From an uncultured SAR86 cluster bacterium (lineage in GTDB: Bacteria; Pseudomonadota; Gammaproteobacteria; Magnimaribacterales; AG-339-G14), in the NCBI GenBank assembly GCA_902514645.1, contig CABXRO010000011.1, positions 1-38,000 of the forward strand: a DNA stretch of 38,000 bases. The letters are read 5' to 3'. This document shows, one piece after another, positions 1-38,000 of the stretch. The first letter of the stretch is position 1. Each line of letters begins with the position of its first letter. The translations under genes and the position numbers were made by a program. The notes beneath the pieces are model-generated. The model did no database searches. It saw nothing but the letters and a program-made list of their open reading frames with translations, and was not told the origin of the DNA.

Positions 1-481
1 ATCAAAAGTTTCATATGAAATTTCTATTGAACAGGAAATTGAGAATAATAAATTAGATAACTATTTGATAAATAATTGTTCAATTTTATTTGCTATGGGA
101 ACAGCTGCATTAGAAGGAGCTAAACTTGGAATTCCAACCATTCTTTTGGATATTTCTTATAAAAGAATTAATAAAGAATACAATTATTGTTGGCTCTACG
201 AAAGAGATGGCATGACTCTTGGAGAAAATATAAAAGATGTTTCCTCAAACTCTCTAGGCAAGGATTCTCTTGAATTAAGAATAAATGAGTATCTAGAAAA
301 TTTTGAAGAGATATCTAGTAAAACATTTAAGTATTTCGATAATAATCATAATTTAGATAATACTTCTCTTGAACTTTTAAAAAAGATAGATAATTCAACT
401 AGCCAATGGGGTAAAATTAAGGATTCAAAATTTACTTCAAGAGGAATTGTTTATAATTTTTATAAATATTTAAAAAGATGA
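1..481 (+). CDS. Left-truncated protein of the polysaccharide cluster, possibly glycosyltransferase-like (C-terminal part)
   Basis: The reading frame is open from base 2 to the TGA at 479-481, so the gene starts before the window. The TTG at 65 is only an internal codon, not a credible start. The visible 159 residues include FAMGTAALEGAKLGIPTILLD, a glycine/alanine-rich segment followed by a hydrophobic strand. This resembles the nucleotide-sugar-binding C-terminal half of GT-B fold enzymes, where an amphipathic 'GT..lEa..lgiP.i..D' stretch is common. No catalytic motif can be confirmed. The stop overlaps the next start (ATGA at 478-481), so it is co-translated with rfbF and belongs to the same operon. 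It could instead be a non-enzymatic surface-glycan protein; the family call is weak. Confidence 0.55.
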   Translation, partial: SKVSYEISIEQEIENNKLDNYLINNCSILFAMGTAALEGAKLGIPTILLDISYKRINKEYNYCWLYERDGMTLGENIKDVSSNSLGKDSLELRINEYLENFEEISSKTFKYFDNNHNLDNTSLELLKKIDNSTSQWGKIKDSKFTSRGIVYNFYKYLKR

Positions 482-1245
482 AAGTAGTAATTTTAGCAGG
501 GGGTTTGGGAACGAGATTGTCAGAAGAAACCGCTTCTATTCCTAAGCCAATGGTTAGTATTGGCAATCTTCCTATTATTGTTCATATAATGCGACATTAT
601 TATTTTCACGGCTACAAAGAGTTCGTAATATTATTGGGTAATAAAGGCAATCTAATAAAAGATTATTTTATGAATTATCCCTTCAATGCCAATGACTTTG
701 TTTTACAGCAAAAATCCAACAAAAAAACCTTAATAAATTCTCTTTCGGAAGACTGGACTATTTCTTTTGTAGATACTGGTCAAGAAACAATGACGGGGGG
801 GCGAATTAAAAGAGCTCAAGAAATCATTGGAGATAATGATTTTATGCTGACTTATGGAGATGGCGTTTCAGATATTGATTTAGGAAAGCTAGAAGATTTC
901 CATAAAAATCATAATAAAGTAGCAACAATGACAAGTATTCAGCCTAAAGAAAGATTCGGTGTTTTTGAAAGTAATGAAGATACTGTTACTTCTTTTCAGG
1001 AAAAACCAAATGAAACTGAAGCTTGGATTAATGGAGGTTTTTTTATTTTTAAAAAAGAATTATTTTCCTTGCTGAAAGACGATGATACTTTTCTTGAACA
1101 GGAGCCATTGCAGAGCTTAGCAAGAAAAGGTCAACTAATGACTTTTAGACATAGTGGATTTTGGAAATGTATGGATACTCTTAAAGATAAGCTAGAACTT
1201 CAATCTTATTGGGATTCTGGAAATCCTCCATGGAAAAAATGGTAA
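478..1245 (+). CDS. rfbF: Glucose-1-phosphate cytidylyltransferase
   Basis: This enzyme makes CDP-glucose from CTP and glucose-1-phosphate in the cytoplasm, the first step of CDP-deoxyhexose synthesis. The 255-residue length is normal for RfbF. The nucleotide-binding signature GGLGTRL lies at residues 8-14 with PKPM at 22-25; the metal/sugar segment YGDGVSD is near 126-132. WKCMDT near 229-234 is typical of this subfamily and separates it from dTTP-using RfbA. The ATG overlaps the preceding stop by four bases, and the CDP-glucose dehydratase gene follows after seven bases, which supports substrate specificity. It is read as part of one long polysaccharide operon. High confidence in function; the final sugar product is inferred separately. 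Confidence 0.93.
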   Translation: MKVVILAGGLGTRLSEETASIPKPMVSIGNLPIIVHIMRHYYFHGYKEFVILLGNKGNLIKDYFMNYPFNANDFVLQQKSNKKTLINSLSEDWTISFVDTGQETMTGGRIKRAQEIIGDNDFMLTYGDGVSDIDLGKLEDFHKNHNKVATMTSIQPKERFGVFESNEDTVTSFQEKPNETEAWINGGFFIFKKELFSLLKDDDTFLEQEPLQSLARKGQLMTFRHSGFWKCMDTLKDKLELQSYWDSGNPPWKKW

Positions 1246-1252
1246 TGAAAAA

Positions 1253-2344
1253 ATGTTTAATAATATTTTTCAAAATAAAAAAGTTCTGGTTACTGGCAAT
1301 ACAGGATTCAAAGGATCTTGGCTAACTCTTTGGCTTCTTAAATTAGGGGCAAACATAACTGGAATCTCTAAGGACATACCTACAAACCCATCACTTTTTA
1401 AAGCTTTAAAACTACAAAAAAAAATTGAGCATCACTTTATTGACGTTAAAGAAATAAAAAAGTTAAGAAAAATAATTTTTTCAACTCAGCCTGATTTTAT
1501 TTTTCACTTAGCAGCTCAACCAATAGTTTCTGAATCTTACAAAAATCCAATAGAAACTATTTCATCCAATAGCATAGGGACAACTAATTTACTCCAAATT
1601 ATGTGCGATATTGACTGGAAATGTTCTGCTTTGTTAGTAACAAGTGACAAGTGTTATGAAAATATAGAAAAATCAGCAGGATATAAAGAAACAGATAAAT
1701 TGGGAGGGAAAGATATCTATAGCTCATCTAAAGCTGCTGCAGAAATTTTTATAAGTTCTTATTTTAGAACTTTCCTAAACAGTAAGGATAATCTCACTTT
1801 AGCCGTGGGAAGGGCAGGAAATGTGATAGGTGGTGGAGATTGGGCAAGAGACAGGTTGGTCGTAGATTGTATGAAGGCTTGGGGAAAAAACAGGCCTGTA
1901 AGTATTCGAAATCCTTTATCAACGAGGCCTTGGCAACATGTTTTGGAGCCGTTATCAGGTTACTTGCATCTTGCAAATTTAATTTATCAATCAAGAGAAC
2001 TCAATGGAGAAGCATTTAATTTTGGTCCAAATCAAGACGATATATTGAATGTAGAATCTTTGATTAAAAAACTTTCAAAAAAGTTTGAACTCAATAAATC
2101 TTATAAAATTATTGAGAGCAATGATTTTCCTGAGTCTGGTCTTCTTCAGCTAGATATTGGCAAGGCAAAAAAGTTACTTAGATGGCAACCAGTACTTAAT
2201 ACTAGTGAAATGATAGAATCAGTTTCAGATTGGTATTTCAATTTTTTTAAAAAAAATGTTGACTTAATGGAGCTAACATTAAAACAAATTGAAATTTATG
2301 AATTTAAGGCTTCAAAAAGTAAATTACCATGGTCGAATCTATAG
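1253..2344 (+). CDS. rfbG: CDP-glucose 4,6-dehydratase
   Basis: This extended short-chain dehydrogenase/reductase converts CDP-glucose to CDP-4-keto-6-deoxyglucose using tightly bound NAD. The Rossmann motif TGNTGFKG is at residues 14-21, where the 'GNTGFKGSWL' form is characteristic of RfbG. The segment TSDKCYEN around 128-136 carries the dehydratase Asp/Lys pair, and the catalytic YSSSK is at about 156-160. The segment RPWQHVLEPLSGYL further on is also family-typical. Length (363 aa) is normal. It lies directly after rfbF, and its last codons overlap the next gene's start by 16 bases. The 4-keto product would feed the following epimerase and aminotransferase genes. Confidence 0.93.
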   Translation: MFNNIFQNKKVLVTGNTGFKGSWLTLWLLKLGANITGISKDIPTNPSLFKALKLQKKIEHHFIDVKEIKKLRKIIFSTQPDFIFHLAAQPIVSESYKNPIETISSNSIGTTNLLQIMCDIDWKCSALLVTSDKCYENIEKSAGYKETDKLGGKDIYSSSKAAAEIFISSYFRTFLNSKDNLTLAVGRAGNVIGGGDWARDRLVVDCMKAWGKNRPVSIRNPLSTRPWQHVLEPLSGYLHLANLIYQSRELNGEAFNFGPNQDDILNVESLIKKLSKKFELNKSYKIIESNDFPESGLLQLDIGKAKKLLRWQPVLNTSEMIESVSDWYFNFFKKNVDLMELTLKQIEIYEFKASKSKLPWSNL

Positions 2345-2769
2345 ATAACACAATTAAATATATCTCATTAAAAAAGATTTCAAATCCCCTTGGTGACGTA
2401 TGGCATGCAATTAAATCTTCCGACAGTGAGTATGTTGGTTTTGGCGAGGCTTATTTTTCTTTCATTGAAAAAGGAAAAATAAAAGGTTGGAAAAAGCACA
2501 AAAAAGCTACATTAAACCTTGTTGTCCCTGTTGGCGAAATAAAATTTTTTGCTTTCGACGAAGACCAAGAAGATAAAAATTCTAAATTATCTAGTTTTAC
2601 CTTAAGCGAAGAAAATTATTTCAGGCTTACAATTCCATCAGGAATCTGGCTTGCCTTTAAAGGACTTAAAGAAAGAAATATGCTTCTTAATGTTTCTGAT
2701 TATTCTCATGACCCATCAGAGGTTGAAGCTATCGAAATAGAAAATTTTCCAATTAATTTGAATGATTAG
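2329..2769 (+). CDS. RmlC-like cupin, probable CDP-4-keto-6-deoxysugar epimerase or isomerase
   Basis: The 146-residue protein looks like the core of the dTDP-4-dehydrorhamnose 3,5-epimerase (RmlC) and WxcM/FdtA cupin families. A strand pattern around GWKKHKKATLNLVVPVGE (53-70) matches the RmlC 'RGLH..' strand and supplies a candidate catalytic His57. IPSGIWLAF (102-110) matches the 'IP.GfaHGF' strand, but the second histidine there is replaced by tryptophan/leucine. SDY.HDP (123-129) matches the 'tdyy.pe' segment. It is shorter than RmlC (about 180 aa), so part of the usual N-terminus is missing. It overlaps rfbG by 16 bases and the aminotransferase by 8, so it most likely acts on the RfbG product. 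Whether it does C3/C5 epimerisation or a 3,4-keto shift cannot be told from sequence. Confidence 0.65.
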   Translation: MVESIDNTIKYISLKKISNPLGDVWHAIKSSDSEYVGFGEAYFSFIEKGKIKGWKKHKKATLNLVVPVGEIKFFAFDEDQEDKNSKLSSFTLSEENYFRLTIPSGIWLAFKGLKERNMLLNVSDYSHDPSEVEAIEIENFPINLND

Positions 2770-3871
2770 ACTTTCAAAATCCTCATTGAATAGTAAAGAA
2801 AAAATAGCTATTAGTAGAGTTATTGGAAATAGCTATTTGGGGATGGGTCCAGAAGTAAAATTATTTGAAGAAGAAATTAAAGATTATTTAAATACTTCAA
2901 AAAAAGTCATAGCAGTTTCTTCAGGAACAGCTGCACTCCATCTTGCACTTCAAGCTTGCGGAGTTGGCAAAGGAACCGAAGTTTTGGTTCCAAGCATTAC
3001 ATATGTTGCATCTTTTCAAGCAATTTCAGCTACTGGCGCAAAGCCAGTTGCATGTGATATCGCTGGAGATAACGGCTTTATTGATCTGGAAGACGCTAAA
3101 AAAAGAATAAATAAAAAAACAAAAGTAATCATGCCAGTTCATTATGCTAGTAATGCCCAAGAAATGAAAAAAGTATACAGATTTGCAAAAAAACATCAGC
3201 TCCGAGTCGTAGAGGACGCTGCCCATAGTTTTGGTTCTTTCAATGGAAATAAAAGAGTGGGCCAGATAGGAGATGTTATATGTTTTAGTTTTGATGGAAT
3301 AAAAAATATCACTTCCGGAGAAGGTGGAGCAATTTTAACAAGTGACAAAAGCTTAATATCAAAACTGAATGACATAAGGCTTCTTGGCGTGAGAGGAGAT
3401 TCAAAAAAAAGATATTCAAAATCCAGAAGCTGGAATTTCGATGTTCAAGAGCAGGGTTGGAGGTATCACTTAAGTGATGTGCTTGCTGCAATTGGAAGAA
3501 CACAGCTAAAGAAAGTGGAGTCCTTTCAAGAAAAACGAAAAAGAATTGTCAATTTTTATATAAGTAAATTGACTTCTATGAAGGAAATAGAACTTTTAAA
3601 AATTGATTTTAAAAAAAATCATCAACATATTTTTCCTATAAAGGTTTTAGATAATAAAAGAGATCCTTTAAAAAAATTCCTAGAAAAAAAGGGTATTCAA
3701 ACAGGTATTCACTATCAGCCCAATCACCTTTTAAGCAAATTCAGAACACCATATAAGCTTACAGAAAGTGAAAAATTTGGACAGGAAATTTTATCAATCC
3801 CTCTGCATCCTGATCTTAACAACAAAGAAATTAAAAGAGTGGTCATAGAGATTAAGAATTTTTTTAGCTAA
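2762..3871 (+). CDS. DegT/DnrJ/EryC1/StrS-family PLP sugar aminotransferase
   Basis: This fold-type I PLP enzyme transfers an amino group, usually from glutamate, to a nucleotide-linked keto-sugar. SSGTAALHLAL (53-63) binds the PLP phosphate, VPSITYVAS (77-85) is the typical substrate loop, and EDAAHSFG (151-158) supplies the PLP aspartate. The Schiff-base lysine is K181 in SFDGIKNITSGEGG. That lysine argues against RfbH, the iron-sulfur 3-dehydrase of the classic CDP pathway, which has histidine there and an iron-sulfur region not seen here. The length of 369 aa is normal. The upstream CDP-glucose genes suggest a CDP-4-amino (or 3-amino) 6-deoxyhexose product, which is inference. It starts inside the previous gene and its stop overlaps the next ATG (TAATG). 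Confidence 0.85.
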   Translation: MIRLSKSSLNSKEKIAISRVIGNSYLGMGPEVKLFEEEIKDYLNTSKKVIAVSSGTAALHLALQACGVGKGTEVLVPSITYVASFQAISATGAKPVACDIAGDNGFIDLEDAKKRINKKTKVIMPVHYASNAQEMKKVYRFAKKHQLRVVEDAAHSFGSFNGNKRVGQIGDVICFSFDGIKNITSGEGGAILTSDKSLISKLNDIRLLGVRGDSKKRYSKSRSWNFDVQEQGWRYHLSDVLAAIGRTQLKKVESFQEKRKRIVNFYISKLTSMKEIELLKIDFKKNHQHIFPIKVLDNKRDPLKKFLEKKGIQTGIHYQPNHLLSKFRTPYKLTESEKFGQEILSIPLHPDLNNKEIKRVVIEIKNFFS

Positions 3872-4803
3872 TGCCAAAAATTTCTGTAGTAATGAACTGT
3901 CATAATGGAGCTTCCTTTCTGAAGGAGTCAATTCAATCAGTTTTCAACCAAACATTTACCGATTGGGAAATTATTTTTTTTAATAATTTTTCGACAGATA
4001 ACAGCGAAGAAATAGCTCATTCGTTTGGGAATAAAGTAAAAGTCTTTAATTCTCAAAAATTATTGAACCTTGGGCATGCCCGAGCTGAGGCTTTAAATTT
4101 ATCTAATGGAGAATGGATAACTTTTCTAGATACAGATGATCTGTGGATGAAAAAAAAACTGGAGATTCAGTTAGAAGAGATAGAAGGAAGCGATTTTGCA
4201 CTAGGATATTCTGGAGTTACAGAGATTGATCAAATGGGCAAAGCTTTTAGAAAACAAATTCCAAAATATAATTCTGGATATATATTTAATGATCAACTTC
4301 AAAATTTTGAAATTAATATGGTTACCCCAATAATAAATGCAAATTTTCTTTCAATGAATAATTTGAATTTTAATCATAATTTTACTGCCTCTGAAGAATA
4401 TAACCTTTTCATGAAAATTTGCGCTCTTTCTCCAGTTATGGTTCAAAAAAAAATTTTGGGTTCTTACCGGATTTACGAGGATTCGCTTACAAACAAATTC
4501 ATGAAAAATTGGGCTTCTGAAAGGTTTGAAACTCTTGACTATTTGAAAGATACGCATAAAAAAATATTTGATTTAAATAAAAAAGGATTTGAGGCTGCCT
4601 ATGCCAGAGGTGAGTACTATTTAGCTAGATATCACTATGAAAATGGTAATAAAAATCAGGCTAAAACTTTAATTAAAAAAAATATTCATGTTTCTATGGT
4701 TTATCTGTTTCTTTATTTGATGGCAAACATTCCATTACTTTGGAAATTTTTCCATAAAAGAAAAGTTAAGAGTCTCTTATCAAAATTTTTAAAGATTAAT
4801 TAA
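3871..4803 (+). CDS. Family 2 glycosyltransferase
   Basis: A GT-A fold inverting glycosyltransferase that would add a sugar to the growing cytoplasmic-face glycan. The opening strand ISVVMNCHNGASFLKESIQS (4-23) and the metal-binding FLDTDDLW (85-92; DTDD 87-90) are standard GT2 features. The usual 'DDgStD' nucleotide motif reads NNFSTDN (38-44), a mild departure that is still seen in the family. The C-terminal tail (about 275-300) has a hydrophobic stretch, VYLFLYLMANIPLLW, flanked by lysines, likely a membrane-associated helix. Start and stop are tightly coupled to neighbours (TAATG at 3869-3873). Donor and acceptor cannot be assigned; the CDP-amino sugar made by the upstream genes is one candidate donor. 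Confidence 0.85.
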   Translation: MPKISVVMNCHNGASFLKESIQSVFNQTFTDWEIIFFNNFSTDNSEEIAHSFGNKVKVFNSQKLLNLGHARAEALNLSNGEWITFLDTDDLWMKKKLEIQLEEIEGSDFALGYSGVTEIDQMGKAFRKQIPKYNSGYIFNDQLQNFEINMVTPIINANFLSMNNLNFNHNFTASEEYNLFMKICALSPVMVQKKILGSYRIYEDSLTNKFMKNWASERFETLDYLKDTHKKIFDLNKKGFEAAYARGEYYLARYHYENGNKNQAKTLIKKNIHVSMVYLFLYLMANIPLLWKFFHKRKVKSLLSKFLKIN

Positions 4804-4805
4804 TT

Positions 4806-5945
4806 ATGCAAAAAAAAATCATGCCTTATTTAGTTGTTATTGGAACAAGGCCAGAGGCAATAAAGCTAGCCCCTTTATGCATTGAAATGAAAAAGAGAAA
4901 AATTAAATACAAAATTTTACTTACTGGGCAACATGAGGAAATGGCAAATGAGGTTCTCCCTCTTTTTGGTTTAAAGGCAAATTTTCTTTTAAATACAATG
5001 CAAAGAAATCAATCATTAAGTGAATTATCTTCTAAACTTTTTTTTGAAATAGAAAAGATTTTTAAAAAAAATAAATTTCAAGGGGTTTTTGTTCAGGGAG
5101 ATACCTCTTCCTCTTATATTGCTGGAATAACATCATTTTATAACAATACTCCCGTCTATCACGTAGAAGCGGGATTAAGAACAAATAATCTTCGCTCACC
5201 ATTTCCAGAAGAATTTAACCGAAAAGGTCTCTCGTATCTCGCAGAACATAATTTTTGTCCTACAAAAAATTCTAAAAATAACTTACTAAAAGAAGGAATT
5301 TCTAATACAAAAATTTCTGTAGTTGGAAATACGATTGTAGATGCCATAAAGCTTATTAAGACCAAGGCAAAAAATAATCCTTTTTCATCAAAAGAATTAC
5401 AAAAAAATGTAAATATTATCGATGACAAAAAAATCTTTAAAATACTGCTCACTATGCATAGAAGAGAAAATCACCAAAATGGTATTAAAAATGTATGTCG
5501 CGCAGTTAATAATTTAACCAAAACATTCAATATTCATGTATTTTTTCCGGTACATCCAAATCCAAATGTAAAAAAAGTAGTTAGAACAATACTTAAAGAT
5601 AATCATAAAGTGTCTCTCTTAGAGCCCTTGAATTACCGAGACCTTCTTAAATTAATGGATAAAACAGACCTTGTTCTTTCAGATAGTGGCGGCCTGCAAG
5701 AAGAGTCTCCTTCTTTTAAAAATCCTATTCTTATTTTAAGAGACTCTACAGAAAGACCTGAAATCATTGATGCTGGAGGAGGTTTATTGATCGGTACAGA
5801 TGAAGATAAAGTTTATAATATGACAAAAGAAATTATAGAGAATGAAAGAAAGTACAAAAAAATGTCTAGTATTAAAAATCCATTTGGAGATGGAAAAACC
5901 TCAAATAGAATTATAAACAAGGTAGTGACGAATAATGAAAAATAA
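4806..5945 (+). CDS. wecB: Non-hydrolysing UDP-N-acetylglucosamine 2-epimerase
   Basis: It interconverts UDP-GlcNAc and UDP-ManNAc in the cytoplasm, supplying ManNAc-type sugars for the polysaccharide. Hallmarks are all present: GTRPEAIKLAPL (13-24), TGQHEEM near 39-45, HVEAGLRT (119-126) followed by PFPEEFNR, the active-site MHRREN (217-222), the HPNPN loop beginning at His250, and SDSGGLQEE (292-300) which binds UDP. The length of 379 aa is typical. The ATG lies two bases after the glycosyltransferase stop, and the gene end overlaps the next start by 11 bases. No UDP-ManNAc dehydrogenase (wecC) follows here, so the epimer may be used directly, be modified by the adjacent SDR or oxidoreductase, or be oxidised by an enzyme outside the window. 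Confidence 0.92.
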   Translation: MQKKIMPYLVVIGTRPEAIKLAPLCIEMKKRKIKYKILLTGQHEEMANEVLPLFGLKANFLLNTMQRNQSLSELSSKLFFEIEKIFKKNKFQGVFVQGDTSSSYIAGITSFYNNTPVYHVEAGLRTNNLRSPFPEEFNRKGLSYLAEHNFCPTKNSKNNLLKEGISNTKISVVGNTIVDAIKLIKTKAKNNPFSSKELQKNVNIIDDKKIFKILLTMHRRENHQNGIKNVCRAVNNLTKTFNIHVFFPVHPNPNVKKVVRTILKDNHKVSLLEPLNYRDLLKLMDKTDLVLSDSGGLQEESPSFKNPILILRDSTERPEIIDAGGGLLIGTDEDKVYNMTKEIIENERKYKKMSSIKNPFGDGKTSNRIINKVVTNNEK

Positions 5946-7035
5946 ATTCAGAGAAAAAATATGTTTTGAGTATCTTAAAAATTGTAATTTTGAAAAAAAA
6001 TTAGAAAATTTTTATAAGAAAAAAACTATTTTGATTACTGGTGGAGCAGGTGCCATAGGAAGTAATTTAGCTATCTCTCTTTCTAAGCTTGTCGGTAAAA
6101 GAGGAAAGATAATAGTTTTAGATAATTTGTCTGCAATCCGTGATGAAGAACCTTGGAATCTTCCTTCCCTAGAAAATATGATCTTTGTCAAAGGCGATAT
6201 TAGAAATGATAAAGATTTAAAAAGAGTTTTTAAAGAAAGACCTGAAATTATTTTTCATCTTGCTGCGTTTTTTGCTAATCAAAATTCAGTAGATTATCCA
6301 GAAAATTCTGCATCTGTAGATGTCTTGGGCCAAATTAAGTTACTTGAGTACGCCGCTTTAACTAATGTCGAGAGATTTGTTTATGCCTCAAGCGGATGTG
6401 CTATCTATGGATCATATCCAAAATTACCTCTCGTGGAAGATTTTATTTCAATGCACCTGACTACACCCTATCAAATTAATAAGATGACTGGTGAGATGTA
6501 TTGTAATTTTTATAATCATCACTACGGCCTAAAAACTGTAAATTGTAGATTTTTTAATTCCTATGGCCCCGGAGAGGTGCCAGGTCAATACAGAAATGTA
6601 ATTCCCAATTTTTTATTTTGGTCTAGAAATGGTCAACATTTACCAATCACAGGGGATGGTAAGGAAACAAGAGACTTTACCTTTTGCTTGGATTTAGTTC
6701 AGGGTCTAATCAGGTCAGGTTTCTACGAAAAAGCTATAGGAGAAAACTTTAATTTAGCTTCAGGTAAAGAAACTTCCATAATTAAAATGGCAAAGTTAGT
6801 AAAGAAAGTAACAAATAATAATAAAGATTTTCTTTACAAACCAAGAAGAAAATGGGACACAAAGCCAAGACTTCTTGCCTCCATAAAAAAAGCAGAAAAA
6901 CTGATTGGTTACAAACCTTTTTTTGATTTTGAAGAAGGGTTTAATCTTACTCTTGAATGGTTTGAAGTTTTTGAAGATGAAATATCTAAATCTACTGATT
7001 TTCCTCCAGGAATGAGCTCTGCTGTAAGGGATTAA
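5935..7035 (+). CDS. Extended SDR: NAD-dependent nucleotide-sugar epimerase/dehydratase
   Basis: This is a GalE-like Rossmann enzyme acting on a nucleotide sugar. The NAD motif ITGGAGAIGSN is at 34-44, preceded by about 30 residues of charged, lysine-rich sequence that GalE proteins lack. YASSGCAIYG follows at about 150-159 and the catalytic pair is Tyr179/Lys183 in YQINK. RFFNSYGPGE and RDFTFCLDLVQGL are family-typical substrate and dimer regions. The position after wecB suggests a substrate in the UDP-HexNAc or CDP-hexose pool, but reaction and product cannot be read from the sequence. The ATG start overlaps wecB by 11 bases; a later start would lose only the unusual N-terminal extension, so the annotated start is not certain. 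Confidence 0.82.
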   Translation: MKNKFREKICFEYLKNCNFEKKLENFYKKKTILITGGAGAIGSNLAISLSKLVGKRGKIIVLDNLSAIRDEEPWNLPSLENMIFVKGDIRNDKDLKRVFKERPEIIFHLAAFFANQNSVDYPENSASVDVLGQIKLLEYAALTNVERFVYASSGCAIYGSYPKLPLVEDFISMHLTTPYQINKMTGEMYCNFYNHHYGLKTVNCRFFNSYGPGEVPGQYRNVIPNFLFWSRNGQHLPITGDGKETRDFTFCLDLVQGLIRSGFYEKAIGENFNLASGKETSIIKMAKLVKKVTNNNKDFLYKPRRKWDTKPRLLASIKKAEKLIGYKPFFDFEEGFNLTLEWFEVFEDEISKSTDFPPGMSSAVRD

Positions 7036-7042
7036 ATTTTAT

Positions 7043-9160
7043 ATGAAAACGCTTATACAAAATTACTCTTCTGGAAACATAAGTATTGAAGAATTACCTT
7101 TCCCTACAATTAGAGAGGATGAGGTGCTAGTTCAAACCTATTATTCTGCTGTTTCTCTGGGCACAGAGACGTCGATGGTAAATTTAGCAAAAAAGAATTT
7201 ATTGCAAAAAGCAATTTCAAGGCCTGACTTAGTAAAAAAAGTAATAGATAAGGTAAAACAAACCAGCTTAACGGAAGCTATAAAAATGTCTTTGAATAAA
7301 TTGGATTCTCCAATTCCATTAGGCTATAGCGCTAGCGGAAAAGTTATAGATGTTGGGAAAAATATTAAGAATTTTAAGAAGGGAGACTTCGTTGCGGCTG
7401 TTGGATCTAATTTAGCATCTCATTCTGAATTTATTGTTTTGCCCGAGATTATGCTTGCACAAACGACTCAAGAAAATCTTAAAGAAAGCGCTTTTGGAAT
7501 GTTGGGCTGCATTTCTATGCATGCTTGTAGACTATGTAACCTTCAATTGGGAGGAGCTTCAATTGGAGTTTTGGGTTCAGGTATTTTAGGTAATTTATGC
7601 TCACAGATTCTTAAGGCTTATGGAAGTAACATAGTAAGTTACGATCCAAATACTTTTAAATCCGATGAATTAAATAATTTAAAAATTAGTTCTTTTAGTG
7701 ATGAAGAAAAATTTAAGTCTTATATTAACTCCTCTATTTCTAGAGGATTAGACTCAGTAATTATTGCTTGTAATGTAAATGACAATAAGCCTCTTTTAGA
7801 TGCTTTGGAAATAGTAAAACCAAATGGAACAATAATTATTCTAGGAAACTTAGATATTTCCATCGATAGACAATTAATGTGGGAAAAGCAAGTATCCATA
7901 AGGGTTTCCAAGGCGGGAGGATTCGGAGCTTTAGAGGATTCTTATGAGAACAAAGGGATTGATTATCCTGAAGATATAATTAAGTGGACCCAAGAAAGAA
8001 ATCTCATTGAATTTATAAGACTTATAGATGCTAAATTAATAGATGTTAAAAAAATAATTACTCGTGAAGAATCTTTCAGTAAAGCAAAAGAACTATATGA
8101 GAATTTAGTAAAAGGAATCAATAAAGATGATCTTGGGGTAGTTTTTAGCTACCCAAACGATGTCATTAAAAGCGAGAAAAAAAATCTTCAAAATATTCCA
8201 GGAAGTTTTTTTTCAAAACAGAAAAATAATTTAGGAGTTATTGGAGCTGGAAATCATGCAGTTATGACTTTTTTACCAGCTTTAAGAAAAATAAAAGGGG
8301 TCGGATTCAAAACTCTAGTTTCCAAAACTTCTGTAAAAGCAAATCATATATCGAAGAAGTTCTCTTTTAATAATTGCTCAACTGATAAAGAAGATATTTT
8401 TACCGATGAAGAAATAACTCATGTTATTTCATTGGAAAGACATTCTGACCATTTTGAAACAATTAAGAAATCAGTATTATCTAAAAAGAATCTTTTAATA
8501 GAAAAGCCATTATGTACCTCAAGAAAAGAGTTAGATGAAATCAAAAAATTAATAAGCGAAATAAATCAACTGCCTCTAATACTTGTAGGACACAATCGAA
8601 GATATTCTCAAACAATAAAAGAGTTAATAAAAAAAATAGATTACCAGTCTCCAATGATGATAAACGTATCTATTAATGCTGGAAAAATAGACAAAGATCA
8701 TTGGCTTTACTCTAAAGAGGAGGGTGGCAACAGAATTATTTCTGAATGTTCTCATTTTATAGATATGATTAAATTCATTTCTAAATCTAAAATAAACGAA
8801 ATTTCAGCCAATGGATTGGGCTCTTCAGCAATTAAATTTGAAAATTTTTCCTCAACTTTCTCACATGAGGATGGTTCAGTATCGAGCCTGATGTATTTTT
8901 CTGAGGGCTCTAGAAGTGCTCCGCGTGAAATTTTTGAGGTAATTCAAAATGGAAAGCTTTTTAGAGTAGTAGATTTTAAATTATTAGAATCTTTTGAAAA
9001 AAAATTTAATAGTAAAAAATATAGCTATGATCTTGGTTTTCAAAATCAAATAAATCACTTTTTATTCAATGCAAATGAAATTGACTTCAAAGAAAAATTT
9101 TTAGACGAGTTGGAAACTATGGATTTAACTTTGAGTTTATTTGAAAAAATATCTACATAG
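7043..9160 (+). CDS. Bi-domain oxidoreductase: zinc-type alcohol dehydrogenase-like domain fused to Gfo/Idh/MocA domain
   Basis: Two dehydrogenase folds are joined in 705 residues. Residues 1 to about 355 resemble medium-chain alcohol dehydrogenases: SLGTETSMV at 38-46, PLGYSASGKVIDVG near 91-104, a nucleotide-binding GVLGSGILGN near 174-183. Residues from about 393 onwards are a Gfo/Idh/MocA domain: LGVIGAGNHAV near 395-405 binds NAD(P), and LIEKPL near 485-490 holds the family's catalytic lysine. Proteins of this architecture are known from polysaccharide loci, often beside heparinase II/III-like genes, and probably oxidise or reduce a nucleotide sugar or glycan precursor. No heparinase-like gene is adjacent here. 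ATG start, seven bases after the SDR gene, same operon. Confidence 0.88.
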   Translation: MKTLIQNYSSGNISIEELPFPTIREDEVLVQTYYSAVSLGTETSMVNLAKKNLLQKAISRPDLVKKVIDKVKQTSLTEAIKMSLNKLDSPIPLGYSASGKVIDVGKNIKNFKKGDFVAAVGSNLASHSEFIVLPEIMLAQTTQENLKESAFGMLGCISMHACRLCNLQLGGASIGVLGSGILGNLCSQILKAYGSNIVSYDPNTFKSDELNNLKISSFSDEEKFKSYINSSISRGLDSVIIACNVNDNKPLLDALEIVKPNGTIIILGNLDISIDRQLMWEKQVSIRVSKAGGFGALEDSYENKGIDYPEDIIKWTQERNLIEFIRLIDAKLIDVKKIITREESFSKAKELYENLVKGINKDDLGVVFSYPNDVIKSEKKNLQNIPGSFFSKQKNNLGVIGAGNHAVMTFLPALRKIKGVGFKTLVSKTSVKANHISKKFSFNNCSTDKEDIFTDEEITHVISLERHSDHFETIKKSVLSKKNLLIEKPLCTSRKELDEIKKLISEINQLPLILVGHNRRYSQTIKELIKKIDYQSPMMINVSINAGKIDKDHWLYSKEEGGNRIISECSHFIDMIKFISKSKINEISANGLGSSAIKFENFSSTFSHEDGSVSSLMYFSEGSRSAPREIFEVIQNGKLFRVVDFKLLESFEKKFNSKKYSYDLGFQNQINHFLFNANEIDFKEKFLDELETMDLTLSLFEKIST

Positions 9161-9167
9161 ATACTAA

Positions 9168-10346
9168 GTGAGAAAGAAAAAAATCCTTATTATCAGTGAC
9201 CAGTTTTTTCCTTCAATTGGATCAGCTGCCAATTTAATGACAGATTTAAGTGAGTACTTAATAAAGAAAAATTTTGAAGTTTTTGTCTTGACTTCTTACT
9301 CAGATAGAAAACCTCCAGATTCAAAAAGAATTTTGGATAAAAATGTAATTACCAAAAGAATATATATACCTTTTCAAAAATCCTCAGCCTATTTACTCAG
9401 AGGTTTTTTTTCATTAATCGCTCCTATTATTTATTTTTTTTGGGCAATTTTTTATTTCAAAAAATTTGATTATGTTTTTATTTATTCTCCTCCTCTTACC
9501 TTAGGTTTAACTGGAGTTTTACTAAGATTTTTTTTAAATTCAAAGTTAATAATAAATGTTCAAGATTTATTTCCTCAATCAGCTATAGACCTAGGCATCC
9601 TGAAAAATACTTTTTTAATTTGGTTATTTAGATTTATAGAAGAAAAAATCTATAAGTCTTCAGATGTTATTACAACGCATTCCTATGGCAATCTTAAATT
9701 TATAAAAGAGTTTTTTCCTTTCACAAAAAGTAAGTTACAAGTAATGCATAACTGGATTGATTTCAAAAGATCAAATTTTCCTTTAAATTTAGACTTTGAA
9801 ATAAATTCAAGTAAAAAAAATATAATTTTTGCTGGAATTCTAGGCCCTTCGCAGATCTCAGGTTTAAAAAGTTTCATAGAATCTTTTGATCTGCTAAATA
9901 CTGAGGAATATGACTTGATTCTCCTTATAGAAGGCTCTGAGGTTCTGGCATTTAAGGATTATATAAATAAAAAAAATCTCCCAAACGTAAGAATTTTTCC
10001 TTTTATATCTTCGGAAGATTATGAATCTTTACTGTCTAAAGTTGACATTGGACTTATTGCTTTGTCAGAGGATGTAAAGACTCCCGTTGTACCTGGAAAG
10101 CTTCTTGGATATATGAAAGCATCTTTAACAGTTATTGTAATTGCCGATGAATTTAACGACTCTCATAAACTCTTAAAAGAATCTGGCTGTGGATTTTCTT
10201 CTAATCATGAGAAAGAAAATATAAATCAAATGATAAATGATTTGGATAAATCTGATTTAAAGCTTTTAGGAAATAAAGGATATTCGTATGCATATGAAAA
10301 CTTTAGAATAGAAAACATTATTGATAAACTTTTTGAAAATTTATGA
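9168..10346 (+). CDS. Family 4 glycosyltransferase, WbuB-like
   Basis: A GT-B fold retaining glycosyltransferase of 392 aa. The N-terminus FFPSIGSAANLMTDLSEYL (about 12-30) and the segments YSPPLTLGLTGVLL and VQDLFPQSAIDLGIL (near 105-145) closely resemble WbuB/WcaI-type fucosamine or deoxysugar transferases. VMHNWID (about 188-194) and the C-terminal donor-binding stretch with TPVVPGKLLGYMKA (about 304-317) fit GT4. A hydrophobic patch near 75-100 would let it sit at the membrane. The start is GTG at 9168 in the context CTAAGTGAG with a poor Shine-Dalgarno, so translation probably depends on coupling to the upstream gene seven bases away. The last codons overlap the next ATG by four bases. 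Confidence 0.85.
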   Translation: MRKKKILIISDQFFPSIGSAANLMTDLSEYLIKKNFEVFVLTSYSDRKPPDSKRILDKNVITKRIYIPFQKSSAYLLRGFFSLIAPIIYFFWAIFYFKKFDYVFIYSPPLTLGLTGVLLRFFLNSKLIINVQDLFPQSAIDLGILKNTFLIWLFRFIEEKIYKSSDVITTHSYGNLKFIKEFFPFTKSKLQVMHNWIDFKRSNFPLNLDFEINSSKKNIIFAGILGPSQISGLKSFIESFDLLNTEEYDLILLIEGSEVLAFKDYINKKNLPNVRIFPFISSEDYESLLSKVDIGLIALSEDVKTPVVPGKLLGYMKASLTVIVIADEFNDSHKLLKESGCGFSSNHEKENINQMINDLDKSDLKLLGNKGYSYAYENFRIENIIDKLFENL

Positions 10347-11635
10347 ATAGAAATATAATCCTCCAGCTAAATGAGGTGAATATAGATTATTATAAGAAAT
10401 ATGCTGAAAAGTATGATTTCAAAAATATTAAAAAGACTCTTCAATGGAATTTCTTAGAAACTGATTCCGAAAAGGATTTAATAAATTTAGAGCCATGGAT
10501 TCAGTGGACTAGTTTTTACTCTTCAAAAAACTTTCAGGAACATGGCATTTTTCATTTAGGCGATAATTTAAATAAACATTCCTCTCAATTTTTTGATAAT
10601 TTAATTAAAAATGGAAAAACCATAGGTTGTGTATGTCCCATGAATGGAGGTAATAGCCCAAAAGGTGCTTCTTTTTATATTTCAGACCCTTGGTCTAATT
10701 TTTCTCAAAAAGGATCAATTTTTGAAAAAAAAATTGGAAAGGTTTTATCTAAACTTGTGAATGACAACAATAAAGCTTTTTTTAATGCAAATGATTTATT
10801 TATACTTTTATTAGCTATTTTATTCAAAGGATATTTAATAAAAAATTTTTTATCGTATTTTTTAATTGCTATTCAATCTTTTTCTAAGCCTTGGTACAAA
10901 GCAATCTTTTTAGATTTCTTCCTTGCTAATTTCCATCTGAAACTTCACCAGAAGTATAAAACTGATTTGAGTAGTGTATTTTTAAACTGCGGTGCGCATA
11001 TTCAACACCATTATTTTCTCAATTCAGAGTTTGTTCCAGAACAAAACAAAAAAAATCCAAGTTGGTATATTGGAAGTCATTTCGACCCAATTAAGGATAT
11101 TTTGAAGGTATATGACAAAATACTTGGCAAATACCTTGCTTTAAAGGATAGCAATATTTTTATTATTACAGCTTTAAGCCAAAAGCCTTGTTCAAAACCA
11201 GTTTACTATTGGAGATTAAATAATCATGCAGATTTTTTAAAATTGGTCGATATTCCATTTCTTAAAGTTAAACCTAGGATGTCTAGAGATTTTTTAATAA
11301 CATTTTCTTCAAGAAGTGATTTAAAAAATGCACATAAAAAACTTTTGACAATCTCAGATCAATACAATGAGTGTCTATTCGGCCTGCTAGATATCAATGA
11401 GGAAGAAATGAGTATCTTTGTTACCTTAACCTATAGTAATTCTATAGATTCTAAATTCACATCCATTGGAGAAGGAAAAATTAATCTAAAGGATAATTTT
11501 AATTTCGTTGCTATGAAAAATGGTGAACACAATTCGAAAGGATTTTGTATCAGTAATGCAGATTTAAAATCTGATGCAGTAAATGTAAATATCTGGAATC
11601 TATCTAATTTGATTTCTGAAAAGGTAATATCTTGA
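10343..11635 (+). CDS. Uncharacterised protein, possibly a degenerate alkaline-phosphatase-superfamily phosphodiesterase
   Basis: I do not recognise this as a named enzyme. The 430-residue protein has features that recall type I phosphodiesterase/nucleotide pyrophosphatases of the alkaline phosphatase superfamily: an opening strand IILQLNEVN (5-13), LEPWIQWTSFYSSK near 49-62 followed by EHGIFHLGD, AHIQHHYF near 218-225, and MKNGEHNSKGFCI (391-403) resembling the family's 'GtHrpeG' metal segment. The usual Asp-Gly after strand 1, the Thr/Ser nucleophile and the 'sDHG' motif are not recognisable, so it may be inactive or far diverged. A hydrophobic region around 150-180 could contact the membrane. 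It starts within the GT4 gene (ATGA) and ends three bases before a convergent gene, closing the operon. Confidence 0.5.
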   Translation: MNRNIILQLNEVNIDYYKKYAEKYDFKNIKKTLQWNFLETDSEKDLINLEPWIQWTSFYSSKNFQEHGIFHLGDNLNKHSSQFFDNLIKNGKTIGCVCPMNGGNSPKGASFYISDPWSNFSQKGSIFEKKIGKVLSKLVNDNNKAFFNANDLFILLLAILFKGYLIKNFLSYFLIAIQSFSKPWYKAIFLDFFLANFHLKLHQKYKTDLSSVFLNCGAHIQHHYFLNSEFVPEQNKKNPSWYIGSHFDPIKDILKVYDKILGKYLALKDSNIFIITALSQKPCSKPVYYWRLNNHADFLKLVDIPFLKVKPRMSRDFLITFSSRSDLKNAHKKLLTISDQYNECLFGLLDINEEEMSIFVTLTYSNSIDSKFTSIGEGKINLKDNFNFVAMKNGEHNSKGFCISNADLKSDAVNVNIWNLSNLISEKVIS

Positions 11636-11638
11636 AGC

Positions 11639-12583
11639 TTATAAACAATCTTTAAAAGCTCTTTCCAGAGATATATTTTGTTTATATTCAAGATCGCCTT
11701 CTTTAAATTCTGCCGTATCTTTAAAAAATTTTTCTACTCTATTTGGAGTAAAAACTGGATCTGAAAAAAACAAACCAAATACTTTTGAGTAAATAGTTGA
11801 TACTTTTATAATTATTTTTTTATTCAAAAAAATTTTTATAGATGGAAATTTCTTTCGTTCTAAGATCATTTTTTGAATTTCATATACGTTTGTTACAGGC
11901 TTCTCTATCGCGAGCATGATGCCGTGATTATTAGAAGTTAGAGACTCAAATATGTTGTCTGTTAAGTTTTTTATGTAGGTAAGAGATTTTTTCACTGGAG
12001 ACATAAAAATAATTGGAGAATACTTAGTAAAAAAAATTAGTTTCCCAATGTTTGTATTACTAGGCTGGTTTTTTGAAAAAATTGCCGAAGGTCTTATGAC
12101 TGTTAGTTTAATATTATTTTTTTCTGCCCATTTAGAAATGATTCTTTCTTGAGTTGCTTTGGAATATTGGTAGCATTTGTCTGATGAAAGTTCATCAAAA
12201 CAAACTTCTTTATCTATTAATTGAAATCCTTCAAAAATTGCTACCGAACTTAAATGGATAAACCTTTTAACATAAACTTTCATAGAATCTAAAACAGATA
12301 AAAAGTTTTCAGTAGCCTTTATATTTTCAAGAAAGTATTTGTCATTAGAAGCGTAATCCGTTCTAGCAGCGGCGAGATTTAATATCGAATAATTTACTTC
12401 CAAGTCCAAAGTTTTTGAAAGTATATCTTCAAGCTTTTCGGAATTAAGATCTACATGAATATCGGGATTAGAATCTTTATTTTTATCTAGAGTAATAATC
12501 TCAAATTTTTTAATTCTTGGATCAGAAATTATTTCTTTTCCTAGATATCCAGAAGAGCCAGTAATTAAAATTTTTTCTTTCAT
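11639..12583 (-). CDS. Extended SDR family NAD-dependent epimerase/dehydratase
   Basis: A 314-residue nucleotide-sugar-type SDR. The glycine-rich motif ITGSSGYLGKE spans 7-17 and LNLAAARTDY (69-77) is the usual strand after the second Rossmann half. LSSVAIF (111-117) supplies the catalytic Ser, and Tyr138/Lys142 in YQYSK is the catalytic pair. VIRPSAIF further along is also family-typical. The C-terminal half is lysine/phenylalanine-rich and diverges, so the substrate is unknown. It runs opposite to the polysaccharide operon and ends three bases from it, with no room for a bidirectional terminator. A role in making or modifying a sugar for the same glycan is likely from context but not proven. 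Confidence 0.8.
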   Translation of the reverse strand: MKEKILITGSSGYLGKEIISDPRIKKFEIITLDKNKDSNPDIHVDLNSEKLEDILSKTLDLEVNYSILNLAAARTDYASNDKYFLENIKATENFLSVLDSMKVYVKRFIHLSSVAIFEGFQLIDKEVCFDELSSDKCYQYSKATQERIISKWAEKNNIKLTVIRPSAIFSKNQPSNTNIGKLIFFTKYSPIIFMSPVKKSLTYIKNLTDNIFESLTSNNHGIMLAIEKPVTNVYEIQKMILERKKFPSIKIFLNKKIIIKVSTIYSKVFGLFFSDPVFTPNRVEKFFKDTAEFKEGDLEYKQNISLERAFKDCL

Positions 12584-12659
12584 TTTCCTAGACTTGATAT
12601 GCGTAAAGAATCAATAAACCAAGATATTTTCTCGTCTAAAATTTGATAAATAAAGTCTG

Positions 12660-12665
12660 TATAAT
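12660..12665 (+). promoter_or_regulatory. Candidate promoter -10 box for the nucleotidyltransferase-cupin gene
   Basis: A perfect TATAAT lies at 12660-12665 in the 122-base gap between two divergent genes, about 40 bases before the GTG start. No good -35 hexamer sits 16-18 bases upstream; TTGATA at 12643-12648 is too close. The whole gap is AT-rich, so chance matches are likely. I see no clear minus-strand promoter for the divergent SDR in the same gap. Confidence 0.35.
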
Positions 12666-12705
12666 AAACATATTTTCATCAAGATATTCTAATTTTCAGT
12701 AAAAA

Positions 12706-13488
12706 GTGATTATTTCAGTAATTAGCGGCGGTTTTGATCCACTCCACAGCGGCCACATAGAGTACATTAAATCCGCAAAAAAATTAGGAAAAAAACTTGT
12801 TGTTGCTCTAAACAGTGATGAGTGGCTCATAAGAAAAAAAGGTAAATATTTTCTTCCATTTTCTGAAAGGAAAAATATTTTGGAATCTATCACTTTCGTG
12901 GATGAGGTTATTAACTTCGAAGATGACGATTTAGGAAGTTGTAAAAATGCACTTGAGGCCTTGAAAGAAAAATACCCAAACGACAAAATAATATTTTGTA
13001 ACGGTGGAGACAGAAATGACTCAAATATCCCTGAACAGGATGTAAAAGGTATTGAATTTGAATTTTCAGTCGGGGGAGATGATAAAAAAAATTCTTCAAG
13101 TGATATTCTTAAAGATTGGAGTTTCCCAAAAGAAAAAAGACTGTGGGGTGAGTTTTATGAATTATATTCCAATAAAAATTTAAAGGTCAAAGAACTTGTT
13201 GTTCTTCCAAAACAGGGCATGAGCTTTCAAAGACATCTTCATCGTAATGAGCTTTGGTTTATTAGTGAAGGGTCTTGTATTGTAAATTATAGTAAATCTC
13301 AAGAATCTGAAAAAAAAGAATATAGGCTTTCAACCGAGGATATTTTTCAAGTGAAAAAAAATGAATGGCACCAAATAATAAACCCAAATAATGAAGTATG
13401 TAAAATAATTGAAATTCAATACGGAAAAGAGGTAGAAGAGTCAGATATTGAAAGACTTTATTATTATGATGAAAATAAAAACTTATAA
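12706..13488 (+). CDS. Nucleotidyltransferase fused to type II phosphomannose-isomerase-like cupin
   Basis: Two domains in 260 residues. Residues 1 to about 137 form a cytidylyltransferase-like Rossmann fold of the RfaE-C/TagD type, with SGGFDPLHSGH (7-17; HSGH at 14-17), the helix FSERKNIL (52-59), and a KNSSSDIL segment (128-135) where the ISTS-like motif is expected. Residues about 140-258 match the C-terminal cupin of type II mannose-6-phosphate isomerases: LWGEFYEL, then QRHLHRNELWFISEG with metal ligands His177, His179, Glu182, a later His222, and VEESDIERLYYYD. The product would couple nucleotide activation and sugar-phosphate handling, but the substrate is unknown. An in-frame TAA at 12700-12702 leaves GTG at 12706 as the first usable start. 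rnd follows after two bases. Confidence 0.78.
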   Translation: MIISVISGGFDPLHSGHIEYIKSAKKLGKKLVVALNSDEWLIRKKGKYFLPFSERKNILESITFVDEVINFEDDDLGSCKNALEALKEKYPNDKIIFCNGGDRNDSNIPEQDVKGIEFEFSVGGDDKKNSSSDILKDWSFPKEKRLWGEFYELYSNKNLKVKELVVLPKQGMSFQRHLHRNELWFISEGSCIVNYSKSQESEKKEYRLSTEDIFQVKKNEWHQIINPNNEVCKIIEIQYGKEVEESDIERLYYYDENKNL

Positions 13489-13490
13489 GA

Positions 13491-14351
13491 ATGCCTATTA
13501 AATCTTTTTTTAGAAGAACTTTAAAAAAAAATAAACCTTTATTTTTTGTTGATAATTATGAAGAACTTAAAAATTTAGAAGCACAAATTTCCAAAACGAA
13601 TATCATTGGCTTAGACACCGAGTTTGACTGGAGAACTACATATTTTCCAAAATTGTCTTTAATTCAAATTGTCGCAAATTCTAAATTATTTCTCGTTGAC
13701 TGCTTAACAATAGATCCAAGGAAAGTTTTAAAGAAATATATAGAAAATAAACACTATTTAAAAGTTTTTCATTCAGTTAGAAGCGATGCAACTGTTTTAA
13801 GTAAGTGCATGAATATTCATGCCCATAATGTATTTGATATTCAAATTGCTGATCAAATATTATCTCAATCTAATATTAGATCTTATGGAAAGATTGTAAA
13901 AAGTTTTTTTGGGATTGAATTAAAAAAGTCTGAAACTAATTCAAACTGGTTAAAAAGACCTTTAACTCAAAATCAAATTAAATACGCTTCTGACGATGTT
14001 GATTTTTTGATTGAAATATATTCCTTCCAAAAAAAGGAGCTGGGTAAAATAGGTCTATTAGAGCAGGCTTTTATAAAATCTGAAGAAGAGGCTGTCTTAG
14101 GAAATTCTTCATTAAAAAAGCTTAGATTAAAAAGACAAAAAAATAGTTTATCAAAGAAAGATCAAAAAATATTTTTGTGGCGTGAAGAGATGGCAGAGCA
14201 AGAAAATGTACCTCCTACTTATATTTTCAAAGATAAATATATAAAACATTTATCAAAAATTGAGATTGAAGATGAATTTGCTAAGAAAAAAATTTTAAAG
14301 ATTCTTGGAGATTCTTTAACTACTGAAAATTTTATGAAAAGATTCCTATGA
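13491..14351 (+). CDS. rnd: Ribonuclease D (short form)
   Basis: A DEDDy 3'-to-5' exoribonuclease that trims tRNA and other stable RNA precursors. The catalytic acidic residues lie in LDTEFDW (41-47; Asp42, Glu44), in HSVRSDATVL near 99-108, and in YASDDVDFL (165-173; Tyr165, Asp169), the last being the diagnostic DEDDy motif. Domain order is exonuclease (about 20-205) then a single helical HRDC-like segment to residue 286. Classical RNase D is about 370 aa with two HRDC domains, so one appears to be missing. The ATG follows the previous stop by two bases, and its own stop overlaps the next gene (ATGA). Confidence 0.87.
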   Translation: MPIKSFFRRTLKKNKPLFFVDNYEELKNLEAQISKTNIIGLDTEFDWRTTYFPKLSLIQIVANSKLFLVDCLTIDPRKVLKKYIENKHYLKVFHSVRSDATVLSKCMNIHAHNVFDIQIADQILSQSNIRSYGKIVKSFFGIELKKSETNSNWLKRPLTQNQIKYASDDVDFLIEIYSFQKKELGKIGLLEQAFIKSEEEAVLGNSSLKKLRLKRQKNSLSKKDQKIFLWREEMAEQENVPPTYIFKDKYIKHLSKIEIEDEFAKKKILKILGDSLTTENFMKRFL

Positions 14352-14650
14352 CTTTTTTTTGGCTAGTATATTTCTTTTTATCATTTCTCATTTCTTACCT
14401 TTTAACAAAGATATTTGAAAGTAAGTTTATAAAAATTTTAACTTTTAGTTTTTCATTTGCACTCATGGTGAGTATTTGGTTCAAAGCACCCGGGGATACT
14501 TCTTTGGCTCCAATTTTATCAATATTCCTCTTGGAAGCTTCTATTTTAGAAGGCCATGGAATATCTCGAGTGTTTAGGCCATTCCTAATAATATTTTTTT
14601 TCTTACTAATTATTTCTTACTTGGTGACAAAGAAGAAATCTAAAAATTAA
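14348..14650 (+). CDS. Small membrane protein of unknown function
   Basis: A 100-residue, strongly hydrophobic protein. Three membrane segments can be seen at about 3-22, 28-50 and 78-95, separated by a short loop with KAPGDTSLAP, and the C-terminus ends in a basic KKKSKN tail. The loop around 55-77 contains EASILEGHGISRVFRP, a possible amphipathic helix. I do not recognise a family. The ATG overlaps the rnd stop by four bases, so it is co-transcribed and probably translationally coupled with RNase D. It ends overlapping the convergent phosphoesterase gene by 11 bases. The frame is real because of this coupling and the clear transmembrane pattern. Confidence 0.65.
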   Translation: MTFFWLVYFFLSFLISYLLTKIFESKFIKILTFSFSFALMVSIWFKAPGDTSLAPILSIFLLEASILEGHGISRVFRPFLIIFFFLLIISYLVTKKKSKN

Positions 14651-15128
14651 TGACATTCGCATCAAGTTTTTCTAAGTCAACTAGCCCAACCTGATTCTTT
14701 CCTTTCATAAAACCAGCACATTCTCCTGGATTAAAAATAATGCAATTATTACTCTCTTCTAGCCTAAATCTATGGGTATGACCATGAAGGATAATATCAC
14801 TCTCTGTGATCATGTCTTCATCAATTAAATCTGGATGATGCAATAAAGAGATATTTTTATTATTAAGTTTTATCGAATGAGGTTCTTCAAAAATTTCACA
14901 AGCAAATTCTTTTGCTGCAAGTTCTAGCCCTTTTTTTTCATCAATATCATTGTTTCCTAATACAACAATTAAAGGACACTTTAGATCTTTAAATGCTGAC
15001 AAGGATTTAGGTAAAGATATATCCCCAGTGTGAAAAACAAGCTCTACTCTATTTTGGTTAAAAATAGAGCAGATCTTTCTTATACTTTTGAGATTATTAT
15101 GCGTATCTCCAGTTACGCCAATAATCAC
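14640..15128 (-). CDS. YfcE/MJ0936-family metallophosphoesterase
   Basis: A small calcineurin-fold phosphodiesterase of 162 aa. All five metal motifs are visible in order: GDTH (7-10), HTGD (33-36), GNND (58-61), LHHPD (96-100) and HGHTHR (115-120). They bind a two-metal centre. Family members hydrolyse phosphodiesters such as bis-p-nitrophenyl phosphate or cyclic nucleotides in vitro; the physiological substrate is usually unknown. The gene lies four bases downstream of the thiolase gene on the same strand, so the two may be co-transcribed, but no functional link is evident. It ends overlapping a convergent membrane-protein gene by 11 bases. Confidence 0.88.
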   Translation of the reverse strand: MIIGVTGDTHNNLKSIRKICSIFNQNRVELVFHTGDISLPKSLSAFKDLKCPLIVVLGNNDIDEKKGLELAAKEFACEIFEEPHSIKLNNKNISLLHHPDLIDEDMITESDIILHGHTHRFRLEESNNCIIFNPGECAGFMKGKNQVGLVDLEKLDANVINF

Positions 15129-15132
15129 TAAA

Positions 15133-16272
15133 TTAGACTTTTTCTAGAATATGAATGCCGCAAGCAGTTCCTAGACCAATAACATGAGTCATTCCAAGCC
15201 TTGCACCTTCAACTTGTCTACCTCCTGCTTCGCCTCTTAAATGAGTGCAAACCTCATAAATATTTGCTATTCCAGTAGCACCCAAAGGATGGCCTTTCGA
15301 TAAAAGTCCACCTGAAACATTAACGGGCACTTTGCCGCCGAGTTCAACATGTCCTTCATCAATCATTTTTCCTGCATCTCCATCTTTACAAAGACCTAGG
15401 TTTTCATAATGAAGCATTTCAGCGGTGGCAAAACAGTCATGTAATTCAACAAGATTAATATCTTCAGGACCAACGCCTGCCATTTCATATGCCTGTTCCG
15501 CAGCTAATCTTGTACAAGCATTAACATCTGGCATTACAAGATCTCTATCTGTATAAGGATCACTAGCCATAGCTGACGCTCTAACTTTCACTGCTCTTTC
15601 CATTCCTAGTTCTTTTGCTTTTTTCTCAGAAACTAAAACCGCTGCAGCAGATCCATCGACATTTACAGAACACATTAATTTTGTGTTTGGGTAAGAAATC
15701 ATTTCAGCATTCATAACTACATCCAGAGGAGTTTCTATTTGATACATTGCTTTGGGATTCATTGTTGAATGATGATGATTTTTAACTGAAATTTTTGCAA
15801 ATTGTTCAAAAGTAGTTCCATGTTCTTTTGAATGCTCCATTCCAGCTTCTGCAAAAACACATGGCATGGTTCCAGAACCCAAAAGACCTTCCTTGGGTAT
15901 TCCTTCGCCACCTCCTGTGCCTCCTAAAAGACCTTTACCCATTTGTTCTACTCCAACAGCCAAAACAACGTCATACATTCCTGCTTTGATAGACATCCAA
16001 GCTTCTCTGAATGCAGTAGCACCAGTTGCGCAAGCGTTAGCACAATTGACTACCGGTATGCCTGTTTGGCCAATTTCTTGAAGAATTCTTTGACCAACCA
16101 TTGCATTTGCTTGGCCAAGATTTCCACAATACATAGCTTGCATATCTTTAATGGTTAGGCCTGCATCGTCTAAAGCCATTAGAGCAGCTTCAGCTCCAAT
16201 GTCGGGAACTGTTCTGTCTGGAAATCTTCCAAACTTAATCATATCTACTCCTAAAACGTATACGTCACTCAT
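15133..16272 (-). CDS. Thiolase family protein (SCP-x/acetyl-CoA acetyltransferase-like)
   Basis: A 379-residue thiolase of the lipid-transfer (SCP-x) branch, expected to cleave or condense 3-ketoacyl-CoA in lipid or steroid side-chain metabolism. The nucleophile is Cys81 in NCANACATGATAF. HDCFATAE near 284-291 and the GHPLGATG loop near 337-344 supply catalytic His residues, and a C-terminal GLGTACGIHIL carries the second cysteine. The start has a good Shine-Dalgarno (AGGAG, then five or six bases to ATG). Immediately upstream on the same strand is a DUF35 zinc-ribbon/OB gene. This pairing is known from thiolases and hydratases that need the DUF35 partner for activity. Codon use appears slightly richer in G/C than in the polysaccharide genes. 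Confidence 0.88.
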   Translation of the reverse strand: MSDVYVLGVDMIKFGRFPDRTVPDIGAEAALMALDDAGLTIKDMQAMYCGNLGQANAMVGQRILQEIGQTGIPVVNCANACATGATAFREAWMSIKAGMYDVVLAVGVEQMGKGLLGGTGGGEGIPKEGLLGSGTMPCVFAEAGMEHSKEHGTTFEQFAKISVKNHHHSTMNPKAMYQIETPLDVVMNAEMISYPNTKLMCSVNVDGSAAAVLVSEKKAKELGMERAVKVRASAMASDPYTDRDLVMPDVNACTRLAAEQAYEMAGVGPEDINLVELHDCFATAEMLHYENLGLCKDGDAGKMIDEGHVELGGKVPVNVSGGLLSKGHPLGATGIANIYEVCTHLRGEAGGRQVEGARLGMTHVIGLGTACGIHILEKV

Positions 16273-16295
16273 AATTTCTCCTATTTATGTATATT

Positions 16296-16709
16296 TTATG
16301 CTGGTTCAAAGAAATAACTCAAGTAAGAGTTTCCTTCTTTATCTTTCCTACCCAAAGCATCCTGGTAAGTCAGTTTTACTTTCATTCCAAAATCAATTTT
16401 TTCGGGATCTGGCTCAATGTTAATTAGATTGCCTTTTACTGTTCCTCCGCCATCTAAATCAACAATTGCTGAGATATAAGGAACATCAATTCCAGGAAAA
16501 GATCTATAAACAACTGAAAAGGAATGTAAAACTCCTGTTTCCTCAAGTTTTACTGCAGAAATTTTGTCTCTAGCAAAACACTTTGAACAAACTTTTCTTT
16601 CTCCAAGAAACACCGCTCCACAGTCACTACATTTATGGCCCTCTAAATAAGGGTCTCCATCTTCAGGTATTTTAAGATAATCTACTGCTGGTAAACTTTT
16701 TTCTGACAC
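16296..16709 (-). CDS. Zn-ribbon/OB-fold DUF35 protein, thiolase partner
   Basis: A small acyl-CoA-associated protein with a rubredoxin-like zinc ribbon followed by an OB fold. The ribbon cysteines are in CSDCGAVFLGERKVCSKC, and the OB strands follow from GVLHSFSVVYRSFPG onward. The longest frame begins at an ATG at 16743-16745, but a strong Shine-Dalgarno AGGAGA (minus strand, 16719-16724) lies inside that extension, nine bases ahead of a GTG at 16707-16709. I therefore choose the GTG, giving 137 residues beginning just before the SEKSLPAVDYL segment. The thiolase gene follows 23 bases downstream, and the two proteins probably form one complex. Acyl substrate is unknown. Confidence 0.85.
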   Translation of the reverse strand: MSEKSLPAVDYLKIPEDGDPYLEGHKCSDCGAVFLGERKVCSKCFARDKISAVKLEETGVLHSFSVVYRSFPGIDVPYISAIVDLDGGGTVKGNLINIEPDPEKIDFGMKVKLTYQDALGRKDKEGNSYLSYFFEPA

Positions 16710-16774
16710 TTGTTCATCTCTCCTTTTAAAAGTACATTGAAACAAAAATAGATAGAAATTAAAACATTTAAATT

Positions 16775-17506
16775 ATGAGTATTTGGGGAGGCATAACTGG
16801 GGGTCTTTTAGGATTCGTAGTTCTTGGGCCTATAGGAGCTTTAGTAGGAAGCGTGATTGGCTCAAATTTGTCATCTCGCTCTAAGAGAAAAAGACCTAAT
16901 AACTTTGATAAACAAGTCGCTTTCTTTACAGCTTTATTTGCTTGTCTTGCAAAAATTGCAAAGGCTGATGGCAGAGTAGATGAAAGTGAAATAAAGAAAA
17001 TAGAAGAAATAATTTCAAAAAAACTTAATCTTAATCAAGAACACAGAAGGTTTGCTATTAATATTTTTCAAAAAGCGAAAGACGACAATATTTCTTTTGA
17101 ATCTTATGCTTCGAATCTTTATCAAATCCTCTCTTCAAGTCCAAATTCACTTTTAGTTTTTTATGAAATTCTCTTTGAATTAGCTCTTGCTGATGGATTG
17201 CTCCATCCAAAAGAAGAACTACTGTTAAAAAAAATACCTAGAATATTTAATTTTGAAAACAAAGTTTACCAATCTTTATACGATAAGTATGTTGATAGAA
17301 ATAAGAACTTTTATAAAGTCTTAGAGGTAAAAGAAAACAGTTCTTTTATGGAAATAAAAAAAGCTTACTTAAAAAAACGAAAAGAATTTCATCCTGATAC
17401 TTTAATTGGCAAAGGACTTCCTGAAGAGTTTATACAAAAAGCTAAGGAAAAATTCATAGAAATTCAAGAAGCTTATGAAGAGTTAGAAAAAAGACATCAA
17501 AAATGA
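16775..17506 (+). CDS. djlA: DjlA-like membrane co-chaperone with TerB and J domains
   Basis: A 243-residue membrane-anchored DnaK co-chaperone. Residues about 5-32 form a glycine-rich membrane segment (GGITGGLLGFVVLGPIGALV). Residues about 45-165 are an all-helical TerB-like domain with the acidic KADGRVDESEI repeat motif and its partner LADGLLHPKEE. Residues about 180-243 are a J domain whose HPD triad lies in EFHPDTL. The order matches E. coli DjlA, which is slightly longer (271 aa). It is divergent from the DUF35 gene, with no obvious Shine-Dalgarno before the ATG, only AT-rich sequence. The DoxX gene follows 12 bases later on the same strand. Confidence 0.85.
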   Translation: MSIWGGITGGLLGFVVLGPIGALVGSVIGSNLSSRSKRKRPNNFDKQVAFFTALFACLAKIAKADGRVDESEIKKIEEIISKKLNLNQEHRRFAINIFQKAKDDNISFESYASNLYQILSSSPNSLLVFYEILFELALADGLLHPKEELLLKKIPRIFNFENKVYQSLYDKYVDRNKNFYKVLEVKENSSFMEIKKAYLKKRKEFHPDTLIGKGLPEEFIQKAKEKFIEIQEAYEELEKRHQK

Positions 17507-17518
17507 TAATTTAGTTTT

Positions 17519-18007
17519 ATGAATTTTGTAAAAAACATAATTTTCAATATAGATGATATTTTGAAAAACTTATCTAAGTTAGACTTTTTATTATTATTTC
17601 TAGTAAGAATTTATCTTTTTTTTATCTTTTGGGGAGCAGGAACCTCAGGAAATAAACTTTCTTGGAATGAAGGTCTGCCGATAGTAAATCCCAGATTTGC
17701 CGAATTTTTAGGCCCAAATGGTTCTGATAATCTAAATTTTATTTTTCCAACTTTCTTTGCTTGGCTTGTGATCCTCGCTGAAGCAGGAGGAGCTGTTCTT
17801 TTACTATTGGGTTTGTTCACAAGATGGGCTTCTGTTCCGATAATTTTTGCAATGTTTGTTGCTGCCTATTTCCATTTTCCAAACGGATGGAATGCAGATG
17901 CTGGTGGATATGAAATGGCTGCTACTTATATATTGGTTTTAGCCATTCCCCTAATATATGGTGGAGGAAATTATTTGTCCCTCGACTATTGGGTTAGAAG
18001 AAAATAA
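17519..18007 (+). CDS. DoxX family membrane protein
   Basis: A 162-residue integral membrane protein with four predicted helices at about 22-40, 78-97, 105-120 and 135-153. The pattern of LVRIYLFFIFWGAGTSG, FFAWLVILAEAGGAVLLLLG and a final IPLIYGGGNYLSLDYWV segment is typical of DoxX. The family is tied loosely to redox and membrane quinone processes, and function in this organism is unknown. It stops directly before the pdxH start, with no intervening base, so the pair is probably co-translated. The weak upstream region means it may be transcribed from the djlA promoter. Confidence 0.78.
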   Translation: MNFVKNIIFNIDDILKNLSKLDFLLLFLVRIYLFFIFWGAGTSGNKLSWNEGLPIVNPRFAEFLGPNGSDNLNFIFPTFFAWLVILAEAGGAVLLLLGLFTRWASVPIIFAMFVAAYFHFPNGWNADAGGYEMAATYILVLAIPLIYGGGNYLSLDYWVRRK

Positions 18008-18604
18008 GTGATTGAGAAAGGAAAAGTCTCTCAAGAGCCTTTCTTAGGGATATTAAAAATCCTTGAAGAAGCAGAATCTTTGAATCTTGTAGACTGGAAT
18101 GCTATGAATATAGCTACTGTCGACGATAATGGACAACCTAGTTCAAGAGTTGTCCTTTTAAAAAAAATATCAGATGAAGGCCTTGTTTTTTATACAAACT
18201 ACAATAGTAAAAAAGGCATGGAAATTAATTCAAATAATAAAGTTGCTATAAATTTTTGGTGGAGAGAGCTTAAAAAACAAATTAGGATAGAAGGAGTAAT
18301 TTCTAAAGCTCCTGAAAAGGATTCTGATGATTATTTTAATTCTAGGCCTCTAAAGTCTAGAATTTCAGCAATAATCTCTAATCAAAGCTCTGTAATAAAT
18401 TCATATGAAGATCTCAAAAAAGATATAGACGAATTTTTAAAAAAACATGACGAATCCGCAGTTAAACGACCAAAACATTGTGGATTATATGTTTTAGCTC
18501 CGATTTCTGTAGAGTTTTGGCAAGAAAGACAAAACAGAACTCATGAAAGAATAAAGTATTTTCTTAAAGATCATACATGGGACAGCTGTCTTCTTTCTCC
18601 TTAA
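18008..18604 (+). CDS. pdxH: Pyridoxamine 5'-phosphate oxidase
   Basis: An FMN flavoprotein that makes pyridoxal 5'-phosphate from PNP or PMP with oxygen. The FMN-binding motifs PSSRVVLLK (about 43-51), FYTNYNSKKG (61-70) and the C-terminal EFWQERQNRTHER (about 170-182, usual form 'EFWQGR.nRLHDR') are present, as is the tail 'W....LsP'. Length (198 aa) is normal but lacks the longer N-terminal arm of some homologues. The start is GTG at 18008, immediately after the DoxX stop. PLP would serve the sugar aminotransferase in the left cluster, although no regulatory link is visible. The thrS promoter overlaps the region just after its stop. Confidence 0.9.
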   Translation: MIEKGKVSQEPFLGILKILEEAESLNLVDWNAMNIATVDDNGQPSSRVVLLKKISDEGLVFYTNYNSKKGMEINSNNKVAINFWWRELKKQIRIEGVISKAPEKDSDDYFNSRPLKSRISAIISNQSSVINSYEDLKKDIDEFLKKHDESAVKRPKHCGLYVLAPISVEFWQERQNRTHERIKYFLKDHTWDSCLLSP

Positions 18605-18609
18605 GTTTT

Positions 18610-18618
18610 TGTTATAAT
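18610..18618 (+). promoter_or_regulatory. Extended -10 promoter for the thrS-infC-rpmI-rplT-pheST operon
   Basis: TGTTATAAT at 18610-18618 is a perfect extended -10 element (TG, one base, TATAAT). The -35 region is poor, as is usual for extended -10 promoters. Predicted transcription would begin near 18625, giving a leader of about 28 bases before the thrS ATG. That is too short for the long stem-loop thrS operator known in E. coli, so threonyl-tRNA-like autoregulation is not apparent. Confidence 0.6.
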
Positions 18619-18652
18619 TGTTCTAAACAGGCCCCTCGTATAGGTCGATCTT

Positions 18653-20581
18653 ATGGTAACAATTACTCTTCTCGACAACTCAAAAAAAACCTTTAACGAA
18701 CCTCTCTCTATTGAAGATGTTGCTGAAGACATCGGCAAAGGATTACTAAAAGCAACAGTTGCAGGAAAAATAGATGGCGTTCTAAAAGACGGATCAGATT
18801 TAATTGAACAAGATTGTTCTTTAGAAATTGTTAGAAATGTTGATCAAGAGGGCATTGAAATAATTAGACACTCTTGTGCTCATTTGTTCGGTCATGCTTT
18901 GAAACAATTATTCCCAGAAGCAAAAATGGCTATAGGCCCTGTAATAGATGACGGATTTTATTACGACATTGATTTAGAAAATAAATTAACCGAAGAAGAT
19001 TTAAGAGAAATTGAAAACAGAATGAGAGAACTCGCTTCAACTGAATATTCTGTAATTAAAAAAGTAGTATCTAGAAAAGAAGCCAAAAAGGTTTTTAAAG
19101 ACAGAAAAGAAGATTACAAATTAAAAATTATCGATGATATTCCTGAAGATGAAATTATCGCTTTATATTTTCATGAAGAATACGTTGATATGTGCAAAGG
19201 CCCGCATGTAACTTCAATGAGACATGTGAAAAGTTTTAAATTATTGAATATTTCAGGAGCATATTGGCGCGGAGATTCAAAAGGGAAAATGCTTCAAAGA
19301 ATTTATGGAACTGCTTGGAATACAGAAAAGGAATTGAATCTATACCTAAACAACATTGAAGAGGCTTCGAAAAGGGATCATAGAAAACTAGGACAAAAAT
19401 ATGATTTATTTCATTTTCAGGAGGAAGCCCCAGGCATGGTTTTTTGGCATCCAAAAGGCTGGACTATATTTAGAGTTTTAGAGGACTACATAAGAGAGAA
19501 ACTTAAAATTTCAGGATATGAAGAGATTAAAACTCCTGAAGTAGTGGATAGGAAGCTTTGGGAGAAATCTGGCCATTGGGACAAATATCGAGAAAACATG
19601 TACATAACCGAGATCGATGAGGAGCATGCTAATGAAAAAAGAGTTAATGCTTTAAAGCCGATGAGTTGTCCTTGCCATGTACAAATTTATAACCAAGGAC
19701 TTAAATCTTACAGAGACCTACCAATAAGGTATTCTGAATTTGGCTCTTGTCACAGATATGAGCCTTCAGGTACATTGCACGGCTTAATGAGAGTCAGACA
19801 AATGACTCAGGATGATGGTCATATTTTCTGTTCAGAGGACCAAATTGAAAATGAGGCTGGTTCTTTTATAAATATCCTTTCAAATATTTACAAAGAATTA
19901 GGTTTTGAAAAGTTGGATATAAAGTTATCTACAAGACCAGAACAACGAGTTGGAACAAATGAAATTTGGGATAAAGCAGAACAGGCTCTGGAAGGTGCTA
20001 TAAATAGCCAAGGTATATCTTATGAAATTGCTGAAGGTGACGGTGCTTTCTATGGTCCCAAAATAGATTTTGTCTTAACGGACTCCCTGAATAGGGAGTG
20101 GCAGTGCGGTACTTTGCAGGCCGATTTCAATATGCCTAAAAGATTAGATGCTTCTTACATAGGAAAAGATGGAGAAAGACATATTCCAGTTATGCTGCAC
20201 AGAGCTTTTCTGGGTTCTTTTGAGAGATTCATAGGAATTCTTATCGAACAATATGCCGGAAACTTTCCGGTATGGTTAGCTCCAATCCAAGCAGTTGCTA
20301 TGAATATTTCAGAAAAACAGGCCAAAAAAACGGATGAAATTACAAATATTCTAAAAAATAACGGTTTTAGGGTAAATTCAGACTTGAGGAATGAGAAGAT
20401 CGCTTATAAAATCCGCCACCACTCTATGCAAAAAGTTCCTTACATCATAGTTTTGGGTGATAAGGAAATTGAAACTTCGACATTAGCTATTAGAGATAGA
20501 TCAGGTTCTGATTTAGGTACTATGTCGATCGATGCATTTAGTGAGATTTTGAATAATAAAATTAAATCTAAGGAGGTTTGA
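18653..20581 (+). CDS. thrS: Threonyl-tRNA synthetase
   Basis: A class II synthetase of 642 aa, charging tRNA-Thr in the cytoplasm. Order: TGS domain (about 1-62), editing domain with [11 protein letters not shown] near 73-83 (HxxxH) and MCKGPH near 182-187, then the catalytic core and anticodon-binding domain. Zinc ligands are Cys339 (MSCPCH), about His389 (DDGHIFC) and His516 (MLHRAFLGS). Motif 2 is [15 protein letters not shown]. The length equals E. coli ThrS. The gene ends in AAGGAGGTTTGA, so its last codons double as a strong Shine-Dalgarno for the mini-ORF that begins at the next base. It heads a translation operon under an extended -10 promoter. Confidence 0.97.
20570..20577 (+). promoter_or_regulatory. 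Strong Shine-Dalgarno inside the end of thrS
   Basis: AAGGAGGT is a near-perfect anti-16S match, much stronger than most ribosome sites in this window. No infC start lies within range (the infC ATG is 45 bases away), but a TTG at 20582 is five bases downstream of GGAGG. The site therefore appears to serve the mini-ORF rather than infC directly. Confidence 0.7.
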
Positions 20582-20620
20582 TTGGTACATAAAAGATTTT
20601 TTTCTTTTTTCGCTAAGTAA
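20582..20620 (+). CDS. Putative 12-residue Phe-rich leader peptide between thrS and infC
   Basis: A TTG-initiated frame of 12 codons starts on the base after the thrS stop and encodes MVHKRFFSFFAK, with four phenylalanines, ending at TAA 20618-20620. The infC ATG begins two bases later. A strong Shine-Dalgarno precedes it at normal spacing. Phe-rich leaders such as pheM are known to attenuate pheST in enterics, but there they sit between rplT and pheS; here that gap is only six bases. No clear terminator hairpin follows, so a role in coupling infC translation to ribosome passage, or in sensing Phe-tRNA, is hypothesis. The phenylalanine codons come from a T-rich tract, so chance is a real alternative. 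Confidence 0.45.
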   Translation: MVHKRFFSFFAK

Positions 20621-20622
20621 TT

Positions 20623-21165
20623 ATGGCTTTAGCAAAAAGAAACTATAAAAAAGAAAATAAACAACCCATCAATAAGTTTATAAAAGCTGAAAAGGTTAGG
20701 TTAATTTCAAGTTCTGGAGAACAACTAGGTATAAAAAGCCTTGAAGATGCCCTTCAAATTGCGTCAAAAGAAAGTCTTGATCTTGTTCAACTTAACGATG
20801 ATAAAAATTCGCCTGTTTGCAAACTTATGAACTATGGAAAACATTTATTTGATAAGAAAAAACAGAAATCTGCTTCGAAAAAGAAACAGAAGAAAACACA
20901 AATCAAGGAAGTAAAATTTAGACCTGGAACTGAGGAAAACGATTACCAAATTAAACTCAAAAAAATTATGAAATTTTTAGATGAAGGAGATAAAGCAAAA
21001 ATTACAATGAGATTTAGGGGAAGAGAAATGGCGCATCAAAACATCGGACTAGATCTTCTTAAAAGAGTAGAAGAAGACCTCAACGGATTGGGTTCTGTAG
21101 AACAGGCACCATTATCTGAAGGTAGACAGCTTGTTATGTTATTATCACCATCCAAATCTAAGTAG
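20623..21165 (+). CDS. infC: Translation initiation factor IF-3
   Basis: IF-3 binds the 30S subunit and enforces start-codon and initiator-tRNA fidelity. The 180-residue length and both domains are standard: N-domain with [17 protein letters not shown] (about 21-37) and [16 protein letters not shown], a lysine-rich linker near 80-92, and C-domain with [17 protein letters not shown] and [14 protein letters not shown]. The start chosen is ATG at 20623, giving an N-terminus similar in length to E. coli IF-3. Enterobacterial infC starts with AUU for autogenous control; here an in-frame ATT lies immediately before the ATG (20620-20622). No good Shine-Dalgarno is next to the ATG, so translation probably relies on ribosomes finishing the preceding mini-ORF. 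Confidence 0.95.
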
Positions 21166-21172
21166 GAAAATC

Positions 21173-21370
21173 ATGCCAAAGATTAAAGTTCACAGCGGTG
21201 CTGCAAAAAGATTCAAAAAGACTGGTTCTGGATTGAAAAGAAAGCAAGCAAATAAAAGACATATTTTAACTAAGATGTCCTCTAAATCAAAAAGACAACT
21301 TAGAGGTACTACCTCTCTTGCAGATGGTGATGAAAAGTTAGTAAAAAGAATGTTCAGGGAGAGATCATAA
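21173..21370 (+). CDS. rpmI: 50S ribosomal protein bL35
   Basis: A 65-residue basic ribosomal protein beginning [20 protein letters not shown] and containing [18 protein letters not shown], both diagnostic of bL35. A longer open frame begins upstream at 21131 inside infC, but family alignment and a modest AGGA site seven bases before ATG 21173 fix the start. The stop overlaps the rplT start by one base (TAATG), so the two ribosomal genes are coupled as in other gammaproteobacteria. It sits eight bases after infC. Confidence 0.96.
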
Positions 21371-21726
21371 TGGCAAGGGTTAAAAGGGGAGTAGAGTCTC
21401 GAAGAAAACATAAGAAAGTACTAAAACTTGCTAAAGGCTATCGTGGTGCTAGAAGTAGAACTTTTAAAGTCGCTAAACAAGCAGTAACTCGAGCAGGACA
21501 GTATGCTTATAGAGATAGAAGGGTTAAAAAAAGAGATTTTAGGTCTTTATGGATAATTAGAATTAATGCGGCGGTAAGAGAAAATGGTTTAACTTACAGT
21601 AAATTTATGTCTGCTCTCAAGAAAATGAATATAGAGTTAGACAGGCGCGTTCTAGCTGAGCTGGCTGCAGAAGATAGCGAAGCTTTTTCAAATTTAGTAT
21701 CTCTTGCTAAGGAAAATGCAGCATAA
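21370..21726 (+). CDS. rplT: 50S ribosomal protein bL20
   Basis: bL20 is an early-assembly 23S-binding protein. The 118-residue sequence starts [20 protein letters not shown] and includes [16 protein letters not shown] and [20 protein letters not shown], all standard. In E. coli bL20 represses the rpmI-rplT part of the operon by binding a leader pseudoknot; I see no equivalent structure in the very short gaps here. The ATG overlaps the rpmI stop by one base. pheS follows after only six bases, leaving no space for a pheM leader and attenuator between rplT and pheS. Confidence 0.97.
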
Positions 21727-21732
21727 TGAAGC

Positions 21733-22710
21733 ATGGATTTAGATGCTTTAAAGGCAGATCTTGAAAAAGATTTTCTAGAGATTAACTCTCAAGAAGTATT
21801 AAATATTCTCAAAGTTAAATACCTTGGAAAAAAAGGTCATATTTCCGAACTTTCAAAAAATATCAAAAATCTTTCCAAAAAAGATAGACCAGAATTTGGT
21901 AAGACAATTGGTGAACTTAGAAAACTCTGCGAAGAAAAAATATTTGCTGCACAAGAACAAATTGAAGTAAATTCAATCAATGAATCTCTTGAAAAAGAGC
22001 GAATTGATATCACTCTTCCGGGCTCCTATAAATCACAAGGAAAGCTTCACCCATTAACAGTTACGACTTTAAAAATAACAGACTTTTTTTCTGCTCAAGG
22101 CTATCTGATTGAAGATGGTCCGGAGATAGAGAGTGCTTATTACAATTTTGATGCGTTGAATATTCCTCTGGATCATCCTGCAAGAGATATGCATGATACT
22201 TTTTATCTCGATAACGGAGATTTATTAAGAACACATACCTCTCCAGTGCAAATTAGAGCAATCGAAAAGAGAGGGGCTCCTCTAAAAATTATCTGTCCTG
22301 GGAAAGTCTACCGAAGTGACGCAGATAAAACCCATACTCCTATGTTTCACCAAATTGAAGGTTTGGTAATAAGTGAAAATGTAAATTTTGGTCACCTCAA
22401 GAATGAAATCATGACTTTTATTGATTTTTTATTTGGTCCCGATACCAAAGTAAGATTTAGACCGTCCTATTTTCCTTTCACAGAGCCTTCAGCTGAAGTA
22501 GATATTATGGATAAAAAAACCAAACAATGGCTCGAAATCATGGGTTGTGGATTGGTGCATCCAAACGTCATTGACATGGCGGGACTGGATCCAAACCAAT
22601 TCTCTGGTTTTGCTTTTGGAATGGGGATTGAGAGGATGGCTAAACTTCTGTATGAGATAGAAGATATGCGTTCTTTATTTACAAACGACATAAAATTTTT
22701 ATCGCAATAA
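21733..22710 (+). CDS. pheS: Phenylalanyl-tRNA synthetase alpha subunit
   Basis: The catalytic subunit of the alpha2-beta2 PheRS, a class II synthetase. A coiled-coil N-terminus (about 1-85) precedes the core, where motif 2 is in LRTHTSPVQIRAIE and GKVYRSDADKTHTPMFHQIEG, and motif 3 in FGMGIERMAKLLYEI. Segment FRPSYFPFTEPSAEVDI forms the phenylalanine pocket. The length of 325 aa is normal. The start is ATG at 21733; the site GCATAATGAAGC upstream has no strong Shine-Dalgarno, suggesting coupling to rplT. pheT follows four bases after the stop. The paired beta subunit downstream is abnormal (see pheT). Confidence 0.97.
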   Translation: MDLDALKADLEKDFLEINSQEVLNILKVKYLGKKGHISELSKNIKNLSKKDRPEFGKTIGELRKLCEEKIFAAQEQIEVNSINESLEKERIDITLPGSYKSQGKLHPLTVTTLKITDFFSAQGYLIEDGPEIESAYYNFDALNIPLDHPARDMHDTFYLDNGDLLRTHTSPVQIRAIEKRGAPLKIICPGKVYRSDADKTHTPMFHQIEGLVISENVNFGHLKNEIMTFIDFLFGPDTKVRFRPSYFPFTEPSAEVDIMDKKTKQWLEIMGCGLVHPNVIDMAGLDPNQFSGFAFGMGIERMAKLLYEIEDMRSLFTNDIKFLSQ

Positions 22711-22714
22711 AAAA

Positions 22715-24733
22715 ATGAAAATTCTTTATTCAAGATTATTAGAGACTATAAATTCCAAACTCAAAATCGAAAATCTTTGTGACGACCTAACAATGATTGG
22801 CATAGAAGTCGACGGAATAGAATCGTTTCAAGGAGATAAAGTAATTGATTTCGATTTGACGCCAAATAGAGGAGATTGCTTTTCTGTAAGAGGTTTAGCA
22901 AGAGATTACTGCGCATTTAAAAACCAGAAATTTTCTACTTCTAGATCGGTTCCCTTTAAAGGAAGACATAAATTTGAAAAAAGTATTAGGCTATCTGCCG
23001 CTGATGCATGTTCTGCTTATTCTGCTATTTCGATCTCAAACCTAAAAATCAAGAAAAAATTCCCCGAAAACATCAAAAAAAGCCTTAACGCTTCGGGAAT
23101 CCAATCCATTCATCCCCTTGTTGATATTGTTAATTTTGTCATGTTGGAAAGTGGCCAACCCATGCATGTATTTGATCAAGATAAGATAAACGGAAATATT
23201 GAAGTACGATTTGCAAAGCCAAAAGAAACTATCAAAATTCTTGGCGAGAAAGAATTGAAGTTAACGTCTGATTGCTTAGTTATTGCAGATGAAAAAGAGC
23301 CCATTGCATTTGCAGGAATCTCAGGAGGCTTAAAACATTCGGTTTCAAAAAAAACCAAGAACTTTATTATTGAATCTGCCTTTTTTTCACCTTCTATCAT
23401 AAAGGGTAAAGCTAGAATGTATGGCTTCCAAACTGATGCCTCGCAAAGATTTGAGAGAGGAGTGGACTTTGAACTTCATGAAGAAGCTTTGAAAGATGTT
23501 ATTTCCATAATTCAGGATATTTTTGAATCAGATATTTCCAAAATTGAAACAAAGAAAAACAAATATTTTCCTAAGAAGAAAATAATAGGCATTTCTCTCA
23601 AAGACATTGAGCAGAAATTAGGTATGCCGATAAAAGAGACCACTCTCTTATCAATTTTAAAAAGACTAGAAATAAAACTTTTAAAAAAAACTAAATCTAC
23701 CTTCAACTTTGAAGTACCAAGTCACAGATTTGATTTATCAATTAAAGAAGACCTCATTGAGGAGATCGCCAGAATGATCGGTTATGATAATTTATCTCAA
23801 ATTAAATCTGATCCAGTTTCTCAAAATTATGAAACATCTGAATACAACTTCTTAAATGCAATAAAAGTTTTCATGAAGAATAAAGGTTTTCTTGAAGTCA
23901 TTAATTATTCTTTTTTGGATGCAAAAGTTTTAGAAAATTTAAATATCGTTGAAGAAAGTATTTCTCTGAAAAATCCTCTTAATAACTCATTGAGTACTCT
24001 CAGAACTTCATTACTTCCAAGTTTGGCTGAGAGTTTGGAATTCAACCTAAACAGAGAACAAAACTATTTAAAACTATTTGAAATTGGAAAAACATTTTCT
24101 AAGAAAAATCCTAAGGAATCTTTAAATTTAGCTGCATTGCTCTTTGACAGTGAAAAAATGAAGAATTGGAATTCTAGCCAAAATTTAGATTTTTATCATT
24201 TAAAAGGAATTATTGAGGATCTGGCTACAGAGTTCAGACTAAGCGATCTTTCTTGGAAAAAAACAACAAATGATTTACTTCACCCATATGCTTCAGCAGA
24301 TATTTTTCAAAAAAATAAAAAAATTGGATCTGTTGGCAGCCTTAATCCAAGATATCTTAAAACGATGGATCTGGCTAAGCCTTTTTACTATCTAGAATTG
24401 AAAATTGACTCTTTACATCGTAAAAATTTAGAGAAATTAGTATCTTCTTCTATCTATCCAACCTCGCAGAGAGATTTTTCCTTTGAAGTTGATAAAGATA
24501 TTTCTTACGAAGAGATAGAAAACTGCATTAGAAGTGCCTCAGAGTCTTATTTACAAAGCTTAAGAATATTTGACGTTTATGCTGGTAAAAATATTGCACA
24601 AGATAAAAAAAGTATTGCCTTCAGAATAACTTGGGGTTCAAATAAAAAGACTTTATCGGAAGATGATATAAATAATGAAACAAGTTTAATTATTTCCGGT
24701 CTGGAAAAAGAACTTAATGCTATTTTGAGATAA
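22715..24733 (+). CDS. pheT: Phenylalanyl-tRNA synthetase beta subunit lacking the tRNA-binding OB domain
   Basis: The beta subunit holds the editing site and tRNA contacts. The frame is continuous at 672 aa, whereas E. coli PheT is 795 aa. The first 35 residues match the family N-terminus (LTMIGIEVDGIESF), but the sequence then jumps to IDFDLTPNRGDCFSVRGLARD, which in E. coli lies after residue 150. The EMAP-II/OB tRNA-binding domain is therefore cleanly absent, with no stop or frameshift to blame. Retained are the B3/B4 editing region (PLVDIVNFVMLESGQPMHVFD), the B5 DNA-binding-like domain, the core-like module and the C-terminal FDX-ACB domain (about 580-672) starting YPTSQRDFSFEVD. It is directly followed by ihfA. 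Confidence 0.93.
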   Translation: MKILYSRLLETINSKLKIENLCDDLTMIGIEVDGIESFQGDKVIDFDLTPNRGDCFSVRGLARDYCAFKNQKFSTSRSVPFKGRHKFEKSIRLSAADACSAYSAISISNLKIKKKFPENIKKSLNASGIQSIHPLVDIVNFVMLESGQPMHVFDQDKINGNIEVRFAKPKETIKILGEKELKLTSDCLVIADEKEPIAFAGISGGLKHSVSKKTKNFIIESAFFSPSIIKGKARMYGFQTDASQRFERGVDFELHEEALKDVISIIQDIFESDISKIETKKNKYFPKKKIIGISLKDIEQKLGMPIKETTLLSILKRLEIKLLKKTKSTFNFEVPSHRFDLSIKEDLIEEIARMIGYDNLSQIKSDPVSQNYETSEYNFLNAIKVFMKNKGFLEVINYSFLDAKVLENLNIVEESISLKNPLNNSLSTLRTSLLPSLAESLEFNLNREQNYLKLFEIGKTFSKKNPKESLNLAALLFDSEKMKNWNSSQNLDFYHLKGIIEDLATEFRLSDLSWKKTTNDLLHPYASADIFQKNKKIGSVGSLNPRYLKTMDLAKPFYYLELKIDSLHRKNLEKLVSSSIYPTSQRDFSFEVDKDISYEEIENCIRSASESYLQSLRIFDVYAGKNIAQDKKSIAFRITWGSNKKTLSEDDINNETSLIISGLEKELNAILR

Positions 24734-25009
24734 ATGACCATAACAAAAGCTGAGATTATCAACACATTAAGAGAACAAATTGGCCTTCCAAAAAAAGATT
24801 GTTTGAGGATAGTGAATGCTTATTTTGAAGAAATAAGTAAGGGACTTGAAAGAGGAGAAGAAATCAAAATACCCAAGTTAGGAAACTTTGTTGTAAAACA
24901 TAAAAATAGTAGACCAGGTAGAAATCCAAAAACCGGTGAGCCGTATAAAATTTCTGATAGAAATGTAGTTTCTTTTAGAGCATCAAAAAAACTCAGAGAG
25001 TCACTGTAA
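24734..25009 (+). CDS. ihfA: Integration host factor alpha subunit
   Basis: A 91-residue HU/IHF-fold DNA-bending protein that dimerises with IhfB at specific sites. The beta-arm tip carries RPGRNPKTGEPYKISDR, including the Pro that intercalates into DNA, and the N-terminal helices MTITKAEIINTLREQIGLPK match IHF-alpha rather than HU. The ATG is directly after the pheT stop, with no base between, as in many gammaproteobacteria where ihfA is the last member of the thrS-pheT operon. The downstream MerR gene starts two bases after its stop, which also favours ihfA over ihfB. Confidence 0.93.
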   Translation: MTITKAEIINTLREQIGLPKKDCLRIVNAYFEEISKGLERGEEIKIPKLGNFVVKHKNSRPGRNPKTGEPYKISDRNVVSFRASKKLRESL

Positions 25010-25011
25010 AA

Positions 25012-25332
25012 TTGCAAATAGATTTAAGTAGCTTACCGGATCAAAAATACTTCACGATGGGAGAGGCAAGCAAGATTTTATCTGTAAAAGACCACATTTT
25101 GAGATATTGGGAAAAATCTTTTAAGGAGTATTTTGCTGTTGAAAGAGTATCCAATAGAAGGATGTTCCAAAAAAAAGATTTAATTACTTTTATGAAAATT
25201 AAAGAAATGTCTGAAAAAGGCTTAAATGTAAAGGCTACAAAAAAAGTTTTAGATCGAGGCGATTTTTCTCTTAATCTAGATATTGAAGTAGTTGAATCTC
25301 TAAAAGAAATTCTTAAGATACTAAAAACTTAA
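25012..25332 (+). CDS. MerR family transcriptional regulator downstream of ihfA
   Basis: A 106-residue winged-helix regulator. The DNA-binding part is [20 protein letters not shown] (11-30) followed by [28 protein letters not shown], standard MerR recognition helix and wing with the conserved arginines. The C-terminal half is a short helix for dimerisation and lacks cysteines, so metal sensing is unlikely. A MerR gene of this type is a common neighbour of ihfA in gammaproteobacteria; its target is generally not known. The start is TTG at 25012, two bases after the ihfA stop. The alternative ATG at residue 16 would remove part of the first helix, so TTG is preferred. Confidence 0.82.
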
Positions 25333-25409
25333 CGGGGTGTAGCGCAGCCTGGTAGCGCACTTGACTGGGGGTCAAGTGGTCGTGGGTTCAAATCCCGCCA
25401 CCCCGACCA
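25333..25409 (+). tRNA. tRNA-Pro(GGG)
   Basis: A complete 77-base cloverleaf. The acceptor stem pairs CGGGGTG with CACCCCG, followed by discriminator A and an encoded CCA. The anticodon stem CTTGA/TCAAG encloses the loop CTGGGGG, giving anticodon GGG, which reads CCC and CCU. The T-arm contains GGTTCAAATCC. It begins directly after the MerR stop and no strong terminator follows, so it may be processed from the operon transcript. It shows no integrase or attachment-site duplication nearby. Confidence 0.95.
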
Positions 25410-25487
25410 GTTTGCATGTAGTTGACTTTTTCAAAAAAAAAGACAAAAGAAAAAAAAATTTAAATTTATTTTTCATTTTAAAAAAAT

Positions 25488-25493
25488 TATAAT
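25488..25493 (+). promoter_or_regulatory. Candidate promoter for the small outer-membrane-type protein
   Basis: A perfect TATAAT sits 22 bases ahead of the favoured ATG at 25515. The stretch after the tRNA (25410-25487) is almost entirely A/T, with no recognisable -35. Transcription would begin near 25500, giving a very short leader that still includes the GGAG site at 25505-25508. Confidence 0.5.
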
Positions 25494-25514
25494 CATTTTT
25501 TTTTGGAGATGATT

Positions 25515-26141
25515 ATGATAAAAAAATTAATATTTTTGTTTATTTCTTTTATGGCAATAAATTCTTTTTCTTATATGGAGCTGAGTTTTGGTGTTGGTAA
25601 TAGGTCTGTTGACTATAAAGAACTTACTTCTGCTGAAGGTTATGAGCCACATGGTGGCAATATCTTTGTATCTTTTGAAGGTTATACAGATCAAAATGCT
25701 TTATACGGTGTAAGCTATTCTGTTTTTGAACATGACTTGCTTGATGATGGAGACCAAGTAGATCTTGAATTCGAAACTTTGACCGTCATGGGAGGATATG
25801 CCTTCAGCGATCCTTCAGAAGGAGCTTTTTTTGTAAAAGCTAAATACCAAGATACAGATTTTTCTGCTGCAGCTCTTGGAATTTCCGTTAATCTTTTAGA
25901 TGCAGATGGCTTCTTTATAAGCGCTGGTTATGTAAAGCAGTCTGCTGATGATATGAATTGGAGCGTTGAACTCCAAACTGATGTAGATTCAAATAACATA
26001 GATTGTACTTTAATGAATTGCACAGCAATTATTGGCGGAGTAGATTTTCAAATTCCAAATTCTGATTGGAACTTTGGTTTAGATCTTACTATTACAGAGT
26101 ATGGTGAAACATTAAACATAGGTCCAACTGTAAAATTTTAA
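25515..26141 (+). CDS. Predicted secreted outer-membrane beta-barrel-like protein, unknown function
   Basis: An exported protein of about 208 aa. The N-terminus MIKKLIFLFISFMAINSFS is a clear signal peptide with basic start and hydrophobic core, with likely cleavage after SFS. The mature part has alternating aromatic/polar strands (MELSFGVGNRSVDYKEL, FVSFEGYTDQNALYGVSYSV, TVMGGYAFSDPSEGAFFVKAKY, GFFISAGYVK) and ends with FNFGLD...LNIGPTVKF, a C-terminal aromatic typical of outer membrane barrels. No lipobox is present. The longest frame starts at TTG 25503, but GGAG at 25505-25508 lies six bases before the ATG at 25515, so that start is chosen. It is a single-gene unit with its own promoter and terminator. 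The family is not recognised. Confidence 0.75.
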   Translation: MIKKLIFLFISFMAINSFSYMELSFGVGNRSVDYKELTSAEGYEPHGGNIFVSFEGYTDQNALYGVSYSVFEHDLLDDGDQVDLEFETLTVMGGYAFSDPSEGAFFVKAKYQDTDFSAAALGISVNLLDADGFFISAGYVKQSADDMNWSVELQTDVDSNNIDCTLMNCTAIIGGVDFQIPNSDWNFGLDLTITEYGETLNIGPTVKF

Positions 26142-26152
26142 GAAAAGTCGGT

Positions 26153-26191
26153 AAAAAAAATCCAAGCTTCATTGCTTGGATTTTTTTTTTT
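26153..26191 (+). terminator. Rho-independent terminator after the barrel-like gene
   Basis: A strong hairpin pairs AATCCAAGC with GCTTGGATT around the loop TTCATT, flanked by an A-run upstream and ten or more T's downstream (26180-26191). The A-run and T-run extend the pairing, so it could stop transcription in either direction. It begins about 11 bases after the stop codon. Confidence 0.92.
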
Positions 26192-26204
26192 GATCATCAT
26201 TTAA

Positions 26205-26213
26205 TGGCATAAT
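26205..26213 (+). promoter_or_regulatory. Candidate extended -10 promoter for the saccharopine-dehydrogenase-like gene
   Basis: TGGCATAAT matches TG-n-TATAAT with one mismatch. It lies 17 bases before the ATG at 26230, and an AAGGA Shine-Dalgarno follows at 26219-26223. The upstream terminator ends at 26191, so the gene needs its own promoter somewhere in this short gap. Confidence 0.4.
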
Positions 26214-26229
26214 TAGTTAAGGAAAAAAT

Positions 26230-27408
26230 ATGGAAAGGAAATATCAAATCATCTTATATGGAGCTACAGGGTTTACTGGAAAACTTTGTGCAGAGTATTT
26301 CAAAGAAAACTATCCTGATCTGAATTGGGCAATAGCAGGTAGAAATGAAAAAAAACTTAAGGAATTAAAAGAAGAATTGAAGTTGGAATGCGATATCTTT
26401 GTTGCCGATTCTGATGATTATGAGGCAATTAAAAATTTTGTGAGTCAAACTAAAGTTGTTTTGTCTGCTGCAGGCCCGTTTGCGAGATACAGCACAAAAG
26501 TTGTAGAAGCATGTGTGGAGTGTCAAACCCATTACACCGATATCACTGGAGAAAATCATTGGGTTAGAGGTTTAATCGACAGATTTCATGAAAAGGCAGC
26601 CTTGGATGGAACTAGAATAGTGCCTTCATGTGGATACGATTCTATTCCCTCTGATTTAGGAGTTTATTTTTCGGTGACCAGGTCAAAGCAACCAGTTTCT
26701 CATGTCACGGTTTATCATTCAGCAAAGGGAGGAGCTAGTGGCGGCACAACTGAGACTATGTTTACTATGGGCCCATTGCCCAAAGAGATGAGAGATTCTT
26801 TTTTATTAAACCCAAAAGATAGTGTTTCTGAAGTTCAAAAAAATAAAAGCACAGATGATTTTTCAGTAAAACCAATTCCAGGTACTGATGCTTTTTCTGG
26901 TATGGGTTTGATGGCTTTTGCAAATACACGAGTGGTGAGAAGAAGTGCTGCTTTATTTGACTTAAACCAAAAATCTTACGGCCCAGATTTTACTTTTAAA
27001 GAATTAGGAAGTTATCCTTCAAAAGCAGCTGCAAGAATTGCTTCCTTTGCATTGATGTCAGCTTTTTTAGTTATTGCTACTCCTCTAAGACATCTTGTGA
27101 GACCTTTTTTACCTAAGCCTGGAGATGGTCCTAACAAAGAGGCTAGGGATAATGGATGGTTTAGGGGTTTATTTGTTGCAAATCTAGAAGATGGCAACGA
27201 AAAAAGATTTGAGATATTTGGCTCTGGCGATCCGGGATACAAATCAACTTCAAAAATGGTTTGTGAATCTGCACTGACCCTAGCCTTTTCGGAAGACCTT
27301 CCATTTGGTAGTGAGTTTGGCGGGGTATTAACTTCTGCAGTTGGACTTGGCGACCCTCTCATCAGTAGATTAATGAAAGCTGGCATTACCTTTGAAGAAC
27401 TTTCTTGA
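26230..27408 (+). CDS. Saccharopine-dehydrogenase-like (trans-acting enoyl reductase type) oxidoreductase
   Basis: A 392-residue NAD(P)-dependent protein of the SCCPDH/Rv2953-like family, not lysine-pathway saccharopine dehydrogenase. The Rossmann motif YGATGFTGKLCAEYF (10-24) and AIAGRNEKKLKEL (38-50) bind the cofactor. VLSAAGPFARYSTKVVEACV (78-97), YTDITGEN and VPSCGYDSIPSDLG are conserved in this group. A hydrophobic segment near 275-295 may insert into membrane. Rv2953 acts as a trans enoyl reductase in lipid synthesis; the animal homologue associates with lipid droplets. The role here is therefore probably in lipid metabolism, but no polyketide synthase is nearby. The gene is transcribed alone, between two terminators. 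Confidence 0.82.
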   Translation: MERKYQIILYGATGFTGKLCAEYFKENYPDLNWAIAGRNEKKLKELKEELKLECDIFVADSDDYEAIKNFVSQTKVVLSAAGPFARYSTKVVEACVECQTHYTDITGENHWVRGLIDRFHEKAALDGTRIVPSCGYDSIPSDLGVYFSVTRSKQPVSHVTVYHSAKGGASGGTTETMFTMGPLPKEMRDSFLLNPKDSVSEVQKNKSTDDFSVKPIPGTDAFSGMGLMAFANTRVVRRSAALFDLNQKSYGPDFTFKELGSYPSKAAARIASFALMSAFLVIATPLRHLVRPFLPKPGDGPNKEARDNGWFRGLFVANLEDGNEKRFEIFGSGDPGYKSTSKMVCESALTLAFSEDLPFGSEFGGVLTSAVGLGDPLISRLMKAGITFEELS

Positions 27409-27468
27409 TATAACTAAATTTTAGTATTTTATAACCCAATATAAATTTTATTTATATATCATAAGTTT

Positions 27469-27552
27469 ATTCAGATTTTCATTTTCTCCCAAAGAAACTC
27501 TCCTAAATCTGAATTTAGCGAGTCTTTTCCCCATAAAAGGCTCGCTTTTTTT
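27469..27552 (+). ncRNA. Candidate small RNA with C/U-rich loops, ending at a strong terminator
   Basis: In the gap 27409-27617 a perfect 10-bp stem (ATTCAGATTT 27469-27478 with AAATCTGAAT 27505-27514) encloses a 26-base pyrimidine-rich loop containing TTTTCTCCC and ACTCTCCT. It is followed after two bases by the terminator hairpin, whose loop is CCCCAT. A TATCAT at 27457-27462 could act as a -10, with initiation close to 27469. The unpaired CUCCC and CUCUCC sequences could pair with Shine-Dalgarno sites, as in known CU-rich regulatory RNAs. The alternative is that this is simply a decorated terminator of the upstream gene. The rest of the gap, 27409-27460 and 27553-27617, is AT-rich; TTGGCA at 27551-27556 may be a -35 for phrB. 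Confidence 0.4.
27517..27552 (+). terminator. Strong Rho-independent terminator before phrB
   Basis: AGCGAG, T, CTTTT pairs through a G-T wobble with AAAAG, G, CTCGCT to give a 12-bp stem with loop CCCCAT (27529-27534), followed directly by a T-run (27546-27552). It ends transcription of the upstream reductase gene or of the candidate small RNA, 66 bases before phrB. Confidence 0.92.
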
Positions 27553-27617
27553 GGCAAGATGATGTGTGTTAAATTTTATGTTGGGCGCAACTAATCACAT
27601 TATCTTGTCGCCAAAAT

Positions 27618-29009
27618 ATGAGTAATTTATTTATATTCAATTCTGATTTAAGGCTAAGGGACAATCCCGCTCTCTCCAATGCGTCTAATAATGGCGAAGC
27701 TTTAGCTGCCCTATTTATTATTAATCCACAAAAATGGACTGATCATAATGAAAGCGATTTAAAAATAGCCTTTCAAATTGAGCATTTAAAAAGACTATCC
27801 AAAGAACTTGATGTTCTAAATATTCCTTTAAAACTCATCAAAGCCGATGGAATAAAAGATGAGAGAAAAAAAATTGTTGAGTTCGTTAAAACCAACAGCA
27901 TAAGCGAAGTTTTTGTAAATAAAGAATACGGTTTCAATGAAATCCAAAGAAACTCATATTTGGATAAGGAATTCACTAAATTCAACAAAAAATTGAATAT
28001 TTATGATTCCTCAATATTCGAACCTAATAGCATAAGAACTCAAAGCGATACCTTTTTTAAAGTATTCACTCCTTATTCAAGAGCTTTCAGATCAAAATTA
28101 ATTTCAAAAAAACCTGAAATTATTGATTTACCAAAAAAACAGAAAACCAAAAATTTCGAAAGCGATAAAATTCAAAGTTTAGAAATGAGTGTCGAAAGAA
28201 TGAATATCTTAAAGCTTTACGAAGTAGGAGAGGAAAATGCTCTCACAAAACTAGAAAAGTTCGTTGAGAATAAAATTCTTTCTTACAAAGAAAAAAGAGA
28301 TTTTCCATCACTAGAAGGAACAAGTTCTCTCTCACCTTATCTTTCGTCAGGAATTTTGTCTTCTAATGAATGCCTTTTTAAAGTTTTTGAACAATTTTCT
28401 GAGGACGAAATAGGAGTAAAAACATGGGTAACTGAAATAATTTGGAGAGAATTTTATAAATACATCCTATTTCATAATCCTAGAGTTAGTAAGAATCTTT
28501 CTTTTTCTGAAAAGTATGATGATTTTCCATGGTCTGCTGATGAAGATAACTTTATTTCCTGGACAAAAGGGGAAACTGGTGTCCCAATTATCGATGCCGC
28601 AATGCGACAACTCAACAACACAGGCTGGATGCATAATAGATTAAGAATGATTGTGGCAATGTATCTTTCAAAAAATTTGCTTATTGATTGGCGCAAAGGC
28701 GAAGAATATTTTATGAAAAATCTAATAGACGGAGACTTTGCTTCAAATAATGGTGGCTGGCAATGGAGTGCTTCGACAGGTGTCGATGCAGCTCCATACT
28801 TTAGGATTTTTAATCCAATAACGCAGTCAGAAAAATTTGATAAAGAGGGTAATTTTATAAAAAAATGGCTTCCTGAATTAGAATCTGTAAAAAATATTCA
28901 TGATCCGTCTACTGAAGAGAGAAAACAGACAGGGTATAGTGAACACTTAGTTGACTTAAAGCTATCAAGAAAAAAAGCTATTGAAGTATTTTCCAACTTT
29001 TCTAAATAA
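27618..29009 (+). CDS. phrB: Deoxyribodipyrimidine photolyase (class I CPD photolyase)
   Basis: A light-dependent DNA-repair flavoenzyme of 463 aa that splits UV-induced cyclobutane pyrimidine dimers. The N-terminal alpha/beta domain starts LFIFNSDLRLRDNPALSNA (antenna-binding), and the C-terminal FAD domain contains GTSSLSPYLSSGILS, VTEIIWREFYKYI and the signature TGWMHNRLRMIVAMYLSKNL, then DGDFASNNGGWQWSASTG with the tryptophans and asparagines seen in E. coli PhrB. The match to PhrB is stronger than to signalling cryptochromes or (6-4) photolyases. Start ATG 27618 gives the canonical N-terminus. A thioesterase gene follows after eight bases. Photolyase suits a surface-water organism. Confidence 0.94.
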   Translation: MSNLFIFNSDLRLRDNPALSNASNNGEALAALFIINPQKWTDHNESDLKIAFQIEHLKRLSKELDVLNIPLKLIKADGIKDERKKIVEFVKTNSISEVFVNKEYGFNEIQRNSYLDKEFTKFNKKLNIYDSSIFEPNSIRTQSDTFFKVFTPYSRAFRSKLISKKPEIIDLPKKQKTKNFESDKIQSLEMSVERMNILKLYEVGEENALTKLEKFVENKILSYKEKRDFPSLEGTSSLSPYLSSGILSSNECLFKVFEQFSEDEIGVKTWVTEIIWREFYKYILFHNPRVSKNLSFSEKYDDFPWSADEDNFISWTKGETGVPIIDAAMRQLNNTGWMHNRLRMIVAMYLSKNLLIDWRKGEEYFMKNLIDGDFASNNGGWQWSASTGVDAAPYFRIFNPITQSEKFDKEGNFIKKWLPELESVKNIHDPSTEERKQTGYSEHLVDLKLSRKKAIEVFSNFSK

Positions 29010-29017
29010 ACAATCAA

Positions 29018-29470
29018 ATGAAAAAAGACCACACTCCAGAATACATGAAACAGCTTTCTGGAAAAGTTTTAGAAATTAATTTCAAAACTCAGTCTTTAAA
29101 AATGTCATTCTTGGCTACAAAAGATATTTGTCACAGTAACGGAACTATTATCCAAGGAGGCTTTACCACTGTAATGATGGATTCTTGTATGGCTTTCTTA
29201 ATAATGGAATTAACCGACTTTATTTATACGCCAATGTCTATTGACATAAATGTTTCTTTTTTAGCGGCTGGGCACCCTGGCGCACTGGAGTGCCGATCAA
29301 AGATAGTAAAACTAGGTAAATCAATTGGCTTTGCAAAAGCTGAGCTACATCAAGACGGAAATTTAATTGCCACTGCTTCTTCCAGTTTAAAACTTGTTAA
29401 ACTCGAGGGAGTTCAAAAAGATTTTCTAAAAGATAATATTGCTAAAGAAGCAAAAATTATCAAACCTTAA
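29018..29470 (+). CDS. PaaI-family hotdog thioesterase
   Basis: A 150-residue hotdog-fold acyl-CoA thioesterase. HSNGTIIQGGFTTVMMDSCMAF (about 38-59) is the PaaI-type 'G.vhGG....l.D.a' active-site helix, with the acidic residue Asp55 at the usual catalytic place. SIDINVSFLAAGHPGALECRSKI continues the sheet. Family members hydrolyse short or aromatic acyl-CoAs. It lies eight bases after phrB and probably shares its transcript, with no obvious functional link. Its last four bases overlap the convergent acyl-CoA dehydrogenase gene. Confidence 0.85.
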   Translation: MKKDHTPEYMKQLSGKVLEINFKTQSLKMSFLATKDICHSNGTIIQGGFTTVMMDSCMAFLIMELTDFIYTPMSIDINVSFLAAGHPGALECRSKIVKLGKSIGFAKAELHQDGNLIATASSSLKLVKLEGVQKDFLKDNIAKEAKIIKP

Positions 29471-30684
29471 ATTCCAAAATCCCAAGATAAGCCTTGATGA
29501 TATTTTTTCAAAACTTGCTTAGCTATCAAAATCCTATGAACTTCATCGGGACCATCTGCCAGCCTTAGAGTTCTTGCGCCTTGATACATACCGAAAAGAG
29601 GAAGGTCTGCAGAAACACCTTTCCACCCATAAACTTGGATAGCTCGATCAACTACTCTATGCATAGCCTCAGGAACATAGATTTTTATTGCGGAAATATC
29701 AACTCTAGGATCATTTTCACTATCCATGACCTCAGCACAATGAATTGTCATTAATCTTGCAGTTTGGATATCTATATAAGAATCAGCAATGAATCCTTGG
29801 ATCAATTGTTTAGTTTCAAGTTTTCCTCCATGCACCTCTCTAGTGATCGTCCTTTGAAGCATTAAATCGAAAGCCCTCCACATTTGACCAATACTATTCA
29901 TGCAATGGAAAACTCTACCAGCACCCAATCTATCTTGAGCTGCTGCATGACCTGTTCCTCTGGCGCCCAATTGGTTCTCAGCTGGGACTCTTACATTCTC
30001 ATACTTTATTTCAACATGATCACCTCCTGTGTGGCCCCAAATTGGCACAGAACGAATTACGTTAAAACCAGGAGTATCTGTAGGGACAATTATTTGGGTC
30101 ATTCTTGAGTTTACTTCTCCATCTTCTCCTTCCTCTTCAGTCCTGCACATCACAATAGCAAAATCTGCTTTAATTCCATTTGAAGTCATCACTTTGTGAC
30201 CATTTATAACCCATTCATCACCTTCCTTTTTGGCCATTGTTTGAATAGATCTTGGATCCGAGCCAGCATTATCAGGTTCTGTCATAGAGAAAGCCGATTC
30301 CATTTCTCCTGAGATTAATGGCTCCAACCATTTCTTTTTTTGATCGTCAGAACCATATTTAAGTAAAACTTTTTGATTTCCTGAATTTGGAGCAATTACT
30401 CCAAATAGTCTATTTGAAAGTGGAGACCAAGCTAAAATTTCATTCATGTAGGCATGTGCCATAAAGCCAATTCCCATGCCGCCATATTCTTCTGGTAAGT
30501 GAGGTGCCCAAAGCTTTTCTTTTTTAACTTCTTCTCTTATTTCTTTTCGAATCGAAGATGAATTGTCGCTTTTAGAATATATTTCTCTTTCGTTTGGAAT
30601 AATTTTTTCTGCAACAATGTTTGCAGTTCTAGTTCTGATATCGTTAACTTCATCAGATAAAGTTGGAATAGGTGAAATTTGCAT
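29467..30684 (-). CDS. Acyl-CoA dehydrogenase
   Basis: An FAD enzyme of 405 aa that introduces the alpha-beta double bond in an acyl-CoA. The FAD/substrate loop is FSMTEPDNAGSDPRSIQT (about 132-149), followed by WVINGHKVMTSNG, the 'W.inG.K.wisng' signature. The end contains VYGWKGVSADLPLFGMYQGARTLRLADGPDEVH, where the Ile/Gly-rich helix and the RLADGPDEVH segment match the ACAD10/11-like subgroup with catalytic Asp/Glu in the loop. Substrate is not predictable. The gene has its own region upstream (30685-30769), which it shares with the divergent esterase. It is one of several acyl-CoA genes in this stretch with the thiolase pair and thioesterase. Confidence 0.93.
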   Translation of the reverse strand: MQISPIPTLSDEVNDIRTRTANIVAEKIIPNEREIYSKSDNSSSIRKEIREEVKKEKLWAPHLPEEYGGMGIGFMAHAYMNEILAWSPLSNRLFGVIAPNSGNQKVLLKYGSDDQKKKWLEPLISGEMESAFSMTEPDNAGSDPRSIQTMAKKEGDEWVINGHKVMTSNGIKADFAIVMCRTEEEGEDGEVNSRMTQIIVPTDTPGFNVIRSVPIWGHTGGDHVEIKYENVRVPAENQLGARGTGHAAAQDRLGAGRVFHCMNSIGQMWRAFDLMLQRTITREVHGGKLETKQLIQGFIADSYIDIQTARLMTIHCAEVMDSENDPRVDISAIKIYVPEAMHRVVDRAIQVYGWKGVSADLPLFGMYQGARTLRLADGPDEVHRILIAKQVLKKYHQGLSWDFGI

Positions 30685-30728
30685 AGTTCTCTCAAATTAT
30701 TTATGAATTAATGAATCCTAATTTACTA

Positions 30729-30734
30729 TATAAT
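30729..30734 (+). promoter_or_regulatory. Candidate promoter for the carboxylesterase lipoprotein
   Basis: A perfect TATAAT lies 35 bases before the ATG at 30770, in the 85-base gap separating two divergent genes. No -35 hexamer is evident. Initiation would fall near 30741, and the GAGAAACTT just before the ATG is a weak ribosome site. A minus-strand promoter for the dehydrogenase must share this gap but is not clear. Confidence 0.45.
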
Positions 30735-30769
30735 TTTACCTTGATTCAAATAATCCTATTGAGAAACTT

Positions 30770-32554
30770 ATGAGAAATTTCAAAGTATTGTTCTTAATAC
30801 TATTTTTGTCGGCATGCGCTCTTCAACAACCCAATTCTTCTGCTGAATTAGAAACTAAACCAGTTGCTTCTCTCTCAGAAAAGTTTATTGGTAATGAGTT
30901 AAATAATTCTTTGCAATGGCTTGGAATCCCATATGCACAGCCTCCAGAGGGTAGTCTAAGATGGAAGGCGCCTAGAGCACTTCAAAAAAATGATAAAAAA
31001 ATTAAAGCTACTGATTTTGGTAGTCCTTGCCCTCAATTAGCATCTTTTTCCATCGATAGGATAGAAGGCGGAGAGTATATCGGTTCAGAGGATTGCCTTT
31101 ATCTAAATGTATTTACTCCAAAAAATTTAAATCCTGATAAAAAATTACCTGTAATGTTCTGGATACATGGTGGAGGAAATACCTCCGGTGAGGCAGGATC
31201 TTATGACTTTAGCAAACTTGCTGCTGCTCATGACTTGGTGATCGTATCTATAAACTATAGATTGGGATTTTTGGGATGGTTTTACCATCCTTCTTTCGCT
31301 GCAACATCGAATAGTTTAGAAGATAAATCAGGAAATTTTGGCACGCTAGACCAAATCATGGCCCTGAAATGGGTTAAGGATTATATCGAAGACTTTGGCG
31401 GTGATAAAAACAATATAACAATATTTGGTGAATCTGCAGGTGGTCACAATGTATTTGCCTTATTGAGTTCCAAATTAGCAACAGGACTTTTTCACAAGGC
31501 AATCTCTCAAAGTGGTGCTACCAATTCTTTTAATTTGCAGGAAGCATCCAAGTATTTTGATAATACGGAGTCATCTCTTCTAACCTCTTCAAAAGAAATA
31601 GTAAGTAAATTATTAGTGTCTTCAAAAATATCAAATGATTTATTTGAGGCAAATATTGCTCAAGAGTCTATGAACGAATTCAAGCTTTTGGAACAAATGC
31701 AAGCTACAGATTTAAATGAAATTTTCCGAGTTTACAAAAAAATAGAAAATTCAAAACTGTCTGGAAAAAAAATGATACCAAGAGTCTTGAGTGACGGATA
31801 TGTTTTGCCTAAGCGAGGATTGAAGTATACAAACAAAAGCTTTTATAACGATGTGCCTGTTATGTTTGGAACTAATAGGGATGAAACCAAGCTTTTTGCA
31901 GCTATGAAATCAGATTACTCGACAAGTCTTTTTAATAGACTGGTCATTATTCGAAACCAGACGATGTATGACCTCACCGCAGAATATGCTTCTAATAATT
32001 GGAAAATCTCTGCGGTTGATAATCCTGCAAGAGATATGATTTCATCTGGAAAAAAGGATATCTTTACGTACAGATTTGACTGGGATGAACAAGGAAAGCT
32101 TCTTTGGATGGATTTCTCAAAAATTTTTGGAGCAGCTCATGTTATGGAGATTCCATTTATCACGGGTACTATGAAACTTTTAGGCATTGAAAGATTTATG
32201 TTCAACGAAGAAAATCTAACTGATGCAATAAGACTTTCAATCGCTATGCAATCTTATTGGGCAGAATTTGCTTATACAGGTAACCCAGGTAAAGGAAGGG
32301 ATAATAATCTTCCTAGATGGAAACCTTGGACTACATCCGGCGATAAATTTTTAATATTAGATTCTGAAAATGATCAAGGAATCGTAATGAGCGACTTTGA
32401 GATCAAAAGAATAGACGAGTTTAAAAGACTCTATGCTGATTCAAGAATTAAGAAAGAAAAAAATAGATGTAAGTTTTTATCTAATCTTGTTGCAAATGCA
32501 GATGAAAAAGATGCTATAACTTTCTATAATGAAAAATGTTTACAAGGAGAGTAA
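30770..32554 (+). CDS. Type B carboxylesterase, lipoprotein
   Basis: A 594-residue alpha/beta-hydrolase that should cleave carboxylic esters at the cell envelope. The signal peptide ends in the lipobox LSAC (13-16), so Cys16 is lipidated and the protein is anchored. FWIHGGGNTSGEAGSYDF (about 125-142) forms the oxyanion hole and FGESAGGHN the nucleophile elbow with the catalytic Ser. The NRDETKLF segment near 368-376 matches the family's acid-residue loop, and AAHVMEIPFITG carries the His. Q-rich LGFLGWF and GTLDQIMALKWV are typical of the family. It is followed after three bases by a DsbA-fold isomerase gene, likely co-transcribed. Confidence 0.9.
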   Translation: MRNFKVLFLILFLSACALQQPNSSAELETKPVASLSEKFIGNELNNSLQWLGIPYAQPPEGSLRWKAPRALQKNDKKIKATDFGSPCPQLASFSIDRIEGGEYIGSEDCLYLNVFTPKNLNPDKKLPVMFWIHGGGNTSGEAGSYDFSKLAAAHDLVIVSINYRLGFLGWFYHPSFAATSNSLEDKSGNFGTLDQIMALKWVKDYIEDFGGDKNNITIFGESAGGHNVFALLSSKLATGLFHKAISQSGATNSFNLQEASKYFDNTESSLLTSSKEIVSKLLVSSKISNDLFEANIAQESMNEFKLLEQMQATDLNEIFRVYKKIENSKLSGKKMIPRVLSDGYVLPKRGLKYTNKSFYNDVPVMFGTNRDETKLFAAMKSDYSTSLFNRLVIIRNQTMYDLTAEYASNNWKISAVDNPARDMISSGKKDIFTYRFDWDEQGKLLWMDFSKIFGAAHVMEIPFITGTMKLLGIERFMFNEENLTDAIRLSIAMQSYWAEFAYTGNPGKGRDNNLPRWKPWTTSGDKFLILDSENDQGIVMSDFEIKRIDEFKRLYADSRIKKEKNRCKFLSNLVANADEKDAITFYNEKCLQGE

Positions 32555-32557
32555 ATA

Positions 32558-33157
32558 ATGAAAAAAGTAGATTTTTATTTTGATTTTGCAAGCCCCAATG
32601 CTTATTTAAGCCATAAAGTTATAAAAAACATAAAAGAAAGAACAGGCGCTGAAGTAAATTACATCCCTGTTTTGCTTGGCGGTATTTTTAAAGCAACGAA
32701 TAATAAGCCACCTATGGAACAATTTTTTGGGGTGAAAAATAAAAATGAATACCAAAACTTGGAGATAAAAAGATTTATTGAAAGACATGGTTTGCATGAG
32801 TTTAAAATGAACCCTCATTTTCCGGTGATATCTCTTCAAATTATCAGAGGAGCTATTGCTGCTGAACTGGATGGCTTTTTAGAAGAATACATTGATAAAG
32901 TTTTAGTACATATGTGGGAAGTTCCAAAAAAAATGGATGATCCTGATGTTATAAGGGCTGCCTTTGAAGAATCTGGATTTGACTCTGAAAGATTAATTTC
33001 GCAAATGCAAAATCTAGATGTAAAGGCTAAGCTTATTTCAAATACAGAAGCTGCAGTGGAAAGAGGAGTATTTGGAATTCCAACATTCTTTGTTGGAGAT
33101 GAAATGTTTTTTGGTAAAGACACTCTCTGGCAAGTAGAGGAGGCTCTTTCGAAATAA
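32558..33157 (+). CDS. 2-hydroxychromene-2-carboxylate isomerase-like DsbA-family protein
   Basis: A 199-residue thioredoxin-fold protein of the kappa-glutathione transferase/HCCA isomerase family, which in naphthalene catabolism isomerises HCCA using glutathione. The N-terminal DFYFDFASPNAYLS (5-18) is the family signature, with Ser13 at the glutathione-binding site, followed by VNYIPVLLGGIFKATNNKPP. The C-terminal GVFGIPTFFVGDEMFFGKDTLWQVEE (about 170-195) holds the cis-proline and final helix. No naphthalene genes are nearby, so an aromatic-degradation or glutathione-conjugation role is only suggested. The Shine-Dalgarno GGAGAG lies in the end of the esterase gene, favouring coupling. It ends six bases from the convergent wecA-type gene. 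Confidence 0.88.
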   Translation: MKKVDFYFDFASPNAYLSHKVIKNIKERTGAEVNYIPVLLGGIFKATNNKPPMEQFFGVKNKNEYQNLEIKRFIERHGLHEFKMNPHFPVISLQIIRGAIAAELDGFLEEYIDKVLVHMWEVPKKMDDPDVIRAAFEESGFDSERLISQMQNLDVKAKLISNTEAAVERGVFGIPTFFVGDEMFFGKDTLWQVEEALSK

Positions 33158-33158
33158 A

Positions 33159-33175
33159 TTCTTCAACTTGAAGAA
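33159..33175. terminator. Weak bidirectional terminator candidate between convergent genes
   Basis: TTCTTC and GAAGAA pair around AACTT in the six-base gap between two converging genes. A T-rich run follows six bases later on the plus strand. The stem is short and AT-rich, so termination would be weak. Confidence 0.25.
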
Positions 33176-34272
33176 GAGACTATTTTTTTAATACTCAAAC
33201 TTAAAAGGCTCCAAGCAACAAAAGCAGAAAAAAACAAATAAAAAGATATTGTTTCTGAAAACTGTCTTAACTCAAGAAAAATTCCGAAGGATACGAGACA
33301 GATACTTAATAAAAAAATTATCACAAGACTTTTTTCTTTAGAGAATCCATTATCAAGAAAGAAATGATGAATATGCTCTCTGTCAGATCTAAAAAGCGAT
33401 ACCCCAAGGAGCATTCTTTTAAACATTGCTCTGAAAGCATTTAATAAAACCAAAGAAATTATCCAAGGACCAGTCATTGGGTTTATTAATTCGTTTTCCG
33501 CAGCGCTAACTAAAAACCAACCAATGACGTATCCAATTCCCATTGCTCCGTGATCTCCAATAAAGACTCGATTTTTTTTTCCAAAAATACTTAAGTTCAT
33601 TAATAGATAAGGCAAAAAGGCTATCAAAAATAATAATAAAAATAAGCCATTGCCACTAATGAAGTAAAAAGTAACTGCAATTGCAATTAAGGCTTGTGTT
33701 GAAAACAGTCCATCTAAACCATCAATCCAATTGAATGCATTAGCAACCCCAACCACACAAAAAATTGTAAATAATGGTCCAGAAATACTATTCAATTTAA
33801 TTTCTCCAAAACCTAAAAGGTCACCCAGTGAAGTTAAACTTATTCCGCTAATTGAAATAAAGACTCCTGAGCAAATAATCAAAGATACAAACCTAAACCA
33901 GGCAGGAAGCTCTAAAAGATCGTCAATAAAAGAAATGGCTGCAACTACTAAACCTACAAGTCCAATTAGAAACCCTGTTTTGTAATCAATATATCTAAAA
34001 GAGCCTTGAAGCGTCTCTAAGTCAAGAAAAGCACTCAAGAATCCTGAATTAATTAAAAAAAGATATATAAAGATAATCAAAGTAAAGCTTAAAAAGATAG
34101 ATATTCCACCTGAAAGAGGAACCTCCATTCTATGTTTCTTTTTTTCTCCATCTGGCGAGTCGACTATTCGAAGTCTTCTAAATAAATATTTGATATAAAA
34201 GTGTAAAGATAGGCTAATAAAAAAAAATATTGAAAAGATAGCCAAATAAAATGGCTGAAGAAATTCGTTCAT
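33163..34272 (-). CDS. wecA: WecA/MraY-type polyprenyl-phosphate N-acetylhexosamine-1-phosphate transferase
   Basis: A 369-residue polytopic inner-membrane enzyme with about ten or eleven hydrophobic segments. It transfers a HexNAc-1-phosphate from UDP-HexNAc to undecaprenyl phosphate, starting lipid-linked glycan assembly. Catalytic motifs are FIDDLLELP (acidic pair), NAFNWIDGLDG (the diagnostic 'NxxNWIDGLDGL'), FIGDHGAMGIGYVIG (replacing the D-G-G usually seen) and SDREHIHHFF, the HIHH motif that distinguishes WecA from MraY. It is far from the polysaccharide cluster at the left but would supply the lipid carrier for it, or for other surface glycans. Lone gene; a short gap separates it from the class II aldolase gene on the same strand. 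Confidence 0.85.
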   Translation of the reverse strand: MNEFLQPFYLAIFSIFFFISLSLHFYIKYLFRRLRIVDSPDGEKKKHRMEVPLSGGISIFLSFTLIIFIYLFLINSGFLSAFLDLETLQGSFRYIDYKTGFLIGLVGLVVAAISFIDDLLELPAWFRFVSLIICSGVFISISGISLTSLGDLLGFGEIKLNSISGPLFTIFCVVGVANAFNWIDGLDGLFSTQALIAIAVTFYFISGNGLFLLLFLIAFLPYLLMNLSIFGKKNRVFIGDHGAMGIGYVIGWFLVSAAENELINPMTGPWIISLVLLNAFRAMFKRMLLGVSLFRSDREHIHHFFLDNGFSKEKSLVIIFLLSICLVSFGIFLELRQFSETISFYLFFSAFVAWSLLSLSIKKIVSSSS

Positions 34273-34291
34273 TTTTCTTAGGAAATAGCTA

Positions 34292-35113
34292 CTAGTTTAA
34301 AAAACTGTCATCCTTCTCAAGCATAAGATCATATAAGGGTTGAAAGCTGGCCCACATAGCCATTTCTGTTCCAACCTGAGTTTTAGTTAATTTAGCTACA
34401 TCTTCTTGAATTCTTTCCATTTGTCCAGCAGCTTCAGCTAGGAGTTGTGATTGACAACATCTATCCATAGAAAGAAAAGCCCATAAAGCAGCATCAACAG
34501 ATTCGCCAGTTGTTAGTAATCCATGATTTTTTAAAATAGCTGCTCTTTTATCGCCTAGAGCTTCTGCAATTCTGTCACCTTCATCAGTTTCTAAAACAAC
34601 TCCGGTATAGTCATCGAATAAAACATGATCGTCATAAAACGCGCACGAATCCTGTGTTATGGGTTCCAAAAGACGACCTAATGTTGAGAACGATTTTCCA
34701 TACATGGAATGAGAATGCGCAGCTGCATTGACATCGGGCCTAGCCTCATGAAGACGTGAGTGGATTGCAAAAGCTGCAGTATTCAACATTTTATCTTCTC
34801 CTTGAACAATAGTTCCTTCCCGATCGACCAATATCAAATCAGAAATACATATTTGGCCAAAATGCATGCCAAAAGGATTAACCCAAAAATAGTGAGTGTA
34901 TTCAGGGTCTCTCAAGGTAATGTGACCAGCAATTCCTTCATCATAACCAAAGTGAGAAAACATTCTGAATCCAGCAGCTAATCTTTCTAGCTGATGTCTT
35001 CTAATTTCTTCCATAGTTTTGCATTCAACTGGAACTATGGAACCTTTGGATTTTTGAGGAAGTTTTCCTAAAGAAGTATCGATAGGTAATTTAATTTCTT
35101 TTTCTTCTGACAT
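34292..35113 (-). CDS. Class II aldolase/adducin-domain protein
   Basis: A 273-residue metal-dependent aldolase-like protein. The zinc-binding pair is in AAAHSHSMYGK and the third histidine in ILKNHGLLTTGESVDAALW, both family hallmarks. MFSHFGYDEGIAGHITLRDP is the usual N-terminal substrate strand. The lysine/acid residues of fuculose-phosphate aldolases are not obvious, and many members of this branch are of unknown function. The longest frame opens with TTG at 35140, but a GGAG site at 35122-35125 sits eight bases upstream of ATG 35111-35113, so I choose that start (protein beginning MSEEKEIKLP). Divergent from fumC. Confidence 0.85.
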   Translation of the reverse strand: MSEEKEIKLPIDTSLGKLPQKSKGSIVPVECKTMEEIRRHQLERLAAGFRMFSHFGYDEGIAGHITLRDPEYTHYFWVNPFGMHFGQICISDLILVDREGTIVQGEDKMLNTAAFAIHSRLHEARPDVNAAAHSHSMYGKSFSTLGRLLEPITQDSCAFYDDHVLFDDYTGVVLETDEGDRIAEALGDKRAAILKNHGLLTTGESVDAALWAFLSMDRCCQSQLLAEAAGQMERIQEDVAKLTKTQVGTEMAMWASFQPLYDLMLEKDDSFLN

Positions 35114-35160
35114 TTCATCTACTCCTATAAAAATCTCCAATATTTTAACTTAATATTTTG

Positions 35161-35166
35161 TACAAT
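35161..35166 (+). promoter_or_regulatory. Candidate promoter for fumC
   Basis: TACAAT (five of six matches to TATAAT) lies 26 bases ahead of the fumC ATG in the 78-base gap after the divergent class II aldolase gene. No -35 is evident and the ATG has no Shine-Dalgarno, only A/T-rich sequence, so this is tentative. Confidence 0.35.
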
Positions 35167-35191
35167 TTAAAATAGATTTTTAAAAATAAAA

Positions 35192-36601
35192 ATGTCAAAG
35201 AGAAAAAAAGGTTACAGGATTGAGAAAGATAGCTTGGGAGACGTTTATGTCCCTAATTCAGCTTTGTATGGAGCACAAACTCAAAGAGCAATTGAAAATT
35301 TTCCAATTAGCGGAATCAAAATGGATTTTCCTTTTACCAACGCCTTCATCGAAGCTCTTGGAATTATCAAAGATGCCGCTGCACGGGCTAATAAATCTTT
35401 AGGTCTTCTTTCATCAAAAAAAGCGAACGCCATCTCGAAGTCTGCAAAGGAAGTCTGGCAAAGCAAACATAATGATCAGTTTCCAGTGGATGTCTTTCAA
35501 ACTGGGTCAGGAACTAGTTCCAATATGAATGCTAACGAAGTAATTGCAAACATTGCTTCAAAAAGCTCTAAATTACAGATTGACCCAAATGATGATGTCA
35601 ATATGAGTCAAAGCAGTAACGATGTTATTCCAACTGCAATAAAAGTTAGTGCTCATATGGATCTTACTAAAAAACTTTTACCCGCTTTGGAAAAACTTAT
35701 CGATATTACAGATAAGAAGGCAAATTCTTTAAAAGGATTAGTGAAGACAGGCAGGACACATTTAATGGACGCTATGCCATTGGATTTTTATCAAGAGATA
35801 TCAGCATGGTCTTCTCAGCTTAAAAACTCAAAAAAAACCTTTTTATTTTTAGAAAAAAGAATGTTGGAAATGCCATTGGGAGGTACTGCAGTAGGAACCG
35901 GGATTAATGCACATCCTAGATTTGCAAGATTATTTGCCAGAGAATTAAATAAATTGACTGGTGGTAAATTTAAAAATGTTCCAAGTGAAAATTTTTTTCA
36001 TGAACTTAGTGCGCAAGATACTGCCGTTCAAGTTTCAGGAGAATTAAAAAATTTAGCAATCATTCTCTTAAAAATTTCTAATGATCTTCGTTGGATGAAT
36101 AGTGGACCACTTGCTGGCTTATCTGAAATTGAACTTCAGGCACTTCAACCAGGAAGTAGTATCATGCCCGGTAAGGTTAATCCTGTTATTCCTGAGGCTG
36201 TTGCAATGGTTGCTGCAGATGTAATAGGAAATGATGTAGCAATTAGTGTAGGAGGACAATCCGGAAATTTTCAATTGAATGTAATGTTACCCGTTGTTGC
36301 TTACAATTTACTCAAAAGTATCAACATTTTAAGTGGCGGTATGAATGTTCTGGCCACAAAGGCCATAAAGACTTTCAAAGTTAATCAAAAATCGATTCAA
36401 GCATCTCTAGAAAAAAATCCAATCTTAGTTACAGCTTTAAACCCAATCATAGGCTATGCAAAAGCTGCTTCAATAGCCAAAAAAGCATATAAAGAGAATA
36501 GAGCAATCATAGATGTTGCGGCGGAAGAAACGAACTTATCGCGAAGAAAATTAGAGAAAATTCTTAATCCTGATAAATTGACAAAAGGCGGGATAAATTA
36601 A
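35192..36601 (+). CDS. fumC: Class II fumarate hydratase
   Basis: A homotetrameric, iron-free fumarase interconverting fumarate and malate in the TCA cycle. The 469-residue length is normal. Motifs: LYGAQTQRAIENFPISG (25-41), DVFQTGSGTSSNMNANEVIAN, NMSQSSNDVIPTAIKVS, and the C-terminal GSSIMPGKVNPVIPEAVAM with the catalytic Ser of the superfamily. The 'GKVNPVIPEAV' form separates it from aspartase (usually AKVNPV.PE) and argininosuccinate lyase. Its stop overlaps the next gene's ATG by one base (TAATG), so fumC and the pterin dehydratase are coupled, which is an unusual combination with no obvious metabolic reason. Confidence 0.93.
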   Translation: MSKRKKGYRIEKDSLGDVYVPNSALYGAQTQRAIENFPISGIKMDFPFTNAFIEALGIIKDAAARANKSLGLLSSKKANAISKSAKEVWQSKHNDQFPVDVFQTGSGTSSNMNANEVIANIASKSSKLQIDPNDDVNMSQSSNDVIPTAIKVSAHMDLTKKLLPALEKLIDITDKKANSLKGLVKTGRTHLMDAMPLDFYQEISAWSSQLKNSKKTFLFLEKRMLEMPLGGTAVGTGINAHPRFARLFARELNKLTGGKFKNVPSENFFHELSAQDTAVQVSGELKNLAIILLKISNDLRWMNSGPLAGLSEIELQALQPGSSIMPGKVNPVIPEAVAMVAADVIGNDVAISVGGQSGNFQLNVMLPVVAYNLLKSINILSGGMNVLATKAIKTFKVNQKSIQASLEKNPILVTALNPIIGYAKAASIAKKAYKENRAIIDVAAEETNLSRRKLEKILNPDKLTKGGIN

Positions 36602-36942
36602 TGGAAAAGCTTTTGGAAGGTAAATGCGTAGCTTGCAAAGCCGATGCGCCTTTGGTTACTGCAGAAGAAAAAAAAGAGCTAATGCCACAAATCCCAGGTT
36701 GGAATATAATTGAGCTAGGCGGCATAGAACAACTTACTTGCTCTTTTGCTTTTAAGGATTACCTCTCTGCTCTGAATTTTGTAAATCAAGTGGCGAATCT
36801 TGCTGAGGAAGAGGATCATCATCCTGAAATTCTTTTGGAATGGGGAAAAGTAACAGTATCTTGGTGGTCACATAAGATTAAAGGTTTGCACAAAAACGAT
36901 TTAATCGCTGCTGCCAAAACAGATTCTTTATTTAGCGGATAA
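36601..36942 (+). CDS. phhB: 4a-hydroxytetrahydrobiopterin dehydratase (pterin-4a-carbinolamine dehydratase)
   Basis: A 113-residue protein that dehydrates the 4a-carbinolamine formed by pterin-dependent hydroxylases such as phenylalanine hydroxylase, and recycles the pterin cofactor. The signature EDHHPEILLEWGKVTVSWW (about 76-94) contains the catalytic histidine pair, and HKIKGLHKNDLIAAAKTD follows. The first 15 residues (CVACKADAP) hold a CxxC that most family members share. No phhA lies nearby. Start TAATG overlaps fumC, and the end overlaps the convergent MFS gene by 11 bases. Confidence 0.9.
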   Translation: MEKLLEGKCVACKADAPLVTAEEKKELMPQIPGWNIIELGGIEQLTCSFAFKDYLSALNFVNQVANLAEEEDHHPEILLEWGKVTVSWWSHKIKGLHKNDLIAAAKTDSLFSG

Positions 36943-38000
36943 TTATTCTAGAACCAATTGCAAGACCAATTAGAGTAACTGCACCCATTAACAAGTAAGA
37001 CTCAAGATTAAGATTAAGATCAAAAGCAGTGCCAACTAAGACCATGCCAATTGGTTGAACAGGCACAATTAACAGAGCTGATACGCCTCTAACAGAACCA
37101 AGGTTTTGTGATCCAAAAGCTTTTAAAAAGCAAGCACTCATCAATACCATTGCGCCTCCAAAGCCTAGTCCAAATACAAAACAAAATAATGTAAAGAAAA
37201 GATAATTGTCTATTAAAGTCAAACCAAAGATTCCTATCGATTGCATTGCCATCATTATCATAACGGGAATATTTGGAGTTAATCTATCCATAAGATAACC
37301 AAAGAAAACCTTTCCAACTACACCACCAAATGCCGCAAAAGAGTAAGCGAAGACAGTCTGTTTTATTGGTAATCCAAAAATGGTCCAAGTATCTAGAAAA
37401 CCTTGATTTTCCGAATGCAAAGGTAAGTGAAGCAAAACTCCACCCATTGCTAAAAACTGAAAAGCAAAAGCAAGAGAGATTATCCAAAAAATACCGTGTT
37501 TAAAAAAATCTTTGATTTCCATCAAATCTTGAGAAAGGTCCAAAGAAGATTGATCTGGAAGATTATCTTTATACTGTCCTATCTCTTCAGGGGTATCAAT
37601 AACAAAATATCTAACGGATGGAATCAGTAAAAAAATAACTATCGAGCCAAAAACCATATACACGCTTCGCCAACCTATCAGTTCAATTAGCGGATCAACC
37701 AAAATAGGCAAAACCACTCCAGAAAACGAAATTCCTATGGCAGCTATTCCCAAGGCCATACCCGCATTGCTTTCAAACCAATTCGCTACTAATTTAGTAA
37801 CAGAAAGATTTCCTAAAGCAGGTCCACCAATCGCAAGCAATGTCGCATAAATAAGAAGAAGACTAAAGCTATTTTGAACAAATGAAATAGAAAATAATCC
37901 AAGGCTGAAAATAATTCCTCCAATCATCATTATTTTTTTTATAGAAAATTTATCTAATAATCTTCCGAGAAAAATAGACGCTATGGCAGAACTTACAAAC
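36932..38000 (-). CDS. MFS transporter, truncated at the right edge
   Basis: A major-facilitator transporter whose frame remains open to base 38000, so its N-terminus lies outside the window; the apparent ATG at 37930 is internal. The upstream open segment encodes FLGRLLDKFSIKKI, a version of the MFS motif A loop (G....DkfG.kk) after helix 2. The visible part contains about nine or ten further transmembrane helices and a charged central loop near the NLPDQSSLDLSQDL sequence. Its second motif A copy reads GYLMDRLTPNIPV. The pattern resembles the OxlT/monocarboxylate group, but the substrate is unknown. It converges with phhB. Confidence 0.85.
   Translation of the reverse strand, partial: FVSSAIASIFLGRLLDKFSIKKIMMIGGIIFSLGLFSISFVQNSFSLLLIYATLLAIGGPALGNLSVTKLVANWFESNAGMALGIAAIGISFSGVVLPILVDPLIELIGWRSVYMVFGSIVIFLLIPSVRYFVIDTPEEIGQYKDNLPDQSSLDLSQDLMEIKDFFKHGIFWIISLAFAFQFLAMGGVLLHLPLHSENQGFLDTWTIFGLPIKQTVFAYSFAAFGGVVGKVFFGYLMDRLTPNIPVMIMMAMQSIGIFGLTLIDNYLFFTLFCFVFGLGFGGAMVLMSACFLKAFGSQNLGSVRGVSALLIVPVQPIGMVLVGTAFDLNLNLESYLLMGAVTLIGLAIGSRIIIR

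Follow-up and report, generated by a model that had tools for sequence, protein, structure and literature searches.

The canonical bacterial PheRS beta subunit, PheT, is 795 aa long and includes a B2 domain of about 112 residues. Archaeal and eukaryotic cytosolic beta subunits, of about 590 aa, have no EMAP-II insert in domain B1, and mitochondrial PheRS is a single chain of catalytic core and FDX-ACB domain, not a trimmed beta subunit. Here we describe a PheT of 672 aa that has no B2, encoded in the window, the 38,000-nucleotide stretch of SAR86 cluster DNA that was analysed. This protein is like PheT of E. coli, P. aeruginosa and T. thermophilus in B1, B3/B4, B5, B6/B7, B8 and the editing residues, and its gene stands in the same pheS-pheT-ihfA operon as in E. 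coli. Its structure model also matches the fold of archaeal and eukaryotic beta subunits (e.g., 3l4g_B), but unlike them it is of the bacterial type (TIGR00472, with a B8 FDX-ACB domain) and keeps the bacterial editing histidine. B2 is missing from many CPR PheT as well (PMC5370408); these are likewise naturally B2-less bacterial beta subunits, likened to ours by description and from a different phylum. The same paper cites Roy and Ibba (2006), whose title presents B2 as dispensable, yet contributing to editing. Since B2 had already been called dispensable and its absence is known in CPR bacteria, the picture of PheRS is unchanged. We regard the B2-less PheT as a well supported, mostly expected trimming of the enzyme; what is new is its instance in this order, and the recurrence in small genomes lends it modest interest. 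A literature search on SAR86 and pheT returned nothing relevant, and we found no report of a B2-less PheT for this order. CPR PheT and the archaeal and eukaryotic beta subunits are closer parallels than mitochondrial PheRS, to which a preliminary description of the sequence had compared it. That comparison holds for the reduced set of accessory parts but is a loose one, since the mitochondrial enzyme consists of one chain and lacks the beta module altogether.

The pheT gene starts with ATG and is a single unbroken frame; read from stop to stop it spans 679 aa, so no upstream extension is hidden. A complete pheS ends 4 bp 5′ of it. In a Pfam search, the protein matched B3_4, B5, the CLM domain and FDX-ACB, in that order. 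The B1 match (PF18262) is weak, with an E value of 0.08, and runs continuously across residues 7 to 70. The domain search for PF01588 (tRNA_bind) that had been proposed gave no match in PheT even at E ≤ 1. TIGR00472, the NCBI equivalog for bacterial PheT, scored 594.8 bits against a cut-off of 402.65, with only model positions 158 to 798 matched. Against E. coli PheT, the window protein aligns 38 of 39 residues at E. coli positions 1 to 39, 0 of 112 at positions 40 to 151, which are B2 (EMAP-II/OB), and 38 of 39 at positions 152 to 190; the match is kept over 152 to 795. The B1 halves are directly joined, without the PF01588 domain. The preliminary description, which had reported a 672-aa PheT without its N-terminal OB domain in an intact frame with all later domains present, is borne out by the open reading frame and the Pfam matches. 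The gap it saw at the junction is real, but the peptide was quoted in slightly abridged form and actually reads MIGIEVDGIESF-QGDKVID-FDLTPNRGDC. B2 is a typical, not an essential, feature of a bacterial PheRS beta subunit, and the window PheT carries the other sequence features of this class.

Coordinates of pheT, its domains and related genes (window positions unless another contig or locus is named)
Feature	Position	Strand	Basis
pheS, PheRS alpha subunit, N-terminal domain (PF02912) and catalytic core	21733..22710	+	Pfam
pheT, PheRS beta subunit, 672 aa, B2-less	22715..24733	+	ORF, Pfam, TIGR00472
Domain B1, first half, residues 1-38	22715..22828	+	Alignment to E. coli 1-39; AF2 strand 31-38
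Junction, site of B2 (112 residues in E. coli); predicted two-residue hairpin turn, residues 39-40	22829..22834	+	Alignment, AF2
Domain B1, second half, residues about 41-70, with VIDFDLTPNRGDC	22835..22924	+	Alignment, AF2
B3/B4 editing domain, catalytic-pocket residues conserved	23006..23524	+	PF03483
B5 domain	23591..23785	+	PF03484, residues 293-357
B6/B7 catalytic-like module	23813..24403	+	PF17759, residues 367-563
B8 ferredoxin-fold anticodon-binding domain	24449..24730	+	PF03147, residues 579-672
MetRS-type OB protein gene, 110 aa, GTG start, overlaps metG stop (GTGGATGA)	L001 1489-1821 = own genome C2:60413-60745	-	

The window comes from a 70%-complete draft assembly of 36 contigs, and one might suspect that assembly or sequencing had dropped B2 from this contig, or that the gene is decaying. 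Among relatives in the order, a search for the B3/B4 domain recovered PheT from 36 of 41 genomes. Intact frames, from four families (f1 to f4), measure 634 to 691 aa. All 34 alignable proteins, again from four families, have only 0 to 3 residues opposite E. coli's 112-residue B2, and single-contig genomes (G016, G028, G029 and G030) are among them. The remaining two are fragmented, one with its match at a contig edge (G027, 328 aa) and one with a stop inside (G002). Within the sampled part of the order, the loss of B2 is thus fixed. Full-length PheT in relatives, which had been named as the sign of an assembly deletion, is found in none of the order's members examined. This shared architecture argues against deletion or decay, as do the open frame, the conserved motifs and the intact pheS-pheT-ihfA order; the absence of B2 in the relatives rules out an artefact or a pseudogene, and we give that reading practically no credence. 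The clean domain loss from an unbroken gene that was first proposed is strongly supported by the order-wide absence, the conservation and the open frame.

Some PheT of the order show further peculiarities. Those of f3 and f4 (L028, L092-L096) are trimmed further, to about 634 to 645 aa. They have lost some 5 residues from the first B1 half (GHEHE junction), and in the tree they sit on a long stem branch. In G002, a genome of the window's genus, a TAA at C1:758803-759320 splits PheT into 140 and 215 aa, likely a frameshift or assembly error. The genomes are small (0.9 to 1.8 Mb), and 18 of 21 relatives have a rhodopsin-family gene that passes the cut-off; together these traits would fit SAR86-like marine Gammaproteobacteria.

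A missing B2 could also have moved to a separate gene and act in trans, a free OB protein serving PheRS besides or instead of MetRS. Indeed, the sole OB domain is encoded as a protein of its own (110 aa) in the window's genome and in f1, f2 and f4, and free OB proteins are general tRNA binders, Aquifex Trbp111 being one example. The 70%-complete assembly of this genome contains exactly one PF01588 domain, the C-terminal OB of MetRS. Near-complete genomes of the order likewise normally contain one: a match was obtained in 39 of 41 genomes, with two matches only in G316 and none in two f3 genomes. The OB protein has 45% identity to the C-terminus of E. coli MetG (E 2e-32), as opposed to an E value of 0.27 to PheT B2, and this MetRS type rules out a relocated B2. 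No PheT-type PF01588 protein was found elsewhere in the window's 70%-complete genome, nor in near-complete relatives. The gene position also speaks against an action in trans. In f1, f2 and f4 the gene, of about 110 aa, directly follows or overlaps metG; genomes of the window's genus have it overlapping the stop of metG at a GTGGATGA or ATGGATGA junction. In f3 the OB domain is fused to MetRS and PheT is nonetheless B2-less, so the free OB protein is not a displaced PheT domain. The separate and fused states are a lineage-specific gene fission or fusion. We consider it very improbable that B2 acts in trans. It is equally improbable that the free protein split from MetRS is a shared tRNA-binding cofactor of several synthetases, B2-less PheRS included; if true, this would be a minimal bacterial analogue of the eukaryotic Arc1p/AIMP1 systems.

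We conclude that, very probably, the PheRS encoded in the window is a working bacterial (alpha-beta)2 enzyme and that, in the course of genome reduction, an in-frame deletion removed B2 from its beta subunit before the order radiated. The B2 insert would normally occupy a loop between two B1 strands. Its removal, evident from the sequence, would leave these strands joined by a tight turn and the remaining fold intact. An AlphaFold2 model built with 39 sequences predicts just such a hairpin: B1 stays folded, and strands 31-38 and 41-48 are linked by a two-residue turn at the B2 site. The mean pLDDT is 86, and the pTM is 0.56, so the relative placement of domains is unreliable. The best PDB matches of the model are bacterial PheT chains. 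Aminoacylation should persist, since the alpha catalytic core, the N-terminal coiled coil, anticodon binding by B8 and editing by B3/B4 remain. Losing B2 would likely weaken auxiliary tRNA binding and, to some degree, the editing of Tyr-tRNA-Phe, judging from the title of Roy and Ibba (2006) and from general knowledge. The earlier proposal that PheRS would hold tRNA-Phe differently survives in weaker form, because the main contacts, the alpha coiled coil and beta B8, are kept and that title calls B2 dispensable.

The tRNA-Phe of this genome (L188:1501-1576) is E. coli-like, with G34-A35-A36, U20, G44, U45, U59, U60 and A73. At 27-43 and 28-42, however, it carries A-U pairs (A27-U43 and A28-U42); the G-C pairs that E. 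coli has at these places belong to the PheRS recognition set. Editing-pocket residues were defined in the Thermus enzyme (PMC3275996), and we transferred them to E. coli numbering by motif, as N254, H265, G315/G318 and E334. These five residues are retained in 46 to 47 of 47 B2-less PheT. With both the charging and the editing machinery kept, the missing part is an auxiliary tRNA-binding insert. Pocket position 253 is T in 30 of 35 B2-bearing PheT and V, L, S or T in B2-less ones; in the window PheT it is V139 (23129-23131). This variation could reflect relaxed or altered editing. Loss of B2 might belong to a trend in which streamlined lineages relax Phe/Tyr proofreading, comparable to what is reported for the editing-domain changes of Mycoplasma. 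Such a shift would fit the variable T253, the contribution of B2 to editing named in the title of Roy and Ibba (2006; cited in PMC5370408) and the PheRS editing-domain variants reported in Mollicutes (PMC4014445). However, the remaining editing residues and the whole of B3/B4 are conserved, so editing is evidently still under selection, and we think this shift rather unlikely.

We then considered PheT across the class, in a sample of 276 genomes; the open frame could be read for almost every PheT. Short PheT outside the window's order came from at least nine families (f18, f37, f38, f66, f71, f86, f92, f121 and f128), and their alignment showed the same segment missing; f155 has a partly eroded short PheT. 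With contig-edge fragments excluded, such B2-less PheT was found in 13 of 61 genomes of up to 2.0 Mb versus 0 of about 199 larger ones (Fisher p 2e-9, relatedness ignored). A small genome does not make the loss inevitable, since B2 persists in many reduced ones: f20 genomes, of 0.3 to 0.4 Mb, retain full-length frames of 784 to 812 aa. A phylum-wide sample of 140, weighted to large genomes, yielded no further clean short PheT. A domain of nearly all sampled proteobacterial PheRS is thus cleanly and repeatedly removable in small gammaproteobacterial genomes with the editing site kept. These lineages are natural deletion mutants for probing the role of B2, and they caution that a short PheT should not be taken as a broken gene.

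A maximum-likelihood PheT tree was built with the B2 columns removed, together with 200 bootstrap trees. The B2 trait requires at least four changes on this gene tree (five on an earlier quick tree), and a single origin appeared in 0 of 200 bootstrap trees. In f86, the B2-less PheT of G122 is a supported sister of the B2-bearing one of G230 (99/95). One origin for all B2-less PheT is therefore not favoured. Nearly all other proteobacteria in the samples have B2; the B2-less states are therefore losses, and the gene tree suggests that they probably recurred. Deep placement of the long-branch families f3, f4, f38 and f128 is unsure. The tree sets f3 and f4 apart from f1 and f2, probably a long-branch effect; the timing is most simply read as a loss that came before the order radiated. 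One candidate for a short PheT, L126 (labelled Pseudomonas sp. 286), was short by its tblastn range, yet its frame is 799 aa. The PheT of G187 (L089, f18) is B2-less and very divergent, with a branch of 2.8 in the quick tree and an aberrant KANRSFC motif; this genome also carries a second B3/B4-type protein fragment elsewhere.
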